From assembly GCA_016868755.1 (NCBI GenBank), contig VGFU01000002.1, positions 1-64,000 on the forward strand: 64,000 nucleotides of DNA, in the 5' to 3' direction. This document shows positions 1 to 64,000 of the stretch, piece by piece. Below the pieces are notes generated by a model. That model made no database searches. It worked only from the letters and a program-made list of their open reading frames with translations, and had not been told where the DNA came from. Made by a program: the position numbers and the translations under genes. Position 1 is the stretch's first letter. Each line of letters begins with the position of its first letter. This DNA comes from Bacteroidota bacterium. GTDB lineage: Bacteria; Bacteroidota; Bacteroidia; Flavobacteriales; Schleiferiaceae.

Positions 1-195
1 CCCACCAGCGTCAAAAGCAATTTTGATGGCTTGGTAAACCTCGCGGGATGAAATGCCATGTAGGCTGGCGCTTGAAGACGGCTCGTCTGAGCCAGCGGGT
101 AGGCAGATAGAGCAGTTGGGTGACCAATTGCCCAGATCAATGGCAAGGGCGCGCCGCAAGGCGCGAACAGAATCCGGCTTACAGGACGATATGCT
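1..195 (+). ncRNA. rnpB: RNase P RNA, 3' portion (5' end outside window)
   Basis: This is the catalytic RNA of RNase P, which matures tRNA 5' ends. The conserved 3' block ACAGAATCCGGCTTA lies at 167-181, and a GGTAAACC element at 33-40 is followed by a GGGTAGGC-like segment, in the same order as in the bacterial type A RNA I remember from E. coli. The 5' half, with the GAGGAAAGTCC block and the 5' strand of helix P1, lies upstream of the window. The 3' end is approximate. A weak ORF overlapping it (53-370) is not a gene. Confidence 0.88.
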
Positions 196-210
196 TTTCT
201 ACGACCGAAG

Positions 211-235
211 GCTCCGCGGGTTGGGGCCATTTTAT
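211..235 (+). terminator. Possible terminator of the RNase P RNA
   Basis: GGCTCC can pair with GGGGCC around a 7-nt loop, followed by a short ATTTTAT stretch, just downstream of the mature RNase P RNA end and before the helicase start. The T-run is weak. Confidence 0.4.
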
Positions 236-258
236 AAGGGCTTAAACTCATCTTCGCG

Positions 259-2520
259 ATGTCTACTTTTACTGAACTCGGCCTTCGCGCCGAACTACTC
301 CAGGCGATTCAAGCGCTTGGTTTCGAACAGGCTACGCCTGTACAATCCGAAACAATACCCTTGCTTTTAGGGGCCAATGGCCAAACTGACATGGTTGCGC
401 TCGCGCAAACCGGAACCGGAAAAACGGCTGCCTTTGGTCTTCCGCTGCTGCACATGCTGCTCGAAGACGGCCAGCCGTCAGCAAAAAATCGTCCGAAGGC
501 CTTAATCCTGGCTCCGACCCGCGAACTCTGCGTGCAGATTTCGACCGAAATGGAGAAGTACGCTGCCGAAACCGGCCTCCGCATGCTTGCCGTCTACGGC
601 GGAGCTGCGATGCGCACCCAGATTACGGCCATGAAAAAGGGCGTAGACATTTTGATGGCCACCCCCGGTCGCTTGCTCGACTTGAACCGCCAAGGCCAGG
701 TGCTTTTTGATGACCTTGAGTACATCGTGCTCGACGAGGCCGACGAAATGCTGAACATGGGATTTTGGGACGACGTGCAAGAAGTCCTGCAGCAAGCCCC
801 CGAGGGCCGCAACATTTGGTGCTTTAGCGCTACGCTGCCTAAGCCCATTGACGCCATGACCAAGACGCTCATGAACGAGCCGGTCCGCGTGCAAATCGGT
901 CAGCGCAACTCAGGTACCACGACCGTTACCCACAAGGTGTTTGTGGTGCCCAAGGAGCACCGCTACAGCGGACTCCGCCGCCTGCTCGACAGCGCACCCG
1001 GACTCTATGGCATGATTTTCTGCCGCACCAAGATCGAAACCCAAGAGCTGGCCGAGCGCCTCGTAGCTGAAGGCTACACGGCCTCAGCCCTGCACGGCGA
1101 CCTGAGCCAGCAGCAGCGCGATTTGGTGATGCAGTCGTTCCGCCACAAGCGCGTGAAGTTGCTGGTTTGTACCGACGTCGCGGCGCGCGGAATTGACGTT
1201 CAGGACCTTTCGCATGTCATTCACTTTGGGTTCCCGAACGACACCGAAAGCTACAACCACCGCAGCGGCCGCACCGGCCGTGCCGGAAAGTCCGGCGAAA
1301 GCTGGGCCCTCATCAATCCGATGGAGCGCCGCAAGATCGCCTTCATTCAAAAGATGATTCAGCGCGAGATGATTCAGAGCCAGCTGCCCACGCGCGACGA
1401 GGTATTGGCCCGCCAAGTGAACCACTTCGCCGAAGAATTTGCGTCGCATCCCGAAGCGCCCGAAGTAATTAAGCCGTTGGTTGAGGCCGTTATGCCCCAG
1501 TTCGAGCACATGACCTCGCGCGAGCTGATCGAGCGCTTTTTTGCGGCAGAGCTCCACGAACTCGTGCAGCACTACGTGAACGAGCAGGCTGAAATTCCGT
1601 CGGTCCGCGCCCAAAAAGAGCGCAAGGAGCGCGGCGAAGGCTACGAAGAGCGCGGAACCAAGCGCCAGCGCGGCATGGACGCGCCACAGGAACAGCGCTT
1701 TTCCATCAACGTGGGCGAAACCCATGGCTTTACCTGGTTCGCGCTCAAGGACTTCTTGCGCGAAACCGCCCGCCTCGGCGAGGGCGAGGTTCAAGGCGTC
1801 AATTGCGGACCCGAGCAGAGCTACTTCAATGTGCCCCTGACCCGAATTGACGACGTCCAAATGGCCCTCAATGGTGCCGAAATCAAGGGCGTTTCGGTGG
1901 AACTCGAGGCCGTTGAAGATCAAGTAGGCCGTTTTGAGCGCGAGCGCGGACCCCGCAACGACCGCTTCGGCGGCGGACGTCCCCAGGGCCGCTACGGCGA
2001 CCGCGGCGGCAACGACCGCGGCGGCTACCAAGGCGGCGGTGGTGGATACCGCGGAGGCGGCGACCGGGGCGGTTACCAAGGCGGCGGTGGCGGATACCGC
2101 GGCGGCAACGACCGCAGCGGCTACCAAGGCGGTGGCGGTGGATTCCGCGACCGTGGAGATCGTGGCTTTGGCGGTGGCGGAGGCTACCGAGGCGGCAACG
2201 ACCGTGGCGGCTACCAAGGCGGCGACCGCAGCAACCAGGGTGGCGCAGGTGGCTACCAAGGCGACAAGCCTCGCGGTGGAGCCTGGATTCAGCGTCAAGA
2301 GACGCCCGACTGGGCGCGTGGCAACGACGACCGTGCCGACGCCTTCAACCGCGGCGCAAGCGATACCTCATTCCCGGCACGCAAGCCTCGCTTGAGCACG
2401 GGCGGAAAGCCCGGCTTTGGCGGCAAACCCAGCTTCGGCGGGGGCGCTAAGCGGTTTGGCGGGGGCAAGCCCGGTTTTGGCGGCGGTGCCGGCAAGCCCG
2501 GAGGCCGCAAGCGCATGTAA
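259..2520 (+). CDS. deaD: DEAD-box ATP-dependent RNA helicase with RGG-rich tail
   Basis: Cytoplasmic RNA helicase of the DeaD/CsdA/DbpA group, expected to unwind RNA in ribosome assembly, decay or cold adaptation. The helicase core has all the usual motifs: AQTGTGKT (residues 49-56), PTREL, TPGR, DEAD (159-162), SAT (190-192), ARGID and HRSGRTGRAG. A DbpA-type RNA-binding fold follows at about 475-560. The last 160 residues are almost only Gly, Arg, Asp and Tyr in tandem RGG/GGYQGG units, a low-complexity RNA-binding tail. It follows the RNase P RNA gene and converges on trxB across a shared hairpin. The deaD symbol is provisional among several paralogue types. Confidence 0.95.
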   Translation: MSTFTELGLRAELLQAIQALGFEQATPVQSETIPLLLGANGQTDMVALAQTGTGKTAAFGLPLLHMLLEDGQPSAKNRPKALILAPTRELCVQISTEMEKYAAETGLRMLAVYGGAAMRTQITAMKKGVDILMATPGRLLDLNRQGQVLFDDLEYIVLDEADEMLNMGFWDDVQEVLQQAPEGRNIWCFSATLPKPIDAMTKTLMNEPVRVQIGQRNSGTTTVTHKVFVVPKEHRYSGLRRLLDSAPGLYGMIFCRTKIETQELAERLVAEGYTASALHGDLSQQQRDLVMQSFRHKRVKLLVCTDVAARGIDVQDLSHVIHFGFPNDTESYNHRSGRTGRAGKSGESWALINPMERRKIAFIQKMIQREMIQSQLPTRDEVLARQVNHFAEEFASHPEAPEVIKPLVEAVMPQFEHMTSRELIERFFAAELHELVQHYVNEQAEIPSVRAQKERKERGEGYEERGTKRQRGMDAPQEQRFSINVGETHGFTWFALKDFLRETARLGEGEVQGVNCGPEQSYFNVPLTRIDDVQMALNGAEIKGVSVELEAVEDQVGRFERERGPRNDRFGGGRPQGRYGDRGGNDRGGYQGGGGGYRGGGDRGGYQGGGGGYRGGNDRSGYQGGGGGFRDRGDRGFGGGGGYRGGNDRGGYQGGDRSNQGGAGGYQGDKPRGGAWIQRQETPDWARGNDDRADAFNRGASDTSFPARKPRLSTGGKPGFGGKPSFGGGAKRFGGGKPGFGGGAGKPGGRKRM
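1987..2262 (+). repeat. Tandem GC-rich repeats encoding the RGG/GGYQGG tail
   Basis: Within the helicase gene, imperfect units encoding GGYQGGGGGYRGG-like peptides recur about five times with mainly synonymous differences. Such repeats expand and contract easily, so tail length probably varies between strains. Confidence 0.8.
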
Positions 2521-2569
2521 TCGCCTCTGCGTACCACCGCTCCGGTGGCTAGGCTGCAGACTGCTGCAA

Positions 2570-2608
2570 ACAAAAAAGCCGACCCCTGCGGGTCGGCTTT
2601 CTTTTTGT
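2570..2608. terminator. Bidirectional terminator between the helicase and trxB
   Basis: GCCGACCC and GGGTCGGC form a perfect 8-bp stem around a short loop. It has an A-run on the left and a T-run on the right, so it can stop transcription from both convergent genes. Confidence 0.9.
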
Positions 2609-2618
2609 CGGTCCGGAA

Positions 2619-3554
2619 TTAATGGAACTCCGCCAAGAACCGCTCGGCGTCGAGCGCGGCCATGCAGCCCGTTCCCGCGGCCGAGATTGCCTGGCGGTAC
2701 ACCTTGTCAGCCACGTCGCCCGCAGCAAAAACGCCAGGTTTACGGGTTTTGGTGCTGCCGGCCTGAACCTGCAGGTAGCCCACCTCGTCCATATCAAGTT
2801 GGCCCTTGAAGATGTCGGAGTTGGGCTTGTGGCCAATGGCGACAAAAAAACCGGTGGCCTCGATCACGTCTTCGGAACCCGTTTGTAGGTTGCGCACCTT
2901 GACGCCTTCAACCCCGTGTTCTCCGAGCAATTCAACCGTCTCAGTATGCCAGCGAACGTCGATGTTGGGCGTACTCAAAATGCGGTTTTGCATCGCTTTT
3001 GAGGCGCGGAGCTCTCCTTTGCGCACGAGCATCGTGACTTTAGGACAGAGCTTGGCTAGGTACGATGCTTCTTCGGCGGCCGTGTCTCCGCCGCCGACAA
3101 TCACCACATTTTGGCCTTTGTAAAAGAACCCGTCGCACACCGCACATGCGCTCACGCCATGTCCCATGAATTTTTCTTCGCTCGGAAGGCCCAGGTACTT
3201 TGCCGTGGCGCCCGTCGCGATAATCACCGATTGCGCTTGGATTTTGGTTGCTTCATCTACGGTTAGCGTATGTAATCCGCCTGGCGTGTCCGAGAATTCA
3301 ACCGAGGTGATCATGCCCCAGCGAACGTCTGTTCCAAAGCGTTCCGCTTGGTTCTTGAGGTCCTCCATCATTGCGTTTCCGTCGACTCCTTGCGGATAAC
3401 CGGGGAAGTTGTCCACCTCGGTGGTGGTAGTGAGTTGGCCGCCAGGTTGAAGCCCTACATACATAATGGGCTTGAGGTCAGCGCGTGCAGCATAAATGGC
3501 TGCAGTGTATCCGGCAGGTCCGGATCCGATAATCACGACATTGTGTTGTTCCAT
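2619..3554 (-). CDS. trxB: Thioredoxin-disulfide reductase
   Basis: FAD- and NADPH-dependent cytoplasmic enzyme that reduces thioredoxin. The N-terminal FAD site GSGPAGYTAA, the redox-active pair in CAVC (residues 137-140), the NADPH site GGGDTAAEEA and the C-terminal GDV FAD motif are all present, and 311 residues is normal for the low-Mr class. The start is well supported: a TACATTTG -7 box ends 4 nt before this ATG. A candidate partner, trxA, is near the other end of the window. It converges on the helicase gene. Confidence 0.97.
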   Translation of the reverse strand: MEQHNVVIIGSGPAGYTAAIYAARADLKPIMYVGLQPGGQLTTTTEVDNFPGYPQGVDGNAMMEDLKNQAERFGTDVRWGMITSVEFSDTPGGLHTLTVDEATKIQAQSVIIATGATAKYLGLPSEEKFMGHGVSACAVCDGFFYKGQNVVIVGGGDTAAEEASYLAKLCPKVTMLVRKGELRASKAMQNRILSTPNIDVRWHTETVELLGEHGVEGVKVRNLQTGSEDVIEATGFFVAIGHKPNSDIFKGQLDMDEVGYLQVQAGSTKTRKPGVFAAGDVADKVYRQAISAAGTGCMAALDAERFLAEFH

Positions 3555-3558
3555 GCTT

Positions 3559-3566
3559 CAAATGTA
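3559..3566 (-). promoter_or_regulatory. Bacteroidota -7 box of trxB (TACATTTG)
   Basis: A perfect match to TAnnTTTG. Only AAGC separates it from the trxB ATG, so the transcript should start at or next to the start codon. No clear -33 TTG at ideal spacing. Confidence 0.65.
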
Positions 3567-3623
3567 CGCGTCGACTCGCCAAGGCTGCGGAACCTTCGTC
3601 CCATTTTACTGACTCATGTAACG

Positions 3624-3631
3624 TATATTTG
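3624..3631 (+). promoter_or_regulatory. -7 box of tRNA-Pro (TATATTTG)
   Basis: Perfect TAnnTTTG match ending 10 nt before the tRNA, a normal distance for a short precursor leader. Confidence 0.7.
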
Positions 3632-3641
3632 CCGCCCTATT

Positions 3642-3714
3642 CGGGATGTAGCTCAGGTGGTAGAGTACACGTCTGGGGGGCGTGTGGTCGCAGGTTCAAG
3701 TCCTGTCATCCCGA
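3642..3714 (+). tRNA. tRNA-Pro (anticodon GGG)
   Basis: Cloverleaf: acceptor CGGGATG pairs with CATCCCG, D-arm GCTCAGGTGGTAGAGT, anticodon loop CTGGGGG (anticodon GGG, reads CCC/CCT), T-arm GCAGG-TTCAAGT-CCTGT. No encoded CCA. Confidence 0.96.
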
Positions 3715-3715
3715 C

Positions 3716-3751
3716 AAAATCCCCTTAGCTTCGGTTAAGGGGATTTTTTGT
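3716..3751 (+). terminator. Terminator after tRNA-Pro
   Basis: AATCCCCTTA pairs with TAAGGGGATT around GCTTCGGT, followed by a T-run. Strong intrinsic terminator immediately after the tRNA. Confidence 0.9.
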
Positions 3752-3936
3752 GACCTATTGTCTGTGAAAACACTTATATTTAAATACTTGATATTCAAAT
3801 TTATATACCGATTATTTATTTGTTTGTAGAAGTTTTCAACGGGTTGTTCCACGTTCGATTTTTTTTCTACTTTCATAAAGCGCAAAAGGCAAAACGGTGT
3901 TTAGGTACCGAGATGTTGAATAACTTGGGCTTTGGT
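3752..3936. other. AT-rich intergenic stretch
   Basis: No ORF with coding character. It is much richer in A and T than its surroundings and probably carries the upstream region of the structured RNA that follows. Nothing else recognised. Confidence 0.6.
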
Positions 3937-3944
3937 TAAGTTGT
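3937..3944 (+). promoter_or_regulatory. Possible promoter of the structured RNA (TAAGTTGT)
   Basis: Six of eight positions fit the spirit of TAnnTTTG, and a TTG lies 18 nt upstream at 3916-3918. It sits at the AT-rich to GC-rich transition, where the folded RNA begins. Tentative. Confidence 0.35.
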
Positions 3945-4433
3945 TCGCGCTGAAGTAGTTAAGCGGTAAAACGCTAGTTAACTTGGGGACCTTGCTTGGG
4001 ACCCAGATTCTGCTACTTCACCGGGTCTCCTTGGTCCGACGACGGTCGGAAACACTAAGGATGGTTCGTGAGAGGTAATGCCTCTCGGCCACCTGAAACC
4101 GCCTCTCGGCGGGGACTCTTCGGGGTCATTCAGGTGCTCGATCACGGAGCTGCAGCTCAGTCTGCGATGCTCCGCGCGGAGGAAGCCGCGAACCGCCGCA
4201 CGCGCGGTCTGATCGAGGGGGATGTGGACCCACGAGACCTTGAAAAAGAGGTCAGGCATTCCTCGACGGAGGGAAAGAGCTTGGGTTACATGTTCCAAAG
4301 CTGGGTGCGCCAGAGTCAGGCTTCTGGCGAGTACATCGAGCAAAAGCCGTCCTACGGGACGTGCAGGGTAACGCATTCCCACCGAGTGCACCTGCTGAGC
4401 GCGGTTTCTTCGGGAGCCGCGCTTGCTTTTTTT
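3945..4433 (+). ncRNA. Large structured non-coding RNA of unrecognised family (~490 nt)
   Basis: I see no protein gene here but a dense series of perfect helices on the plus strand: TCCGAC/GTCGGA (4035-4040 with 4045-4050), GAGAGG/CCTCTC (4070-4075 with 4081-4086), CACCTGAA/TTCAGGTG (4090-4097 with 4129-4136), CTCGATCA/TGATCGAG (4137-4144 with 4210-4217), GACCT/AGGTC (4236-4240 with 4249-4253), CGCCAG/CTGGCG (4308-4313 with 4324-4329) and CGTCC/GGACG (4348-4352 with 4357-4361), ending in an intrinsic terminator. It lacks the tRNA-like ends and tag ORF of tmRNA, the SRP RNA tetraloop region, RNase P blocks, a group II domain V, and any nearby reverse transcriptase or nuclease gene. Overlapping ORFs on both strands (129 and 137 aa) resemble no protein I know and are typical of GC-rich RNA. 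Function unknown. Confidence 0.7.
4396..4433 (+). terminator. Intrinsic terminator of the structured RNA
   Basis: AGCGCGG (4398-4404) pairs with CCGCGCT (4417-4423) around a 12-nt loop, followed by GCTTTTTTT. It defines the strand and 3' end of the RNA. Confidence 0.85.
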
Positions 4434-4495
4434 ACCCCGGTGTCACCCGACGGTTAAATTTGTGTATTGTGGTACACTTATTGATTGCGAAGGTC

Positions 4496-4503
4496 TAGCT
4501 TTG
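4496..4503 (+). promoter_or_regulatory. -7 box of the NUDIX-like gene (TAGCTTTG)
   Basis: Perfect TAnnTTTG, ending 10 nt before the ATG. It lies after the RNA terminator, so the two genes look like separate transcription units. Confidence 0.65.
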
Positions 4504-4513
4504 GCCTTTTACC

Positions 4514-5215
4514 ATGAAAATCGACTTTCTACCTTCTGACTTCAACGTGGCCTTAGCCTCGTCGGTCGTCGTATTTGGATTTAGCGGCGACGAACTCCTG
4601 ACGCTGATTGCTACCAAGAACGGTGAGCCCTTTAGCGGTGCCCGCATCTTGCCGTCGGCCATCATCAAGCCCGACCAAGCTCCAGAAAACGTAGTTAAGC
4701 AGCTCCTGCGCGAGCTCACCCAGCGCGACGATTGGCCCCTGGAACAGCTAAATTCCTTTGCCAACCCCTACCGCAACCCCTCGGGGCGCGTTGTCAACAT
4801 CGCCTACTACGCCTTGGTGCGCCTCACCGACGAACTCAAAAGTGACCTTGAGGCCAAGGGATTTAAGTGGATTCCGGTTTCTAAGGTTCCGTCGATGGCC
4901 TACGACCACGATGACGTTATGGCATACGCCCGCGAACGCTTTAAGCGCCGCGTGAAGCGCCGCCCGGTGGGCTTTACGCTGCTTCCGCGCGAATTCACGC
5001 TGAACGAAATCCAGCGGCTTTATGAGTGTGCGCTTGGCAAGAAGTTTGACAAGCGGAACTTTCGACGCAAAGTCCTTAAGAGCCAGCTGCTCCTCGAAAC
5101 GGGCAATTCAGTGCGTTCAAGTGCCCGCGCCAAGCGTCCTTCACGCTTGTACATGTTTGACGAGAAAAAGTACCAGACCCTCACGCTCAAGGGGTACGAC
5201 ATCGTCTACTTCTAG
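4514..5215 (+). CDS. NUDIX-domain transcriptional regulator (NrtR/AraR-like)
   Basis: Residues 1-140 resemble a NUDIX fold and residues 145-233 a winged-helix DNA-binding domain, the NrtR/AraR architecture in which a NUDIX domain binds a ligand instead of hydrolysing it. The NUDIX box is degenerate: the glycine is missing (PSAIIKPDQAPE) and the REUxEE core reads RELTQR (66-71), so metal-dependent hydrolysis is unlikely. The C-terminal part is rich in Arg and Lys, as expected for DNA binding. Neighbours are the structured RNA and a convergent peptide transporter, so its regulon cannot be read from context. The ligand, possibly a sugar or ADP-ribose-type nucleotide, is unknown. Confidence 0.82.
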   Translation: MKIDFLPSDFNVALASSVVVFGFSGDELLTLIATKNGEPFSGARILPSAIIKPDQAPENVVKQLLRELTQRDDWPLEQLNSFANPYRNPSGRVVNIAYYALVRLTDELKSDLEAKGFKWIPVSKVPSMAYDHDDVMAYARERFKRRVKRRPVGFTLLPREFTLNEIQRLYECALGKKFDKRNFRRKVLKSQLLLETGNSVRSSARAKRPSRLYMFDEKKYQTLTLKGYDIVYF

Positions 5216-5237
5216 CCAAACTAGGAACCCAACCGCA

Positions 5238-5266
5238 TAAAAAAAGGCCCCAAATTGGGGCCATTT
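5238..5266. terminator. Bidirectional terminator
   Basis: GGCCCC and GGGGCC pair around AAATT, with an A-run on one side and a short T-run on the other. It serves the convergent NUDIX-like and POT transporter genes. Confidence 0.85.
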
Positions 5267-5285
5267 GCGTTGAATGCCGCAACGC

Positions 5286-6779
5286 TTAGTGAATTCCGCG
5301 CATCAGCTTGCGAAGCAGCGGGGTCAGGGCAAAGAGCAGCACCGCACCCACCGCCGACGAAAGGGTGAGGAACACAAAAAGGTTCATATCAGGCGCAATC
5401 GAGTGCAGAAGGCTTTCCATGATGCCCGCGAGGTAGTTGGCCAAGGCCATCGACGCGAACCAAAGTCCCATCATGACGCTCACGATTTTGGGCGGAGCGA
5501 GCTTGGTCACCATAGAGAGTCCGATGGGAGAAATGCACAGCTCGCCAAACGTGTGCAGCACGTACACGCCGATCAGCCAGAGCGGGCTGATCAGGCCTTC
5601 GCCTTCGGCGGCAAAGCTGGCAAATGACATTACAATGAAGCCAACTGCGAGCAAGGTCAGTCCAAGACCAAACTTGGCAGGGGTAGAGGGATTCATGTTG
5701 CGCGCGGCGAGGTTGACCCAAAGCGAGGCAAACATGGGGGCAAAAATGAAGATGGCTAAAGCGTTGACGCTTTGAAAGAGCGAAGCGGCGATTTCATAGC
5801 CAAACACCACGCGGTTGGTTTCTTCGGCGGCGAAGAGGTTGAAGGTTCCGCCGGCCTGCTCAAATCCGCTCCAAAAGAAGATGTTGGCGATCATGAAAAT
5901 CAGGATGGCACTTACACGGCTCCACTGCTCGTTGCCGCTCGTTCCGTTGTAAATGATGTAGGCGATTCCGGCCACGGCGGCCACGCCCACCACTTTGAGG
6001 GCGAGCGACATGGCGTCGTCGCTAATGGCGGCCTGGAGGGCTAAGAAGCCGTAAACGGTGGCGATTCCGCCGGCCACATAGGCGGCAATGGTGCCAAAGT
6101 CCGAAGCGGCCAGGCGCACGCCTTCGCGGCCGGGAGGCATTCCGCGCCCCTCGAGCTTGGGCTCTTCGACGTACAGCCACACGGTGGCTAAAAGCATTCC
6201 GATGCCGGCGCTACCGAAGCCCCACATCCAGCCGACTTGCTCGCCAAGGGTTCCGCAAATGACGGGAGATAGGAAGGCGCCCAGGTTGATGCCCATGTAA
6301 AATATGGTGAAGGCCGAGTCTTTGCGCGGATCGTTGTCGGTGTAAAGCGCACCCACGATCGTCGAAATATTGGGCTTGAAAAATCCGTTACCAATAATGA
6401 GCAAGCCAAGGCCCATGTGGAACATCCACTGGCGCATCGCTTCGTCGGCCGCAAACGCATGCGAACCCGCGAGGGCAAACTGCCCGAACGCCATGAGGAA
6501 TCCGCCAATGTAAATGGCGCGGCGCTGGCCGAGAATGCGGTCGGCAAGGGCTCCGCCGATGATGGGCGTCAAGTACACCAACCCGGTGAAAATGCCATAA
6601 ATCTCGAGGGCCGAGGCGCGGTCCATTCCAAATCCGCCGCGGGCGTATTCCGTCGTGAGGTAAAGCACCAGCAGGGCGCGCATTCCGTAGTAGCTGAAGC
6701 GCTCCCACATCTCCGTGAAGAAGAGGGTGTAGAGCCCGCGGGGGTGCGCCATTTTTTCGGTTGAAGCCGTTGAAGACAT
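5286..6779 (-). CDS. Proton-dependent oligopeptide transporter (POT/PTR family, MFS)
   Basis: Inner-membrane proton symporter for di- and tripeptides. The N-terminus carries the family signature FFTEMWERFSYYGMRALL with the ExxERFxYY motif for proton coupling, and the 497-residue chain has 12-14 hydrophobic segments, normal for the family. It lies 67 bp downstream of a dipeptidyl peptidase IV gene on the same strand. The pair makes a simple nutrient route: the peptidase releases dipeptides in the periplasm and this carrier imports them. Co-transcription is inferred from spacing. Confidence 0.95.
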   Translation of the reverse strand: MSSTASTEKMAHPRGLYTLFFTEMWERFSYYGMRALLVLYLTTEYARGGFGMDRASALEIYGIFTGLVYLTPIIGGALADRILGQRRAIYIGGFLMAFGQFALAGSHAFAADEAMRQWMFHMGLGLLIIGNGFFKPNISTIVGALYTDNDPRKDSAFTIFYMGINLGAFLSPVICGTLGEQVGWMWGFGSAGIGMLLATVWLYVEEPKLEGRGMPPGREGVRLAASDFGTIAAYVAGGIATVYGFLALQAAISDDAMSLALKVVGVAAVAGIAYIIYNGTSGNEQWSRVSAILIFMIANIFFWSGFEQAGGTFNLFAAEETNRVVFGYEIAASLFQSVNALAIFIFAPMFASLWVNLAARNMNPSTPAKFGLGLTLLAVGFIVMSFASFAAEGEGLISPLWLIGVYVLHTFGELCISPIGLSMVTKLAPPKIVSVMMGLWFASMALANYLAGIMESLLHSIAPDMNLFVFLTLSSAVGAVLLFALTPLLRKLMRGIH

Positions 6780-6846
6780 AGTTAGGGTGTTAAGTGTTTG
6801 CGTTGGAGGTGAAAGTTAAGCGCCAGCAGCGGTTAGCCAATAGCCG

Positions 6847-8994
6847 TTAGAGGTTCTCAAGGATGAAGTTGGTCATCTTTGTGTAGAGTTGGTAGCGCGT
6901 GGCACCACCAAAAATGCCGTGGTTCTTGTCAGGGTAGACCATGTAGTCAAACTGCTTGTTGGCCTGAATGAGTTCTTCGGCGAGGCGCATGGCATTTTGC
7001 ACGTGCACGTTGTCGTCAGCGGAACCGTGAACTAACAGCAGCTTACCCTTAAGCTTGGCGGCGTGGGCTAGGGGCGAATTCACGTCGTAGTTCGTCGAAT
7101 TCTCGGCCGGCGTGCGCATGTAGCGCTCGGTGTAGATGTTGTCGTAAAAGCGCCAGTTGGTCACCGGAGCGACGGCAATGGCCGCCTTAAACACGTCGGC
7201 GCCCTGAAGCAGGCAGTTCGACGACATGAATCCGCCGTAGGACCAACCCCAAATACCAATGCGGCTGGCGTCGACGTTGGGGTGCTTGGCCAGCGATTGG
7301 GCCGCAGCAATTTGGTCTTCGACCTCGTACTTGCCGAGCTGCAGGTAGGTCACCTTTTTAAAGTCGCGTCCGAGCGCTCCGGTTCCGCGGTTGTCGACGC
7401 AGACGATCCAGTAGCCCTTGGCGGCCAACATTTGGTACCAGAAGTAGTCGCGTCCGCCCCAGCGCTGCGTGACTTGCTGGCTGCCGGGTCCGCCGTACAC
7501 AAACATGAGAACGGGGTACTTTTTGCTGGCGTCAAAATTCACTGGTCGAATTTCCCAAGCCGGCAGCTTTTGGCCGTTGGCGGCCTCAAGCGTAAAAAAC
7601 GTTTTGGGCGACAGGGCAAACGACTTCATGTCGTCGCGGAGCTTGGCGTTGTCCTCGAGCATGCGCACCTGCTTGCCGGCGCGGTCCATCAACGCATAGG
7701 TCGCAGGGCTGTTGCCGTCTTGAGCGGTCAGCACATAGTAATCGAAGGACGTTGAAAACTCGGCGTCGTTCCACGCGGCCTTGGCGGCGAGGGCGGTGGG
7801 GTTGCCTCCGTTGAGCTTGATGCGGAACACTTCGCGCTGGCTGGCACTGCGGCTGGCGGCTTGGTAGTAGGCCTCAGCGCGCTTTTCGTCGACGCCGTAC
7901 CACGCGGTTACGTCAAAAGCGCCGCGGGTGAGCGGACTCACCTTGCTGCCGTCGGCAGAATAGAGGTAGTAGTGCGTGAAGCCGCTGCGCTCGCTGGCCC
8001 AAACCAAGCGTCCGTCGGCTAAAAAGCTGAATTCGCGCTCCGATTCCACGTAGGCGGCGTCGGTTTCGAGCAAAAAACGGCGCGGAGCCTTGCCGGCCGT
8101 GAAGGTCATCACCTGCATGGAATCTTGGTGGCGGTTGAGCGTCGCAAAAAACAACTCGCCTTTGGGGCTCCATGCCATGCGCGGAATGTACTCGTACCTA
8201 AGGCCTTCGCTGGCGGTCACCGTGGCGGACCCGTTCCACACGTGCAGGCTGACCACCGAATTTACTTCGCCCGCTTTGGGGTACTTAAAAACGTACGGCT
8301 TTGGGTAGGTTTCGGTTCCGTACACGTCCATGCTAAACGTCGGAACCGCACGCTCGTCAAAGCGCAAGTAGGCGAGGGACTTGCTGTCTGGGCTCCACGC
8401 CAAGGCCACGTGGAAGCCAAACTCTTCTTCGTACACCCAGTCGGGGGCGCCGTTCAAGATGGCGTTGTCGGCACCGTCTGTGGTAACCTGCTTCACGGCC
8501 GCCGTGGCCAGGTTTTGCACGTAGATGTTGCGCTCAAAAACAAAGGCGAGCTGGGTTCCGTCGGGCGACAGCACGGGGTTTTGAATGGGCTTGCCGAACA
8601 CCGGGGTCAGTTTTTTGCCTTGGCGATCCCATACGTACACGTTGGCCGTGTAGGAGTGGCGGTAAATGGGCTCGATGTCGGTTTCGAAAATGACGTAGCG
8701 TTCACCGGGGGCGAATTCGTAGCTGCTGAAGTTCAGCGGGGCTCCGTTAACCTTTAGATCTTCCTTAGAAACCATTACGTCCACTGCGGTACCGGTAGCA
8801 AAGCTGAATCGCTCAATGCCTTGAGCGGTTTGGCGGCTAAAGTGCGCGCCGTCTTCGAGGGAGCGGAAGCCTTGGATTCCGCGTGCGTTAAAGACTCGGG
8901 ACTCGTACAAATCAGAAAGTTCAACGGGGCGTTGGGCCCAGGAGGCCAGAGAGCCGGCGGCGAGCGCGGCGGCCAAGCAAATACTGCGGTACAT
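6847..8994 (-). CDS. Dipeptidyl peptidase IV (S9 family), exported
   Basis: Serine exopeptidase removing N-terminal Xaa-Pro or Xaa-Ala dipeptides. It has a signal peptide (MYRSICLAAALAAGSLASWA), a beta-propeller domain, and an alpha/beta hydrolase domain with GWSYGG (Ser585), HGSADD (Asp about 660) and DKNHG (His692). DWVYEEEFG in the propeller carries the Glu pair that anchors the substrate amino terminus in DPP IV. The frame is open for 110 further codons upstream, but those overlap the divergent flavoenzyme gene, lack protein character and would bury the signal peptide, so the start at 8994 is used (715 aa). Confidence 0.95.
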   Translation of the reverse strand: MYRSICLAAALAAGSLASWAQRPVELSDLYESRVFNARGIQGFRSLEDGAHFSRQTAQGIERFSFATGTAVDVMVSKEDLKVNGAPLNFSSYEFAPGERYVIFETDIEPIYRHSYTANVYVWDRQGKKLTPVFGKPIQNPVLSPDGTQLAFVFERNIYVQNLATAAVKQVTTDGADNAILNGAPDWVYEEEFGFHVALAWSPDSKSLAYLRFDERAVPTFSMDVYGTETYPKPYVFKYPKAGEVNSVVSLHVWNGSATVTASEGLRYEYIPRMAWSPKGELFFATLNRHQDSMQVMTFTAGKAPRRFLLETDAAYVESEREFSFLADGRLVWASERSGFTHYYLYSADGSKVSPLTRGAFDVTAWYGVDEKRAEAYYQAASRSASQREVFRIKLNGGNPTALAAKAAWNDAEFSTSFDYYVLTAQDGNSPATYALMDRAGKQVRMLEDNAKLRDDMKSFALSPKTFFTLEAANGQKLPAWEIRPVNFDASKKYPVLMFVYGGPGSQQVTQRWGGRDYFWYQMLAAKGYWIVCVDNRGTGALGRDFKKVTYLQLGKYEVEDQIAAAQSLAKHPNVDASRIGIWGWSYGGFMSSNCLLQGADVFKAAIAVAPVTNWRFYDNIYTERYMRTPAENSTNYDVNSPLAHAAKLKGKLLLVHGSADDNVHVQNAMRLAEELIQANKQFDYMVYPDKNHGIFGGATRYQLYTKMTNFILENL

Positions 8995-9013
8995 TTGGAT
9001 CTTAACGATTACG

Positions 9014-10420
9014 GTGAAGATGGCCCAAGTTACGCGAAAATCAGTCGAAGCCTTGCGCGCCCTGCTGGGCGAAGAACACGTTTCAGTGGAGGCCGACCGC
9101 CTCGAAGCGTTTTCGCACGACGAAACAGAGGATTTGCGGGTGCTGCCCGGTGTGGTGTTGCGCCCCGGTACGCCCGAAGAAGTGGCCGCGGTGCTTCGCT
9201 GGGCCAACGAGCACGAGATTCCGGTAACACCTGCCGCGGCCCGCACGGGCTTAAGCGGAGGAGCGATTCCCGCTGAAGGCGGAATTTCGCTGAGCATGGA
9301 GCGCTTTAACCGCATTCTTGACATTGATACCGCTAATTTTCAGGCGGTCGTGGAGCCGGGCGTGGTCAACCAAGTTTTTCACGAGGCCTGCCGGGCGCAG
9401 GGGTTGTTTTATCCGCCTGACCCTTCGTCGTGGGGTAGCAGCACGATGGGCGGCAACGTCGCCTACAACGCTGGCGGACCCAAAGCCGTCAAGTACGGCG
9501 TTACCTCAGCCTACATCCTCAACCTCGAGGTCGTTTTACCTACCGGTGAGGTTGTTTGGACCGGAGCCAACACCCTCAAAAACAGCACCGGATACAACTT
9601 GACCCAGCTCATGGTCGGCTCAGAGGGCACCCTAGGCGTGATCACCAAAATTGTGGTTCGCCTGATTCCGTACCCCCGCCACCACTTCACCATGCTCGCG
9701 CCGTTTGCCTCAGCTGAGGTTGCCTGCGCGGCGGTGGCGCGCATTTTTCAGGCCGGAATCACCCCTAGCGGCCTCGAATTTATGGAGCGCGACGCCATCG
9801 ACTGGACCCTGCGGTTTGTTGACGGTGTGTCGATTCCGACCGGACCGGGCATCGAAGCACACCTGCTCATGGAAGTTGACGGAACCGACGAAGAAGCCGT
9901 GCTCCGCGAGGCCGAGCAGCTGGCCGCCGTGGCCGAAGAGGCGGGCGCCCTCGAGGTGCTCTTTGCCCAGACCCTAGCAGAACGCGACGCCCTGTGGAAG
10001 CTCCGCCGCCGCGTGGGCGAGGCTGTCAAAAAGCACAGCATCTACAAAGAAGAAGACACGGTGGTTCCGCGGGCCAAGCTGCCCGACCTGCTGCGCGCCG
10101 TCAAGCGCATCGGCAGCGAGTACGGGTTTGAATCCGTGTGCTACGGCCACGCGGGCGACGGAAACCTGCACGTTAACATCGTCAAAGGCGGCATGAGCGA
10201 CGCGGACTGGCACGGCGACCGCCTGCAGCAGGGCATTCGCCAGCTCTTCACCGAGGTGCGCGCCATGGGCGGAACCATTTCGGGCGAACACGGCATCGGC
10301 CTGGTGCAAAAGGGCTTCATGGACCTGGCCTTCGCGCCTGCGGCGCTCGACCTTCAGCGCGGAATTAAATCCTTGCTTGACCCCAAGAATATTTTGAATC
10401 CGGGCAAGATTTTTGCGTAA
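9014..10420 (+). CDS. FAD-linked oxidoreductase, GlcD / D-lactate dehydrogenase type
   Basis: Flavoenzyme oxidising a 2-hydroxy acid such as glycolate or D-lactate. The PCMH-type FAD domain (residues about 35-215) includes the PGTPEEVAAVLRWA and GLSGG region, and the C-terminal FAD-oxidase domain has HAGDGNLHVN and SGEHGIG. At about 467 residues it matches single-subunit GlcD-like proteins; no GlcE or GlcF partner is adjacent. GTG at 9014 and ATG at 9020 are both possible starts. It is divergent from the peptidase gene. The exact substrate is not readable from sequence. Confidence 0.92.
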   Translation: MKMAQVTRKSVEALRALLGEEHVSVEADRLEAFSHDETEDLRVLPGVVLRPGTPEEVAAVLRWANEHEIPVTPAAARTGLSGGAIPAEGGISLSMERFNRILDIDTANFQAVVEPGVVNQVFHEACRAQGLFYPPDPSSWGSSTMGGNVAYNAGGPKAVKYGVTSAYILNLEVVLPTGEVVWTGANTLKNSTGYNLTQLMVGSEGTLGVITKIVVRLIPYPRHHFTMLAPFASAEVACAAVARIFQAGITPSGLEFMERDAIDWTLRFVDGVSIPTGPGIEAHLLMEVDGTDEEAVLREAEQLAAVAEEAGALEVLFAQTLAERDALWKLRRRVGEAVKKHSIYKEEDTVVPRAKLPDLLRAVKRIGSEYGFESVCYGHAGDGNLHVNIVKGGMSDADWHGDRLQQGIRQLFTEVRAMGGTISGEHGIGLVQKGFMDLAFAPAALDLQRGIKSLLDPKNILNPGKIFA

Positions 10421-10954
10421 TTAAAGCCCACGGAACCGCGGTTCCGCCATTCCCGGCCGCGCGGCGTTAAGCGCATAGCACATCCAGTGCACGTCGCACC
10501 ATTGGCCAAACTTTTGACCTGCCGCGGTGTAGGTGGCAAAGGACTCGTATCCGCAGGCGGCGTGCAGGGCGACGCTCGCGTCGTTGGGAAGCGTGATGAC
10601 GCCATAGGCCCAGACAAATCCGCGCTCAGCGAGGGAAGGGAGGAGGGTAGAATAAAGTGCGCGGCCGACGCCTTGGCGGTGGGCGCGGGGGGCAACATAC
10701 ACGCTCGTTTCGACGGCCCACTGGTAGGCGATGCGCTCGCGGTGGGTGGTTCCGTAGGCATAGCCTAGGACCGAGCCGTCAGGGTCTACGGCTACCCAAA
10801 ACGGAAAACGCCCGGCGATGCGCGCCAGGCGTTCGGTAAAGTCGTTAAGCGCCGGAACTTCGGTCTCGAACGTCGCCGTAGACTCCGCCACCACGGGCCC
10901 ATAAATCGTCAAAATAGATTCGGCGTCCGAAGTAAGGAATGGGCGAAGCAGCAT
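10421..10954 (-). CDS. GNAT N-acetyltransferase, phosphinothricin-acetyltransferase-like
   Basis: Cytoplasmic acetyl-CoA-dependent N-acetyltransferase of the PAT/YncA group. The start MLLRPFLTSDAESILTIYGP and the segment ESTATFETEVP are typical of that group; the acetyl-CoA loop is in VAPRAHRQGVGRALY. Its ATG shares bases with the stop codon of the upstream metallopeptidase gene (TAATG), which supports this start and suggests translational coupling; the longer frame upstream lacks protein character. Its stop codon abuts that of the convergent flavoenzyme gene. The substrate may be methionine sulfone/sulfoximine or another amino compound, by family analogy only. Confidence 0.9.
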   Translation of the reverse strand: MLLRPFLTSDAESILTIYGPVVAESTATFETEVPALNDFTERLARIAGRFPFWVAVDPDGSVLGYAYGTTHRERIAYQWAVETSVYVAPRAHRQGVGRALYSTLLPSLAERGFVWAYGVITLPNDASVALHAACGYESFATYTAAGQKFGQWCDVHWMCYALNAARPGMAEPRFRGL

Positions 10955-11640
10955 TACCTGTCGCGGCGGCTCATGTACAGCATAATGTAGTACAGGAGCT
11001 GGGTGACAGCGGCTGCGGCAGCCACCAAGTAGGTTCGGGCGGCCCACTTCAGGGCGTCTTCGGCTTGGTGGTGGTTGCTGGCGTCGGTGATTCCGGCCCC
11101 CTGAAGCCATACCAAGGCACGGCGCGAGGCGTCGTACTCTACGGGCAACGTGACCACAGCAAACGCGGCAAGCACTGCTTGAGCCGCAATCAGCACCACG
11201 AGGGCTTGGTCAAAACCAAGTCCGAGCATGCTCATTCCAAAAATGGAGAACAAGAAGATGACGTTCATGATTTGGCCGCTGATGTTGACCACCGGAACCA
11301 TTTTGCTGCGCATCGTTAGCCACGCGTAGGCGGTGGCGTGCTGTACGGCGTGTCCGCACTCGTGGGCGGCGACGGCGGCTGCCGAAACGTTTCGCCCCTC
11401 GTACACCTCTGGTGACAAATTGACCGTTTTGTCGGCCGGATTGTAGTGGTCGGTCAATCTGCCCGGAACACTGACAATTTGTACGCTTTGCAGTCCATAA
11501 AAGTCGAGCATGCGTCGGGCCACTTCGGCACCGGTGAGTCCGCTCGAGAGGTAGCTTTCGGAATACTTCTTGAAGCGGTTTTTAAGGCGTGCCTGCACGG
11601 CGAAGCCCAAAATCATGAAAACGATGAGAATAATAATCAT
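10954..11640 (-). CDS. Membrane zinc metallopeptidase (YugP type)
   Basis: Integral-membrane neutral zinc peptidase related to YugP (Pfam Zn_peptidase_2). It opens with a transmembrane segment, has the zinc-binding HECGH sequence in AAVAAHECGHAVQHATAY with the typical following YAWLTMRSKMVPV, and ends with two or three further membrane helices and a basic tail. Length (228 aa) is normal. The physiological substrate of the family is poorly known. It is coupled to the downstream acetyltransferase by a TAATG overlap. Confidence 0.9.
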   Translation of the reverse strand: MIIILIVFMILGFAVQARLKNRFKKYSESYLSSGLTGAEVARRMLDFYGLQSVQIVSVPGRLTDHYNPADKTVNLSPEVYEGRNVSAAAVAAHECGHAVQHATAYAWLTMRSKMVPVVNISGQIMNVIFLFSIFGMSMLGLGFDQALVVLIAAQAVLAAFAVVTLPVEYDASRRALVWLQGAGITDASNHHQAEDALKWAARTYLVAAAAAVTQLLYYIMLYMSRRDR

Positions 11641-11721
11641 AGCGGTTTGGTCGATAAGTGGGTGGAAAAGTACAAATCTTATGCCTACCGCCGCAAGCCG
11701 TGCCCAACCTAATTTGCGCTC

Positions 11722-12498
11722 ATGTCTGCACCCCTCATTCTAGTCACCAACGACGACGGCATTACGGCGCCGGGAATCCGCACCTTGATCCACGCTATGA
11801 ACCAGTTAGGGGAGGTGGTGGTGGTCGCTCCGGATCGCCCGCAAAGCGGAATGGGCCACGCGATTACCCTCCACGATTCGCTGCGGCTGAAGCCGATGAG
11901 CATCGATGCGGGTCCGCAAACCGAGTACGCGTGCAGCGGAACCCCCGTGGACTGCGTCAAGTTGGCGGTGCACGAGGTGCTCAAGGACCGCAAGCCCGAC
12001 CTTATTGTCAGCGGCGTGAACCACGGCAGCAACGCCAGCGTGAACGTGATTTACAGCGGTACCATGTCCGCCGCCGTCGAAGGCGCCATGCAGGGCGTGC
12101 CCAGCATTGGTTTCAGCCTTTTGGACTATAAATGGGACGCGGACTTTCGCCCGGTCGAGCCCTATCTCAAGCAGATTGCCCAGGATGCGCTGACCCACGG
12201 GCTCCCCGAGGGCGTTTGCCTCAATGTGAACTTCCCCAATGCGGACAAGGCCCCGTTCGCCGGGGTGCGGGTGGCGCGCCAGGCGCTTGGGTTCTGGAAG
12301 GAGGCCTTCGAAGAGCGGATCGATCCCTACGGCAAGCCCTACTACTGGATGCGCGGTGACTACTACAACCCCGACGAAGCCGAGGACACCGACATCTGGG
12401 CGCTGGACCGTGGATTTGTCAGTGTGGTTCCGACGCAGTTTGACCTAACGGCCCACCACGCCCTGTCGAACCTCCACCGCCGCCTCGATCAGCGATGA
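11722..12498 (+). CDS. surE: 5'/3'-nucleotidase SurE
   Basis: Divalent-metal-dependent nucleotidase acting on nucleoside monophosphates. ILVTNDDGITAPGI at the N-terminus holds the metal-binding Asp pair, and SGVNHGSNASVNVIYSGT holds the conserved Asn and Ser of the active site. Length (258 aa) is typical. A near-consensus -7 sequence, TAATTTG at 11710-11716, ends 5 nt before the ATG. It heads a tight run with a small membrane protein gene, lpxB, a SpoIID gene and comEC, an arrangement I have seen in other Bacteroidota. Confidence 0.96.
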   Translation: MSAPLILVTNDDGITAPGIRTLIHAMNQLGEVVVVAPDRPQSGMGHAITLHDSLRLKPMSIDAGPQTEYACSGTPVDCVKLAVHEVLKDRKPDLIVSGVNHGSNASVNVIYSGTMSAAVEGAMQGVPSIGFSLLDYKWDADFRPVEPYLKQIAQDALTHGLPEGVCLNVNFPNADKAPFAGVRVARQALGFWKEAFEERIDPYGKPYYWMRGDYYNPDEAEDTDIWALDRGFVSVVPTQFDLTAHHALSNLHRRLDQR

Positions 12499-12800
12499 GT
12501 CCCGGACCTCGTCGTGATCGCCTTGAAGCCTACATGGGCATGGCTGTGGCCGCCGGTACGCCGTGGTTCGCCTGGTCCTACTTGCTGGCGACCTACCCCG
12601 CACTGCCGCCGGTCGCTGAGCTCGACAGCGACCTTTGGGCCTACCTGCTGAACCGGGTACTCGGTATTTCGGTCGTGCTTGAAGGCATCTACCTGACCCT
12701 AGCCATCGCACTCAAACGCTACCGAATGGCGTTCAACATCGTAGTAATTAGCGTCGTGTACTTGGCTGCTGCGATCTATTGGAGGTGGGAATGGCTGTAA
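12495..12800 (+). CDS. Small membrane protein of unknown function
   Basis: A 101-aa protein with two probable transmembrane helices (about 12-34 and 54-97, the second region long enough for two), and a basic loop (LKRYR). I recognise no family. ATG overlaps the surE stop (ATGA), and its own end overlaps the start of lpxB by 10 bp, so it is translated within the operon. Its position between surE and lpxB suggests an envelope role, but nothing in the sequence proves it. Confidence 0.75.
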   Translation: MSPGPRRDRLEAYMGMAVAAGTPWFAWSYLLATYPALPPVAELDSDLWAYLLNRVLGISVVLEGIYLTLAIALKRYRMAFNIVVISVVYLAAAIYWRWEWL

Positions 12801-13891
12801 AACGCATTTTTATTCTCGCCGGTGAACCTTCGGGCGACGTGCTGGGGGCAGAGCTGGTCCGCGCCTTAAAGACTCAGCGGCCTGACCTTCATTTGGATGC
12901 TTGGGGCGGACCGGATCTTTCAAAGGCCCTCGGCAAACCCGTGCGCCGCGGGCTCGAGCACCTGGCCTACATGGGGCTCAAAGACGTTGTGGTCAATGCG
13001 GGCGCCGTGCTTCGCAACCTCAGGGCGGCCAAAGAAGTGCTGGCGGAGCCTTGGGATTTGGTGGTGCTCATTGATTACCCGGGATTTAACCTGCGCATGG
13101 CTCAGTGGATGCGCACGCAACCCTGGCGCTCAAGTCGCCGAGTGGTTCAGTTGGTGGCGCCCAGCGTGTGGGCCTGGAAGGAGAACCGCGTGCGCATCCT
13201 GAAGACGGCGTTCGACGCGGTGCTTCCGCTGCTGCCCTTTGAGCCTCAATTTTTGGCGGACCGCGGCGTGAACGCGCCCTACTTCGGCCATCCTGCGCTG
13301 GACCGGTTCGGCCAATCGGTGCGGAGCCCTCGCGAAGGCTTGCTGGTGCTTGCGCCCGGCTCGCGTACCTCAGAGCTGCGTCGTTTGGCGCCCATTTTTG
13401 CTGAAACGGCCGCCCTTTTGGGCCTGGAGCCGCTCTGGATTCGTCCGAGTTCGTGGACCGAAGTCGCCTACCGCGCGCAGCTTCGCCAGATTCTTAATGC
13501 GGAACCCCGCGGATCCATCGCCGAAGGAATGGCGCACGCCCACGGAGCCCGGGTCGCCCTCGTCGCCAGCGGAACGGCCACCCTGGAGCTCGGAATTTTA
13601 GGGGTGCCAATGGTCGTGGCCTACCGACTGGATGCGTTGAGCTTTGCACTCGCAAAGCGCTGTGTGCGCGTGCCCCACGTTTCGCTGGTCAACCTGGTGC
13701 TGGGTCGCGAGGCGGTAGCCGAGCGGCTTCAGTCGGCCTGTACAGCCGCGCAGCTCGCCGACGACCTCAACCGCGTGCGCCGAGAGGGCCCCGACCGCCA
13801 GGCGCAGCTCGAGGCTCTTGCAGAATTCCGCGCCCAGCTCGGTGAATCAGGTGCGATGCAGCGCGCCGCAACCTACCTGCTCCAGCTATGA
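12791..13891 (+). CDS. lpxB: Lipid-A-disaccharide synthase
   Basis: Membrane-associated GT19 glycosyltransferase joining lipid X and UDP-2,3-diacylglucosamine to form the lipid A disaccharide. FILAGEPSGDVLGAEL at the N-terminus, VVLIDYPGFNLRMA, QLVAPSVWAWKENRV, LAPGSRTSEL and VASGTATLELGILGVPMVVAY are the family blocks in order. ATG at 12791 with a GGAGG just upstream is preferred over an in-frame TTG at 12779. The gene begins inside the preceding small ORF and ends with an ATGA overlap with the next gene. It indicates a Gram-negative lipopolysaccharide-bearing cell. Confidence 0.96.
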   Translation: MAVKRIFILAGEPSGDVLGAELVRALKTQRPDLHLDAWGGPDLSKALGKPVRRGLEHLAYMGLKDVVVNAGAVLRNLRAAKEVLAEPWDLVVLIDYPGFNLRMAQWMRTQPWRSSRRVVQLVAPSVWAWKENRVRILKTAFDAVLPLLPFEPQFLADRGVNAPYFGHPALDRFGQSVRSPREGLLVLAPGSRTSELRRLAPIFAETAALLGLEPLWIRPSSWTEVAYRAQLRQILNAEPRGSIAEGMAHAHGARVALVASGTATLELGILGVPMVVAYRLDALSFALAKRCVRVPHVSLVNLVLGREAVAERLQSACTAAQLADDLNRVRREGPDRQAQLEALAEFRAQLGESGAMQRAATYLLQL

Positions 13892-15036
13892 GGGGTTTGG
13901 TGTTCCTCTTCGTCGCCCTGGCGTGGTTCACGGCCCAGTCCGCCGTTCAGCCTCGGGCGGGTGGAATGCCCAACGTTCGGGTGCGCCTTCATTCGGTGCG
14001 CGACGTGTACGAATTCAAGCTCGGCGGTGTCGCCCTGACCAGCATCTGGTTTCGCCGAGGCGAGGCCCCAGACACGGTCGAATCGAGCAACCTCCACGTG
14101 CGGCGCAGCGCGGGAGCCCTTCAAGGCAATGCCGACGGAACCTGGCAAAGAGCTGACAGCATTTGGGTGACGGCCCCCCGGCCCATATCGACCGAAGGCC
14201 CGCTGGGCATCCGCCGCGCCTACCCGGGGACGCTGGTTTTTGTTCCGCTCGGAACGACCGAACTGCTCGTAATAAATCAGGTTCCGCTCGAAGATTACGT
14301 AGCCGGGGTCATCAATGCGGAACTGGGAAAGTACCTCGGGCGCGAACTGTGGAGGGCCCAGGCGACCGTTGCGCGCACCTGGTGGGCGGCCAACCAGCGC
14401 AAGTTTGCCCTTGAGGGCTACCAGGTTTCGGACGACGTGCGGTCGCAGGTGTACCACGGATGGCCCATGGATTCCGCTCGGCGCTTTGACTTGATTGAGG
14501 CAGCCTACAGTACCGAAGGGCTGGTGCTGCTCCGCGCAGACACCAATGCCTACGTGGAGACGCTTTTTCACGCCAATTCGGGAGGGGAACTGATGCCGGC
14601 GGCCTGGTACTTTAAGGCCAGTCCGCATTTGGTGAACAAGCCCGACAGCTTTAGCCTTGACTGCCCGCAAACCACGTGGACCAAGCGGATTTCGGCTAGC
14701 GAATGGGTCGGCTACTTCGCCCGTACTTGGGGCGTTTCGGCCTCAGACGCTGAACTGCGCGAAGCCATGCTCCGCATTGATCAGCCCCACCGCCGCGAAT
14801 TTTTAGAATGGAACGGCAAAAAGCTCCGGTTTCGAAGCGTGCGCGAGAAGTTCGGGCTGCGTTCATCGTGGTTTTCGACGGAGCCCGATGGCGCAGAAGT
14901 CGTGGTCCACGGCCGAGGTTACGGGCACGGAATCGGACTTTCGCAAGAGGGAGCCTGGCGCATGTCCCAGCTGGGCTATGGCTTTAAGGCGATTTTGGAG
15001 CATTACTACCCGGGCGCACGGCTCGAGTCCTTTTAG
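13888..15036 (+). CDS. SpoIID/LytB-domain protein, exported
   Basis: Exported protein with the SpoIID/LytB fold, a family that includes peptidoglycan-cleaving lytic transglycosylases and amidase enhancers. A signal peptide (first 20 residues) is followed by the domain at about 130-380, with PLEDYVAGVINAELG, the ATVARTWW segment and the C-terminal GYGHGIGLSQEGAWRM motif. Coupled to lpxB by ATGA. Cell-wall remodelling in the periplasm is inferred from the family; the organism need not sporulate. Confidence 0.9.
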   Translation: MRGLVFLFVALAWFTAQSAVQPRAGGMPNVRVRLHSVRDVYEFKLGGVALTSIWFRRGEAPDTVESSNLHVRRSAGALQGNADGTWQRADSIWVTAPRPISTEGPLGIRRAYPGTLVFVPLGTTELLVINQVPLEDYVAGVINAELGKYLGRELWRAQATVARTWWAANQRKFALEGYQVSDDVRSQVYHGWPMDSARRFDLIEAAYSTEGLVLLRADTNAYVETLFHANSGGELMPAAWYFKASPHLVNKPDSFSLDCPQTTWTKRISASEWVGYFARTWGVSASDAELREAMLRIDQPHRREFLEWNGKKLRFRSVREKFGLRSSWFSTEPDGAEVVVHGRGYGHGIGLSQEGAWRMSQLGYGFKAILEHYYPGARLESF

Positions 15037-15087
15037 GTTTAGCCGGTTATAAATGCTTGCGGGGGCTCGCGTGCAGACCTTGCGCGG

Positions 15088-16734
15088 GTGGCTGTTTTTG
15101 CGTTTTTGGGAATGTGGCTGGGCGCCTTGGACGTTCCGGGCAGCTACCGAGCGGTTTGGGCCGCGGTCGGCCTGCTGCTTCTGGGCCTTTCGGCCTGTGT
15201 TTCGGAATGGGCGTTTCGGCGCGGACTTCCCCGTACGTCGGCGCGTGCACGGGTCCTTCGGTTCGGTTGGGTGCTCGTCGTGGCCAGCCTTCGGACCACC
15301 CCGCAGGTTGCCTTGCTCGACGTGCCGCGGCGCGCCGAGGGCTGGTTTTGGGCCGATGGACCGCAGCTGCTCTGCGATTCGTCGGGGCTTCGGCTGCGCT
15401 GCTACGATTCGGTTTCGCTTGGTTATGCCTACCGCCTTCGGCTCGAACTTTTTCCGCTGGACACGGCGCTGGCCCCGTGGGCGTTTGATGCCGCGCGCGC
15501 GGCAGCGCCGCGCGGCATCCTCGCCCGTGCGCGCGTCGCCGCGCGCCTTGGCCGCGTGCCCCGACCGGAACCTTGGTGGCTCCGCGCCGCCGGCTGGGGC
15601 CGGGCGCGGATTCGCAGCCTCGACTGGGGGCCCGCGGCCCGGGGCCTTGCCTTGGCCATGTGGATCGGAGACCTCGACGACCTCCCAGAGGCCAGCATGC
15701 ACGCCTACCAGGCCCTCGGACTCATCCACGTCCTTTCGGTATCGGGATTTCACTTGGGCCTCCTCTGGGTGGGTGTGGCGGCCGTTGCGCGCTACCTGCC
15801 GCGCCGGCTCAGGGGGTGGGCGATGGCGGCTGGAATTGCCGCGGTCTGGGCCTTCGTGGCCGTCGTTGGCTTTGCGCCCAGTGCGGTGCGTTCCGCGGCA
15901 ATGATCACCGCCACCGGATGGGCCCTGATCGCCTTTGGGCGCGGAATGCGGGCCCTCGACGCCTTCGCCTGGGCCCAGATTGTGCTGCTCGCCTGGGCGC
16001 CGGAGTACGCCCAAATGCTGAGCTTTAAGCTATCGTCGGCCGCCGTCCTCGGCCTCATCGTAGCCAGTCCGCCGCGCCAACCCGGAACGCCCACGCCGCG
16101 GTGGGCCGCGCTAATTGGAGGGCTCCGCACGTCGTTGGCGGCGCAGTGGGCCACTACCGCGCTGTCGCTGAACGCGTTCCATACTGTACCGCTGGCGTTC
16201 TTGCTGAGCAACGCGCTGCTGGTTCCGCCGCTCATGCTCGTCTACCCCTACAGCTTGGCTGCGCTGGCCGGAATTCCCGTTCCCGACCCCGAGCCCGCGC
16301 TGGCTGCCCTAGAGGCCTTGGCGGCCGATCCCCGCTGGGTGTGGTCCGATCGGTTTCTGCCTGCTGCGTCGTGGGTGCTGCTGTCGCTGCTCTCGGCCTT
16401 TGGCCTTTGGGGGTTGCGCACGCAGAACACCCTTAGGGTCGCCTGGTGCTTGGCGCTGACGGTGCTCATTTTAGCGCGGAGCGGACCCGATTCGCTGCGC
16501 GAGCAGCGCTGGGTCGCGGTCGGTCGCGGGCTGGCCTGCGTCCAGGTCCGCGCCGACACGGCAGAAATTTTTGGAAGCCGTTATTTAATTGAAAATGAAT
16601 TTATATGGAATGTTAAATTAACAAATTACTTCAAGTCTAGGGGCGTCCGCTACTACCGCTATCGGGTGCGGCCTTGGGTGCAGCTGGACCAGCAAAAACG
16701 GGCGGTGGAACTACGCGAACAGCTGGTTCGCTAG
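15088..16734 (+). CDS. comEC: ComEC/Rec2-family competence membrane protein
   Basis: Polytopic inner-membrane protein whose family forms the channel for single-stranded DNA uptake. It has an N-terminal DUF4131-like region and the competence domain with GLIHVLSVSGFHLGLLW, followed by many hydrophobic helices. At 548 aa it lacks a C-terminal metallo-beta-lactamase domain. The GTG start is a choice among weak alternatives. A striking AT-rich block interrupts the C-terminal coding region (16561-16640). The 3' end overlaps convergent folP by 24 bp. Confidence 0.9.
   Translation: MAVFAFLGMWLGALDVPGSYRAVWAAVGLLLLGLSACVSEWAFRRGLPRTSARARVLRFGWVLVVASLRTTPQVALLDVPRRAEGWFWADGPQLLCDSSGLRLRCYDSVSLGYAYRLRLELFPLDTALAPWAFDAARAAAPRGILARARVAARLGRVPRPEPWWLRAAGWGRARIRSLDWGPAARGLALAMWIGDLDDLPEASMHAYQALGLIHVLSVSGFHLGLLWVGVAAVARYLPRRLRGWAMAAGIAAVWAFVAVVGFAPSAVRSAAMITATGWALIAFGRGMRALDAFAWAQIVLLAWAPEYAQMLSFKLSSAAVLGLIVASPPRQPGTPTPRWAALIGGLRTSLAAQWATTALSLNAFHTVPLAFLLSNALLVPPLMLVYPYSLAALAGIPVPDPEPALAALEALAADPRWVWSDRFLPAASWVLLSLLSAFGLWGLRTQNTLRVAWCLALTVLILARSGPDSLREQRWVAVGRGLACVQVRADTAEIFGSRYLIENEFIWNVKLTNYFKSRGVRYYRYRVRPWVQLDQQKRAVELREQLVR
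16561..16640 (+). other. AT-rich patch inside comEC
   Basis: By hand count only 20 of these 80 bases are G or C, in a gene otherwise far above 60 percent. The frame stays open and encodes EIFGSRYLIENEFIWNVKL and following residues, using AAA, AAT, TTA and GAA codons that are rare nearby. Confidence 0.9.
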
Positions 16735-17553
16735 CTGGATGACCTGACGGGCTTCGCGAGGGTCGTGTACCCGAAGAATTTGGGCTCCGCGCTCGAGGGC
16801 CCAGGCGTGCAACGCCGAGGTGGCGGGCAGCGCGTCGTCCGCCGTGATGCCCAGGCTGCGCGTGATCAGCGACTTGCGCGATACGCCAACGAGTAGGGGG
16901 TGGGGGAACTCCCGGAACAGGGCGAGGTCGCGCAGCAGGCGCAGGTTGCCCTCGGGGGTTTTGCCAAAGCCGATTCCGGGGTCGAGGATGACGTCGTTGA
17001 GCCCGGCTTCGCGGGCGGCGATAAGGCGCGCACTCAGTTCGCGCACGGTGACCAACGAGGCGTTTTCGGGCCCCAGAAGCTCGCCGCTCGAGGCAGGGTA
17101 GTGGGTGAGGATGTAGGGCGCCCGAGCTTCAGCCGCGACGGACCAGATGGCGGGGTCGAGGATTCCGCCCGAAATGTCATTTACAAGGTCGGCGCCCTGG
17201 TCGAGGGCCCGGCGCGCCACCTCGCTGCGAAACGTGTCGACCGACAGGGGCAGGTCAGGGCCAAACCGGGCGCGCAGGCGCTCAAACGCGCCGTCAATGC
17301 GGTTCCATTCGTCGTCGAGCGACGGCCATTCCGCCCCCGGGCGGGTTGAACAGCCGCCCAGGTCGAGCCAGTCGGCGCCTTCTGCGAGGAGCTGTTCGGC
17401 CTGAGCCTCAAGCCGGTCCAAGCCCTGAGCACGGCTCGGAGCGTAGTAGGAATCGGGCGTCGCGTTGAGGATGCCCATAACCTGCGGGCGGTCCGCGCTA
17501 AAAAGCCTGCCGCGAAGGTTCAGCGTAAATGGGCAAACGGCCGTACTTTTCAC
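16711..17553 (-). CDS. folP: Dihydropteroate synthase
   Basis: Folate-pathway enzyme condensing 6-hydroxymethyl-dihydropterin pyrophosphate with p-aminobenzoate; sulfonamide target. The TIM-barrel motifs occur in order: MGILNATPDSYY, DLGGCSTRPGA, SVDTFRSEVA, VNDISGG, LDPGIGFGKT, VGVSRKSLI and LRVHDPREA. The frame is open further upstream but that part overlaps the divergent gene, so GTG at 17553 (281 aa) is preferred. Only 11 bp separate the two divergent starts, so their promoters must lie partly inside each other's coding sequence or further start revision is needed. Confidence 0.95.
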   Translation of the reverse strand: MKSTAVCPFTLNLRGRLFSADRPQVMGILNATPDSYYAPSRAQGLDRLEAQAEQLLAEGADWLDLGGCSTRPGAEWPSLDDEWNRIDGAFERLRARFGPDLPLSVDTFRSEVARRALDQGADLVNDISGGILDPAIWSVAAEARAPYILTHYPASSGELLGPENASLVTVRELSARLIAAREAGLNDVILDPGIGFGKTPEGNLRLLRDLALFREFPHPLLVGVSRKSLITRSLGITADDALPATSALHAWALERGAQILRVHDPREARQVIQLANQLFA

Positions 17554-17564
17554 CCTGTAAAAGT

Positions 17565-18104
17565 ATGGCCCACACTGCATCCCAATACGCTGCCGAAATC
17601 GCGCGCTGCCGCGAGCTCTACGGCAAGAAGCTCCACGACTACGGTGCCGCATGGCGCATCCTCCGACTGCCGTCGCTGACCGACCAGCTGTTCATTAAGG
17701 CAAACCGCCTCCGCACGATTCAAGATGCCGGCGTGCAAAAAGTGGCCGACAGCCAAGAGGGCGAGTTTATCGGAATCGTGAACTACGCGATCATGGCCCT
17801 GATTCAGCTCGAGCACGGAATCGCCAGCGAGCCCGATCTAAGCCCCGACGACGCGCTGGCGGCCTTCGACGCCCAGGCTACCAAGATTTATGAGCTCATG
17901 GAGGCTAAGAACCACGACTACGGCGAGGCTTGGCGCGATATGCGCATCACGTCGCTAACCGACCTAATTCTTCAAAAAGTGCTTCGCGTTAAGCAGATTG
18001 AAGACCATTCGGGGGCAACCCTCGTGTCGGAGGGCGTGGACGCCAACTACATGGACATGGTGAACTACGCCGTGTTTGCGTTGATTTTGATGCACGAGGC
18101 CTGA
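17565..18104 (+). CDS. DUF1599 (nucleotide-modification-associated domain) protein
   Basis: A 179-aa protein made of two copies of a roughly 75-residue unit: KLHDYGAAWRILRLPSLTDQ near the start and KNHDYGEAWRDMRITSLTDL near residue 120, each followed by an NYA(I/V)(M/F)ALI helix. This internal duplication identifies DUF1599. The molecular function is unproven; some relatives are associated with modified-nucleotide systems, but here the context is the folP-tpiA housekeeping cluster. The shorter ATG start is used because the 12 codons before it lie in the shared divergent leader. Confidence 0.9.
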   Translation: MAHTASQYAAEIARCRELYGKKLHDYGAAWRILRLPSLTDQLFIKANRLRTIQDAGVQKVADSQEGEFIGIVNYAIMALIQLEHGIASEPDLSPDDALAAFDAQATKIYELMEAKNHDYGEAWRDMRITSLTDLILQKVLRVKQIEDHSGATLVSEGVDANYMDMVNYAVFALILMHEA

Positions 18105-18150
18105 ACCATTCGGGGCCTCCATCGGTTACTTCGGTAAACCCAATCGACCT

Positions 18151-18264
18151 ATGGAACTCATTGCCCTGAGCATCGCCTTTTTGACCACGATGGCTACGAC
18201 CTACATGCTGATTTCGGCCAAAATGCAGCTGCTCAAAAAGGAACTCGAGCGTCGCAGCGAATAG
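18151..18264 (+). CDS. 37-aa single-span membrane peptide
   Basis: A short ORF encoding one hydrophobic helix (residues 3-22, IALSIAFLTTMATTYMLIS) and an amphipathic charged tail (KKELERRSE). Its GC-ended codons, its ATG, its stop 22 bp before the next start and its orientation fit the operon between DUF1599 and the DoxX-family gene. No known family recognised. It could also be chance, but the helix-plus-charged-tail layout is typical of real small membrane proteins. Confidence 0.6.
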   Translation: MELIALSIAFLTTMATTYMLISAKMQLLKKELERRSE

Positions 18265-18274
18265 TTCGGCTTTG

Positions 18275-18282
18275 TACCTTGG
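18275..18282 (+). promoter_or_regulatory. -7-like box before the DoxX-family gene (TACCTTGG)
   Basis: Close to TAnnTTTG and ending 4 nt before the ATG, the same layout as several other genes in this window. Confidence 0.45.
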
Positions 18283-18286
18283 GCGC

Positions 18287-19417
18287 ATGAACGTGCGTAA
18301 CCTTGCCCAATCGCTAATTCGCCTCCTCCTCGGCGGACTCTTTATTTTTTCAGGGGTCATTAAGATGAACGACCCCATCGGCTTCAGCTACAAACTCGAC
18401 GAGTACTTTGGGGCTGACGTCTTCAACTTGCCGTTTTTGCAGCCGCTCGCGTTGCCGTTGGCAATCTTTCTCGTGACGTTTGAGGTGGTGCTCGGCCTGC
18501 TAATGCTGCTGGGGTACCTGCGCGCCTTCACGTTTTGGAGCATGGCCGGCCTCATGGCATTTTTTACGTTTCTAACGTTCTACAGCGCCTACTTCAACAA
18601 GGTTACGGACTGCGGATGCTTCGGAGACGCGATTCCGCTCACGCCTTGGGAGAGCTTTACCAAAGACGTAGTGCTCAGCGTGCTGATCGCCCTATACTTC
18701 GCCCTCGGACTGCGCAACGTGAAGCCCATCATGAGCCGCTTTTGGGCCCGCGGGGTGATGGGCCTTGCCGTCTTTGCCATGGCGTTTTTCACCAACTGGG
18801 TGTACAACCACTTGCCAGTCTGGGACTTCCGCGCCTACAAACCCGGAACCGACATCGCCAAGGCTATGGCGCCAGCTGAGGAGCTCGGCCTTACTCCGCC
18901 CCAGTACGACGTGGTGTACACGCTACGCAAGGGCGACGAGGTCATGGAGGTGAGCGGAACCGACTACGTCGACCAAAAGTGGTGGGAAAAGCCCGAATGG
19001 GTCATGGACGCCGAGGCCACGCGCACCGTCAAGGTCGCCGAGGGCTACGAGCCGCCCGTGCACGACTTTCGCATCGCCCCAGGGGGCGTGGACCAAACCG
19101 ACATCTGGTTGGCCTACCCCGAGAGCTACTGGCTCGTTGCCTATGATTTTGAGCGTGCCGACATGGCTCAGCTCGAGCGCTTGTGCCGTGAGGTTCAGAA
19201 GCTTCACGACGCTGGCATTCCCGTGGTCGGACTCACCTCGAGCGGACCCGAGGCCGTAGCCGCCCTGGTGGCCCGGACCGGTACCACGTTTCCCTGGTCC
19301 AACGGCGACGGAACGGCCCTTAAAACCATCGTGCGCTCCAACCCCGGAGTAACGCACCTGCGCCAAGGCGTCGTTCAAGCCCACTACCACTTCAACGACT
19401 TCCCCGCGGCCGAATGA
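18287..19417 (+). CDS. DoxX-family membrane protein (BT_3928 type)
   Basis: A 376-aa inner-membrane protein. Residues 1-160 form four or five helices of the DoxX/MauE-like fold (LLLGGLFIFSGVIKMNDP start; the conserved TDCGCFGDAIPLTPWESF loop holds two cysteines), followed by a soluble domain of about 200 residues with WLVAYDFERAD that resembles a thioredoxin-like fold. This two-part layout matches the Bacteroidota BT_3928 family, usually encoded beside DUF1599 and tpiA as here. A redox role is inferred from the DoxX/MauE relationship. A TTG 15 bp upstream is in frame but less likely. Confidence 0.88.
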   Translation: MNVRNLAQSLIRLLLGGLFIFSGVIKMNDPIGFSYKLDEYFGADVFNLPFLQPLALPLAIFLVTFEVVLGLLMLLGYLRAFTFWSMAGLMAFFTFLTFYSAYFNKVTDCGCFGDAIPLTPWESFTKDVVLSVLIALYFALGLRNVKPIMSRFWARGVMGLAVFAMAFFTNWVYNHLPVWDFRAYKPGTDIAKAMAPAEELGLTPPQYDVVYTLRKGDEVMEVSGTDYVDQKWWEKPEWVMDAEATRTVKVAEGYEPPVHDFRIAPGGVDQTDIWLAYPESYWLVAYDFERADMAQLERLCREVQKLHDAGIPVVGLTSSGPEAVAALVARTGTTFPWSNGDGTALKTIVRSNPGVTHLRQGVVQAHYHFNDFPAAE

Positions 19418-20403
19418 GGCGGCTCGGCCGGTCCCTGCTCGTCGTTTGGGGCGTGGCGACCCTTGTTTTTTTCTTGTTTCACGCGGTCGGCGGCGACCCG
19501 GCCCGCATGATGCTGGGCCAGGTCGAAGACCCGGAGGCCCTTGCGGCGGTGCGCGCTGCCTACGGGCTGGATCAGCCCCTCGGCGAGCAGTACCTGCGTT
19601 ACCTGGGCGGACTTTCGCCGATTCGCCCAGTCGACGGCGCCTGGGGCCTTCACTGGCCCGACCTGCAGACTTCCTATCAGCAACGGGGCGTTCCCGTCGC
19701 GGAGCTCATAGGCCAAACCCTTCCAAACACCGCCTTGCTGGCCGTCGTTTCGCTCGGGGCGGCGGTGCTCGTTGGCGTTCCGCTCGGACTTTTTTCGGCT
19801 CTGCGCGCGGGCTCGAGGGCGGACCGTGCCATTACCGTGCTCAGCACCGTGGGCATGGCAACACCCTCGTTCTTTTCGGCCATCCTCATCGCCTGGATTT
19901 TTGCCTACCTGCTCCACGACTGGACCGGCCTCCCGCTGACCGGAAGCCTTCGCGAGCTCGACGACTACGGCCGCGCGGTGCGCTGGGAATGGTCCCACCT
20001 CGTACTGCCCGCGCTGACCCTGGCGGTGCGCCCCGTGGGCGTAATCGCCCAAATGATGCGCTCCTCGGCCCTTGAAATCCTGAGCTTGGACTACGTGCGG
20101 ACCGCCTACGCCAAAGGCCTAAGCACCGCCCAAGTGCTGCGGCGCCACGTGCTGCGCAATGCCCTCAACCCCCTGATTACCACCATTTCGGGCTGGTTCG
20201 CCAGCTTGCTCGCTGGCGCTGTCTTCGTCGAAACCGTCTTCGGGTGGCGCGGAGCCGGCAAGCTCATGGTCGACGCGCTTGAGGGCCGCGATTTTCCGGT
20301 CGTCATGGGGGCCATTCTCAGTCTATCGGTGGTGTTTGTCGCCCTCCAGACCCTGGTAGATTGGCTGTACGGCGTGGTGGATCCGCGCGTCAAGGCCGTC
20401 TAG
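19414..20403 (+). CDS. ABC transporter permease, OppB/DppB type (orphan)
   Basis: Inner-membrane permease of the peptide/nickel type, with six predicted helices and the start MRRLGRSLLVVWGVATLVFFL. The region ATPSFFSAILIAWIFAYLL and the C-terminal coupling segment YVRTAYAKGLSTAQVLRRHVL (EAA-type loop) are characteristic. It overlaps the DoxX gene by ATGA. No ATPase, second permease or binding protein is encoded nearby, so it must pair with components elsewhere or do something else. Confidence 0.92.
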   Translation: MRRLGRSLLVVWGVATLVFFLFHAVGGDPARMMLGQVEDPEALAAVRAAYGLDQPLGEQYLRYLGGLSPIRPVDGAWGLHWPDLQTSYQQRGVPVAELIGQTLPNTALLAVVSLGAAVLVGVPLGLFSALRAGSRADRAITVLSTVGMATPSFFSAILIAWIFAYLLHDWTGLPLTGSLRELDDYGRAVRWEWSHLVLPALTLAVRPVGVIAQMMRSSALEILSLDYVRTAYAKGLSTAQVLRRHVLRNALNPLITTISGWFASLLAGAVFVETVFGWRGAGKLMVDALEGRDFPVVMGAILSLSVVFVALQTLVDWLYGVVDPRVKAV

Positions 20404-20495
20404 TCGGTACTACCCGTATTTAGTCGTTTAGTTTGCGGAACCAGGTGCGGACTCCGCCCAAATTCCGCGCCCCCACTCGAGCTTGGCCAATGCCG

Positions 20496-20503
20496 TACCT
20501 TTG
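20496..20503 (+). promoter_or_regulatory. -7 box of tpiA (TACCTTTG)
   Basis: Perfect TAnnTTTG in the gap between the permease and tpiA, 19 nt before the ATG, suggesting that tpiA has its own promoter. Confidence 0.6.
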
Positions 20504-20522
20504 GCTCACTAAAGAGCAAACT

Positions 20523-21284
20523 ATGAAAATCCTCGCCGGCAACTGGAAAATGAACACCACCTTCGAAGAAGGCTACACCCTGATCGAAGCCCTGAAAACC
20601 GAATTGAGCCCCGAGCGCCTCGGAGACGTAGTCGTCGTCGTTGCTCCGCCAGCGATTCAGCTCACCCAAGCCATTGACCTGCTCATTGACTACCCCGAAA
20701 TGGCCGTTGCCGCCCAAAACGGCCACGCCCAGGACTCCGGAGCCTTTACGGGTGAAGTCAGCATGGGCCAACTGGCCGACGCCGGCGCCGACGCTGTCAT
20801 CGTTGGCCACAGCGAGCGCCGCCAGTACTTCGGAGAAACCGACCGCGACGTCAACGCCAAAACCCGCGCCGCCCTGGCCCACGAACTGCGCCCCATCGTG
20901 TGCGTCGGCGAAGACCTCAGCGTGCGCAAAGCCGGCAACCACTTAGCCGTCGTCGAAGCCCAACTCCGCGCCGCCCTCGAAGGCATCGACGGTGAGCTCG
21001 CCGAAAACGTCGTAATCGCCTACGAACCCGTTTGGGCCATCGGAACCGGCGAAACCGCCACCGCCGCTCAAGCCCAAGAAATGCACGCCCACCTGCGCGG
21101 CGTGCTGCGCCAGACCTACGGTGAACTGGCTGACCACCTTCCCATTCTCTACGGCGGATCCTGCAAACCCAGCAACGCCGCCGAGCTCTTTGCCCAGCCC
21201 GACGTCAACGGAGGCCTTATCGGCGGAGCCTCCCTCTCGGCGACCGACTTTATCGCCTTAGCCGACCTGCTGCAGAACGCCTAA
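20523..21284 (+). CDS. tpiA: Triose-phosphate isomerase
   Basis: Glycolytic enzyme interconverting dihydroxyacetone phosphate and glyceraldehyde 3-phosphate. NWKMN near the start (catalytic Lys), VGHSERR (catalytic His), AYEPVWAIGTG (catalytic Glu) and the phosphate loop YGGSCKP with GLIGGASL are all present. The 253-residue form from ATG 20523 has the normal N-terminus; the longer frame adds 30 residues that span the promoter. It overlaps prmA by one base (TAATG). Confidence 0.97.
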   Translation: MKILAGNWKMNTTFEEGYTLIEALKTELSPERLGDVVVVVAPPAIQLTQAIDLLIDYPEMAVAAQNGHAQDSGAFTGEVSMGQLADAGADAVIVGHSERRQYFGETDRDVNAKTRAALAHELRPIVCVGEDLSVRKAGNHLAVVEAQLRAALEGIDGELAENVVIAYEPVWAIGTGETATAAQAQEMHAHLRGVLRQTYGELADHLPILYGGSCKPSNAAELFAQPDVNGGLIGGASLSATDFIALADLLQNA

Positions 21285-22123
21285 TGGACTACGTCGAACT
21301 CCGCTTAACGGCGAGCGACCCGGCGGCCCTCGAACTGCTTTATGTCGACCTCGAGTCCATGCCGGTAGAGGCCGTGGAACAAGACGGCAACGACCTGTTG
21401 GCCTACCTTCCGGCGGACCAGTGGCACGGGCATGCCGACTTTGCGATGGCCCAAACCCGCGCCCAAATCACTTGGACCGCGCGGACCATCGCCCACCAAA
21501 ATTGGAACGCCGTTTGGGAATCCTCCTTTGATCCGCTATCGATTGGAAACGAGCTGCTTATCTACGCGCCCTTTCACCACGACGCGAAACCTGAAGCCTA
21601 CCGCTACGCCGTGCAAATGGTGCCGAAAATGGCCTTTGGAACCGGACACCACCCCACAACCTACCTGATGCTCGAGCGGGTACTCGAAGCCCAACTCGAC
21701 GGAGCCCGCGTGCTCGACATGGGCTGCGGCACCGCCGTGCTCGGTATCGTTGCCCTGATGCACGGCGCCTCCGAGGGTGTTGGCGTTGAAATCGAAGCCT
21801 ACGCTGCCGACAACGCCCGCGAACTCGTGGTACTTCACGGCCTTCAGGATCGCTTTGCGGTCCGCACCGGAGACGTCGCACAGCTTAGCGAGGGCGAAAC
21901 CTTTGACGTGATCTACGCCAACATCCACCGCAACGTGCTGCTGGCTGACATGGCCCGATACGCTCAGGCGCTGAACCCGGGCGGACGTCTGCACCTCAGC
22001 GGCTTTTATCGGGCTGACGCTCCGGCCATCAAGACGGCAGCGGAGCAGGCTGGATTGCGCGTAGCGGCTCAGCACGAGCGCGAAGCCTGGGTGGCCCTTA
22101 CTGTGGAAAAAACGGTGGAATAA
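21284..22123 (+). CDS. prmA: Ribosomal protein L11 methyltransferase
   Basis: SAM-dependent enzyme methylating ribosomal protein L11. An N-terminal recognition domain (about 1-110) is followed by the class I methyltransferase fold with FGTGHHPTT, the SAM loop VLDMGCGTAVLGI and YANIHRNVLL (the NPPY-equivalent motif, here ANIHRNV as in PrmA). Length (279 aa) is as in other Bacteroidota. Translationally coupled to tpiA. Confidence 0.95.
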   Translation: MDYVELRLTASDPAALELLYVDLESMPVEAVEQDGNDLLAYLPADQWHGHADFAMAQTRAQITWTARTIAHQNWNAVWESSFDPLSIGNELLIYAPFHHDAKPEAYRYAVQMVPKMAFGTGHHPTTYLMLERVLEAQLDGARVLDMGCGTAVLGIVALMHGASEGVGVEIEAYAADNARELVVLHGLQDRFAVRTGDVAQLSEGETFDVIYANIHRNVLLADMARYAQALNPGGRLHLSGFYRADAPAIKTAAEQAGLRVAAQHEREAWVALTVEKTVE

Positions 22124-22172
22124 CTCCGGCCGCGACGGGAATCGGCGCAGCATTTGCGCTGTAGCTTGCACA

Positions 22173-25100
22173 ATGCCCGTGAAACGCCTCACCACCTTAA
22201 TTGCCCTGCTGCTGTGCACGTTGCTGCCCGCGCAGACCGTGCGATCCCTGGGCGCCACCGACGGCGATTTTTGGAAGGACTTCAGCAAACTCTACACGGA
22301 ATTACTTGGGAAAAACAAGGCAGACGCCGACCTGCTGCTGCTCAAACCCGTCTACGACGACCCCTCTTGGGAACAACGTTCGGACTTTCAGGCCCTGGCG
22401 CGCGAAATGCTGCGCAAGCGCATCGTCGAGCCAGAAACCTGGGCCGAGTCGGTACAACTCGCCCTCGCATGGTACGGAGCCGCCAGCGCCCCGGCCCAAG
22501 CGAGATGGTGGGCCGAAACCGCGGAACTCACTAAGAAAAGCAGCCGGCTCACCTTAGTTGAGTACCTCCACACGGCCGCCGGCGCGGCCGCCGGCTTTGG
22601 CTCGTCCAACCGTCGGTTTCGCCTCTTTGAATCGGGCCCCCTACGCTGGGAACTCGAGTTTGGCGACGCTGTTCTCGACGAAGAAGGTCCGCTCACCCGC
22701 TACCGAATCGAAGGCGCCGTGCTTAAGGGCCGATTCAAAAACGACTCCACCCAGATCGACAGCGTGAGCGGCTGGTACGACCCGCGCACCGCAACCCTGA
22801 CGGCCGAATCAGGTCGGGTAGATTGGTACCGCGCCGGCTACGGATACGGCGAAGTTTACAACCAGCTGGGCAACTTCACCTTGGACCTTCACCAAACGGG
22901 CCTGGTGGTTGATTCGGCCGTGCTGCACAGCCTCTACTACGTCAACGTGCCCCTTCTCGGCCGCTTTGAGGAACGACTCGGCACCCGCACTCAGGCGGAA
23001 AACGCTGTTTATCCGCGCTTCGAAGCCTATGCCTCGAACCTCGAAATCCCCAACTTTTTTGAGGACGTGAACTACCGCGGCGGATTTTCGCTCGTGGGCG
23101 GCAACTTTTTTGCCTCGGGCGGGGCGGGGGCCAAAGCCAGCTTTAGTTTCGTGCGCGATTCGGCCGAGGCGGCCGTTCTGCGGGCCGACCGCTTCGTCAT
23201 TCGGCCCAACGGGCTTTCGGCTAAAATCAGCAGCTTCGCGCTGCGTTTGGGCACCCAAGACTCGCTGCACCATGCTAAGGTCGAAGTCAAGTACGCCCCC
23301 GACACCCGCGAACTCCAGGTGTTTCGGCCCGACGAAGGGCTGGCGCTCAAGCCCTTTACTGACAGCTACCACAACGTTACGGTCGACCTCGACCAGCTGC
23401 GCTGGACCACCAGCGAGCCCAGGGTACTTGTTGGCGGACTCAACATGGGCAGCGGCGCCCCAATGACCCTCGAGAGCGACCAGTACTACCGCAGCAACCG
23501 ATATTCCGCCCTTCAAGGATTTGAAAACGAAAACCCGCTGGTGCTGCTTGACCAAGTAGGCCAGTCCGCGCCGCGCACTCGCATGCCGATCAAAGAGGTG
23601 GCCATCGGTATGGGTATGCCGGTCGATCCCTGCGAGCGCCTCATGATGGAATATCACCTGCATGGATTTGTGCGCTACCACACCGAAGACCGTAGCCTCG
23701 AAGTCCTGCCTAAAACAGGTGAATACGTGCTAAACCACCGCAAAAAGCGCGACTACGACGTGATTCGGTTTGAATCGGTTGTGCCCGAGGGCATGAACGC
23801 CGAGCTCAACCTGCTCAACTTTGACCTTGAAGTGGTTGGGGTCGACCGCATCTGGCTGAGTGATTCGCAAAAGGTCAGCCTTCACCCGACTTCGGGGCGG
23901 ATATTAATCCACGAGGGCCTCGATTTTGACTTCGACGGTCTCATTCGCGCCGGCCGTTTCGAGTTTTTTGGCCGCGAGCACCAATTTGACTACCAGGAGT
24001 TTAGCTTCAGGATGCCGGCGGTCGATTCCATGCGGTTTTACGTTCCGGCTTTCGAGCTCAACGAGCAGGGCCAGCGCCCCTTGGTCCGCGTGCGCAACAC
24101 CCTGCAGGACATTTCGGGCGATTTGTACATCGATCGTCCCGACAACAAATCGAGTACGCTGTACAGTCCCGAGTACCCCATCTTTAAATCTGGAAAAGGC
24201 GCCAAAATATACTACGATAAGGTGGAGCGCGGAGTGTACCCCCGTTCGCGCTTTTATGTCGACCTCGACGCCTTTACCATCGACTCGCTCAACAACGCCC
24301 GCACCGAAAGCCTGGGCTTTGAGTCCACGTTTCACAGCGCGGGAATTTTTGCCGTTCGCCGCCAAAACATCAAGGTGCAGCGCGACTACTCGCTCGGATT
24401 CACCGAACAGACGGGCGACGCGGGATGGCTGGCCTACCCCGGAGCAGGAACCGACGCAGGCAAGGTGCGTGGAACGGTTCAGCTTTCGCTCGAGGGATTT
24501 CGCTTCGAGGGCGACCTGGACTACCGCCGCGCCCACGGCACCTCCAAGGAATTCAAGCTTTACCCTGATTCGACCAAAGGGAGCGGCACCTTTCACCTCG
24601 AAGCGCTCGCTGGGGCTCCGCGCGGGGCGGGGCATCCCTCAGTCGACGGGTCTGACGCCCGAAGCACGTGGCTTCCCTACGCCAAAACCTGGTACGCTTC
24701 TTCGCAAAGTGCCGACTTTGCGACCTACGCCCAGCGGCCGGCCACCGCGCGCGGACGCCTGACCTACCAGCCCGACCGGCTGAACCTCGATGGAACCGTC
24801 GCTTTCAACCTCGCAGAGCTTAGCGGTGCCAACCTTAGCCTTCATGCCCAGTGGATGCAGAGCGGCAACGCCAACTTCCGCGTAAAGGGCGAGCCCGACG
24901 CCGAGTGGGGCTTTAGCATTCAAAACGCCACGGCTGACGTGGACTTTGCGGCCGAAAAGGGCAAGTTTGCGCTGCTTCAGGGGGACCGCACCCTCGATTT
25001 TCCGCGCAATCAGTACACGGCCGAAATGGACAAGGCCGACTGGGACATTCTCGAGAAAAGCATCAGCCTCATCAAGGGAAGCGGGGTGGATTCCCGCATG

Positions 25101-26609
25101 ACCAGCACGCATCCGGGCCAAGACGGGCTGAACTTTTTGGCTGGACGCGCTAAGTTTTGGCTCGTTCCGAGCCGGCTCGACGCGTTTGGCGTGCCCCACA
25201 TCGACATCGCCGACAGCCGGGTTGTTCCCGATTCGGGTCGGGTGACCATCAAGGAGCGGGCCGACATGCAGCCGCTCCACAACGCCCGCATTTTGGCCAG
25301 CAGGGTGGGGGCGTACCACAACCTGGACTCGGCCGAACTCAAAATTCAGGGTCGACTGGACCTCTACGGCACCGCGGTCTACCGCTACAAGGACCAGGAC
25401 GGCAAGGTTTGGCGCATTCCCATGGGCCGCGTCGACGTCGACAGCATCGACCAGATGTACGCCCAGGGTGAACTCGGAATCTCCGATGACTTCTACCTGA
25501 GTCCGTACTTCAGGTACTACGGCATTGTGCGCATGGAGGCGCAAAATCCGCAGCTCGACATGGACGGACGCATACGCATCACCGCCGAATGCCCCGCCCT
25601 CGAAACCGACTGGATCATCACCCGCACGCGCATTGACCCGATGGACATCCTCATCACGCTGCCCGATCCCGACACGGCGCGCCCCTCGCACAAGGTCTAC
25701 AACGGAATCTACCTGATGCAGGATTCGGTGACGCCCTACACGGCTTTTGTGCGGCGCAACAACCCCAACGTGGCCGTCGAGCTCTTTAGCACCAAGGGCG
25801 TGCTCTACTACGACGAGTTGAGCAAGTCCTACATTGTCAGCACGTTGCGCCGGGTCGCTGACCCCGAGGCGCCCGACAACTGGCTCGAGCTGAACACCCA
25901 ATCGTGCACGGTCACGGGATACGGACAAACGACCTTGGGCGCCAAAATGGGGCGCGTCGAAATGGCGACATACGGGCGCATTGAGCACCGCCTGCGCTCG
26001 GGCCGAATGAACGCTAAAGTCGCGATTACGCTCGAGTTTCTGTTCCCTGAAGAGCTTTCGAAGCCCATTAAGGCGGCCCTTTCGAGCTCCTCGGGCGGAC
26101 CCGCTGACCCCGCCAACGAAGTACTCGCCGAGGGCCTCCGGCGCAAGCTCGACGCCAAAGACCTCAAGCGCTACTACGAATCGGGCTTAAACGACCGCAT
26201 GCCGAAGGAATTCCGCCAAACCCTCGTCGTTGATGAGGTCGAGCTCGAGTGGAAGGCCAACATTCGCGCCTTCCGCAGCAAAGACGGCATCGGCGTGGGG
26301 GCCATTGCAGGAGACCCCGTGCACCGCTTCGTCGACGGAACCCTCGAGCTGCGCAAACGCCGCGGAGGCGACGAGTTTACCCTGCACCTCGCTCCGTCGA
26401 GCGAGTACTTTTTAAGCTACAAAAAGGGGAACATGCGCTTTTATTCGAGCGACCGGGAGCTGATGGACGCCCTTGCAAAGGTTGACGCCAAAAAGCGCGC
26501 CCTTCCGTCTAAAGACGGTTTGCCGTTTTACCAGCTTACGCCCACTACGGGCGGAGCCCTCAAGCGCTTCCTCGACGGGCTCGAAGCCGACGAAGACGAG
26601 CGGGATTAA
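22173..26609 (+). CDS. Very large exported protein, uncharacterised
   Basis: A 1478-aa protein with a signal peptide (cleavage after about residue 20, LLLCTLLPAQ) and no later membrane helix. The first 130 residues look alpha-helical; the rest alternates short polar and hydrophobic segments suggesting a long beta-rich fold, with repeated phrases such as RFEFFGREHQFDYQEFSFRM. I do not recognise an enzyme motif. Analogy with AsmA/TamB-like or LptD-like envelope proteins is only a guess. Coding quality is high throughout. It starts 49 bp after prmA, so it may share that transcript. Confidence 0.85.
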   Translation: MPVKRLTTLIALLLCTLLPAQTVRSLGATDGDFWKDFSKLYTELLGKNKADADLLLLKPVYDDPSWEQRSDFQALAREMLRKRIVEPETWAESVQLALAWYGAASAPAQARWWAETAELTKKSSRLTLVEYLHTAAGAAAGFGSSNRRFRLFESGPLRWELEFGDAVLDEEGPLTRYRIEGAVLKGRFKNDSTQIDSVSGWYDPRTATLTAESGRVDWYRAGYGYGEVYNQLGNFTLDLHQTGLVVDSAVLHSLYYVNVPLLGRFEERLGTRTQAENAVYPRFEAYASNLEIPNFFEDVNYRGGFSLVGGNFFASGGAGAKASFSFVRDSAEAAVLRADRFVIRPNGLSAKISSFALRLGTQDSLHHAKVEVKYAPDTRELQVFRPDEGLALKPFTDSYHNVTVDLDQLRWTTSEPRVLVGGLNMGSGAPMTLESDQYYRSNRYSALQGFENENPLVLLDQVGQSAPRTRMPIKEVAIGMGMPVDPCERLMMEYHLHGFVRYHTEDRSLEVLPKTGEYVLNHRKKRDYDVIRFESVVPEGMNAELNLLNFDLEVVGVDRIWLSDSQKVSLHPTSGRILIHEGLDFDFDGLIRAGRFEFFGREHQFDYQEFSFRMPAVDSMRFYVPAFELNEQGQRPLVRVRNTLQDISGDLYIDRPDNKSSTLYSPEYPIFKSGKGAKIYYDKVERGVYPRSRFYVDLDAFTIDSLNNARTESLGFESTFHSAGIFAVRRQNIKVQRDYSLGFTEQTGDAGWLAYPGAGTDAGKVRGTVQLSLEGFRFEGDLDYRRAHGTSKEFKLYPDSTKGSGTFHLEALAGAPRGAGHPSVDGSDARSTWLPYAKTWYASSQSADFATYAQRPATARGRLTYQPDRLNLDGTVAFNLAELSGANLSLHAQWMQSGNANFRVKGEPDAEWGFSIQNATADVDFAAEKGKFALLQGDRTLDFPRNQYTAEMDKADWDILEKSISLIKGSGVDSRMTSTHPGQDGLNFLAGRAKFWLVPSRLDAFGVPHIDIADSRVVPDSGRVTIKERADMQPLHNARILASRVGAYHNLDSAELKIQGRLDLYGTAVYRYKDQDGKVWRIPMGRVDVDSIDQMYAQGELGISDDFYLSPYFRYYGIVRMEAQNPQLDMDGRIRITAECPALETDWIITRTRIDPMDILITLPDPDTARPSHKVYNGIYLMQDSVTPYTAFVRRNNPNVAVELFSTKGVLYYDELSKSYIVSTLRRVADPEAPDNWLELNTQSCTVTGYGQTTLGAKMGRVEMATYGRIEHRLRSGRMNAKVAITLEFLFPEELSKPIKAALSSSSGGPADPANEVLAEGLRRKLDAKDLKRYYESGLNDRMPKEFRQTLVVDEVELEWKANIRAFRSKDGIGVGAIAGDPVHRFVDGTLELRKRRGGDEFTLHLAPSSEYFLSYKKGNMRFYSSDRELMDALAKVDAKKRALPSKDGLPFYQLTPTTGGALKRFLDGLEADEDERD

Positions 26610-26627
26610 GCCCCGCGGACTTTGATG

Positions 26628-26635
26628 TACCTTTT
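26628..26635 (+). promoter_or_regulatory. -7 box (TACCTTTT) before the NTF2-like lipoprotein
   Basis: Seven of eight positions fit TAnnTTTG. It ends 4 nt before the chosen ATG, which supports that start over the in-frame codon 18 bp upstream and predicts a leaderless message. Confidence 0.55.
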
Positions 26636-26639
26636 TAGC

Positions 26640-27089
26640 ATGGATAACACCAACATTTTTTGGATCGGAGCATTAATCGTTGCCTCGGCCTGCAGCCAAG
26701 CCGCCATTGAAGAAGTTTCCAAGTCTTCGCCCGAAGACGAATTGGTCATGACGATGGAACGTTGGACCGACGCCTACGTGAAGCGCGACACCGCCACCGT
26801 GGGACAAGCCGTGGTAGACTCCATTCTGGTCCACGCCGCCGACGGCCGCCACGTGTGGGTCACGCGCCAGGGCCTCAACCAATTTTTGACCGAAACCCCC
26901 GAGGTCAGCTGGAAAATCGCGAGTATCGACTACGTCGGGCACTCCGACGGCAACGACGTCGTCGTGGTTCGGGGTCGCGAGCAGCGCCGCTACGCCGACG
27001 GTCGCCTTTTTGATGAGCACCTCGCCGAGTTTTTTGCCTGGAAGGGAGGACGCATCGTCGAAGTCACGCAGTACCGCCGCACGCCGTGA
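26640..27089 (+). CDS. Lipoprotein with an NTF2/SnoaL-like domain
   Basis: A 149-aa protein with a lipoprotein signal (IGALIVASAC, cysteine at the lipobox) and a single cone-shaped NTF2-like domain (DUF4440-like: MTMERWTDAYVKRDTATVGQ near the start). Such folds bind small hydrophobic ligands or act as accessory domains; no catalytic set is evident. It overlaps the following hexosaminidase start (GTGA), so it belongs to the glycan-degradation operon and may assist there. Confidence 0.82.
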   Translation: MDNTNIFWIGALIVASACSQAAIEEVSKSSPEDELVMTMERWTDAYVKRDTATVGQAVVDSILVHAADGRHVWVTRQGLNQFLTETPEVSWKIASIDYVGHSDGNDVVVVRGREQRRYADGRLFDEHLAEFFAWKGGRIVEVTQYRRTP

Positions 27090-28666
27090 GAAAGCTCGTC
27101 GGTTTCTGGTTACTGGCAACTAGCTGCTTGGGCTTTGCCCAAGTGATCCAGGTGGTTCCGCGGCCGCAATCGGTGGCGATCGAGGGCGAACCCATCGCGG
27201 TGGCCGGCAAGCTCTACGTGGTGGCGACGCCGGCACTCAACGGCGAGGCAGACCTAATCCGCACCTGGTGGAACGCTACGAAATCCAGTGCCAAGTCGGG
27301 GGCAGTAACGGCGGAACTCCGAATCCAGCAAGGCATTCCGGCCGAAGCCTACGCGCTGCGCGTCAGCGAGGGCAAGATTGTGGTCGCCGGAGGTTCCGCC
27401 GCCGCCGTCTTTTATGGAATCCAAACCCTAATTCAGGCCGAGAACGGCAGCAAAACGCTACCCGCCATGACCGTGCGCGACCAGCCCGCCTTTGCCTACC
27501 GCGGAATGCACCTCGACGTTTGCCGCCACTTTTTTGGCGTCAACTTCGTCAAGCGCTACCTCGACCTCATGGCCGAGCACAAAATGAACCGCTTTCACTG
27601 GCACCTCACGGAGGACCAAGGCTGGCGCATCGAAATCAAGCGCTACCCGCGGCTCACCGAGGTCGGCGCATGGCGCAACGCCTCTCAGATCGGACCCTAC
27701 GGCGACCAGCGCTTTGACAGCACGCGCTACGGCGGATTTTATACCCAAGACGAGGTGCGCGAAATCGTGGCCTATGCGGCGGCCCGCCACATCACGGTGG
27801 TTCCCGAAATCGAGCTTCCGGGCCATTCCCGTGCGGCCCTCGCGGCCTATCCCCAGCTCAGCTGCACGGGTAACCAGCAGCCCGTCGCCACCGGATGGGG
27901 CGTCTTCGACGACGTCTACTGCGCAGGCAACGACTCGGTCTTTAGCTTTCTTGAAGGTGTGCTGGACGAGGTCTTGGCGCTCTTCCCGGGCGAGTACATT
28001 CACATCGGAGGCGACGAGTGCCCCAAAACTCGCTGGCACGACTGCGCTAAGTGCCAGGCTCGCCTCGCCAAAGAGGGCTTAGCCGACGAGCACGCCCTGC
28101 AGAGCTACTTCATTCGCCGCATCGAGGGCTACCTCAACGCCCGCGGACGCCAAATCATCGGCTGGGACGAAATCCTCGAGGGCGGACTTGCTCCCAACGC
28201 CACCGTGATGAGCTGGCGCGGAGAAGCAGGCGGGATCGCCGCCGCCAAAGCCGGCCACGACGCCATCATGACGCCCGGCAAGCCCTGCTACTGGGACCAC
28301 TACCAAAGCAAGGATGCGGGCGAGCCGCATGCCATCGGCGGATTCAATCCGGTCGAGTCGGTGTTCCTGTACAACCCAGTCCCCGCGGAAGTCAGCGCCG
28401 AAGAAGCCAAGCACATTCTCGGCGCCCAGGCCAACCTGTGGACGGAGTACGTGCTAACCCCCGCACACGCCGAATACATGATTTTGCCCCGCCAGCTCGC
28501 GTTGGCCGAGGTGCTGTGGACGGGGCCGCGCCGCAGCGAGGATCTTCCCGAATTTCGCATTCGCGCCACCCAGCGATCGCGGGCCTTGAAGGCGCGCGGA
28601 TTCCACGTGGCTCCGCACTTTCTACTTCCCGAATCCAAACCCGTTCGCCGTCGTGAACCGAAGTGA
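27086..28666 (+). CDS. Beta-N-acetylhexosaminidase (GH20), exported
   Basis: Glycosidase removing terminal GlcNAc or GalNAc by substrate-assisted catalysis. Signal peptide (MRKLVGFWLLATSCLGFAQ), GH20b-type N-domain, then the TIM barrel: FAYRGMHLDVCRHF, KMNRFHWHLTEDQGWRIEI, and the catalytic pair Asp310-Glu311 in HIGGDECPKTRW. The length (526 aa) is that of compact bacterial hexosaminidases. GTG start overlaps the stop of the lipoprotein gene, and the 3' end overlaps glycosylasparaginase by 14 bp, so the three are one translation unit. Confidence 0.96.
   Translation: MRKLVGFWLLATSCLGFAQVIQVVPRPQSVAIEGEPIAVAGKLYVVATPALNGEADLIRTWWNATKSSAKSGAVTAELRIQQGIPAEAYALRVSEGKIVVAGGSAAAVFYGIQTLIQAENGSKTLPAMTVRDQPAFAYRGMHLDVCRHFFGVNFVKRYLDLMAEHKMNRFHWHLTEDQGWRIEIKRYPRLTEVGAWRNASQIGPYGDQRFDSTRYGGFYTQDEVREIVAYAAARHITVVPEIELPGHSRAALAAYPQLSCTGNQQPVATGWGVFDDVYCAGNDSVFSFLEGVLDEVLALFPGEYIHIGGDECPKTRWHDCAKCQARLAKEGLADEHALQSYFIRRIEGYLNARGRQIIGWDEILEGGLAPNATVMSWRGEAGGIAAAKAGHDAIMTPGKPCYWDHYQSKDAGEPHAIGGFNPVESVFLYNPVPAEVSAEEAKHILGAQANLWTEYVLTPAHAEYMILPRQLALAEVLWTGPRRSEDLPEFRIRATQRSRALKARGFHVAPHFLLPESKPVRRREPK
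27102..27127. repeat. Repeat-like sequence in the GH20 signal peptide
   Basis: A string built from GGTTACTGG and CAACTAGC resembles elements near 28747 and 35318. Here it is coding (part of the signal peptide). Confidence 0.3.
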
Positions 28667-29660
28667 TTTTCTCAAAACCCTCGGTCTTGGGGCCCTGGGT
28701 AGCCTGATCGCGCCCGGCGCCGCAGGCGCCGGCGCTCTTGGCGCCCGCAACCAGAAGCTAGAAGCTAGTAACGGCGCCCTTGGCGCCATGTCCATCGGAA
28801 CCTGGCCCTTTGCCGAGCACACCACCCGCGCGGCCCTTGAGGCCATGCGCAAGGGATCCAGCGCCCTGGACGCGGTCGAGCTCGGCGTCAAAATCTGCGA
28901 GGCCGACCCCCGCGAGCGCAGCGTGGGCTTGGGCGGACGCCCCGACCGCGACGGCCGCGTGACCCTCGACGCGTGCATCATGGACCACCTCGGCAACATC
29001 GGAGCGGTTGCGGCCTGCGAACAGGTCGTGCACGTGTCAAGCCTCGCTCGGGCGGTTATGGAGCGCACGCCCCACGTGATGCTCGTGGGCGACGGCGCGA
29101 CGCAGTTTGCGCGCGAACAGGGATTTCCGCTGCAAAACTTACTGGTGCCCGAGTCAGAGGCCGAATGGAAGAAGTGGCTCGAAAAAGCCGAGTACAAGAC
29201 GATTCCCAACATCGAAAACCACGACACCATTGGCCAGCTGACCCTCGACGCCGAGGGGCGGCTCGCCGGCTGCTGCACCACGAGCGGAATGGCGTTTAAA
29301 ATGCACGGCCGTGTGGGCGATTCGCCCATCATCGGGGCGGGGCTGTACGTCGATGGCGAGGTCGGAGCGGCCACGGCCACCGGCCACGGAGAAGAGGTGG
29401 TTCGCACGGTGGGTTCGTTTCGGGTGGTGGCGGCCATAAAGGCCGGTAAAAGCCCGCAGCAGGCCTGCAAAGCCGCGGTGCGCGAAATTCACCAGCTGTT
29501 CGTGCGCCGCGGCAAGCCATGGGCCGATACCCAAATTGGGTTTATCGCCATGGATCTGAAGGGCCAAGTGGGCGGATTCGCCCTGAGACCCGGCTTCAGC
29601 TACGCGGTGGCTTCGGCAAAGGGGGTGGAGGTGCTTCCCGCTCCGTTCTTGCTGGCGTGA
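28653..29660 (+). CDS. N4-(beta-N-acetylglucosaminyl)-L-asparaginase (glycosylasparaginase)
   Basis: Ntn hydrolase that cleaves the GlcNAc-asparagine bond left after deglycosylation of N-glycoproteins. It should self-cleave before Thr192 in NHDTIGQL to expose the N-terminal nucleophile. The segments GLGGRPDRDGRVTLDACIMD and VGDSPIIGAGLYVDGEVGAATATGHGE match the family. An N-terminal hydrophobic export signal is present, without a twin arginine. Between signal and mature part lies a GALGA...GALGA direct repeat. Overlaps GH20 and faces the convergent mannosidase. Confidence 0.95.
   Translation: MNRSDFLKTLGLGALGSLIAPGAAGAGALGARNQKLEASNGALGAMSIGTWPFAEHTTRAALEAMRKGSSALDAVELGVKICEADPRERSVGLGGRPDRDGRVTLDACIMDHLGNIGAVAACEQVVHVSSLARAVMERTPHVMLVGDGATQFAREQGFPLQNLLVPESEAEWKKWLEKAEYKTIPNIENHDTIGQLTLDAEGRLAGCCTTSGMAFKMHGRVGDSPIIGAGLYVDGEVGAATATGHGEEVVRTVGSFRVVAAIKAGKSPQQACKAAVREIHQLFVRRGKPWADTQIGFIAMDLKGQVGGFALRPGFSYAVASAKGVEVLPAPFLLA
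28731..28787 (+). repeat. 15-bp direct repeats flanking a 27-bp insert in the asparaginase gene
   Basis: 28731-28745 and 28773-28787 are the same 15-mer apart from one base (GGCGCTCTTGGCGCC versus GGCGCCCTTGGCGCC), 42 bp (14 codons) apart. The sequence between resembles a short repeat seen elsewhere in the window. The frame is kept; the insert encodes RNQKLEASN just after the signal peptide. Confidence 0.8.
28747..28772. repeat. Insert with AGAAGCTAG units
   Basis: Contains CAGAAGCTAGAAGCTAGTAAC, a string of CTAG-centred units like that near 35318. It appears inserted between the GALGA-coding repeats. Confidence 0.45.
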
Positions 29661-29723
29661 AAAAAAGTAAATCCGGAAAAATCCGAACGATTTGGGTGCC
29701 CGGACATTCGGAAAAATCCGGAT

Positions 29724-31232
29724 TTAAAATTTTCGAAACTCCCGTAAAACGGTGAACCATGCCCTTTTGGGTACGTTGTCGCGATCAATAAGGCTCCACG
29801 TGATGGCGTCGTCGACGTCGTTGAGTTGCCAAATGAGGGTTCCGCTGCAAAAAGGGCGAGCACGTCGCTGGGCGCGAAGGGTGCGGCGGACGACGTTGGA
29901 CTGCCAGCGTTGGGAGGCCTTGGCGAGCTCGTCGGTGGAACCTTCGCGCCAACCGTGCTCCGCGCTCAGGTAGCGCTCGAGCAGGCTGAGGCCCTTGTAG
30001 CTGAGCATGTAGGTGGCGGGCTGGGCCGTCCAGCGGGCGCGGACCGACGAACCCGGCAGCGACGGAACGCCCCATTCGCTCACCAGCGGAGCCACGCGGT
30101 CGGCGAGGACCGAGGTTGGCTGTTCGCCGTGCCAGACGCGCCAGTCGTGGTTGTCTCCGCGCAAAAAATCCTCGGGGCGCCCCCAGTTGCTCACGGGCGA
30201 GGAGGCCAGGTAGGCCCGGCCGGGCGCATGCGCGGCAACGACCGACGGAAGCAGTTCGTCAAAAATCCAGCGGTTGTTGGCCCAGAGCTGGGCGGAGTCG
30301 GCGGGCGACATTCCGTAGGTTTTTTGCCAGCCCCAGGCGCGCCAGGCCACGTCGATTTCGTTGTTTCCGCAAAAAAGCACCACGCTGGGGTGCTCGGCCA
30401 GGCGCTTCACCTGGTACTCGGCCTCAGCGCGGACCCACGCGCGAAACGTCGAATCGCCGGGGTACGCGGTGCCGGTAAAGGCGAAGTCCTGCCAGACCAT
30501 CAGCCCGAGGCTGTCGCAGGTGCGCAGAAGGCGTTTCGACGGATAGGTTCCGCCCGCCCAAAAGCGCACGGTATTTCCGCCGGCCCGCCATAGTTCGATC
30601 AGGCGCAGGCGAAGGTGCTCCTCGAGCACGGGGTCTGACGGAACCACCGCGTTGACGCCCAGCAGAAACTGCGGGCGCCCGTTGACCTCAAGGTAGAAGG
30701 GCCGGGCGGGGTCGTCGGTCACCAACCGCGAGTGGGTCAGCGCCCAGCGGTGCTGGGGCGCGAACGTGGCGCGGCCTCCGGCGGGGCGCGGAACCCATTC
30801 CACATAAATCAGCGGTCGCGCCATGGGCCCCTGGGGGTAGCCTAGGGTGGGCGCTGGGGCTCCGGTCCGCACGAAACGGTGCGCAAAATCCCAACCAAAT
30901 TCGACGGCGGGCTTGCGGAGGTGCTGGCTCAGCCGCAGCGGATCGTTGTCGGTCGGGTAGGGCAAGGGTTCCGCGCGCTGGCGATGCGCCGCAAATTCCA
31001 CGGGGTCCGGAAAAGCATAGCTCACGCTGTCGCCCGCCTGAGCGCCCGAGGAAAGCTCAAATTCCATGCGGACGAACGGGCCCGGAACCAATCCAAGGGT
31101 ATCCCAGCGCGCCGACCCCGCGGGCTTGTAGCGCACCCAGGCCGGACCGTCGACGGCATCGGCCACCAAAAGCGGTTGGCCGCTAAACCCAAGCTGGCCG
31201 AGTGCCCAGCACAGAATTAAAATGGGTGGCAT
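29724..31232 (-). CDS. Compact GH2 glycosidase, beta-mannosidase-like
   Basis: Retaining glycosidase. The TIM barrel carries the acid/base Glu292 in CGNNEID and the nucleophile Glu386 in SEWG; FGWDFAHRF (about 112) matches the GWDW region of beta-mannosidases, and WQLNDVDDAITWSLID ends the barrel. At 502 residues it is much shorter than the usual 800-900: the first sugar-binding domain is reduced to about 185 residues and the C-terminal Ig-like domains are missing. A short signal-like start (LILCWALGQLGFSGQ) is present. Overlaps cutC by 16 bp. Likely removes the core beta-mannose of N-glycans, by context. Confidence 0.9.
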   Translation of the reverse strand: MPPILILCWALGQLGFSGQPLLVADAVDGPAWVRYKPAGSARWDTLGLVPGPFVRMEFELSSGAQAGDSVSYAFPDPVEFAAHRQRAEPLPYPTDNDPLRLSQHLRKPAVEFGWDFAHRFVRTGAPAPTLGYPQGPMARPLIYVEWVPRPAGGRATFAPQHRWALTHSRLVTDDPARPFYLEVNGRPQFLLGVNAVVPSDPVLEEHLRLRLIELWRAGGNTVRFWAGGTYPSKRLLRTCDSLGLMVWQDFAFTGTAYPGDSTFRAWVRAEAEYQVKRLAEHPSVVLFCGNNEIDVAWRAWGWQKTYGMSPADSAQLWANNRWIFDELLPSVVAAHAPGRAYLASSPVSNWGRPEDFLRGDNHDWRVWHGEQPTSVLADRVAPLVSEWGVPSLPGSSVRARWTAQPATYMLSYKGLSLLERYLSAEHGWREGSTDELAKASQRWQSNVVRRTLRAQRRARPFCSGTLIWQLNDVDDAITWSLIDRDNVPKRAWFTVLREFRKF

Positions 31233-31885
31233 AGTTCGAGCAGGGCCAGGGTTTCAGCGCGGTCGGGCAGTGGAGGGTTCGCACGGTAGTCGAGCAGCGC
31301 CGCCGAGTGGATTTGGTCAAACCCCGCCTCGAGGTAGCGCGCGGCGTTGTGGGCGCGTATTCCGCCGCCGGGCAGCAGTTCGAGGGTGGCCTCGGCCTTT
31401 AGCGCCAGCAAGGTTTCGAGCGATGTGGCGCCCAGTCCGGTCAAAATGCGGCTGCAGCCCATGGATTGGGCCGCGTGAAGCGCTTCAAACGCATCGCGTG
31501 CCGAATCAAAGGCCCGGTGCAGCACCCACGGGAGCTGGTGCAGCGCCGCCAGCTCGGCCAAATCGCCCATTCGGGGATCGAGCTCGCCGTCGGCCGTCAG
31601 CGCCCCCCACACGGCAAATTCGGCGCCTTGCGATGCCAAGCGCGGAATTTCGCGCATCATTTGGGCGAATTCGGCGTCGGAATATTCAAAGTTTCCGCCG
31701 CGCGGACGAACCATGACGCCCAAAACACCCCGGAATTCACGGCGCACGCGGTCCACTTCGTGGGCTTCGGGCGAGGTTCCGCCGGCGAGCGCGTCGGCGC
31801 AGTATTCCATCCGCGGCACCCCCCACTGCTGGGCAAGTGCCGCAGCGTCAGGGTGAAAGCAAGCTAGTTCAAGGGTGGCGGGCAT
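31217..31885 (-). CDS. cutC: CutC-family TIM-barrel protein
   Basis: Called copper homeostasis protein in databases, although a direct role in copper is disputed. Family blocks: LELACFHPDAAALA, GVMVRPRGGNFEYSDAE, WGALTADGELD, VLHRAFDSARD, RILTGLG and LLPGGGIRAHN. The start at 31885 (MPATLEL) is preferred over an ATG 30 bp upstream. It is in the same operon as the mannosidase, and opposite a hexosaminidase and a glycosylasparaginase; this context suggests a part in glycan or sugar metabolism. A cytoplasmic location is expected since no signal peptide is seen. Confidence 0.92.
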   Translation of the reverse strand: MPATLELACFHPDAAALAQQWGVPRMEYCADALAGGTSPEAHEVDRVRREFRGVLGVMVRPRGGNFEYSDAEFAQMMREIPRLASQGAEFAVWGALTADGELDPRMGDLAELAALHQLPWVLHRAFDSARDAFEALHAAQSMGCSRILTGLGATSLETLLALKAEATLELLPGGGIRAHNAARYLEAGFDQIHSAALLDYRANPPLPDRAETLALLELCHPF

Positions 31886-31946
31886 AGCGCTGCAAATTCC
31901 GACATAGAAAACCACAGGGCAATTGTGCTGTTTTTGTTTTTCACCG

Positions 31947-31954
31947 TATATTTG
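31947..31954 (+). promoter_or_regulatory. -7 box of tRNA-Arg (TATATTTG)
   Basis: Identical to the tRNA-Pro box, with a TTG 21 nt upstream at 31923-31925, matching the Bacteroidota -33/-7 layout. Confidence 0.75.
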
Positions 31955-31972
31955 CAGCCTCTTTTAAGAGAT

Positions 31973-32046
31973 GGCCCTGTAGCTCAACTGAATAGAGCAC
32001 TTGACTACGGATCAAGAGGTTTCAGGTTTGAATCCTGACAGGGTCA
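31973..32046 (+). tRNA. tRNA-Arg (anticodon ACG)
   Basis: Acceptor GGCCCTG pairs with CAGGGTC (one G-T), D-arm GCTCAACTGAATAGAGC, anticodon stem CTTGA/TCAAG with loop CTACGGA (anticodon ACG, first base expected to become inosine), T-arm TCAGG-TTTGAAT-CCTGA. No encoded CCA. Confidence 0.96.
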
Positions 32047-32056
32047 CTAAGAGACC

Positions 32057-32091
32057 GAAACCCGCTGCACTGCAGCGGGTTTTTTGTTTTT
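32057..32091 (+). terminator. Terminator after tRNA-Arg
   Basis: AACCCGCTGCA pairs with TGCAGCGGGTT, followed by TTTTTGTTTTT. Confidence 0.92.
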
Positions 32092-32181
32092 AGGCCTATA
32101 CATTATATCTCGTTCGAACACAAATTTAAATTCGTAATTTGTTGATTATTAATCTCATCAAACCATGTAATTACTCAATTT

Positions 32182-32568
32182 ATGTTTAGTAGAACCTCAA
32201 AGACGTACGCTTTTCTGATCACGGCATTCTTTGCTGTAGCGTGCAGTACCAACTCGAATTCAGATCAGGAATACTCGAGTGATTCCGAATCGGCCACAGA
32301 ACAGGAGATGGTGCAAGTTGAAGGCGTGTATTCCGGCACCGATAATGTGGGCATGGAATCGACCATTGTGCTAAGGGCAGGCGGAAGCTTGGCTATTCAA
32401 GCGTCCGTTGGAGATGGAACACCGAGTTACGGAAGTTGGAGTGGCTCTGCCGACAATGTTTCGTTGTACCAAACAGATGACTTCGGGAATGAACAGTTGA
32501 TCGCAAATGCCCGAATTTCCTCAGACGGGCTGCAAATTATTGGCGGTAACTTTTATGCTCGTCAGTAG
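32182..32568 (+). CDS. Small lipoprotein, unknown function
   Basis: A 128-aa protein with a clear lipoprotein signal (AFLITAFFAVAC), a Ser/Glu-rich linker and a C-terminal beta-rich part with GSWSGSADNVSLYQT resembling lipocalin-like sheets. No family recognised. The next gene starts one base after its stop and has the same architecture, so the two may be diverged duplicates. Base composition is lower in GC than surrounding genes. An AT-rich leader of about 90 bp precedes it. Confidence 0.75.
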   Translation: MFSRTSKTYAFLITAFFAVACSTNSNSDQEYSSDSESATEQEMVQVEGVYSGTDNVGMESTIVLRAGGSLAIQASVGDGTPSYGSWSGSADNVSLYQTDDFGNEQLIANARISSDGLQIIGGNFYARQ

Positions 32569-32569
32569 G

Positions 32570-33010
32570 ATGTTCACTGTAAACAGAGCGAATGGTCCAT
32601 TGCTTAGGTCGTTGATGACATGGGGAGTAGTCTTGGTTTCAGCAGTTCTTTTCTCCTGCTCCAATTCCGGCAATACCCAATCGGCAGCCACAGACGGGAG
32701 CGCGAGTTCCTACCCGGCTACGTCCTCGGTAGAGGGAACTATAGATTGTTTGGTCGATGTGGACTGGGTATACCCTTCAGAAGCCGATCTGGTTGGCGCG
32801 TGGAAGTTCAATGGCGACGGAACATTTAATTCAAGCACCACGCTTTTTGGGGGGATGAGCACCTGGGGAACTTGGAAGGTTGTGAATCCGGGCGAGGTGC
32901 AAATTGAATACACGCGAACGACGGAGGGTTATTTGCCAGAAAATCAAGTTCTTAAACTCTCTGATTGCAGTCGATTGTACGTGGGATCAACCGAGTACGT
33001 GAAATTGTAG
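32570..33010 (+). CDS. Small lipoprotein, possible paralogue of its neighbour
   Basis: A 146-aa protein; the lipobox is VSAVLFSC, followed by a Ser/Thr-rich linker and a sheet-forming domain with WKFNGDGTF and MSTWGTWKV, phrases typical of lipocalin-like (DUF4923/DUF5004-type) lipoproteins that measure added terms such as GTW. The start just after the upstream stop is chosen because earlier in-frame codons lie inside that gene. Function unknown; location probably outer or inner membrane facing the periplasm. Confidence 0.72.
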   Translation: MFTVNRANGPLLRSLMTWGVVLVSAVLFSCSNSGNTQSAATDGSASSYPATSSVEGTIDCLVDVDWVYPSEADLVGAWKFNGDGTFNSSTTLFGGMSTWGTWKVVNPGEVQIEYTRTTEGYLPENQVLKLSDCSRLYVGSTEYVKL

Positions 33011-33066
33011 TTTATCGTTTGAGGTAGGCGCATTTAGAGAAAGCAACTGACTGCGTTTGACACGGA

Positions 33067-35058
33067 TCAGTCCCACTCCAGCCTTAGCCCCAACTTGACC
33101 CAGCGGCCCGGCAGCGGAACATTACCGAAGTCCACCACCGTCTGGTCGAGCAGATTCATGGCGTCGGCAAACAGCAGCAGCTCGCCAAGGCGGTAGCTCG
33201 CGCGCACGTCGACGGTAGCAAAGGGGCGGTAGGCCGTGGTGCTTCCGTCGGGCAGCACGTAGTTCCCGGCGCGGTCTTGGCCAACGACCACGAGTCCGCA
33301 CTGAATCGGTAAAAGGGCCCCAGAAGCGCGGAGCTCGGAATTCCAAGAAAGCTGCACCCGGCGCGCCAGGTAGTCGAGGGCATAAATCGACTGGCCGTTG
33401 ACGTCGCTCGCCCGGTGGCCGGCGAATTGGGCGCGGGCGGACCAGGTTCCGTGCAAGCGGGCGTGGGCTTCGAGCTCCAGTCCGCGAATGCGCACCGCGG
33501 TAACGTTGTCGGCCTGAAGCACTTGGTTGCCGTCGATGCTGCGGTAGATCCAATCGATCAGGTTGGTTCCGCGCCGCTCGTAGGCGGTCAGGCGGGCGCC
33601 CCTTCCGCCGCTTTGGGCCCAAACCAGCCCGGCTTCGGTGTTCCACGCATACTCGGGCTGCAGGTTGGCGGACCCTTGCGCTCCGCCCAGCTGGTAGTAC
33701 AGGTCGGTAAACGTGGGCAGGCGAAAGCTGCGGTTCACGCTGGCGAGGGCTTTGACGCGGTCGGCGCCGCGCTTAACCACGGTGTGCTCGATACCGAGGT
33801 TCGGAAGCCAGTCAAACCCGTACCGGTCGTTGAGGTTAAGGCGCAGGTCGGCTTGAAGGGTGGTGCGCGGGCCGCCGACAACGTGAAGGCTGCCAAAAAG
33901 TCCAGCGTTGCGGCGCGCGTCAAACCGGGAATAGCGCCCCCAATTGGTCACCAGGGTGTCAGCCGTCGGCAGGCCCAAAAGGCTGCTGGCCACCTCGTCG
34001 TGGCGGGCGTCGAGGCCCACAAATCCGCTTGACGCCTGGCCGTGGCGGGCGCTAACGATGGCTTCACCGCCGAAGCTGCGGTTGCGGTGCACGTTGGCTC
34101 CGGTGTACCAACTGGGCGTAACCGTCGAATCGGTCACGTGAATCCAACGTCCCTGAACATAAGGCATGAAGTAGTTGGGGTGCTGGCGAAAGAGTTCAAA
34201 TCGGTCCTCGAGCTGGCGCACAAAAACCTTGGCCTCCAGGGAGCGGAATCGGTAGTTCAGCGCTGCATTGAGCGAGCGCAGGTGCTCAAACTGGGTAGGG
34301 TAGGCCGCGCTGTAAAATCCCTGCGCGCCAAACATTTTAACCGAGTAGCCGAGGGTGGCGCGGAGCATTCCCCATTCGCCCTGCGTTCCCAGCTGGCGCT
34401 GGGCCTTCAGGTAGGCCTGCCAGGTGGCGAAGTCGGAATTCGTAAACGCTCCGTCGGCCGCCGCGTAGCTCACGTCGAGTCGCGAAGCAAAGAGCTGGGT
34501 GCGGCGCAGCGGAACGCCTCCCGCGGCGCGGGTGTAGCCAAAGGCTCCGGCCGAGGCGCTCGCATAGCCTCGGCTGCTTAGGGCGTCGAGGGTGGTCAAT
34601 TCGAGAACCCCGGCAAAGGCAAAAGGTCCGTAGCGGTACGAGCCCCCGCTGGGCAGCAGCGACACCGACTGTATCGCCTCGGTTGGCACCGGAAGGGTCG
34701 CGCTGTGATGCCCGGTTTGCGGATCCGAATAGGGAATTCCGTCGACCACCACGTGCACCTGGTCTGCGGTGGATCCGCGCACCGAAAAATCAGACTGCAC
34801 GTCGTTCATGCCCCGGCTGCGCACGTCCAAGCTCGTGAAGTAAGCCTCAAACGCCTCAGGCGCGTGCTGCACCGGCTGGACCGGGCTCAGCGTGAGCTGC
34901 TGCACCACGTGGCCCACAGGCTGCGGAAGCACCCATACCGGGTACAACCGCACCTCAGGCGCTAGCGTGTCTTTGGTGCTCGCATCAGCGGCCGGAATCG
35001 ACTGCCCAACGCCCTGTAGGCTTGCAGCGAGTCCGACAATAAGGGTCCAACGGGTCAT
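33067..35058 (-). CDS. TonB-dependent outer-membrane receptor
   Basis: Outer-membrane beta barrel for energised uptake. Signal peptide (MTRWTLIVGLAASLQGVGQ), a plug domain with DFSVRGSTADQVHVVVDGIPYSDPQTG and SVSLLPSGGSYRYGPFAFAGVLEL, then a barrel ending in an aromatic-type strand WVKLGLRLEWD. At 663 aa it belongs with BtuB/FepA-sized receptors, not the SusC class, and no SusD gene is near. There is no cobalamin riboswitch or other leader, because a -7 box lies 4 nt before the ATG. Substrate unknown. Confidence 0.93.
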   Translation of the reverse strand: MTRWTLIVGLAASLQGVGQSIPAADASTKDTLAPEVRLYPVWVLPQPVGHVVQQLTLSPVQPVQHAPEAFEAYFTSLDVRSRGMNDVQSDFSVRGSTADQVHVVVDGIPYSDPQTGHHSATLPVPTEAIQSVSLLPSGGSYRYGPFAFAGVLELTTLDALSSRGYASASAGAFGYTRAAGGVPLRRTQLFASRLDVSYAAADGAFTNSDFATWQAYLKAQRQLGTQGEWGMLRATLGYSVKMFGAQGFYSAAYPTQFEHLRSLNAALNYRFRSLEAKVFVRQLEDRFELFRQHPNYFMPYVQGRWIHVTDSTVTPSWYTGANVHRNRSFGGEAIVSARHGQASSGFVGLDARHDEVASSLLGLPTADTLVTNWGRYSRFDARRNAGLFGSLHVVGGPRTTLQADLRLNLNDRYGFDWLPNLGIEHTVVKRGADRVKALASVNRSFRLPTFTDLYYQLGGAQGSANLQPEYAWNTEAGLVWAQSGGRGARLTAYERRGTNLIDWIYRSIDGNQVLQADNVTAVRIRGLELEAHARLHGTWSARAQFAGHRASDVNGQSIYALDYLARRVQLSWNSELRASGALLPIQCGLVVVGQDRAGNYVLPDGSTTAYRPFATVDVRASYRLGELLLFADAMNLLDQTVVDFGNVPLPGRWVKLGLRLEWD

Positions 35059-35062
35059 ACGG

Positions 35063-35070
35063 CAAAGGTA
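35063..35070 (-). promoter_or_regulatory. -7 box of the TonB receptor (TACCTTTG)
   Basis: Perfect match on the minus strand, separated from the ATG by CCGT only. Strong case for a leaderless transcript and for the start at 35058. Confidence 0.7.
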
Positions 35071-35097
35071 GCGGCGGGGGTTTAGACCCGTTTGCAT

Positions 35098-35317
35098 TCC
35101 CGTTCGTTCGGGACTGACCGAATTTCAAAAGTTCAATCCCGCGCGCTACTCACCATCGCCCCCAGCGAAGTTCAAGAATTCCGCCTGGCTCATGGTCAAG
35201 TTCAGCAGCTTGCCGTCGTCGAACAGCACGCCCACCTTCACGACCGGTTGGTCGCTGTCTGATACACCACATCGCCCTCGCGGCGCGCTACCTGTACCGG
35301 CTTCGGAATCCAGAAAA
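35098..35317 (-). other. Intergenic stretch with a possible gene remnant
   Basis: On the minus strand a frame ending at 35146 encodes VVKVGVLFDDGKLLNLTMSQ and a few more residues, which look protein-like, but no convincing start or promoter is visible. It may be the 3' end of a decayed gene or a very short unrecognised one. Confidence 0.3.
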
Positions 35318-35341
35318 AACAAGTAACAAGAAACTAGCAAC
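35318..35341. repeat. CTAG/GTAAC-type short repeat
   Basis: AACAAGTAACAAGAAACTAG followed by CAAC: units of the type (A)ACTAG/GTAAC, similar to the insert in the asparaginase gene. Lies just downstream of the ywaF-like gene hairpin. Confidence 0.45.
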
Positions 35342-35361
35342 AGCGAAGCTTTAGCTTCGCT
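35342..35361 (-). terminator. Hairpin spanning the end of the ywaF-like gene
   Basis: AGCGAAGC and GCTTCGCT form a perfect 8-bp stem around TTTA; the stop codon sits in the loop. No good T-run follows on the minus strand, so termination is uncertain. Confidence 0.45.
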
Positions 35362-36028
35362 GCCCCAACCACTTCTGAATCAGCCAGTAGTGGCCGAGCA
35401 TGAGGGCGTCGATTCCGACCAAGTACCACGGCCAAGGGCCGATGAGCAGGGGGTTGTTTACGGCCGGAGGCGCGAGGAGGAATTGGTAGTTGGCTCCGAC
35501 CACGCGGTTGAGCACAAAAATGGGAACAAGCAAGAACTGATTGCCCCAGAAGGCCTTGACCCAGGCTCGGGCGGGGATGAGCCAGGCTCCGCTTCGAAGC
35601 GCATAGAGCGGAACCAGCACAATGGTCGTATGCTGCACCCAAAACTCGATGAGGTAGAGCGGGTGATCGCCCAGCGGACTGGCGGGGGTAATGAGCGCGT
35701 GCGCTCCGCCCGTGATGCCCCAAAAGGTAAGGGGAAGCAAGACTTTGGTGCTGCCGGTGGTCAGGTAAATGACCGCGAGCAAGAAGCTGATCGAGCACAA
35801 ATGGCCGGGAAGCGAGGTGGACGGACTCCACACGCCGTGGACCACCTGATGCAGGTGAACGCCGAGGTAAAGGGCCATGAGGCTGTAGCCCAAGATGCGT
35901 TCCGTCCAAAGCCGCAGCTGGTCGTTGGCCCGAGCCATCAGCATCAAGAAGAGCGCGTAGGCACCAAAATAGGCCCAGCCCCACCACCACACGGTGCTAA
36001 ATACGTCAATCGGGTAAAACGGATCCAC
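35351..36028 (-). CDS. TIGR02206/YwaF-family membrane protein
   Basis: A 225-aa integral-membrane protein with about six or seven helices. The central LPGHLCSISFLLAVIYLTTGS and WVQHTTIVLVPLYALRSGAW segments match the YwaF/TIGR02206 family. Family function is unknown. The start is GTG. It lies alone between two intergenic gaps, upstream of the TonB receptor on the same strand but separated by about 290 bp. Confidence 0.85.
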   Translation of the reverse strand: MDPFYPIDVFSTVWWWGWAYFGAYALFLMLMARANDQLRLWTERILGYSLMALYLGVHLHQVVHGVWSPSTSLPGHLCSISFLLAVIYLTTGSTKVLLPLTFWGITGGAHALITPASPLGDHPLYLIEFWVQHTTIVLVPLYALRSGAWLIPARAWVKAFWGNQFLLVPIFVLNRVVGANYQFLLAPPAVNNPLLIGPWPWYLVGIDALMLGHYWLIQKWLGQRS

Positions 36029-36077
36029 TGCTTAAAGAACGGAAAAAATGCGTGTTAGTTCAAAACGCCAAAACGGG

Positions 36078-36767
36078 CTATAGACTAAAGACCAAGAGCA
36101 ATATCAACGAAAGAATGCCCAGTACAATTCGCGCAATGGGGTTTGATTGCCAATAAAAATTGAGTTCGGGGAGCATGGGACGGGCCAAACGGTACAAAAG
36201 GTATCCGCCGACCAATCCGACGACGGCCGCAGCGACCATGAGCCATGCGAAGGCGATGTCACCAAAACCGAAGCTCACTACCGCGAGCACGGAGGCCAGG
36301 CCTCCCAAGCCCACAAGGCCTAAGGCGACGAGCGCAAGCAGTATTCCTAGCAAGGATTCAGCCCACAGAGGCAAAGGCTCGCTGCGGGTTTCGATCACCT
36401 CGAGTTCGTTGGTTGTCGCTACCCCTTGCTGTTGCTTAGCGGACAAGGTCGCCCCATGCGTGCCCGGGTCCTGCGCTGCCGTCAACGGTTCCTGGCCCAC
36501 GGGACTCAAGACGGCTTCGGTAGGTGCTTCGGCGGGGACTGCGATACATGGCTTGGCGCCGTTCCACGTCGCGATGTGTTCATCGTGTTCCTCCGAGGGG
36601 AGAGCGGCCACCAGCTCCAATTCATGCTTGCTGGCGGGGTCGTCGTGCGGTTTTGGGTTGCGTACTTCAGGAGGCGCGAGCCGCAGTCCGTACTGGGTAT
36701 CTACATGAACGGAACACGCGGTCGCCCCAAGCACGAGGGCGATAAGGGCCAAGGTACCGGTCTTCAT
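36078..36767 (-). CDS. Lipoprotein with C-terminal membrane helices (paralogue A)
   Basis: A 229-aa protein. Lipobox LIALVLGATAC, then the motif CSVHVDTQYGLRLAPP, a polar linker of about 100 residues with many Glu and Pro, and three hydrophobic helices near the C-terminus. The upstream neighbour has the same plan and the related motif CSLQLDSQYGIRIEPAP. The start follows the neighbour's stop by one base. Lower GC than average. No known family; a membrane-tethered sensor or scaffold is possible but unproven. Confidence 0.75.
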   Translation of the reverse strand: MKTGTLALIALVLGATACSVHVDTQYGLRLAPPEVRNPKPHDDPASKHELELVAALPSEEHDEHIATWNGAKPCIAVPAEAPTEAVLSPVGQEPLTAAQDPGTHGATLSAKQQQGVATTNELEVIETRSEPLPLWAESLLGILLALVALGLVGLGGLASVLAVVSFGFGDIAFAWLMVAAAVVGLVGGYLLYRLARPMLPELNFYWQSNPIARIVLGILSLILLLVFSL

Positions 36768-36768
36768 G

Positions 36769-37494
36769 CTAGATTGAGGGTCCACGTTTGCGTGCAGTGC
36801 GCCGAGCCATACGGCTGGCCATTTTATTAAGTAAAACGGCGTCTTTGACTGCACGAATGAGTTGTATAACCATCAAGGGAATCAAGACGATCAATAACAC
36901 AAGTAACGCAAGGAGTCCGAGTTTGAGAAACCGAAGCAAACCAGCAGCCACATAACCAGCAAGCGTAAGGGCCCAAATGAAGGTGGCGGAATTAGCCCGG
37001 CGCTGCTTGCCCAGGTAGTACCAGTGAAGGCCAAAGTTGAGCAAAAAACCGACCCCGGCGAGCATAAGTACAACGGGAATGCCCCACATGAGCCAGGCAG
37101 TCAGCATGTTGGGTTCTGTTTTGGGAAGCGCATCGACTTCGCCAGAAAGATTTGAGTTTAGTTCGCTGACGGCATCGAATTCAGGATTTTCAGCCGGGGC
37201 TAGGGCCGCAGACTGAGAGGTTTGCGGAGGATCCGGTTCGTTAAGCGCTTCACGGGGCTGCTCAGATAATGATGACCAAGCTTCGTCGCGGACTGCGATT
37301 TGGGACACCTCTGGGTAGGTCCAGGCGGAGCTTTCGGTTTGCGCTTCTGCTACAGGAGTGGATGGTCGTTCCTTCGGCATCTGGCGATCCTGAGGTCCCT
37401 TAGGGGCCGGCTCGATTCGAATTCCGTACTGAGAATCAAGCTGAAGCGAGCAGGAGGTGACCAGGGCTAGGGCAGAGAGGTAAAGGAATCTCAT
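36769..37494 (-). CDS. Lipoprotein with C-terminal membrane helices (paralogue B)
   Basis: A 241-aa protein. Lipobox SALALVTSC, then CSLQLDSQYGIRIEPAP, an acidic/proline-rich linker, helices at about 135-160 and 170-215 and a basic tail (RMARRTARKRGPSI). Same design as paralogue A but diverged beyond the first motif. The ATG at 37494 is chosen because it starts a clean lipoprotein signal; the 65 upstream codons of the frame lack protein character and run into the divergent gene's promoter and coding region. Confidence 0.75.
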   Translation of the reverse strand: MRFLYLSALALVTSCSLQLDSQYGIRIEPAPKGPQDRQMPKERPSTPVAEAQTESSAWTYPEVSQIAVRDEAWSSLSEQPREALNEPDPPQTSQSAALAPAENPEFDAVSELNSNLSGEVDALPKTEPNMLTAWLMWGIPVVLMLAGVGFLLNFGLHWYYLGKQRRANSATFIWALTLAGYVAAGLLRFLKLGLLALLVLLIVLIPLMVIQLIRAVKDAVLLNKMASRMARRTARKRGPSI

Positions 37495-37566
37495 AGTGGT
37501 ATGGTTTGCCGCATGAAGGTAGCCACGGATTCGCATTTTTAGCCAATTTGAATGGGATAGGACTTG

Positions 37567-37574
37567 TACCTTGG
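37567..37574 (+). promoter_or_regulatory. -7-like box (TACCTTGG) before the 37580 lipoprotein
   Basis: Close to TAnnTTTG, ending 5 nt before the ATG. Confidence 0.5.
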
Positions 37575-37579
37575 CGTCC

Positions 37580-38215
37580 ATGAAAAAACTTCTGATAATA
37601 CTTACTTCAATCGTTTTTGGAGCGACGTCGTGTTCGACGCTGTTTTGGCAGCCCATGGTGTCTGTTCCCTCTTCTAAGGTGGTGCCCACCGACCGATTAA
37701 ATGTTCAGCTTTTTGACGCTCACGGAATGCGCAGTTCGGACGAGAAGGTTGAACTAGTGGCGCGCCAGGAGGGTGACTCGACCTATGTGCAGCAAATAAT
37801 TGTACCCAAATTCAGCGAAGTTTTTTGGGAGCCCAATCCTACCAACTTCCTGTGGATTGCGAGCACCGCAGATACTTCGGTGTATCAACTTACCTACAAG
37901 CAATTGACGCCCCAAGCGATACCGACCAATATTGGTTTGATTACTATGGGAGTTGGCTTACTAACCCTATCAGCAGATTGGGGGGCCACCTTAGGCACGG
38001 GAGCCTTTATTACTTTTTATGGAGGTATTGTTGACCTTTTAAGCTTTAGGGCTTATCGTCGACGGGTCAAAATAGACCGCATTCACGGAATTCGTCGCGA
38101 TTTCAAACTTATCGACGTAATTCCAATACCCTACTCGAACCTCAATCCGATCGTTCGGAGCGGTATTTCAGCCTATACTGACAGCGTACATGTAAATTCC
38201 GCACTTGAGCCTTGA
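37580..38215 (+). CDS. Lipoprotein, unknown function
   Basis: A 211-aa protein with lipobox SIVFGATSC, a beta-rich N-terminal half (LNVQLFDAHGMRSSDEKVEL), a hydrophobic stretch at about 118-150 (NIGLITMGVGLLTLSADWG) that may be one or two helices, and a basic C-terminal part. I recognise no family. It is divergent from the paralogous pair, 85 bp away, and shares their lower GC and lipoprotein-plus-helix layout, so the three genes may act together. Confidence 0.72.
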   Translation: MKKLLIILTSIVFGATSCSTLFWQPMVSVPSSKVVPTDRLNVQLFDAHGMRSSDEKVELVARQEGDSTYVQQIIVPKFSEVFWEPNPTNFLWIASTADTSVYQLTYKQLTPQAIPTNIGLITMGVGLLTLSADWGATLGTGAFITFYGGIVDLLSFRAYRRRVKIDRIHGIRRDFKLIDVIPIPYSNLNPIVRSGISAYTDSVHVNSALEP

Positions 38216-38282
38216 ACGGAACTTGGAAGTTGGCTTTTGTGCTGGGCAAAATGGAGTTTGCGAGCCAAATTTCTCCTTTATT

Positions 38283-39644
38283 CTAGAGCAAGCTAAACGC
38301 CAGCCCAATCACTAGGGTGGCCCAAACGTTCATCCAGAATCCGCGGCCGGCCATGTAGGGCACCGTGACTTTGCCCGAGCTGAACACGATGGCGTTAGGC
38401 GGAGTCGCCATGGGGAGCATAAAGGCGCAGCTCGCTCCGACGGTGAGGGGTAAGGCAAGGTGCTCAAAGGCAAGTCCTTGAGCTGAGGCGACGGCGAGGG
38501 CGATGGGCAAGGTTCCGCTGACCAACGCCATGTTGCTGAAGAGCTCAGTGGTCCAAACGCCGATCGCGGTGAAGGCAAAAATCCAAACCCAAGCGGGTAG
38601 AGGGTGGTCCGAAAGCGACTGTAGGGAATCCAACCAACCCGAGGCCTGCATGGCCGCGGCCAGGGAGAGTCCGCCTCCGAAGAGCAAGAGGATGCCCCAT
38701 TCGATTTTGCGGCCGTCCTTCCAGCGCAGTAGGGGGGCTCCGTCGCGGTCGCGCAGTGCGAACATGGCGAGGGCTCCGGCGATGCCAATGACTTGGTCAG
38801 GCAGTGACCAACCGTAGGGCGTTACGAAGGGCTCGATCCACTGGCGCGTCATCCAGAGGATGGCGGTGATGCTAAAGATCAGTGCCACACGGATTTCAGC
38901 TGAAGTCCAAGGCGCGGGCTTGGGCCATTCAAGGTCGCCGAGGTCAACCGACGGCATATCGCGGCTAAGCACGGCAAAGGCGATGACCAAGAGCACCAGT
39001 GAGAGGGGGAACGCTATGGTGCTCCATTCCACAAAGGTGGTGGTGACGCCCAAGGTTTCTTCGCGAAAGGCGGCGTAGACGAGGTTTGGAGGGGTTCCAA
39101 TGAGGGTGCCGATTCCGCCAAGGTTGGCGCCCCAGGCCATACCGAGTAGGACGCGGCGCTCAAGGTTGTTTTGGGTTTCTTTTTCAGTCGGAAGGTGACT
39201 GAGTAGCGACAGCGTGAGCGGAAGCATCATGACCGCAGTAGCCGTATTGCTCATCCACAAACTCAAGGTAAAGGTTGCGAGCATGACTCCGGCTAGAACC
39301 ATGTGGCTCCGGTGACCTACGTGGCGCAGGATTCCGAGGGCCAGGCGGCGGTGCAGGTTGTGGCGCTCGATTCCGCGCGCGAGAAAAAATCCGCCCATAA
39401 AGAGGTAGATGAGCGGGTTGGCGTAGGCGTTGGCGAGTTCGGAATTGCAGAGAATTTCGGTTCCGCCAAACAAGACGAGGGGGAGCAAGGCAGTGATTCC
39501 AAGCGGAAGCACCTCGGTGAACCACCAGAGGAGCATCCAGAAGGCGGTTCCGAGGACGACGCGCTGTTCAAAGGGAATATCGAGAAGTTGGCACGCGAGG
39601 TAGCCGAGTGGGCCGGCCCCTAGGCTTAGTTGCTTGATATTCAC
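38283..39644 (-). CDS. SLC13/DASS-family anion symporter
   Basis: Inner-membrane sodium-coupled carrier for dicarboxylates, sulfate or similar anions. Two family signatures are visible: LWMSNTATAVMMLPL (first SNT sodium/substrate motif) and MLPMATPPNAIVFSSG (second half). About 12 hydrophobic segments in 453 residues fit the family. The GTG start overlaps the stop of the upstream chimeric YeeE ORF (GTGA); the longer frame is inside that ORF. A sulfur-compound substrate is conceivable given the neighbours, but not readable from sequence. Confidence 0.92.
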   Translation of the reverse strand: MNIKQLSLGAGPLGYLACQLLDIPFEQRVVLGTAFWMLLWWFTEVLPLGITALLPLVLFGGTEILCNSELANAYANPLIYLFMGGFFLARGIERHNLHRRLALGILRHVGHRSHMVLAGVMLATFTLSLWMSNTATAVMMLPLTLSLLSHLPTEKETQNNLERRVLLGMAWGANLGGIGTLIGTPPNLVYAAFREETLGVTTTFVEWSTIAFPLSLVLLVIAFAVLSRDMPSVDLGDLEWPKPAPWTSAEIRVALIFSITAILWMTRQWIEPFVTPYGWSLPDQVIGIAGALAMFALRDRDGAPLLRWKDGRKIEWGILLLFGGGLSLAAAMQASGWLDSLQSLSDHPLPAWVWIFAFTAIGVWTTELFSNMALVSGTLPIALAVASAQGLAFEHLALPLTVGASCAFMLPMATPPNAIVFSSGKVTVPYMAGRGFWMNVWATLVIGLAFSLL

Positions 39645-40579
39645 GGGTAGAGGTAGGTTAAAGCGTATGCACCCATGGCTTGGGCAGAATGGGCTACACC
39701 CGGTTCGAGGTGCAGCGACCAACCACAGGGTGACCCTAATGCAGCACATTGGTCGAGCGCCGTTTGGTACGCGAAGTTGGCGCGCTGGACGCGGTTGATT
39801 CCCTGGGTATCAGCCTCGGCGGTGTGCCTCAGGTCCGACGAATTGGGATCGGTGTCGTTGGCTCCTACGGCGAGATGAAGGGGGGAGGCTAAGGCAGATC
39901 GAATGGCTGCACTGCTTGAGCGCTCGGTGAGCCCGAGGCCGTAGGGAAACGCGATGCTCGCGGTCGGCAAGGTGTACCAGCCTGACGAAGCGGCCACAAT
40001 TCGGTCGCACTGCGGACGCTGCGCAAAATAGGCGAAACGGTGGGCGAATTGGCCTCCGGTGAAGAATCCGATGACGGCGATGAGCGAAGGGAGCTGGAGG
40101 TCCGAAAGTCCGCTGATGGCGTGGCCTGAGGTGCAGCCTCCGGCGTAGCGGGTTCCGAAGCCGACGAGGAATCCGGCGACCGCGAGGATCAGGAATCCTT
40201 TGAGGGTCAGGGCCTGTTCCCACGAAAAGAGTTCGTCGGGCTGCACGCCCGAGGTCGAGGTGCTGGGTTCACCGAAGCCCAAGGCCGCCAGGTCGTTGAC
40301 GGTGGCGGGGGATAGGGCCACGGCGGTACCGTCGCTCAGGTAGGTGTGGGCCAAGAAGCCCCCGAGGATGGCGCCGAGCAGAAAGATGAGGTTCCAGACT
40401 TCTTTTTTCCAGTCGAAGTCAAAGAACTTGACGTGGCGCCGCGAGGCGATGGCGCACAGGGTTCGCAGGTTACTCGAGAAGCCAAAGCTGCGCCCAAAAA
40501 GGATCAGGGCAAACATGGTGGCCGAGATGGACAGTCCCGAAAACCACCAGGGCCAGGGGTGTACGATAAATTCCCACAT
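39641..40579 (-). CDS. Chimeric ORF: YeeE/YedE-type transporter N-part fused to an alpha/beta-hydrolase C-part
   Basis: Residues 1-176 are a YeeE/YedE (TsuA-like) sulfur-transport half protein: WEFIVHPWPWW start, DFDWKKEVWNLIFLLGAILGG, VGFGTRYAGGCTSGHAISGL with the conserved Cys. Just at IGFFTGGQFAHRF the sequence changes to the nucleophile-elbow end and C-terminal half of a secreted alpha/beta hydrolase: SSGWYTLPTASIAFPYGLG, VGANDTDP (acid) and PGVAHSAQAM (His). The hydrolase serine is lost and the last transporter helix is cut, so neither part looks complete. Usual second YeeE half gene is absent. Either a real deletion fusion or an assembly join. Confidence 0.8.
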   Translation of the reverse strand: MWEFIVHPWPWWFSGLSISATMFALILFGRSFGFSSNLRTLCAIASRRHVKFFDFDWKKEVWNLIFLLGAILGGFLAHTYLSDGTAVALSPATVNDLAALGFGEPSTSTSGVQPDELFSWEQALTLKGFLILAVAGFLVGFGTRYAGGCTSGHAISGLSDLQLPSLIAVIGFFTGGQFAHRFAYFAQRPQCDRIVAASSGWYTLPTASIAFPYGLGLTERSSSAAIRSALASPLHLAVGANDTDPNSSDLRHTAEADTQGINRVQRANFAYQTALDQCAALGSPCGWSLHLEPGVAHSAQAMGAYALTYLYP

Positions 40580-40592
40580 GGTGCGTCGAAGG

Positions 40593-40859
40593 TTAGTCGA
40601 TATGTTGCTTGATGTCTTCCCAGGTGCCGCCGTTGGTGACGTGGTTGATGCCGTTTTGCGCAAGGATGGCTTTGGCCATTCCGCTGCGCGCTCCGCTCCG
40701 GCAAAAGACGATGATGTGGTTTTTTCCGTCGAATTCGTCGAGGCGTTCGGCGACTTGGTCGAGGGGTATGTTCACCGAAGCGTGGACGTGGCCACTTTCA
40801 AATTCTTCGGGGGTGCGCACGTCCACCAAAAAGGCGCCCGCTTGGATCAGGTCGTTCAT
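40593..40859 (-). CDS. Single-domain rhodanese
   Basis: An 88-aa sulfurtransferase domain: FLVDVRTPEEFESGHVHASVN and the active-site loop FCRSGARSG with the persulfide-forming cysteine. Cytoplasmic. It lies 13 bp upstream of the YeeE-like ORF; rhodanese plus YeeE is a recurrent pairing in thiosulfate or sulfur handling, which suggests it receives sulfur from the transporter. Confidence 0.93.
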   Translation of the reverse strand: MNDLIQAGAFLVDVRTPEEFESGHVHASVNIPLDQVAERLDEFDGKNHIIVFCRSGARSGMAKAILAQNGINHVTNGGTWEDIKQHID

Positions 40860-41034
40860 GTCGAGGGTGATAATGGTTGATGTTCAAATATAGCGGGGGT
40901 TTTCCAGCGAAGTGTGACGTTCGTCACTCCGACGAGCGGGGTTCCGCACAAAATCATAACTAGTTATTGGGCAATGACTTATGATTCGTTTTGCGCGAAT
41001 GAACCGAATCAAACGTTTTCGGGTTTTGGTTAAT

Positions 41035-41304
41035 ATGTCCCTTCCAGAATCCGTTTTAGGCCTCACCGACGACCAAATTGACCGCGTGGTGGCCATGGCG
41101 TGGGAGGACCGCACGCCGTTTGAGGCCATTTTTGCTCAATTCGGACTGCGCGAAAACGAGGTGCGGGCGCTGATGCGGCACCACATGAAGGCGTCGTCGT
41201 TTCGCATGTGGCGCAAGCGCGTCACGGGACGCAAAACCAAGCACTTAAGCCTTCGGGAATTTGAGCGCGGGCGCTTTAAGAGCGCCAACCAGCGGTTTAG
41301 CTGA
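41035..41304 (+). CDS. DUF2805 / TIGR03643-family protein
   Basis: An 89-aa cytoplasmic protein. AMAWEDRTPFEAIFAQFGL, EVRALMRHHMKASSF and WRKRVTGRKTKH are the full DUF2805 signature, with a helix-turn-helix-like first half and a very basic end suggesting nucleic-acid binding. ATG at 41035 is used since the preceding 18 codons lack similarity. It converges on and overlaps the photolyase gene by 8 bp, a neighbour I have seen in other Bacteroidota. Function unknown; an association with light or DNA damage is inferred. Confidence 0.87.
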   Translation: MSLPESVLGLTDDQIDRVVAMAWEDRTPFEAIFAQFGLRENEVRALMRHHMKASSFRMWRKRVTGRKTKHLSLREFERGRFKSANQRFS

Positions 41305-42799
41305 ACCGCCGGCCGGGTGCCACGTGGGTTTCGAGAATTCGGGCCTTTTCGGCGCGGACCTCGGGGCGTTTTTTGGCGCCATACAGGCGAATCCGGGCCT
41401 CGCTAAGGGCTTTTTTGAGGTCGACGAGGGGCTCGGGGTAGTCCGTTCCGCGCGCGAAGCCGAAGGCGACCCCGTCGAGCTCGGTCAGGGTCCAAGGAGC
41501 GGCGCGAAAGGGCATCGGGAGCGCGGCCAGCTCGGGAATCCACTGGGCCAAAAATTCGCCCTGCGGATCCTGTTCCTCGGCCTGCTTGACCGGATTGTAG
41601 ACGCGCACCGTGTTGACTCCGGTGACGGCGGCCTGCATTTGGAGCTGCGGGTAGTGAATTCCGGGCTCGAAATCTAAAAACTGCTGGGCGAGGTGTGCGC
41701 TCAGATCCTTCCAATGCAGGTTGAGCACGTGGCAGCCGTAGCTCACGAGCATGGCGCGCATCCGAAAGTTGAGGTAGCCGGTTGCGTTGAGGCTCCGCAT
41801 ACAGGCATCCACCATCGGAACCCCGGTGTTCCCTGTTTTCCAGGCGTCGAGGTGGGCGGAATTTTGGCTAAACTCTTGGTGGTCGTAACCGCGGTTGATG
41901 TGCTCAAACTCCATGCGGCTCTCAGATTCAAACTTCTGGACGAAGTGCTCGCGCCAGCGCAACCGGCTGGCGAAGGCCCGGGCGTCGCGCGCGGGGAGGA
42001 TTTTGGACCCCTGCGTGGTGGAAAGCGCGCGGACCACCTGCTTAAGGCTCAGGTTGCCCCAAGCGAGGTAGGGCGATAGACGACTGCAGTGAGTTCGTGC
42101 GCTCTCGGGCTTAGAGATGTGGGCCATGTATCCGCGCCCCCGGCCGCCCTCCAAAAAACTCCGGAGGTAGCGATGCCCCCACGTCGGCCCGCCCGTCTGG
42201 GCGACGCCCGCTTCGCGTTCGGGGCGCGGAACCTTGTGCTTCTCCGCCCATTCTGTCCAAGCGGGGGTGGGTACCCAGGCAGTACCACGCGACCATTCAG
42301 GCTCGGCCAGCGGCTCCCGAAACATTACTTCGTTCCAGTGCGCGTTCCAATCGGTCCTTCGCCGGAGTCCGCGCCGAACCGAACCGTAGGGCGATTCAAC
42401 CCAAGCGACGCCGCGCTCCGCGCACCAACGCTTCATGCGTCGGTCGCGGTCAAACGAAACGTCGATGCCCACCTCTTCGTGGCTAAAAATGCGCCTGAGG
42501 GGAAGGTCCGCCGCCGCGCGAAGCGCTTCAAAAGCTTCAACCGCTTCGGACCCCACATAAAAAACGGGAAACGGAACCCGATTCGGTCCGAGTTCTGGCC
42601 GGGTTGCGACTAAATCGTCAACGGATTCGGCCTCAAATCGCGCGTGCCGCGACGAATACACCGGTTGGGACCAGAGCGAGGGCTCGTGGAGCAAAATCCC
42701 CACCACCGGTTCGCCCAACGCGACGGCTTGGGCCAGCGGAGCGTGGTCGCTCCAGCGCAGGTCGCGCTTCAACCAAACGACGCTCAGCGAGGGGTTCAT
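41297..42799 (-). CDS. phrB: Cryptochrome/photolyase-family flavoprotein
   Basis: Light-driven DNA repair enzyme or blue-light receptor. VVWLKRDLRWSDHAPL starts the antenna domain; the FAD-binding C-domain has RLSPYLAWGNLS, TGNTGVPMVDACMRSLNATGYLNFRMR and NTVRVYNPVKQAEEQDPQG. At 500 residues with both domains, CPD or (6-4) repair cannot be decided by eye, so the symbol is provisional. Its start overlaps the stop of yaaA (ATGA), making a photo-oxidative stress pair. Confidence 0.9.
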   Translation of the reverse strand: MNPSLSVVWLKRDLRWSDHAPLAQAVALGEPVVGILLHEPSLWSQPVYSSRHARFEAESVDDLVATRPELGPNRVPFPVFYVGSEAVEAFEALRAAADLPLRRIFSHEEVGIDVSFDRDRRMKRWCAERGVAWVESPYGSVRRGLRRRTDWNAHWNEVMFREPLAEPEWSRGTAWVPTPAWTEWAEKHKVPRPEREAGVAQTGGPTWGHRYLRSFLEGGRGRGYMAHISKPESARTHCSRLSPYLAWGNLSLKQVVRALSTTQGSKILPARDARAFASRLRWREHFVQKFESESRMEFEHINRGYDHQEFSQNSAHLDAWKTGNTGVPMVDACMRSLNATGYLNFRMRAMLVSYGCHVLNLHWKDLSAHLAQQFLDFEPGIHYPQLQMQAAVTGVNTVRVYNPVKQAEEQDPQGEFLAQWIPELAALPMPFRAAPWTLTELDGVAFGFARGTDYPEPLVDLKKALSEARIRLYGAKKRPEVRAEKARILETHVAPGRRFS

Positions 42800-43518
42800 G
42801 AAGTCCGAACAAAAACCCAGCGGGTTTCGTTCGATTCCACGGCTCGAAATCGGTAGCCCTCCGCGCGAAACGTTTTGGCGACCTCGGGATCGTCGCTAGC
42901 GTGGTTCGCCAGAAAGCGCGCCATGGCCCCGCGGGCTTGCTTGCTCAGGGCCGATACCGAACGCGTTCGACCGTTCACCGTCTGCAAAAACACGCAATCG
43001 ATCCACGTGAAGCGGGCGGAATCGAGCACCTCAGCGTATTCGTCGCTCGCGCAGTTGATGACCGCGGAGCCGGCCGCGTCGGCCTCCAACCAGTCGCTGA
43101 CCAGGGGCTTCCAGTGCCCGACCAGGCGCTGACCGTCAAGGCTTTGCCCGACGTCTAGGCGGTAGGGGAGTACCCCGTCGCTCGGACGCAGGATCCCGTA
43201 CAGCCCCGACAGGATGCGCAACCGGTCTTCGGCGCGCTCCGGCTGGGTCCAGGTCGCCGGAAGCAGCCGCCCAAAAGCTTCCCCGGTGAAGGTCCACGCC
43301 GCCTTGGTGCCGGTTTTTTGGGCATCCCAATCGTTCCAATAGGCCTGGGCCTGTTCGGCGACCTTGGGGCTGCAGGCGTACCATTCAGCCCAGTCAACCC
43401 CCAATCGGCGCACGCGCTGGGCCAGCATTTCGGCTTCGCGGAGCATGGGCGCGGACCCCTGGGCCGCCGGTGCCGCCGCGGGATTCATGGTTTTGGATGG
43501 TGAAAGGAGAATTTTCAC
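42796..43518 (-). CDS. yaaA: Peroxide stress protein YaaA (DUF328)
   Basis: DNA-binding cytoplasmic protein that limits iron-driven oxidative damage in E. coli. The signature MKILLSPSKTM, LSGLYGILRPSDGVLPYRLDVG, VINCASDEYAEVL and KQARGAMARFL are all present; length (240 aa) is typical. It is translationally coupled to the downstream photolyase gene. Confidence 0.93.
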   Translation of the reverse strand: MKILLSPSKTMNPAAAPAAQGSAPMLREAEMLAQRVRRLGVDWAEWYACSPKVAEQAQAYWNDWDAQKTGTKAAWTFTGEAFGRLLPATWTQPERAEDRLRILSGLYGILRPSDGVLPYRLDVGQSLDGQRLVGHWKPLVSDWLEADAAGSAVINCASDEYAEVLDSARFTWIDCVFLQTVNGRTRSVSALSKQARGAMARFLANHASDDPEVAKTFRAEGYRFRAVESNETRWVFVRTS

Positions 43519-43660
43519 GATTCGTAAAAGGGTACGTGGCCACCCGTAGCAACGTTCAAGCGTTTTAAATGTTTATTGCGCGGAGCCTTTTGCTAATCCG
43601 CTGGTTTCGAGATTGGAGCCCAGCGGACGCCCGCGACCACCGCGCGGAGTGCAATTCCGA

Positions 43661-43989
43661 TTACTTAAACATGACCCAAACGGCCGCCAAAAGCAACCCG
43701 AAGCTAATCAGGTGCCTGGTTTGGAGCGGCTCCTTGAGGACCAGCGTGGCAAAAACAGCAAACACTACGAGCGTAACTACCTCTTGAATCATCTTGAGCT
43801 GCTAGCCACCAGGCCGTCGGCGTACCCCAATCGGTTGGCCGGAACCATCAGCAGGTACTCAAAAAGCCCAATGAATCAGCTCACTGCTATGGCCTTCCAC
43901 ATCGGCCAGCCCTGGTTTTTGAGGTGGTAGTACCAGGCAAACGTCATAAACACGTTGCTGGCGGTCAGAAGAAGAACCGTGCGAAACAT
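43661..43989 (-). pseudogene. DUF486-family (DMT-like) membrane protein, disrupted
   Basis: Reading the minus strand from ATG at 43989 gives TVLLLTASNVFMTFAWYYHL, GWPMWKAIAVS, then a TGA at 43876-43878 where relatives have Trp, then FIGLFEYLLMVPANRLGYADG, then a one-base frameshift near 43800, then QLKMIQEVVTLVVFAVFATL and a C-terminal end VMFK with stop. The 329-bp length equals 110 codons minus one base, which fits a single deletion. A four-helix membrane protein has been inactivated by two lesions while its sequence is still recognisable, so decay is recent. Confidence 0.85.
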
Positions 43990-44007
43990 TGGGGCAAATT
44001 TGCGTTA

Positions 44008-44015
44008 TACCTTGC
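44008..44015 (+). promoter_or_regulatory. -7-like box (TACCTTGC) before the thioredoxin-fold gene
   Basis: Ends 3 nt before the ATG; one position off TAnnTTTG. Confidence 0.5.
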
Positions 44016-44018
44016 AGT

Positions 44019-44654
44019 ATGCGACAGATTTTCATGATTATCCTTGGGCTGGCTGCGGGAGTAGCTGGCGCTCAGAAACTTCCGCCAACCCTTGAACTGG
44101 GCGCGAGCCTTCCGTTGCCCGAACTCGAGCTGGCCGACGCCACCCGCGAAGACGACGCCGGCAAAACCCTGGCTTCCGTGGCTACAGAGCGCGGACTACT
44201 GGTTGTGTTTACCAGCAACACCTGCCCCTTTGTCGTGGGCAACGGCCCCAAATCAGAAGGTTGGGAAGGCCGCTACCGCGACCTGTCGGCCTTTGCCCGC
44301 AAACTCAACGTGGGCATCGTGTTCGTCAACTCTAACGAGGCCAAGCGCAACGCCGGAGAATCCATCGAGGAGATGCGGGTCCGCGCAAAAACCTACAAGT
44401 ACCAAGCGCCCTACCTGCTCGACGAGGGCCATAAGCTGGCCGACGCCTTTGGGGCCCGCACCACGCCCCACGTGTTTTTGTTTGATGCCACGCAGTCGCT
44501 CGTTTACCTCGGTGCGATCGACGACAACGTAGATTCCGCCAAAAAAGTCAAAAAAGCGTGGCTCAAAGACGCCCTGACGGCGATGGTGGCCAAGCAGCCG
44601 ATCAAGGTTCCGCAGACGAAAAACCTCGGCTGCAGCATCAAGCGCATTCAGTAA
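44019..44654 (+). CDS. Exported thioredoxin-fold protein (AhpC/TSA-like)
   Basis: A 211-aa protein with a signal peptide (MRQIFMIILGLAAGVAGAQ) and a redoxin domain. FTSNTCPFVVGNG corresponds to the FxxxxCPxV active-site segment with a single cysteine; DAFGARTTPHVFLFD contains the cis-proline. It resembles the redoxin proteins with a CPFV site found in Bacteroidota and probably acts on periplasmic thiols or peroxides. Three bp separate it from cinA, so the two may be cotranscribed. Confidence 0.88.
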   Translation: MRQIFMIILGLAAGVAGAQKLPPTLELGASLPLPELELADATREDDAGKTLASVATERGLLVVFTSNTCPFVVGNGPKSEGWEGRYRDLSAFARKLNVGIVFVNSNEAKRNAGESIEEMRVRAKTYKYQAPYLLDEGHKLADAFGARTTPHVFLFDATQSLVYLGAIDDNVDSAKKVKKAWLKDALTAMVAKQPIKVPQTKNLGCSIKRIQ

Positions 44655-44657
44655 GCC

Positions 44658-45908
44658 GTGCAGGCTGAGGTACTTGCGATTGGAGCCGAGCTGTTGCTCG
44701 GACAAACCGTCGACAGCAATTCGGCCTGGATCGGCGAGCGACTCGCCGAATTGGGGGTGGCGCTGCGCCGCACTACCGTGGTGGCCGACCGCCCCGAAGA
44801 CGTGCGTGCCGCCTTGGATGCCCTGCATCCCGAAACGCGTTGGGTGCTGATTACCGGCGGGTTGGGTCCGACCAAAGACGACCTCACCAAAAACGTGCTC
44901 AACGACTACTTCGGCGGAACCCTCGTGTTCCATCCCGAAGTCTACGCCCACATCGAAGCCCTTTTTGCCCGCATGGGCCGCGTGCCAGGGCCGCTGAACC
45001 GCGGTCAGGCGGAGCTTCCCGACGTCTGCGAGCCGCTGCACAACGCTAAGGGGACCGCTCCGGGTATGCTTTTTACGCGCCACGGGGTGCGCTTTGTGAG
45101 CATGCCCGGCGTGCCCTACGAGATGAAGCACCTGATGGAAGCGCACGTGCTTCCGCGCCTCAAGGCCGAGTCAGAGACCCACATTTCCCACCGGTTTTTT
45201 ATGGTTCAGGGCATTCCCGAATCAGAATTAGCCACCCGCATCACCGAATGGGAATCGGGCCTCCCCGAGGGTTTGAGTTTGGCGTACCTGCCGTCGCCCG
45301 GCATCGTCAAGCTCCGCCTCACCGCGCGGACCGCAACTGCCGCTGAAGCCGATGCCTTGCTGGAGCCCTCCGCCGAAGGACTTCGGGCCGTACTCGGCCG
45401 CGACATTTACGCCGAAGACTGGAAGACCATCGAAGAAGTCGTCGGCGAATTACTCGCCGCGGCCGGCCAAACCGTGGCTACCGCTGAGAGCTGCACCGGC
45501 GGGTCGGTGGCGGCCCAACTCACGCGCATTCCGGGGTCGTCGCGCTACGTTTTGGGCGGTGTTGTAGCCTACCACAACGACATTAAGGTTCGATTGCTCG
45601 GGGTGAATGAAGCAGACCTGCTGTTGCACGGCGCCGTTAGCGAGTCGGTGGTGCGGGCCATGGCGCGGGGCGTGCGCAAGCGGTTGGGTGCGGACTGGGG
45701 CCTCGCCAGTAGCGGCGTCGCGGGTCCCGACGGCGGTTCGACCGAAAAGCCCGTTGGTACCGTTTGGCTGGCCGTGAGCGGGCCTGGGGTGGAGTGGGCC
45801 GCGCGTTTTCAGATGGGCGACCACCGCGAACGCACGGTGCGCAAATCTGTTTTGGAAGTTTTGAATCGGTTGCGCGGATTTTTAGCCACTCAGGCTGCGA
45901 AATATTGA
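44658..45908 (+). CDS. cinA: CinA: NMN amidohydrolase-like / ADP-ribose pyrophosphatase-like protein
   Basis: Bifunctional-type protein. The N-terminal MoaB-like domain (EVLAIGAELLLGQTVDSNS, GGLGPTKDDLTK) has ADP-ribose pyrophosphatase activity in characterised relatives, and the C-terminal PncC domain (VATAESCTGGSVAAQLT, SSGVAGPDGGS) deamidates nicotinamide mononucleotide. Length (416 aa) is typical. GTG start directly after the redoxin gene. Confidence 0.95.
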   Translation: MQAEVLAIGAELLLGQTVDSNSAWIGERLAELGVALRRTTVVADRPEDVRAALDALHPETRWVLITGGLGPTKDDLTKNVLNDYFGGTLVFHPEVYAHIEALFARMGRVPGPLNRGQAELPDVCEPLHNAKGTAPGMLFTRHGVRFVSMPGVPYEMKHLMEAHVLPRLKAESETHISHRFFMVQGIPESELATRITEWESGLPEGLSLAYLPSPGIVKLRLTARTATAAEADALLEPSAEGLRAVLGRDIYAEDWKTIEEVVGELLAAAGQTVATAESCTGGSVAAQLTRIPGSSRYVLGGVVAYHNDIKVRLLGVNEADLLLHGAVSESVVRAMARGVRKRLGADWGLASSGVAGPDGGSTEKPVGTVWLAVSGPGVEWAARFQMGDHRERTVRKSVLEVLNRLRGFLATQAAKY

Positions 45909-45919
45909 GAAATTCGCAG

Positions 45920-45927
45920 TACATTTG
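45920..45927 (+). promoter_or_regulatory. -7 box of the rpmB operon (TACATTTG)
   Basis: Perfect TAnnTTTG with a 44-nt leader before rpmB; the spacing to the nearest TTG is not ideal. Confidence 0.65.
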
Positions 45928-45971
45928 CACTCCCGTTGCGAAACGGAGAAAAAGATTAACACCGCGCGATT

Positions 45972-46211
45972 ATGTCACGAGTTTGCGAGATTACCGGTAA
46001 GAAGGCCATGGTCGGGAACCATGTGTCGTTCTCAAACAAGAAAAACAAGCGCACGTTTGACGTGAACTTGATGCGTAAAAAGTTTTACGTAGCTGCTGAA
46101 GATAAGTGGGTTACCCTGCGCATCTCGGCCGCCGCTCTGAAGACGATCAACAAGAAGGGCATCGAAGCCGTGCTGGCTGAGGCCCGCGCTAACGGCAACG
46201 TAGCACTTTAA
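45972..46211 (+). CDS. rpmB: 50S ribosomal protein L28
   Basis: Component of the large ribosomal subunit. MSRVCEITGKKAMVGNHVSF is the family start and TFDVNLMRKKFYV follows; 79 aa. First gene of a ribosomal run with rpmG and a DUF4295 gene, as in other Bacteroidota. Confidence 0.98.
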   Translation: MSRVCEITGKKAMVGNHVSFSNKKNKRTFDVNLMRKKFYVAAEDKWVTLRISAAALKTINKKGIEAVLAEARANGNVAL

Positions 46212-46224
46212 TTTTTAAGGAATC

Positions 46225-46407
46225 ATGGCAAAAAAAGGCAATCGCGTTCAGGTGATCCTCGAGTGCACCGAGCACAAAGAGTCAGGTATGGCGGGTACGT
46301 CGCGCTACATCACGACCAAGAACAAGAAGAACACGCCCGACCGCATGGAGATTAAGAAATTCAATCCCGTGCTCAAGCGTATGACCGTTCACAAAGAAAT
46401 TAAGTAA
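46225..46407 (+). CDS. rpmG: 50S ribosomal protein L33
   Basis: Component of the large ribosomal subunit. [20 protein letters not shown] and [19 protein letters not shown] are diagnostic; 60 aa. The usual zinc cysteines are reduced to one (C14), so this is a zinc-independent (C-minus) form. Confidence 0.98.
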
Positions 46408-46412
46408 GCACC

Positions 46413-46562
46413 ATGGCAAAGAAAGTAGTTGCAACCCTGAAGAAGGCCGGTGGCGTAACCTACGCGAAGGCAATCAAAATGGTCAAGACCGACAAAGGCG
46501 GTTACGCTTTTGAAGAAAAAGTAATGGTGAAGGACGACGTGGCTAACTTCTTTAAGGCCTAA
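46413..46562 (+). CDS. DUF4295 small basic protein
   Basis: A 49-aa Lys-rich protein (MAKKVVATLKKAGGVTYAKA; ending VKDDVANFFKA). Its place directly after L28 and L33 and its composition match the Bacteroidota family DUF4295, which is thought to be ribosome-associated. Five bp after rpmG, before a terminator. Confidence 0.9.
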   Translation: MAKKVVATLKKAGGVTYAKAIKMVKTDKGGYAFEEKVMVKDDVANFFKA

Positions 46563-46585
46563 GTCACTCCGACTCCTACGAACTG

Positions 46586-46609
46586 AACCGCTCCCCGAGC
46601 GGTTTTTTT
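46586..46609 (+). terminator. Terminator of the rpmB-rpmG-DUF4295 operon
   Basis: AACCGCT pairs with AGCGGTT around CCCCG, followed by TTTTT and an A/T end. The T-run merges with the TATACCTTA sequence that may start ftsY transcription. Confidence 0.9.
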
Positions 46610-46627
46610 ATACCTTAATCCTTCGTA

Positions 46628-47530
46628 ATGGCATTATTTGGACTCGGAAAAACCAAGGAGCTTCTCTTCGGAGGGCTGAGCAAACTGTTTGGGGGCTCAT
46701 CTACGGTCGATGCCACCACACTGGATGCATTGGAGGAGGCCCTGATCTCCGCTGACGTCGGGGTAGAAACGGCAGTTCGCCTGGTTGAGGCCGTCGAAGC
46801 CCGCGTGGCGCGCGATACCTATGTGGGCGAAGAAGAGCTCAAAGCGCTAATCCGTACCGAGTTAGCCGATCAGTTTTCTGCTTGGGCCGAGGTCAAGCCC
46901 ATTGACGTGCCGGCAGGTCAGCCCCGGGTGATCCTCGTCGTGGGGGTCAATGGAGTTGGTAAGACCACCTCGGTCGGCAAACTCGCCAAGAAGTTCCGGC
47001 AGCAGGGCCATCACGTCGTTTTGGGCGCCGCAGACACCTTTAGGGCTGCAGCCGTCGACCAGCTGCGCATCTGGGCCGAACGCTCGGGGGCGACCTTCAT
47101 TGAAAAAGGAATGAACACCGACCCGGCGGCGGTAGCCTACGCGGCCGCAGAGGCCGGAGCGCGAAACGGCGGAGGCGTCGTTCTGGTGGACACGGCGGGA
47201 CGCCTTCACAACAAAGTCAACCTAATGAACGAGCTCGGTAAAATTCGCCGGGTTATGGACAAAATCGTGCCGGGCGCTCCCCACGAGACGTGGTTAGTCC
47301 TCGACGCGTCAACAGGTCAAAATGCGGTAAATCAAGCGGTTGAGTTTTCTAAGGTCACTCCGCTAACCGGATTGGTCCTGACCAAAATGGACGGTACCGC
47401 GCGCGGCGGGGTGGTGCTGGCGATTGCTGAAAAGCTTCGCGTGCCCGTGCGCTACATCGGTGTCGGCGAAGGAGTCGACGACCTCCAGGAGTTTGACGCT
47501 AAAGAATTTTTAAACGCGTTACTCAGCTAA
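46628..47530 (+). CDS. ftsY: Signal recognition particle receptor FtsY
   Basis: SRP-type GTPase that docks ribosome-nascent chains at the membrane. Helical N domain, then G1 GVNGVGKTTSVGKL (about 105), ADTFRAAAVDQL, the G3 DTAGRLHNK, G4 TKMDG(TA)RGG and C-terminal GVGEGVDDLQEFDAKEF. At 300 aa it lacks the long acidic A domain of E. coli FtsY, as is normal in Bacteroidota. Confidence 0.97.
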   Translation: MALFGLGKTKELLFGGLSKLFGGSSTVDATTLDALEEALISADVGVETAVRLVEAVEARVARDTYVGEEELKALIRTELADQFSAWAEVKPIDVPAGQPRVILVVGVNGVGKTTSVGKLAKKFRQQGHHVVLGAADTFRAAAVDQLRIWAERSGATFIEKGMNTDPAAVAYAAAEAGARNGGGVVLVDTAGRLHNKVNLMNELGKIRRVMDKIVPGAPHETWLVLDASTGQNAVNQAVEFSKVTPLTGLVLTKMDGTARGGVVLAIAEKLRVPVRYIGVGEGVDDLQEFDAKEFLNALLS

Positions 47531-47534
47531 ACCA

Positions 47535-48305
47535 ATGAAGACCAAAGAAGAAATAACCGCCAACTGGCTGCCCCGCTACACCGGCGTGAAGGCCGAAGAC
47601 ATGTCGGACTACATTCTTCTGACCAACTTCAACGAGTACCTGCACCGCTTTGTGGCTATGACCGGCGGACACATCGTAGACGCCAACCGCAGCATGCCGT
47701 CGGCTCAGGGCCAAGGGATTACCATGATCAATTTTGGCATGGGCAGCCCGAATGCGGCGACCATCAGCGATTTGCTGAGCATAGTGCAGCCTAAGGCCAT
47801 ACTTTTTTTGGGCAAGTGCGGCGGACTCAAGCAGCGCACCAAAGTTGGCGACTTCATTGTGCCCATTGGGGCGATTCGCGGCGAAGGTGCGTCGGACTCG
47901 TACTTTCCGGCGGAGGTTCCGTCGCTGCCCGCCTTCATGCTGCAGCGCGCCACCTCGCACATCATTCGCAACCGGAACCACGACTACTGGACCGGAACCG
48001 TGTACACCACCAACCGCCGAGTTTGGGAGCACGACGACGCGTTTAAGGAGTACCTGCGCATGACCCGCGCCATGGCCATCGACATGGAAACGGCGACGCT
48101 GTTCTCTGCGGGCTTTCACAACCGCCTGCATTTGGGGGCCTTGCTTTTGGTTTCGGACCAGCCGATGACCCCCGAGGGCGTCAAGACGAGCGAGAGCGAC
48201 GCCAAGGTCTCGAGCGACTTTGTGGGAGCCCACATCAGCATTGGTATTGAGACCCTCGAAGAAATTAAGAATCAAGGTCTTTCAGTCAGACACCTCAAGT
48301 TTTAA
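47535..48305 (+). CDS. AMP nucleosidase (small Bacteroidota type)
   Basis: Purine-nucleoside-phosphorylase-fold enzyme splitting AMP to adenine and ribose 5-phosphate. FGMGSPNAATISDLL and FLGKCGGLKQRTKVGDFIVP mark the phosphate-binding fold; AIDMETATLFSAGF contains the conserved Met-Glu and the catalytic Asp is in LLVSDQPMTPEG. At 256 aa it is half the length of E. coli Amn and lacks its N-domain, as expected for this clade. It follows ftsY by 4 bp and precedes rimO by 9. Confidence 0.9.
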   Translation: MKTKEEITANWLPRYTGVKAEDMSDYILLTNFNEYLHRFVAMTGGHIVDANRSMPSAQGQGITMINFGMGSPNAATISDLLSIVQPKAILFLGKCGGLKQRTKVGDFIVPIGAIRGEGASDSYFPAEVPSLPAFMLQRATSHIIRNRNHDYWTGTVYTTNRRVWEHDDAFKEYLRMTRAMAIDMETATLFSAGFHNRLHLGALLLVSDQPMTPEGVKTSESDAKVSSDFVGAHISIGIETLEEIKNQGLSVRHLKF

Positions 48306-48314
48306 GTTAAGCTT

Positions 48315-49616
48315 ATGCGCACCAAGTCCGCGGCCAAAAACCGCATCAACGTCATTACTCTAGGCTGTTCCAAAAACGTGTACGACAGCGAGGTTCTGAT
48401 GGGCCAGCTCAAGGCCGCCGGCAAAGACGTCGTGCACGAAGAAGAGGGACGAATTGTAGTCATTAACACCTGCGGGTTCATTGAAAACGCCAAAGAGGAG
48501 TCGATCAACACCATCCTCGAAGCAGTCGAGGCGAAGGAGGCCGGGCTGCTCGACAAAGTTTTTGTGACCGGCTGCCTCAGCGAGCGCTACAAGCCCGATT
48601 TGGAGCGCGAAATTCCCAACGTCGACCAGTACTTCGGCACCCGCGACCTGCCCCTGCTGCTCAAGGCCCTCGGAGCCGACTACAAAAAAGAGTTGGTCGG
48701 GGAGCGCCTTACCACCACACCCCAGCACTTCGCCTACCTCAAAATTTCGGAAGGCTGCGACCGTCCCTGCTCGTTTTGTGCCATTCCGCTCATGCGCGGT
48801 AAGCACCGTTCGACGCCGATTGAGGACCTCGTGACCGAGGCCCAAAAGCTGGCCGCCAAGGGCGTGGTCGAGCTGATTTTGATCGCCCAGGACCTGACCT
48901 ACTACGGACTCGATATTTATGGCGAACGCCGTCTGGCCGAGCTGGTTACGGCCCTGAGTGCGGTCGACGGCATCCAGTGGATTCGCTTGCACTACCTTTT
49001 TCCGGCGGGCTTCCCCGAAGACGTGCTCGACGTGATTCGCGAAAACCCCAAGGTGTGCCGCTACATCGACATTCCGCTACAGCACATTGCCGACAACGTG
49101 CTCAAGAGCATGCGGCGCGGAACCACCCACGCCAAAACCGATAAGCTGCTGGCGGCGATGCGCGAGAAGGTGCACGGAATCGCCGTCCGCACGACGCTCA
49201 TCGTGGGGTATCCGGGCGAAACAGAGGCTGATTTCGACGAGCTTCTCGATTGGGTGCGCACCCAGCGCTTTGAGCGCCTCGGAGTGTTTACCTACAGCCA
49301 CGAGGAGAATACGCACGCGTTTGCCCTGGAAGATGACGTTCCGGCCGAAGTTAAAATGGCCCGCCAGCAGGCCGTAATGGAGGTGCAGCGCGAAATCTCG
49401 CTCGAGCGCAACGAGGCCCTGATCGGCCAAACGATGACTGTGATCATCGACCGGGCCGAGGGCGATGCCTACATCGGACGCACCGAATTTGACTCGCCTG
49501 ACGTCGACAACGAAGTGCGCATTGAGGCTCCTGGCCTGCACCTGAAGCGTGGAACCTTTGTCAGCGCCAAAATTGTAGGCGCTACAGAATACGACCTCGA
49601 GGCGGAGTTGGCATGA
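48315..49616 (+). CDS. rimO: Ribosomal protein S12 methylthiotransferase RimO
   Basis: Radical-SAM enzyme that adds a methylthio group to an aspartate of S12. N-terminal UPF0004 cluster domain (NVITLGCSKNVYDSEVLM; NTCGFIENAKEESI), radical-SAM CxxxCxxC site in CDRPCSFCAIPLMRG, and a C-terminal TRAM domain. Length 433 aa is typical. It shares an ATGA overlap with the galactanase gene that follows. Confidence 0.96.
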   Translation: MRTKSAAKNRINVITLGCSKNVYDSEVLMGQLKAAGKDVVHEEEGRIVVINTCGFIENAKEESINTILEAVEAKEAGLLDKVFVTGCLSERYKPDLEREIPNVDQYFGTRDLPLLLKALGADYKKELVGERLTTTPQHFAYLKISEGCDRPCSFCAIPLMRGKHRSTPIEDLVTEAQKLAAKGVVELILIAQDLTYYGLDIYGERRLAELVTALSAVDGIQWIRLHYLFPAGFPEDVLDVIRENPKVCRYIDIPLQHIADNVLKSMRRGTTHAKTDKLLAAMREKVHGIAVRTTLIVGYPGETEADFDELLDWVRTQRFERLGVFTYSHEENTHAFALEDDVPAEVKMARQQAVMEVQREISLERNEALIGQTMTVIIDRAEGDAYIGRTEFDSPDVDNEVRIEAPGLHLKRGTFVSAKIVGATEYDLEAELA

Positions 49617-50623
49617 GGATCGGGTTGATTGCAGTTTTTATTGCTCTTTGGGGCTGTAGGCCGCAGGTAGAATTCTGTCCGCCGAGGAGTGTGCTCATTG
49701 GCGTTGATCTTTCGAGTTTGCCGTCTGTGGACGCATCTGAACTGCAACGCGATGGTAGACCTACGGATCCATGGTCCGAAGTTGAAGAGGGATGCGTTGG
49801 CTTAGTTCGGCTTAGGCTTTGGCACAGTCCATCGTCATCTTCGGGCAGTTTAGGTGAAGTGGCTCTCATGGCAGCTAAAGCCCGAGAACATGGAGCCAAG
49901 GTTCTTTTGGATATCCATTTTTCGGATACGTGGGCAGATCCCGGCCAGCAGAGCCTTCCGGCTACTTGGTCCCAACTGCCGGATTCGATGCTCAACGATA
50001 GCATTACAGCGTACGTGGTACGTTGCGTCGCAGCGGTGAATCCTGATGCCCTGCAGTTGGGTAATGAGACGAATAACGGCTGGATGTGGCCTCGTGGGAA
50101 CCGATGGTCCAACCCGACGGGTTGGGAAGCTACCATGTCCACCGCCGTGCGCGCTGCACGATCTGCGGATTCCACTATGTCCGTATGGATGCACTTTGCG
50201 GGTTATCGTGATGTCGGGTTGTATGCCACTGAGGCCAAGAAGTTTGGTGTTGATGGGGTGGGGCTTTCGTTCTATCCGTGGTGGCACGGTACTGATTTAG
50301 ATAGTCTTGGTGCAGCCCTTGACATTATTCAATCGCACGGATTGCAGTCCGCAATTTTTGAATTTATGGCGCCATGGACTGGTGATTGGAACGACAACAC
50401 CCACAATCTAGTAGGCGCAACTACCCTTTTGGTTCCCGGTTATCCACCAACTCCTCAAGGGCAAGCTGATTTTGTTCGCGATATTCGAGTTCTTGCTGGA
50501 GATCATGGAGCTTGGGCAACGATATACTGGGAGCCATTTTGGCTTAAGGGAAGTTCACCCGTCGAGAACTGCGCTTGGGCCGATTTTAACGGATTGCTCT
50601 TGCCTGCTTCTGAGGTTCGGTAG
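49613..50623 (+). CDS. GH53 endo-beta-1,4-galactanase lipoprotein
   Basis: Glycosidase for the beta-1,4-galactan side chains of plant or algal pectin. VRLRLWHSP, LLDIHFSDTWADPGQQ, LQLGNETNNGW (acid/base Glu) and IFEFMAPWT (nucleophile Glu) are the GH53 landmarks. The N-terminus is a lipoprotein signal (AVFIALWGC), so the enzyme is membrane-anchored. Base composition is clearly lower in GC than rimO or dnaE on either side, suggesting recent acquisition even though the start is fused to the rimO stop (ATGA). Confidence 0.93.
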   Translation: MRIGLIAVFIALWGCRPQVEFCPPRSVLIGVDLSSLPSVDASELQRDGRPTDPWSEVEEGCVGLVRLRLWHSPSSSSGSLGEVALMAAKAREHGAKVLLDIHFSDTWADPGQQSLPATWSQLPDSMLNDSITAYVVRCVAAVNPDALQLGNETNNGWMWPRGNRWSNPTGWEATMSTAVRAARSADSTMSVWMHFAGYRDVGLYATEAKKFGVDGVGLSFYPWWHGTDLDSLGAALDIIQSHGLQSAIFEFMAPWTGDWNDNTHNLVGATTLLVPGYPPTPQGQADFVRDIRVLAGDHGAWATIYWEPFWLKGSSPVENCAWADFNGLLLPASEVR

Positions 50624-50691
50624 GGCCTCAATTCCTCATCAGTGTTAACAACTTACCTCGTTTGAGCCGTGAAAAACGGATGTGGTCGTGC

Positions 50692-50699
50692 TAACTTTA
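50692..50699 (+). promoter_or_regulatory. -7-like box of dnaE (TAACTTTA)
   Basis: Seven of eight TAnnTTTG positions, 10 nt before the ATG. Confidence 0.5.
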
Positions 50700-50709
50700 G
50701 CTCTCGACC

Positions 50710-53700
50710 ATGTACCTCGTTTTTGACACTGAAACCACCGGATTACCAAGGGATTGGAACGCGCCGCTGAGCGACGTCGACAATTGGCCCCGCGTGGTTC
50801 AGGTGGCGTGGCAGCTGCACGACCCCGACGGAGCCCTGATTGAGGCGCGCGACTTCTTGATTAAGCCCGAGGGATTCAACATTCCGTTTGGCGCCGAAGA
50901 AATCCACGGCATCAGCACAGAACTCGCTCGTACTGAAGGCGTTTCGGCCCCAGATGCGCTTGCAGCGTTTCAATCGGCCCTGGATCGGACCCAGTTTATG
51001 GTGGGCCACAACCTCAAGTTTGACCTGAATGCCTTGGGTGCGGAATACGTCAGGCTGGGCTGGGACGAGTCGTGGATCACCAAGCCGGTACTCGACACCA
51101 TGACGCCCCAGACGGCGGCCTTGGTGGGAATTCCAGGACGCAGCGGCTTCAAGCCGGCGAAGTTGGGGGAATTGCACGCCAAGCTTTTTGGCCAGGAGTT
51201 CTCCGAGGCCCACAACGCCACGGCCGACGTCGAAGCCACCGCACGCTGCTTTTGGGAATTGGTTCGGATTCGCCACTGGCAGCCGGCCCAGCTTGGGGTG
51301 CAGCCCGACCAACTCGAGTCGTTTATTGCGGCCCATCCGCACCTGGTTTCGCCCATTGGGCTTACGCACCGCAACCTCAAGGCGGCAAGCGCAGCCCTCA
51401 AGGCCCGCGTTTCGGCCCCTGCGGCTCCGACTGAAGCGCCCGCTGCTGCCGTGGCTTATCAGGATACGCCCTTTTTTCACCTGCACGTGCACAGCCAGTT
51501 CAGTGTGCTGCAAGCGACCACCAAGGTTCCCGAACTGATTAAGCGCGTCGCCGCCGACGGCCAGCCCGCCGTGGCGCTGACCGACCTGGGCAACATGATG
51601 GGCGCGTTTCAGTTCGTGCAGGGGGTGCAGACCCACAACAAAAACCGCCCAGAGGGAACGCCCGAACTCAAGGCAATAATGGGCATGGACGCCTACGTGT
51701 GCCGCAACCACCTCGACCGCAGCCAAAAAGACGACGGATACCAGATTCCGCTGCTGGCTAAGAACAAGACGGGCTACCACAACTTGGCCAAGCTGAGTTC
51801 CATCGCCTACATCACTGGATTTTACTACGTTCCGCGCATCGACCGCGACCTGCTGCTCGCCCACAAAGAAGGCGTGATGGTCACGACCGGCGGAATAATG
51901 GGTGAGGTGCCCCAGCTCATCTTAAACGTGGGCGAAAAGCAAGCCGAAGAGGCGTTTTTGTGGTGGAAAGAGCAGTTTGGCGCTGATTTTTATGCCGAAA
52001 TCAACCGCCACGGCTTGCCCGAAGAGGATGCCATCAACGAGGTGCTGCGTCGCTTTTGCGACCGCCACGGGGTTAAGGCGGTAGCCGCCAACAATTCGTT
52101 CTACCTGGACGAGGCGCAAGCCGAGGCGCACGACATCTTGCTGTGCGTCAAGGAGTCCGAGAAAAAGGCTACCCCTATTGGGCGCGGACGCGGATTTCGC
52201 TACGGATTACCCAACAGCAAGTTCTACCTCACCACGCAGGCCGAAATGCGCCAACGCTTCGCAGATTGGCCCGAGGCGCTGGCGAATTTGGGCGAAATCC
52301 TCGAGAAGGTCGAAAACTTCGGGCTAGCCCGCGACGTGCTGCTGCCGGCCTTTGAGATTCCGCAGGAGTTTGTGCACCCCGACGACGCCACCGACGGCGG
52401 CAAGCGCGGCGAAAACGCCTACCTGCGGCATTTGACCTACGTCGGAGCCAAAAAGCGCTGGGGCGACCCGGTTCCGACCGAGATCGCGGAACGCCTTGAT
52501 TTTGAGCTCGAAACCATCGAGCGCACCGGCTACCCCGGATACTTTTTGATCGTGCAGGACTTCTGCCAAGCGGCGCGCGACATGGGCGTCAGTGTGGGGC
52601 CGGGGCGCGGTTCGGCGGCGGGCTCGGCAGTGGCCTACGCGACCGGAATTACCAACGTGGATCCGATCACCTACGACCTGCTGTTCGAACGTTTTTTGAA
52701 TCCGGACCGGGTAAGCTTGCCCGATATTGATATCGACTTCGACGATCGGGGTCGCGACAAGGTGATTCAGTACGTGATCGACAAGTACGGATCCAACCAA
52801 GTCGCCCAGATTATTACCTACGGATCGATGGCGGCCAAGTCGGCCATCAAAGATGCGGGGCGTGCCCTGGACCTTCCATTTGATGAGGCCGACCGGTTGA
52901 CCAAGTCCGTGCCCGACAATTCGAGCCTGCCGGCCATTCTCGACGCCGATGACGCGACGATCCGCGAAAAGTTCCGCAACGAAGACTACGACAAGGCGGT
53001 GGCGTTGCGCCAAATGGCCAAGGGTAACGACCTCAAGGCAGCAACGCTGCAGCAGGCCAAGGTGCTCGAAGGCTCGCTGCGCAACACGGGCATTCACGCC
53101 TGCGGAGTCATCATCACCCCGAGCGACATTCGCGAACTGATTCCAGTGGCCACCGCCAAAGACAGCGCGATGTGGACCACTCAGTTTGACAACGCCGTGG
53201 TCGAGTCTGCGGGCCTACTCAAGATGGACTTCTTGGGCCTCAAAACCCTGACGCTAATCAAGGACAGCCTCGAGCTCGTGCGCAAGCGCCACGGGGTCGA
53301 GATTGATATTGAGGCGATTCCGCTCGACGACGTCGCCACCTACGAGCTCTTTCAGCGCGGAGACACCGTCGGCATCTTTCAGTACGAATCGCCCGGGATG
53401 CAGAAGCACCTCAAGGACCTTAAGCCGACGGTCTTTGGCGACCTGATCGCCATGAACGCCCTGTACCGACCGGGTCCGCTCGAGTACATTCCGAGCTTCA
53501 TTCGGCGCAAGCACGGCGTGGAGCCGATTTCGTACGACCTGGTCGACATGGAGGAGTACCTCAGCGAGACCTACGGCATCACCGTCTATCAGGAGCAGGT
53601 GATGCTGCTGTCGCAAAAGCTCGCGGGCTTCACCAAGGGGCAGGCTGACATGCTCCGCAAGGCGATGGGCAAGAAGATCAAGGCGGTCCTCGACCAGATG

Positions 53701-55062
53701 AAGCCCCAATTTGTTCAGGGCGGAATCGAGCGCGGCCACGCCGAACCCATTCTCGATAAGGTTTGGAAGGACTGGGAGGCTTTTGCTTCGTATGCCTTCA
53801 ACAAGTCGCACTCGACCTGCTACGCGTGGATTGCCTACCAGACGGCCTACCTCAAGGCGCACTATCCCGCCGAGTACATGGCGGCAGTGCTCTCCAACAA
53901 CATGAACGACATCAAGCAGGTGACGTTTTTTATGGAGGAGTGCCGTCGCATGAAGCTTCATGTGCTCGGTCCCGACATCAACGAATCGGAGGGTTCCTTT
54001 ACGGTCAACCGCGAAGGGGCTATTCGCTTTGGCCTGCTGGGCATGAAGGGAGTAGGGGCGGCAGCCGTTGACTTTTTGCTGCAGGATCGCGCGGACCACG
54101 GACCCTACACCAGTGTGTTTGACGCCGCCCGCCGCCTCGACCTACGGGTGGTCAACAAGGGCACCTGGGAGTCGCTCGCACTCGGGGGAGCCTTTGACCG
54201 GTTTGAGGGCGTGCACCGAGCGATGTTCTTTGCCGAGGAGTCAGATGGCCGACCTTTTGTCGAGCGCCTGCGCCGCTACGGCCAGGCCTACCAGGACCAG
54301 CTAAATTCCGCTCAGGTAAGCTTGTTTGGCGAAGACAGCGGGGTTGACACGCCCGAGCCGGCGCTGCCGCAGGTTCCGACCTGGAACAACCTCGAGCTGC
54401 TCAAGCGCGAAAAAGAGGTGATCGGGATCTATGTGAGCGCGCACCCGCTCGACGCCTTCCGGTTTGAGCTTAAAACGTTCCGCAAGCAATCGGTCGGCGA
54501 ACTTTCGTCGCTCGACGCGTTTGTTCAGGGCAAGGGCGCCCGCGATTTTGTGGTCGCCGGAATCGTCACAAACGCCCAGGTGCGCACCACCCGCACGGGC
54601 CGCGAAATGGGCAGTTTTGTGCTCGAAGACGAAGAGGGAGCCACTGAATTCGTGCTGTTTGGCCAGCAGTTTCTCGATCTGCGAAGTTTTTTTGTCAACG
54701 ACCTCATGGTGCTGGTGCGCGGACGCGTGCAGCGCCCCGCCTGGGCCCGCGACGACAATCAGGCTAAGTTGGTTGCCGACATCCACAAGATTCAGCTGCT
54801 CAGCGAGTTATTTGATCGCGAAGCGCGCGGACTGACGCTGTTTGCGGCCGTTCAAGACATAACTCCCGCCACCTGGGGCGAGCTGGCGCAGATTTTGCGC
54901 GCGCATCCCGGCAAGCAGCGTCTGCAGTTCCACATTGGCGACGCGGCGAGCCAAACGCAGCTTCGCCTGCCCAGCCGCGGGAGCGGAGTGCAGATTAGCC
55001 GCGAACTTTTAGGTCACCTCGACGAACTCAAACACTTTCACGCGGCGGTACGCCTTGATTAG
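50710..55062 (+). CDS. dnaE: DNA polymerase III alpha subunit with fused proofreading exonuclease
   Basis: Replicative DNA polymerase. Residues 1-190 are a DnaQ-like DEDDh exonuclease with Asp7, Glu9, Asp105, His168 and Asp173, so polymerase and proofreading are on one chain. A linker leads to the PHP domain (HLHVHSQFSVL), the C-family polymerase core with catalytic PDIDIDF (671-677), helix-hairpin-helix region, a clamp-binding motif QVSLFG (1202-1207), and an OB fold. Length 1450 aa agrees with Bacteroidota fused forms. The E. coli enzyme keeps the two functions on separate subunits. Confidence 0.97.
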   Translation: MYLVFDTETTGLPRDWNAPLSDVDNWPRVVQVAWQLHDPDGALIEARDFLIKPEGFNIPFGAEEIHGISTELARTEGVSAPDALAAFQSALDRTQFMVGHNLKFDLNALGAEYVRLGWDESWITKPVLDTMTPQTAALVGIPGRSGFKPAKLGELHAKLFGQEFSEAHNATADVEATARCFWELVRIRHWQPAQLGVQPDQLESFIAAHPHLVSPIGLTHRNLKAASAALKARVSAPAAPTEAPAAAVAYQDTPFFHLHVHSQFSVLQATTKVPELIKRVAADGQPAVALTDLGNMMGAFQFVQGVQTHNKNRPEGTPELKAIMGMDAYVCRNHLDRSQKDDGYQIPLLAKNKTGYHNLAKLSSIAYITGFYYVPRIDRDLLLAHKEGVMVTTGGIMGEVPQLILNVGEKQAEEAFLWWKEQFGADFYAEINRHGLPEEDAINEVLRRFCDRHGVKAVAANNSFYLDEAQAEAHDILLCVKESEKKATPIGRGRGFRYGLPNSKFYLTTQAEMRQRFADWPEALANLGEILEKVENFGLARDVLLPAFEIPQEFVHPDDATDGGKRGENAYLRHLTYVGAKKRWGDPVPTEIAERLDFELETIERTGYPGYFLIVQDFCQAARDMGVSVGPGRGSAAGSAVAYATGITNVDPITYDLLFERFLNPDRVSLPDIDIDFDDRGRDKVIQYVIDKYGSNQVAQIITYGSMAAKSAIKDAGRALDLPFDEADRLTKSVPDNSSLPAILDADDATIREKFRNEDYDKAVALRQMAKGNDLKAATLQQAKVLEGSLRNTGIHACGVIITPSDIRELIPVATAKDSAMWTTQFDNAVVESAGLLKMDFLGLKTLTLIKDSLELVRKRHGVEIDIEAIPLDDVATYELFQRGDTVGIFQYESPGMQKHLKDLKPTVFGDLIAMNALYRPGPLEYIPSFIRRKHGVEPISYDLVDMEEYLSETYGITVYQEQVMLLSQKLAGFTKGQADMLRKAMGKKIKAVLDQMKPQFVQGGIERGHAEPILDKVWKDWEAFASYAFNKSHSTCYAWIAYQTAYLKAHYPAEYMAAVLSNNMNDIKQVTFFMEECRRMKLHVLGPDINESEGSFTVNREGAIRFGLLGMKGVGAAAVDFLLQDRADHGPYTSVFDAARRLDLRVVNKGTWESLALGGAFDRFEGVHRAMFFAEESDGRPFVERLRRYGQAYQDQLNSAQVSLFGEDSGVDTPEPALPQVPTWNNLELLKREKEVIGIYVSAHPLDAFRFELKTFRKQSVGELSSLDAFVQGKGARDFVVAGIVTNAQVRTTRTGREMGSFVLEDEEGATEFVLFGQQFLDLRSFFVNDLMVLVRGRVQRPAWARDDNQAKLVADIHKIQLLSELFDREARGLTLFAAVQDITPATWGELAQILRAHPGKQRLQFHIGDAASQTQLRLPSRGSGVQISRELLGHLDELKHFHAAVRLD

Positions 55063-55063
55063 C

Positions 55064-55744
55064 ATGAAGCAGGCCATAGCAGCACTCGGATTCTGGTTCC
55101 TCGCCACGATGGCCGTTGGGCAAAATGCGGTGGACGCCCAAGGGCGTAGAACCGGACCCTGGTCGGCCAAGCACCCCAACGGGCAGCCCCGATACGAAGG
55201 GCAGTTTGACGCGGGCGTTCCGGTCGGAAGGTTTGTGTACTACCACGACAACGGGTTTCGCAGCGCCCAAATGGACTACCGCGGGCGCAGCGGGGTGTGC
55301 GCCACGGAACAGTACGACGAAAAGGGCAAGCTCATGGCACGCGGAATCTACAACGTCCAGCGGCAGCGCGACAGCCTTTGGGTGACCTATGCGTTTGACG
55401 GCACCAAGCTTGAGCATGCGCCCTACCGCAAGGGCGAGCTGCACGGGGCCTACACGATGTTTTACCCCGACGGCAAGGTGATGGAGCGCGGCGAGTACGT
55501 CGACGGCGCGAAGCAGGGCACCTGGATTCGGTTTTCAGATACCGGCAGCAAGGAGCGCAGCTCGACCTGGGAGGCCGGCCGGCTGCACGGCGCCTGGACG
55601 GAGTTTGATGCCGACGGCCGCGTGGCGGTCACGGGAAGCTACGTGAACGACCTGCGCCACGGCGCGTGGACCTACCTCGAGCGCGGCAGCGTCGTGCGCA
55701 CGGAGAGCTACCGGCGCGGAATCCTGCAAAAGCCCAAGCCCTAA
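55064..55744 (+). CDS. MORN-repeat (YwqK-like) exported protein
   Basis: A 226-aa protein with a signal peptide ([20 protein letters not shown]) followed by about seven repeats of the form (G)xWxxYYxNGxxxxxxxYxxG, e.g. [23 protein letters not shown] and [11 protein letters not shown]. Such MORN-type repeats build an elongated beta sheet. Some relatives are annotated YwqK-family antitoxins, but there is no toxin nearby, so only a structural or binding role is supported. It lies between dnaE and mnmA with 1-bp spacing or overlap. Confidence 0.85.
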
Positions 55745-56889
55745 TGGCGCGCGTGGTCGTCGGTCTTTCGGGCGGAGTGGATTCGTCGGTCGCCGCCTTG
55801 CTGATGCAGCAGGCGGGCCACGAGGTCATCGGAATATTCATGCGCAACTGGAACGACGCGTCGCCCACCTTAGAAGACGAATGCCCGTGGATTGAAGACT
55901 CCAACGACGCCCTGCTCGTCGCCGAAAAACTCGGAATCCCCTTTCAGGTGCTCGACCTCTCGGTGGCCTACAAGGAGCGCATCGTCGACTACATGTTTGC
56001 CGAGTACCAGGCCGGCCGCACCCCCAATCCCGACGTGCTGTGCAACCGCGAAATCAAGTTTGATTTGTTCCTCGATGCTGCTCGGAGCCTTGGCGCTGAT
56101 TTGGTTGCGACGGGCCACTACGCCCGGGTGGAGCGCGACGCCGACGGCCGCATGCACTTGCGGGCGGGCCTCGATGCCGGCAAGGACCAGTCCTACTTTT
56201 TATGCCAGCTCAACCAAGAGCAGCTGGCCCACGCCGTGTTTCCCATTGGCGGACATCAGAAGTCTGAGGTGCGACGGATTGCCGCTGAAGCCGGGCTCGT
56301 GACGGCCGCCAAGAAGGATTCCCAAGGCCTTTGCTTCATTGGCCACGTGCGCCTTCCCGATTTTTTGCAGCAGCAGCTCAAGCCCAAGCGCGGCCAGATC
56401 GTGGAGATTCCTCGGGATTCCGCCAAAATTCAGGCCGTAGCTCCCGGCCGGCCCTGGGGTTTTATGCCTGAAGACGGGGTAGAGGTGGGTGAGCATCAGG
56501 GCGCACACTACTTCACGGTGGGGCAGCGCAAGGGCCTGCTTGTGGGCGGAAAACCGCTGCCGCTCTTCGTGCTTGCTACGGACGTGGTGCGCAACGTGGT
56601 CTATGTTGGCCAGGGCGAAGACCACCCGGGCCTCTACCGCTCGGTGCTATGGATTGCGGCCGACGACGTGCACTGGGTTCAGCCCTGGCAGTCGCTTCAG
56701 CCCGGCGAGCAGGCAGACCAACTCGTGCGAATTCGCTACCGCCAAACGCTCGTCCCAGCCCAACTTCGGGCCGACGAGGGCGGACTTTGGATTACCTTCA
56801 GCCAACCCATGAAGGCGGTGGCGCCAGGCCAGTTTGCGGCCTGGTACCGCGGCGACGATCTGGTGGGCTCGGGTGTTATAACAAACTGA
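55744..56889 (+). CDS. mnmA: tRNA 2-thiouridylase MnmA
   Basis: ATP-pyrophosphatase that inserts sulfur at U34 of tRNAs for Lys, Glu and Gln. The P-loop [14 protein letters not shown], the catalytic Cys in [21 protein letters not shown] and the second catalytic Cys in SQGLCFIG are present. ATG 55744 shares bases with the MORN gene stop (TAATG), giving 381 aa; the longer frame lies inside that gene. Confidence 0.96.
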
Positions 56890-56891
56890 CT

Positions 56892-58523
56892 ATGAAAAAT
56901 TTAATCTTGCTTTATTTAAGTATTGGTTCAATTTCTGCTTGGGCCCAGGATGCACCGAGGAAGCACTGGGTTTTTTTGCGCGAAACCAGCGTTAATTATG
57001 CGGAGCCGATGCTGGGGACCGACGCGTTGACGCGCCGAGCGGCCCAAGGAATCGCGCTGCGGAATTCTGATTTTGCCCTGCAGCCCGAGGCCGTTGCCGC
57101 CGTTGCCAACGTTGCGCCTACGGTCGGCCGGAGCCGTTGGCTGCGCGCCCTGGTGGTCGAAGCCGACGCGGCGCAGCTTACGCAGCTCCGCGCACTCCCT
57201 TGGGTTCAGTCCACCCAGCCCGTGGGAATCATGAGGCGAAGCCTTACCGAAGCGCCGGGAGTTCCGCCCACATCTGCAGCCCCAGCTTTGGGGTCTGAAG
57301 CGCCCCGGTCCGCCGTAGGCAGCGAAGAAGATGGGGTGCACGGTTACCAGTACGGAGCCTCGACCCAGCAGGTCAACCAAATTCAAGTGAACGCCCTGCA
57401 CGACGCGGGGTTTGACGGCGCCGGGGTGAAGGTGGCCCTGATGGATGCCGGGTTCACCGGTGCCGATACCTACACGGCCTTTCAGGGTGCTTGGCAGCAA
57501 GGCCGCGTGCTCGGAACCTGGGACTACATCGACGGCGACACCAACGTCTTTCACTTGGGCAGCCACGGGATGAGCGTCTGGAGCACCATTTGTGCGGACT
57601 TAGACGCCACCTTCGTGGGCACCGCCCCCAAAGCGTCGTTTTACCTGTTTAAAACCGAAAATCAACTCACCGAGACCATTGCTGAAGAGTACAACTGGGT
57701 TATGGCCGCGGAACGCGCCGACTCGCTGGGTGTTGACGTCATTAACACGTCGCTTGGCTACACCACGTTTGACAACGGAGTGGGGGACCACAGCTACGCC
57801 GATATGGACGGTCGTACCACGCCGATTTCGATTGCCGCCGTCGCCGCGGCGCGCACCGGCATGATTCTCTGCATTTCGGCCGGTAACGAAGGCGCGTCGT
57901 CGTGGAAGTACATTTCGGCACCCGCCGACGCCGATTCCATTCTGGCGGTGGGTGCCGTCGATGAGTTCGGGGTGCGTGCGAGCTTCAGCAGCCAAGGTCC
58001 GTCGGCTGACGGCCGGATCAAGCCCGACGTAGCCGCGCGCGGACTGGGCGCAACCGTAGTCAATTCTTCGGGCAACGTGGCGACTTCTTCGGGCACGAGT
58101 TTCTCGTCGCCTATCATGGCTGGGGCGATGGCCAGCTTGGTGCAAGCGGCTAAAACGTTCCCCAACGGATACACGGCCAACGACCTGATTCACCGGGTGC
58201 GCATGTCGGCGCACCGTTCGTTTGCGCCCGATTCCTTTTTAGGCTACGGAATTCCCAACTTTGCCACGGTACTAAACGGACTCGGAATCGAGCAGCCCGA
58301 CGCCCAGCGTGGCTGGACCCTTCACTCCCTCAACCAGGGCGGCTGGGTGCTTCGCCGTTCCGACGCCCGCTCCGCGGACGCCCTCGAGATCATTGCGGTC
58401 GACGGCCGCCTCCTGGACCGCCTTGACGTGCCTTCGGGCCAAAACGAAGTCCGACTCGACGCCCGCTCCTTTTGGTGCACCGTGCGCAGCCGCACCCAGG
58501 TCGTCACAGTTCCCGCCAACTGA
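56892..58523 (+). CDS. Subtilisin-like serine protease (S8), exported
   Basis: Exported protease with a signal peptide (MKNLILLYLSIGSISAWAQ), a pro-region of about 160 residues and a catalytic domain holding Asp185 (ALMDAGF), His225 (GSHGMS) and Ser403 (SGTSFSSPIMAG). The last 70 residues (LEIIAVDGRLLDRLDVPSGQ, then EVRLDARSFWCTV) resemble a worn type A type-IX-secretion sorting domain, so surface export is plausible. The start after the mnmA stop is chosen; the frame is open further upstream inside mnmA but gives non-protein-like sequence. Confidence 0.92.
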   Translation: MKNLILLYLSIGSISAWAQDAPRKHWVFLRETSVNYAEPMLGTDALTRRAAQGIALRNSDFALQPEAVAAVANVAPTVGRSRWLRALVVEADAAQLTQLRALPWVQSTQPVGIMRRSLTEAPGVPPTSAAPALGSEAPRSAVGSEEDGVHGYQYGASTQQVNQIQVNALHDAGFDGAGVKVALMDAGFTGADTYTAFQGAWQQGRVLGTWDYIDGDTNVFHLGSHGMSVWSTICADLDATFVGTAPKASFYLFKTENQLTETIAEEYNWVMAAERADSLGVDVINTSLGYTTFDNGVGDHSYADMDGRTTPISIAAVAAARTGMILCISAGNEGASSWKYISAPADADSILAVGAVDEFGVRASFSSQGPSADGRIKPDVAARGLGATVVNSSGNVATSSGTSFSSPIMAGAMASLVQAAKTFPNGYTANDLIHRVRMSAHRSFAPDSFLGYGIPNFATVLNGLGIEQPDAQRGWTLHSLNQGGWVLRRSDARSADALEIIAVDGRLLDRLDVPSGQNEVRLDARSFWCTVRSRTQVVTVPAN

Positions 58524-58531
58524 AGCACCGC

Positions 58532-59467
58532 ATGACCACGCGCCTCACCCAACTTTTGGGAATCGAGCATCCCATCATCCAGGGCGGAATGATTTGGTGC
58601 TCCGGCTGGGAGCTGGCGGCAGCGGTCTCCAACACCGGCGGCCTTGGAACCCTGGGCTCGGGCAGCATGTACCCTGACGAGCTGCGGGCGCAGCTCGCAG
58701 CCTTACGCTCGGCCACGGACCGGCCGTTTGCTGTGAACATTCCGATGCTCTACCCCAACATCGAGGAGCACTTGCAGTCCTGTATCGATTTCGACGTGCC
58801 GGTGGTCATCACGTCGGCGGGCAACCCCAAGCTGCACACCGCCTGGCTCAAGGAGCGGGGCCGCACCGTGCTTCACGTGGTGGCCTCGAGCGCCTTTGCC
58901 GTAAAAGCCGAGGCGGCTGGCGTCGACGCGGTTATTGCCGAAGGTTTTGAGGCGGGCGGACACAACGGTCGCGACGAAACCACCACGATGGTCTTGGTTC
59001 CGGCGGTGGTCGATGCGGTGTCGATACCGGTCGTGGCTGCCGGCGGTATCGCTGACGGCCGCAGCATGGCGGCCGCCCTAATGCTGGGCGCCGAAGGCGT
59101 TCAAATGGGCTCCCGCTTTGTCGCTACCCCCGAAGCCTCGGCCCACGAAGCCTTCAAGGGCGAGGTGCTGAGCGCCGGTGAAGGATCGACCCAGCTGACG
59201 TTGAAGGAACTGGCTCCGGTTCGCTTGCTGAAAAATCCCTTTTATGCGGAGGTCGCCGCGGCCTACGCGCGCGGCGCCCAAGCCGAAGAACTCGCAGCCC
59301 TTTTGGGCCGCGGTCGGGCTAAAAAGGGCATGCGCGAGGGCGACCTCGTCGATGGGGAGCTCGAAATTGGCCAGGTAGCCGCTCGCATCAACGAACTGAA
59401 GCCAGCCGCTGACGTGGTCCGCGAAACCGCCCAAATGTGTGAGGCACTTCTGCGGCGGGGTACGTAG
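58532..59467 (+). CDS. Nitronate-monooxygenase-like FMN enzyme (NPD family)
   Basis: FMN-dependent TIM-barrel enzyme of the nitronate monooxygenase / enoyl-reductase-like (FabK-like) family. EHPIIQGGMIWCSGWELAAAVS, the GGLGTLGSGS loop, EAGGHNGRD (with the catalytic His) and GGIADGRSMAAALMLGAEGVQMGSRF (phosphate site) are diagnostic. Length 311 aa. FabK activity or detoxification of nitronates cannot be separated by eye. The ATG at 58532 follows the protease stop by 8 bp. Confidence 0.92.
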   Translation: MTTRLTQLLGIEHPIIQGGMIWCSGWELAAAVSNTGGLGTLGSGSMYPDELRAQLAALRSATDRPFAVNIPMLYPNIEEHLQSCIDFDVPVVITSAGNPKLHTAWLKERGRTVLHVVASSAFAVKAEAAGVDAVIAEGFEAGGHNGRDETTTMVLVPAVVDAVSIPVVAAGGIADGRSMAAALMLGAEGVQMGSRFVATPEASAHEAFKGEVLSAGEGSTQLTLKELAPVRLLKNPFYAEVAAAYARGAQAEELAALLGRGRAKKGMREGDLVDGELEIGQVAARINELKPAADVVRETAQMCEALLRRGT

Positions 59468-59472
59468 CCAAC

Positions 59473-59685
59473 TTAGTCGCGCGCTTGGCGCTTGACAAAC
59501 TTGGTCAAAATCACGATTTCTTGGCCCTCGACCCGGCCTTCGATGTAGTCGGCGTTGCTGCGGTCGAGGCGAATGTTGCGGACCACCGTGCCTTTTTTGG
59601 GCGCTACGGCCTGTTCGGTCAAGGGTGCAGTCACGCCGCAAAGCTCACAGCGTACTTCGCTGCGGGCAGCTAATTCAGTATTCAA
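59473..59685 (-). CDS. Short PhnA-like protein with apparent internal deletion
   Basis: The frame encodes a start-like SEVRCELCGVTAPL (zinc-ribbon half of PhnA) joined directly to KKGTVVRNIRL, DYIEGRVEGQEIVILTKFVKR (C-terminal PhnA domain). In full-length PhnA-type proteins of this kind about 100 residues separate these segments. It is therefore either a naturally minimal form or the product of an in-frame deletion. Start uncertain: TTG at 59685 gives 70 aa; an ATG at 59769 is open but overlaps gmhA. Function of the family is unclear despite its phosphonate name. Confidence 0.65.
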   Translation of the reverse strand: MNTELAARSEVRCELCGVTAPLTEQAVAPKKGTVVRNIRLDRSNADYIEGRVEGQEIVILTKFVKRQARD

Positions 59686-59722
59686 GGGTGTTGGGGGGTA
59701 GTAAAACGCAGGTGCGGACGCC

Positions 59723-60322
59723 TCAGGCAATGCGGGCGTCGTAGGTTCCGCCCATGCTCGGCGCGTCACCCATCAGCCGTGCTATGCATGCTTTTTTGAC
59801 CATGTTGAACACGGCCATGTGCACGTCTTCTGCGACTTCCATGTCCATGGCGTCGGAGTGTATGCTTAGGTCGGCCATTTCTCGGAGTTTTCCGCCCTTG
59901 AAGCCCGTCATGCCGACAAGGGTGGCGCCGTGGTCCTTGGCGTAGTGGCCGGCTTTGAGCACGTTTAGGGAGTTTCCGCTGCCGCTAATCCCGATTACAA
60001 GGTCGCCCGGCTTGAGATAGTTTTTAAGGGGTTCGACAAAAATGTCGTCCCAACCAATGTCGTTGGCAATCGCCATCATGCTGGGAAGGTTGTCGTTCAG
60101 GCAGATCATTTTGAAGCGCTGATCGAGCCCGTAGGACGCCCCCTTAAGAAAGTCGCCCGCCGCGTGGCTGGCACTTGCTCCCGACCCGCCATTGCCCATG
60201 GTGAAAATTTGGGCACCCCGTGCGTGGGCATCAATAAAAAGTTGAACCAGGCGGTCGACGGCGGCCATGTCGAGCGCCTCAAGCGTTTGCGTCAGGAGTT
60301 GGCGGTATTCGGTCGGATTCAT
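59723..60322 (-). CDS. gmhA: Sedoheptulose-7-phosphate isomerase
   Basis: SIS-domain enzyme converting sedoheptulose 7-phosphate to D-glycero-D-manno-heptose 7-phosphate, the first step to heptose nucleotides. FTMGNGGSGASASHAAGDF and VIGISGSGNSLNVLKA bind the phosphate; AEDVHMAVFNMVKKACIARL closes the active site. Length 199 aa is typical. It is downstream of hddA and the hddC-gmhB fusion with short gaps, making the pathway one operon. Confidence 0.95.
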   Translation of the reverse strand: MNPTEYRQLLTQTLEALDMAAVDRLVQLFIDAHARGAQIFTMGNGGSGASASHAAGDFLKGASYGLDQRFKMICLNDNLPSMMAIANDIGWDDIFVEPLKNYLKPGDLVIGISGSGNSLNVLKAGHYAKDHGATLVGMTGFKGGKLREMADLSIHSDAMDMEVAEDVHMAVFNMVKKACIARLMGDAPSMGGTYDARIA

Positions 60323-60334
60323 AGTAAAACGGGT

Positions 60335-61333
60335 TTATCTCAGAAAGTTCGGTACTTCGTCGGAATAAATAATACGCGATCCCTCAAAATCCCACTGAAA
60401 TGGGAAGGGGCGCAGGTCGCTCAAGGCGTTGTCGATCTGCGTGTGGTCTTCGGGGCGGGCAACAAAGAGCATGAATCCGCCCCCACCGGCCCCCAAAAGC
60501 TTGCCGCCCAGGGCGCCCGCGCGAAGTCCGCGCTCGTAGGCATCTTGAATGCTGAGGTCGCTGATTCCGCTGGCGAGGCTCTGCTTGAGCTGCCAGTTTT
60601 CGTGCATCAGCCGGCCGCATTCCGCCCAATTGCTCTGGCCCAGGGCCACCGCCAAGGGGTCCACCAGGTCAACCATGTCGCGAAGAACCTCTTGCTTGCT
60701 GCGCGTGGCGCTTTCGCGGCTTTGCTCGGCCAATATGGCTGAAGCTGACCGCTGGTTGCCCAGGTAGTAGAGCCGAAGGTGTCGAAGCCAGCCCTCAGGG
60801 TCGGGAAGGACCACCGGCTCTACCGACACGCGTTCGTCGCCGTGAAACCTAAAAATGTTGAACCCACCAAAAGCGGCAGCGTACTGGTCTTGCTTTCCGA
60901 TGGGCTCGCCCAAGTCGCCGAGTTCTACGGCGCAGGCCTGCTCGGCCAACCACGCTTTGGTGGCTTCGTCAGAACGCCCAATGCGGGCCATGAGGTTGTG
61001 CAAGGTTCCGACGGTGAACGACGACGACGAGCCCATGCCGGTGCCCGCCGGCACGTCAGCGATGGAACTGATTTCGAGTCCGGTGCTCAATTGGAGCCGC
61101 GTGAGAATGGCCCGGAGTAGGGGGTGCTGAAGTTCCGCTACGCTCGAAACGGTTTCGGTACTCGAGTACTTGGTGCGGATTTGCCCGGCCTCGAAGTAGT
61201 CGTGGCTGCTGACATACAGGTACTTAGCGATGGTGCTCGAAAGGACCGCTCCGCCGTGCTCGCGGTAGTAGGCGGGCAGGTCAGAGCCTCCGCCGACGTA
61301 GGAGATGCGAAAGGGCGTACGGCTGATGATCAT
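60335..61333 (-). CDS. hddA: D-glycero-alpha-D-manno-heptose 7-phosphate kinase
   Basis: GHMP-family kinase adding the C1 phosphate to heptose 7-phosphate. The N-terminus SRTPFRISYVGGGSDLPAYY, the ATP loop DVPAGTGMGSSSSFTVG and the C-terminal LLGAGGGGFMLFVA are characteristic of HddA rather than galactokinases. Its ATG overlaps the stop codon of the upstream fusion gene. Confidence 0.94.
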   Translation of the reverse strand: MIISRTPFRISYVGGGSDLPAYYREHGGAVLSSTIAKYLYVSSHDYFEAGQIRTKYSSTETVSSVAELQHPLLRAILTRLQLSTGLEISSIADVPAGTGMGSSSSFTVGTLHNLMARIGRSDEATKAWLAEQACAVELGDLGEPIGKQDQYAAAFGGFNIFRFHGDERVSVEPVVLPDPEGWLRHLRLYYLGNQRSASAILAEQSRESATRSKQEVLRDMVDLVDPLAVALGQSNWAECGRLMHENWQLKQSLASGISDLSIQDAYERGLRAGALGGKLLGAGGGGFMLFVARPEDHTQIDNALSDLRPFPFQWDFEGSRIIYSDEVPNFLR

Positions 61334-62661
61334 TGGGGCGAAGTTCGGGACTTTTCTCGTTCCAAGATCCAGTCAACCGCGGCGCTCAAGTCGTCGACCT
61401 GCACGCTGGGTTGGACGGCGCTTGGCTTGAGGCCGTGGCCGGTGCGCACGCGGACCGTCGCGAGCACGCCCGCAGCATGGCCTGCCTCAATGTCGCGCGG
61501 CGAATCACCGACCATGTAGCTGGTGCTCAGGTCAATGTTAAAGCGCTCGGCGGCCTCAAGGAGCATGCCGGGTTTAGGCTTGCGGCAGCTGCACTCGATC
61601 TTGTAGGCGGGGTTTTCTTCGGGGAATCCGCCGTGCGGGTGGTGCGGACAGTAGTAAATCGCGTCAACCAAGGCACCGGCCTCTTCGGCCAATAAGCGTT
61701 CCATGCGTGCATGAATTCGGTCGACGCCGGCCTCGTCGGTCAGGTTGCGGGCGACCACGCTTTGGTTGGTGACGACGACAACAATAAAGGGGCTCTGGTT
61801 GAGCGCGTGAATGGCCTCTGCCGTCCCGGGAATGAGCTGAAGCTCATTGGGATGCTTGATGAGGTCGGAATCGACGTTGATCACCCCGTCACGGTCTAAA
61901 AAAACCGCGCGCTGCCGCTTACTCAGGTTGCGGGCCGCCACCTTGCCGCTGCGCAGCGCCACTTCGACCTGGGCAAGCCGCTCGGGTTTGCCCATGTCTT
62001 TAATGTACTCCGGAGTGGAGTAGGCGAACAGGCGGTGCTGCAGGGCCCAACGCGGAAAAAGATCGCGCCCGAAGTCGCTGGCTTCTCCGCGTGGAATAGC
62101 CGAAAGAAGCTGAGGTTCAATGAGGTAAAGTGCTGCGTTCACGGAGTTTCTAACCTCAAGGTTAGCCGAATGCGGCTTGCCGTGCACCGCGCGAACGCGG
62201 CCATGCGGGTCTGCTTCGACAAGGTCGCTGTCGTAGGGGTGGTCGTTGGGGTGAACGAGCAAGGTGGCGTCGGCCCCGTGGCGACGGTGAAACTCCTCCA
62301 TGCGGCCGAGGTCGACGTCGCTCAGTGTGTCGGCATAAAAAACCCAAAAAGGTGCGGACTTGAGTTCGCCGCTCAGTTCGGCCAGAGCCCCGGCGGTGCC
62401 GAGGGGTTCGGATTCTTCGTAGTAACTGATGTTCACGCCCCAGGCGGAACCGTCGCCAAAATGCGCCCGAAGTTGGTCCCCTCGGTACCCTAGCGTAAAA
62501 ATGAAGCGCCGAACACCCTGAGCCGCATAGGTGCGCACAAGGTGTTCGGCAATCGGAATGCCGTCCACCGGAACCATGGGCTTAGCTAGGTCGGGGAAGG
62601 CCGACGCGAGCCGGGTTCCCTTGCCGCCCGCCAACACGACTGCGGTGGAAACTCCGGTCAT
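61330..62661 (-). CDS. Fusion of heptose-1-phosphate guanylyltransferase (HddC) and heptose bisphosphatase (GmhB)
   Basis: Residues 1-240 are a sugar-nucleotidyl transferase (AVVLAGGKGTRL; ESEPLGTAGALAEL), equivalent to HddC. Residues 250-443 are a HAD phosphatase with Asp256 and Asp258 in FLDRDGVIN and the GmhB zinc-site segment YYCPHHPHGG...CSCRKPKPGM, followed by VGDSPRDIEAG. Together with HddA and GmhA it completes the route from sedoheptulose 7-phosphate to GDP-D-glycero-alpha-D-manno-heptose, a donor for surface polysaccharides. A six-base gap to trxA suggests the operon begins there. Confidence 0.93.
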   Translation of the reverse strand: MTGVSTAVVLAGGKGTRLASAFPDLAKPMVPVDGIPIAEHLVRTYAAQGVRRFIFTLGYRGDQLRAHFGDGSAWGVNISYYEESEPLGTAGALAELSGELKSAPFWVFYADTLSDVDLGRMEEFHRRHGADATLLVHPNDHPYDSDLVEADPHGRVRAVHGKPHSANLEVRNSVNAALYLIEPQLLSAIPRGEASDFGRDLFPRWALQHRLFAYSTPEYIKDMGKPERLAQVEVALRSGKVAARNLSKRQRAVFLDRDGVINVDSDLIKHPNELQLIPGTAEAIHALNQSPFIVVVVTNQSVVARNLTDEAGVDRIHARMERLLAEEAGALVDAIYYCPHHPHGGFPEENPAYKIECSCRKPKPGMLLEAAERFNIDLSTSYMVGDSPRDIEAGHAAGVLATVRVRTGHGLKPSAVQPSVQVDDLSAAVDWILEREKSRTSPQ

Positions 62662-62666
62662 GCGAA

Positions 62667-62984
62667 TTAGAGCTGGGCTTCGATTTTGGCCGCGAGCACG
62701 TTCTTGGGGGCTACGCCCACTTGCTTGTCGACGACTTGTCCGCCCTTGAATACCATCAGAGTGGGAATGTTGCGGATTCCGAACTGCGTAGCGAGGTCAC
62801 CCTCGGTGTCTACGTTCACTTTACCGACCACGGCACGACCTTCAAAATCGTCAGCGAGCTCTGAAACGATGGGGCCAACTACGCGGCAAGGGCCGCACCA
62901 TTCTGCCCAGAAGTCAACAAGCACGGGCTTGTCAGAGTTCAGTACGAGATCTTGGAAGTTTGACGTAGTAAATTCGAGTGCCAT
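62667..62984 (-). CDS. trxA: Thioredoxin
   Basis: Small disulfide-reducing protein. WCGPCRVVGPI is the active site, VDFWAEWCGPC precedes it and NIPTLMVFKGG holds the cis-proline; 105 aa. Candidate partner of the trxB product. It precedes the GDP-heptose genes by six bases. Confidence 0.97.
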   Translation of the reverse strand: MALEFTTSNFQDLVLNSDKPVLVDFWAEWCGPCRVVGPIVSELADDFEGRAVVGKVNVDTEGDLATQFGIRNIPTLMVFKGGQVVDKQVGVAPKNVLAAKIEAQL

Positions 62985-63003
62985 AGTATAAAAATTTGAG
63001 ACG

Positions 63004-63011
63004 CAAAGATA
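63004..63011 (-). promoter_or_regulatory. -7 box of trxA (TATCTTTG)
   Basis: Perfect TAnnTTTG on the minus strand, 19 nt before the trxA ATG. Confidence 0.6.
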
Positions 63012-63088
63012 CGAATTTCAGGAACCCCTTGTGGAACCTAAGGCACAAAAAAACCGCCTTACTGGTGCAACTGTTTCATGAAAATTTG

Positions 63089-63096
63089 CATCTTTG
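63089..63096 (+). promoter_or_regulatory. -7-like box of the Kazal lipoprotein (CATCTTTG)
   Basis: Differs from TAnnTTTG only at the first base and ends 4 nt before the ATG. Confidence 0.5.
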
Positions 63097-63100
63097 GAGT

Positions 63101-63316
63101 ATGAGAAACATCGTCCTTGCCACAATTTGCTTTTTAACCTTTTGGGGATGCGAAAAACCCGTAGACCCCGATTGTAAAGGAGAACGCAACACTGACTGCA
63201 TTTGTCCAAAAATCTACGCCCCTGTCTGCGGCTGCGACGGCGAAACCTACGGCAACAGCTGCGAGGCGGAGTGCGCTGGGGTCAAGTCGTGGACCCCGGG
63301 CGAGTGCGGCAACTAA
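63101..63316 (+). CDS. Kazal-domain lipoprotein
   Basis: A 71-aa lipoprotein (lipobox CFLTFWGC) whose mature part is a single Kazal-type protease-inhibitor fold: CICPKIYAPVCGCDGETYGN, then CEAECAGVKSW and a final GEC. The six-cysteine spacing fits the family; the C-P-K-I-Y-A-P-V-C region contains the reactive-site loop. Such domains protect cells from serine proteases, including the S9 and S8 enzymes of this cell. Frame open upstream but only this start has an export signal. Nothing similar adjacent. Confidence 0.9.
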   Translation: MRNIVLATICFLTFWGCEKPVDPDCKGERNTDCICPKIYAPVCGCDGETYGNSCEAECAGVKSWTPGECGN

Positions 63317-63354
63317 GCCAAGCGAACTTTATTGCGCCGTACAACGGAAGGAAA

Positions 63355-63384
63355 ACAAAAAAAGCCTGCATTACTGCAGGCCTT
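63355..63384 (-). terminator. Terminator of tRNA-Asp
   Basis: On the minus strand GCCTGCA pairs with TGCAGGC around GTAA, followed by a T-run; lies 11 bp after the tRNA. Confidence 0.9.
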
Positions 63385-63395
63385 TGATCTTCTAG

Positions 63396-63469
63396 CGGTG
63401 CGGACGGGGCTCGAACCCGCGACCCCCGGCGTGACAGGCCGGTATTCTAACCAACTGAACTACCGCACC
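63396..63469 (-). tRNA. tRNA-Asp (anticodon GTC)
   Basis: Minus-strand cloverleaf: acceptor GGTGCGG/CCGCACC, D-arm GTTCAGTTGGTTAGAAT, anticodon loop CTGTCAC (GTC), T-arm GCGGG-TTCGAGC-CCCGT. Discriminator G. No encoded CCA. Confidence 0.96.
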
Positions 63470-63493
63470 AGAAGGGCTGCAAATATAATGCGG

Positions 63494-64000
63494 TTACGCA
63501 GATTTCAAAATTCCCGCGGGCCTCATTTTACGAATCCAAAGCCAGGGCACCAAAATCGAAGGAGTAAAGCTCAGGAATACAAGAAAATAGAGTTGTGCAA
63601 AGCGTCCAAAACTCCATGAAACGGGCACCTCATTCACGTAGTAGGTCTCGGGATTTAGGGTGATCACGCCGGTTGCATCTTGAATTCCGAGCACGGCAAT
63701 GGCGACCACAATGCCCCACAAGGCCCCGCGAAGCAGCATGGGTACAAGCATTCCGGCCAACGCCACGGGCGCTTGGGATGCGGACCAACCCACCGCGCGC
63801 AGCAGGGCGAGGGCCCGCTGCTGCTCAAGGGAAAGGATGAGTAAGGTTCCGCCCAAATTCACCGCGCCCACCACGATTAAAACCACCGCGAGGATTGCCA
63901 CGTTGGCGTCAAACAAATCGAGCCACTGGTATAAGGCAGGCAGGTCATCTTGAGGACGGTATACTTCGAGCTGTACCGGGAGCTGGCTGCGTAGCGCCTC
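63494..64000 (-). CDS. FtsX-like ABC transporter permease, C-terminal part (cut by window end)
   Basis: Partial gene whose 5' end is beyond the window; the frame is open to the edge. The visible 168 residues contain three membrane helices with VGAVNLGGTLLILSLEQQRALALLRAVGWS, the signature of FtsX/LolC/LolE/MacB-type permeases, and end in a cytoplasmic WIRKMRPAGILKSA. Probably lipoprotein release or substrate export, but the missing N-terminus prevents a firm call. Confidence 0.88.
   Translation of the reverse strand, partial: EALRSQLPVQLEVYRPQDDLPALYQWLDLFDANVAILAVVLIVVGAVNLGGTLLILSLEQQRALALLRAVGWSASQAPVALAGMLVPMLLRGALWGIVVAIAVLGIQDATGVITLNPETYYVNEVPVSWSFGRFAQLYFLVFLSFTPSILVPWLWIRKMRPAGILKSA

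Follow-up and report, generated by a model that had tools for sequence, protein, structure and literature searches.

The window analyzed here, a 64,000-nt stretch of a Schleiferiaceae genome (Bacteroidota), raises the question of what is encoded between a tRNA-Pro gene and a NUDIX-like regulator gene. A preliminary description had proposed that positions 3937-4440 hold an unassigned, independently terminated structured RNA of about 490 nt, which would be a new class if conserved. The present analysis supports this proposal. The two flanking genes held, as a tRNA-Pro(GGG) gene and an NrtR-type NUDIX gene, as did the terminator, a terminator-like hairpin followed by T7 to position 4433. The extent was corrected, since the inferred 5' end lies at approximately 3879, which lengthens the gene by about 60 nt at that end. 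The RNA gene spans approximately 3879-4433 of the forward strand (about 555 nt). Its 5' end was deduced from the spacing to the promoter and from the stem that closes the 5' domain, and its 3' end is at 4433, where a 12-bp terminator hairpin (4397-4408/4413-4424) is followed by seven T's. The upstream tRNA-Pro(GGG) gene ends in its own hairpin and T-run, and the RNA therefore requires its own promoter. The locus is composed of the following features.

3642 to 3715, + strand: neighboring tRNA-Pro(GGG) gene, with its own hairpin and T-run behind it (about 3718-3749)
3879 to 4433, + strand: RNA gene, defined by fold, covariation, promoter spacing, and terminator
4397 to 4433, + strand: intrinsic terminator, 12-bp hairpin plus T7
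4514 to 5215, + strand: neighboring NrtR/NUDIX-type regulator gene, unlinked to the RNA in other clades

Two further NrtR/NUDIX-type paralogues are present in the window's own genome, G000 (C5:78795-79436 and C3:29688-30353), so about three are carried by the genus.

To the genus of the window belong Schleiferiaceae/'Cryomorphaceae' metagenome-assembled genomes (MAGs) of small size (1.3-1.8 Mb), 22 of which were searched. Homologues of 550-830 nt were found in 20 of these, with one copy detected per genome, and fell into three sequence clades (A, B, and C) and one outlier. A blastn search of 60 relatives identified eight carriers including the window, all within its genus. Model R1, a covariance model built on the 3' domain of clade A, matched G015 (E value 1.3e-6) exactly between tRNA-Pro and the dadA/NUDIX block and gave weaker matches at the equivalent place in G004, G003, and G006; together with G013 and G009, these genomes constitute clade B, in which the RNA measures 666-681 nt from promoter to terminator. 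The clade B model (R2) matched clade C (G014, G017, G010, G016, and G012; E values 6e-20 to 8e-24) and the outlier G019 (1.2e-14), whose RNA is about 830 nt long. R2 also matched back to clade A, namely G020 (5.9e-8), G001 (1.7e-6), G011 (2.5e-6), G018 (6.8e-6), G002 (8e-6), the window (4.5e-4), and G005 (0.006), and gave no match in G007, which was matched by R1 and by model R3, both built from sets including G007. The homology of clade A to the other clades rests mainly on the 3' core and is supported by the context of position, promoter, and terminator. The contig of G021 begins inside a terminator-proximal fragment of the RNA, and G008 had no match.

Outside the genus, the RNA was not detected with R2 in about 375 genomes of the order and 394 of the phylum, nor with R3 in 394 genomes of the class and, under laxer filters, 37 nearer relatives from other genera. 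These samples (about 1,000 genomes) overlap in part, and the stricter filters of the large searches can lose weak matches. Since the RNA was not detected outside one genus, deep conservation is lacking. Conservation in relatives, which the preliminary description had left to a BLASTn check, was confirmed across the genus and, within the limits of the searches, does not extend beyond it. In most of the family's other genera that were inspected for a positional homologue beside dadA, another gene follows dadA closely; some have a longer gap, from which the motifs are absent. No blastn match was obtained in phages or plasmids. Two motif matches on viral contigs are probably due to chance: L238 scored 11.3 bits with R3 (E value 0.07), and L249 had no R3 match at a site that reads as coding sequence. 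Within the genus, the sequence evolves fast, with the helices and the specific promoter preserved.

The stretch 3945-4440 (496 nt) folds with -234.2 kcal/mol, versus -192.3 ± 6.6 kcal/mol for shuffled sequences (z = -6.4), none of 100 shuffles being as good, and the antisense strand folds much more weakly (z = -2.9). Two 8-bp helices described beforehand both held and were located exactly: CACCTGAA at 4090-4097 pairs with TTCAGGTG at 4129-4136, and CTCGATCA at 4137-4144 pairs with TGATCGAG at 4210-4217. Upstream of the terminator, the fold comprises the following parts.

3879 to 3951, + strand: 5' domain, closing stem 3879-3883/3947-3951 (AGCGC/GCGCU)
3951 to 4020, + strand: domain with invariant CCUUGCUUGG, closed by 3951-3960/4011-4020
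4024 to 4066, + strand: long hairpin, 4024-4034/4055-4066, with inner stem 4036-4040/4045-4049
4070 to 4086, + strand: hairpin 4070-4076/4080-4086, 98% canonical in 7 sequences
4090 to 4136, + strand: three-way junction closed by CACCTGAA/TTCAGGTG, 6 of 8 pairs compensated
4137 to 4217, + strand: multi-branch domain closed by CTCGATCA/TGATCGAG, 5 of 7 consensus pairs compensated
4220 to 4296, + strand: 3' core junction with hairpin CCUUGRRAYAGAGG (4235-4254) and stem 4260-4264/4269-4273, common to all clades (models R1, R2, and R3)
4300 to 4341, + strand: hairpin 4300-4314/4323-4341, with an 8-nt loop, (G/U)UCAGGCU, conserved in clade A
4348 to 4361, + strand: UACG-capped hairpin CGUCC-UACG-GGACG, conserved in all clades
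4363 to 4395, + strand: stem 4363-4367/4391-4395, with inner hairpin 4373-4378/4384-4389

Covariation analysis revealed that this fold is maintained by compensatory change. On a plain MAFFT alignment of the seven clade A sequences, RNAalifold predicted 173 pairs, 85 of which showed compensatory change. A fairer test took the minimum-energy fold of the window sequence by itself and counted changes on the same alignment. In this test, 90.1% of the pairings were canonical and both sides had changed at 76 of 173 pairs, compared with 40.0 ± 4.1 in shuffles and 10-24 when the structures were slid by 1-3 columns. The two 8-bp helices were among the best, with both sides changed at 6 of 7 pairs in one and 5 of 8 in the other. 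The stem 3879-3883/3947-3951 is kept in all seven sequences with G-U and A-U variants and one broken outer pair, and the long hairpin at 4024-4066 carries compensatory changes at 9 of 11 outer and 3 of 5 inner-stem pairs. On the clade B MAFFT alignment, 78 of 195 pairs were compensated. The clade B 3' core had 24 of 56 pairs compensated versus 9.5 in shuffles, a count that leans towards itself because the structure was derived from the same alignment. Across all 20 genomes, 48 of the 56 core pairs vary on both sides, with a score of 0.578 versus 0.199 shuffled, which is biased to the model because the alignment was fitted to it. G-U cells outnumbered A-C cells by 151 to 17 in clade A and 113 to 17 in clade B, and this excess identifies the + strand as the functional one.

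Common to the clades are the CCUUGRRAYAGAGG-like hairpin, the UACG hairpin, the terminator with its T-rich tail, and a 5' end near (A)RCRCAA, and a stretch of about 100 nt in clade B is missing from clade A. The hairpins of clades B and C are capped mostly by GNRA (GAAA, GCAA, and GUAA) or UNCG-type (UACG and UUCG) tetraloops. In clade B, 87 of 257 unpaired columns are invariant, and 40 of these 87 are A. The tetraloop caps and A-rich invariant unpaired positions would fit tertiary packing, an inference made from sequence alone. A simple scan for additional covarying helices gave no credible pseudoknot, and no conserved palindromic apical loop, as expected of kissing loops, was seen among the hairpin loops inspected.

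The region upstream of the RNA contains a putative promoter and fixed-position elements.

3832 to 3840, + strand: U2 upstream element GTTTTCAAC (RTTNTNAAC-like in relatives), about 36 bp before the -7 box
3844 to 3846, + strand: putative -33 element TTG, with a spacer of 21 nt here and 19 nt in most relatives having TTG
3868 to 3875, + strand: putative -7 element TACTTTCA (TAnnTTTG-like), conserved in 19 homologues

Every one of the 19 full-length homologues has a TAnnTT(T/C)-like box directly before the conserved 5' end. When the printed alignment is read by eye, U2 begins 35-37 bp ahead of this box in 19 of 19, and an automatic pattern (purine first, or exact TTATTCACA) found it at this position in 13 of 19; the longer U2 pattern had no other exact match in the window. 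In clades B and C, a palindrome, U1 (TGTTTAAACA), lies 114-116 bp before the -7 box, being one base off in G019, G014, and G017; the G009 contig is too short to judge it. In four of the seven clade A genomes, U1 takes the form TGGTNNAACA, 105 bp before the box. The exact palindrome recurs nowhere in 139 kb of two genomes in which the RNA's own element is variant or absent. The tmRNA genes of four relatives have a -7-like box, and U2 was not evident there by eye. The upstream-element loci in relatives are L171-L177 and L194-L199. That a Bacteroidota-type promoter belongs to the RNA, and that the fixed positions of U1 and U2 suggest a dedicated regulator for it, are both inferences from these motifs. 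U2 is a DnaA box (TTATTCACA) in G002 and G020. A replication origin, suggested by the DnaA-box-like U2 and the AT-rich flank, was considered and rejected: no clear skew switch occurs at the RNA in G007 or G017, and there is no TTATNCACA cluster.

No known RNA family accounts for the RNA. At the gathering thresholds of the 4,227 families of Rfam 15, none matched the RNA itself, and only tRNAs and a partial RNase P RNA were found across the window. The latter (class A, positions 1-197) is truncated at the contig start and is directly followed by a gene for a DEAD-box helicase with a DbpA RNA-binding domain. A relaxed search (E value of ≤10) revealed no credible family over the RNA and only a few weak sub-threshold matches, which included sbrA at the terminator (19.5 bits; threshold, 45) and a tRNA match at 3949-4014 (15.8 bits, E value 3.7; threshold, 29). 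The tRNA-like match did not recur in the four clade A relatives tested. Searches of the loci of ten relatives (E value of ≤5) gave only tRNAs and scattered sub-threshold matches. RNase P, SRP RNA, and 6S RNA models did not match at E values of ≤10, and neither did group I or II intron models; the RNA has a single detected copy and its own terminator in every genome. A tmRNA identity was also rejected, since a separate canonical tmRNA exists in 15 of 22 genomes of the genus, including the carriers G002, G005, G007, G020, G003, and G013, the RF00023 model did not match, and no tRNA-like ends or tag frame were recognized. No tmRNA above the Rfam cutoff was found in G000 (97% complete), probably because of an assembly gap. 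A literature search on the bacterial group and noncoding RNA found nothing relevant.

These results bear on the remaining claims of the preliminary description. Its exclusion of tmRNA, SRP RNA, RNase P, and group I and II introns held on the Rfam searches. It had named two outcomes that would refute it, namely, a strong hit to an Rfam family, and homologues with predominantly codon-type substitutions and helices that do not covary. Neither was realized, since no family scored, no reading frame is conserved, and the homologues covary strongly in the helices. Its judgment that no convincing open reading frame (ORF) exists also held, although ORFs of 129 amino acids (aa) (+ strand) and 137 aa (- strand) lie inside the RNA in the window, because relatives do not keep them.

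These two overlapping ORFs are what could favor a protein-coding gene mistaken for an RNA, and this reading is all but ruled out. The longest ORFs vary between genomes in strand, place, and length, being only 60-77 aa in some close relatives; the ORFs in the region had no Pfam match, the sequence changes are compensatory, and no ORF is conserved. A start shared with an ORF of at least 15 codons is absent from clade B, and there is only one, of 15-16 codons, in clade A. Similarly, there is very little to recommend the idea that the RNA acts in cis on the downstream NUDIX (NrtR-type) gene as a leader or attenuator. The NUDIX gene does follow the RNA in the window and five clade A relatives. However, the next gene is a convergent POT transporter gene in G005 and G007 and a convergent dadA (PF01266) in clades B and C and G019, and these differing downstream genes indicate that the RNA is not a NUDIX leader. 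The RNA also has its own terminator in all homologues and is several times the usual leader length, and the test for a riboswitch or leader (the same downstream gene on the same strand in homologues) was not met. Upstream lies tRNA-Pro in clades A and B, but clade C and G019 (L194-L199) have other genes there and keep the convergent dadA despite this difference. No dadA match above threshold was obtained in G000, G002, G005, and G011 of clade A.

The other explanations accept a functional RNA and differ in how it would act. A homo-oligomer made of RNA only, resembling GOLLD and ROOL and forming a dimer or cage through intermolecular loop contacts, is unlikely but remains possible. It is favored by the comparable size and helix density, the tRNA neighbor in clades A and B, and the lack of an adjacent partner gene, but neither a conserved palindromic apical loop nor a covarying extra helix was found, the chromosomal locus lies beside housekeeping genes, and no phage or viral homologue is seen. 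A new ribozyme, processing itself or another RNA, is improbable. The many invariant unpaired purines of clade B and the GNRA-rich architecture would fit a compact tertiary fold, but no ribozyme or intron family matched at E values of ≤10 for the RNA or ≤5 for the loci of ten relatives, the RNA has its own promoter and terminator, and the fast turnover of sequence and domains between clades would not be typical of a catalytic core. Also doubtful is a small-RNA-like mode of action, in which conserved single-stranded loops of this long RNA would serve for base-pairing regulation or as a protein sponge. Exposed loops such as (G/U)UCAGGCU and CCUUGCUUGG are conserved in clade A and the promoter looks regulated, but the UCAGGCU loop is replaced in clades B and C, where the fold persists instead, and the RNA is mostly double-stranded.

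The preferred reading is that the locus is likely a genus-specific, independently transcribed, trans-acting structured RNA gene. The promoter-like region, the covarying multi-domain fold, the terminator, the single detected copy, the changing downstream genes, and the lack of a conserved ORF are shown by the sequence, and transcription, stability, and action as a folded RNA are inferred. The criteria for a large lineage-restricted structured noncoding RNA are met, with compensation beyond controls, no ORF, and a promoter and terminator of its own. Because no known family was matched, the RNA, which lies next to a tRNA gene or an oxidase gene and keeps its folded shape throughout the genus, very probably represents a new large-RNA class of unknown function. 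Under the preferred reading, the RNA would fold into a compact multi-helix body of hairpins with GNRA- and UNCG-type caps and A/G-rich invariant junctions, and a regulator bound at the conserved upstream sites may control the level of the RNA. By analogy with OLE RNA, the folded RNA may serve as a ribonucleoprotein scaffold, an idea with roughly equal chances of being right or wrong, as no protein partner was found. Since none of the adjacent genes is constant, any protein partners would have to be encoded at other loci. An RNA-only assembly, catalysis, and base-pairing regulation remain alternatives to the scaffold. A bolder reading, which we regard as less likely than not, is that the RNA founds a new class of large RNA machines with a function unlike that of any known RNA; the machine may be a new ribozyme, an RNA-only assembly, or a ribonucleoprotein, and it would have originated in a single genus of aquatic Bacteroidota with small genomes or have persisted there alone.

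Few large structured bacterial RNAs are known, and several of these (OLE, GOLLD, and ROOL) proved to be unusual complexes. The RNA described here has no recognized relative and is retained in almost all of the genomes searched from a genus whose genomes are small. It offers a good opportunity to ask why such bacteria keep an RNA of 550-830 nt. It also raises the question of whether genus-specific large RNAs exceed what family databases suggest. The alignments and positions make the RNA testable at once in existing metatranscriptomes.

Among known systems, tmRNA (RF00023) resembles the RNA in length class and stand-alone expression. OLE RNA (about 600 nt) is similar in its size, complex secondary structure, stand-alone bacterial nature, and open biochemical role. 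However, OLE RNA belongs to Bacillota rather than Bacteroidota, its covariance model is unmatched by the RNA, and, in contrast to OLE, neither a consistently adjacent partner gene nor a palindromic dimer loop was seen for the RNA. GOLLD and ROOL are likewise large ornate RNAs near tRNA genes without a partner gene. They are located in phages or prophages and near tRNA islands, and palindrome-switching loops are shown by OLE and GOLLD (PMC12286853), whereas the RNA described here is fixed as a chromosomal gene in a single genus and has neither a phage homologue nor an Rfam match. In its distribution, the RNA most closely parallels, among published cases, the smtA motif ('Soda Lake RNA') of Thioalkalivibrio, which is longer than 350 nt, strongly covarying, found in a single genus, and unlikely to be a riboswitch (PMC11109978). 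The two RNAs are alike in being large, covarying, and genus-confined, but they differ in phylum and associated genes, and their sequence relation was not compared. The sequence family reported here appears to be new, and lineage-restricted large RNAs of unknown function, to which it would belong, are a recognized kind.
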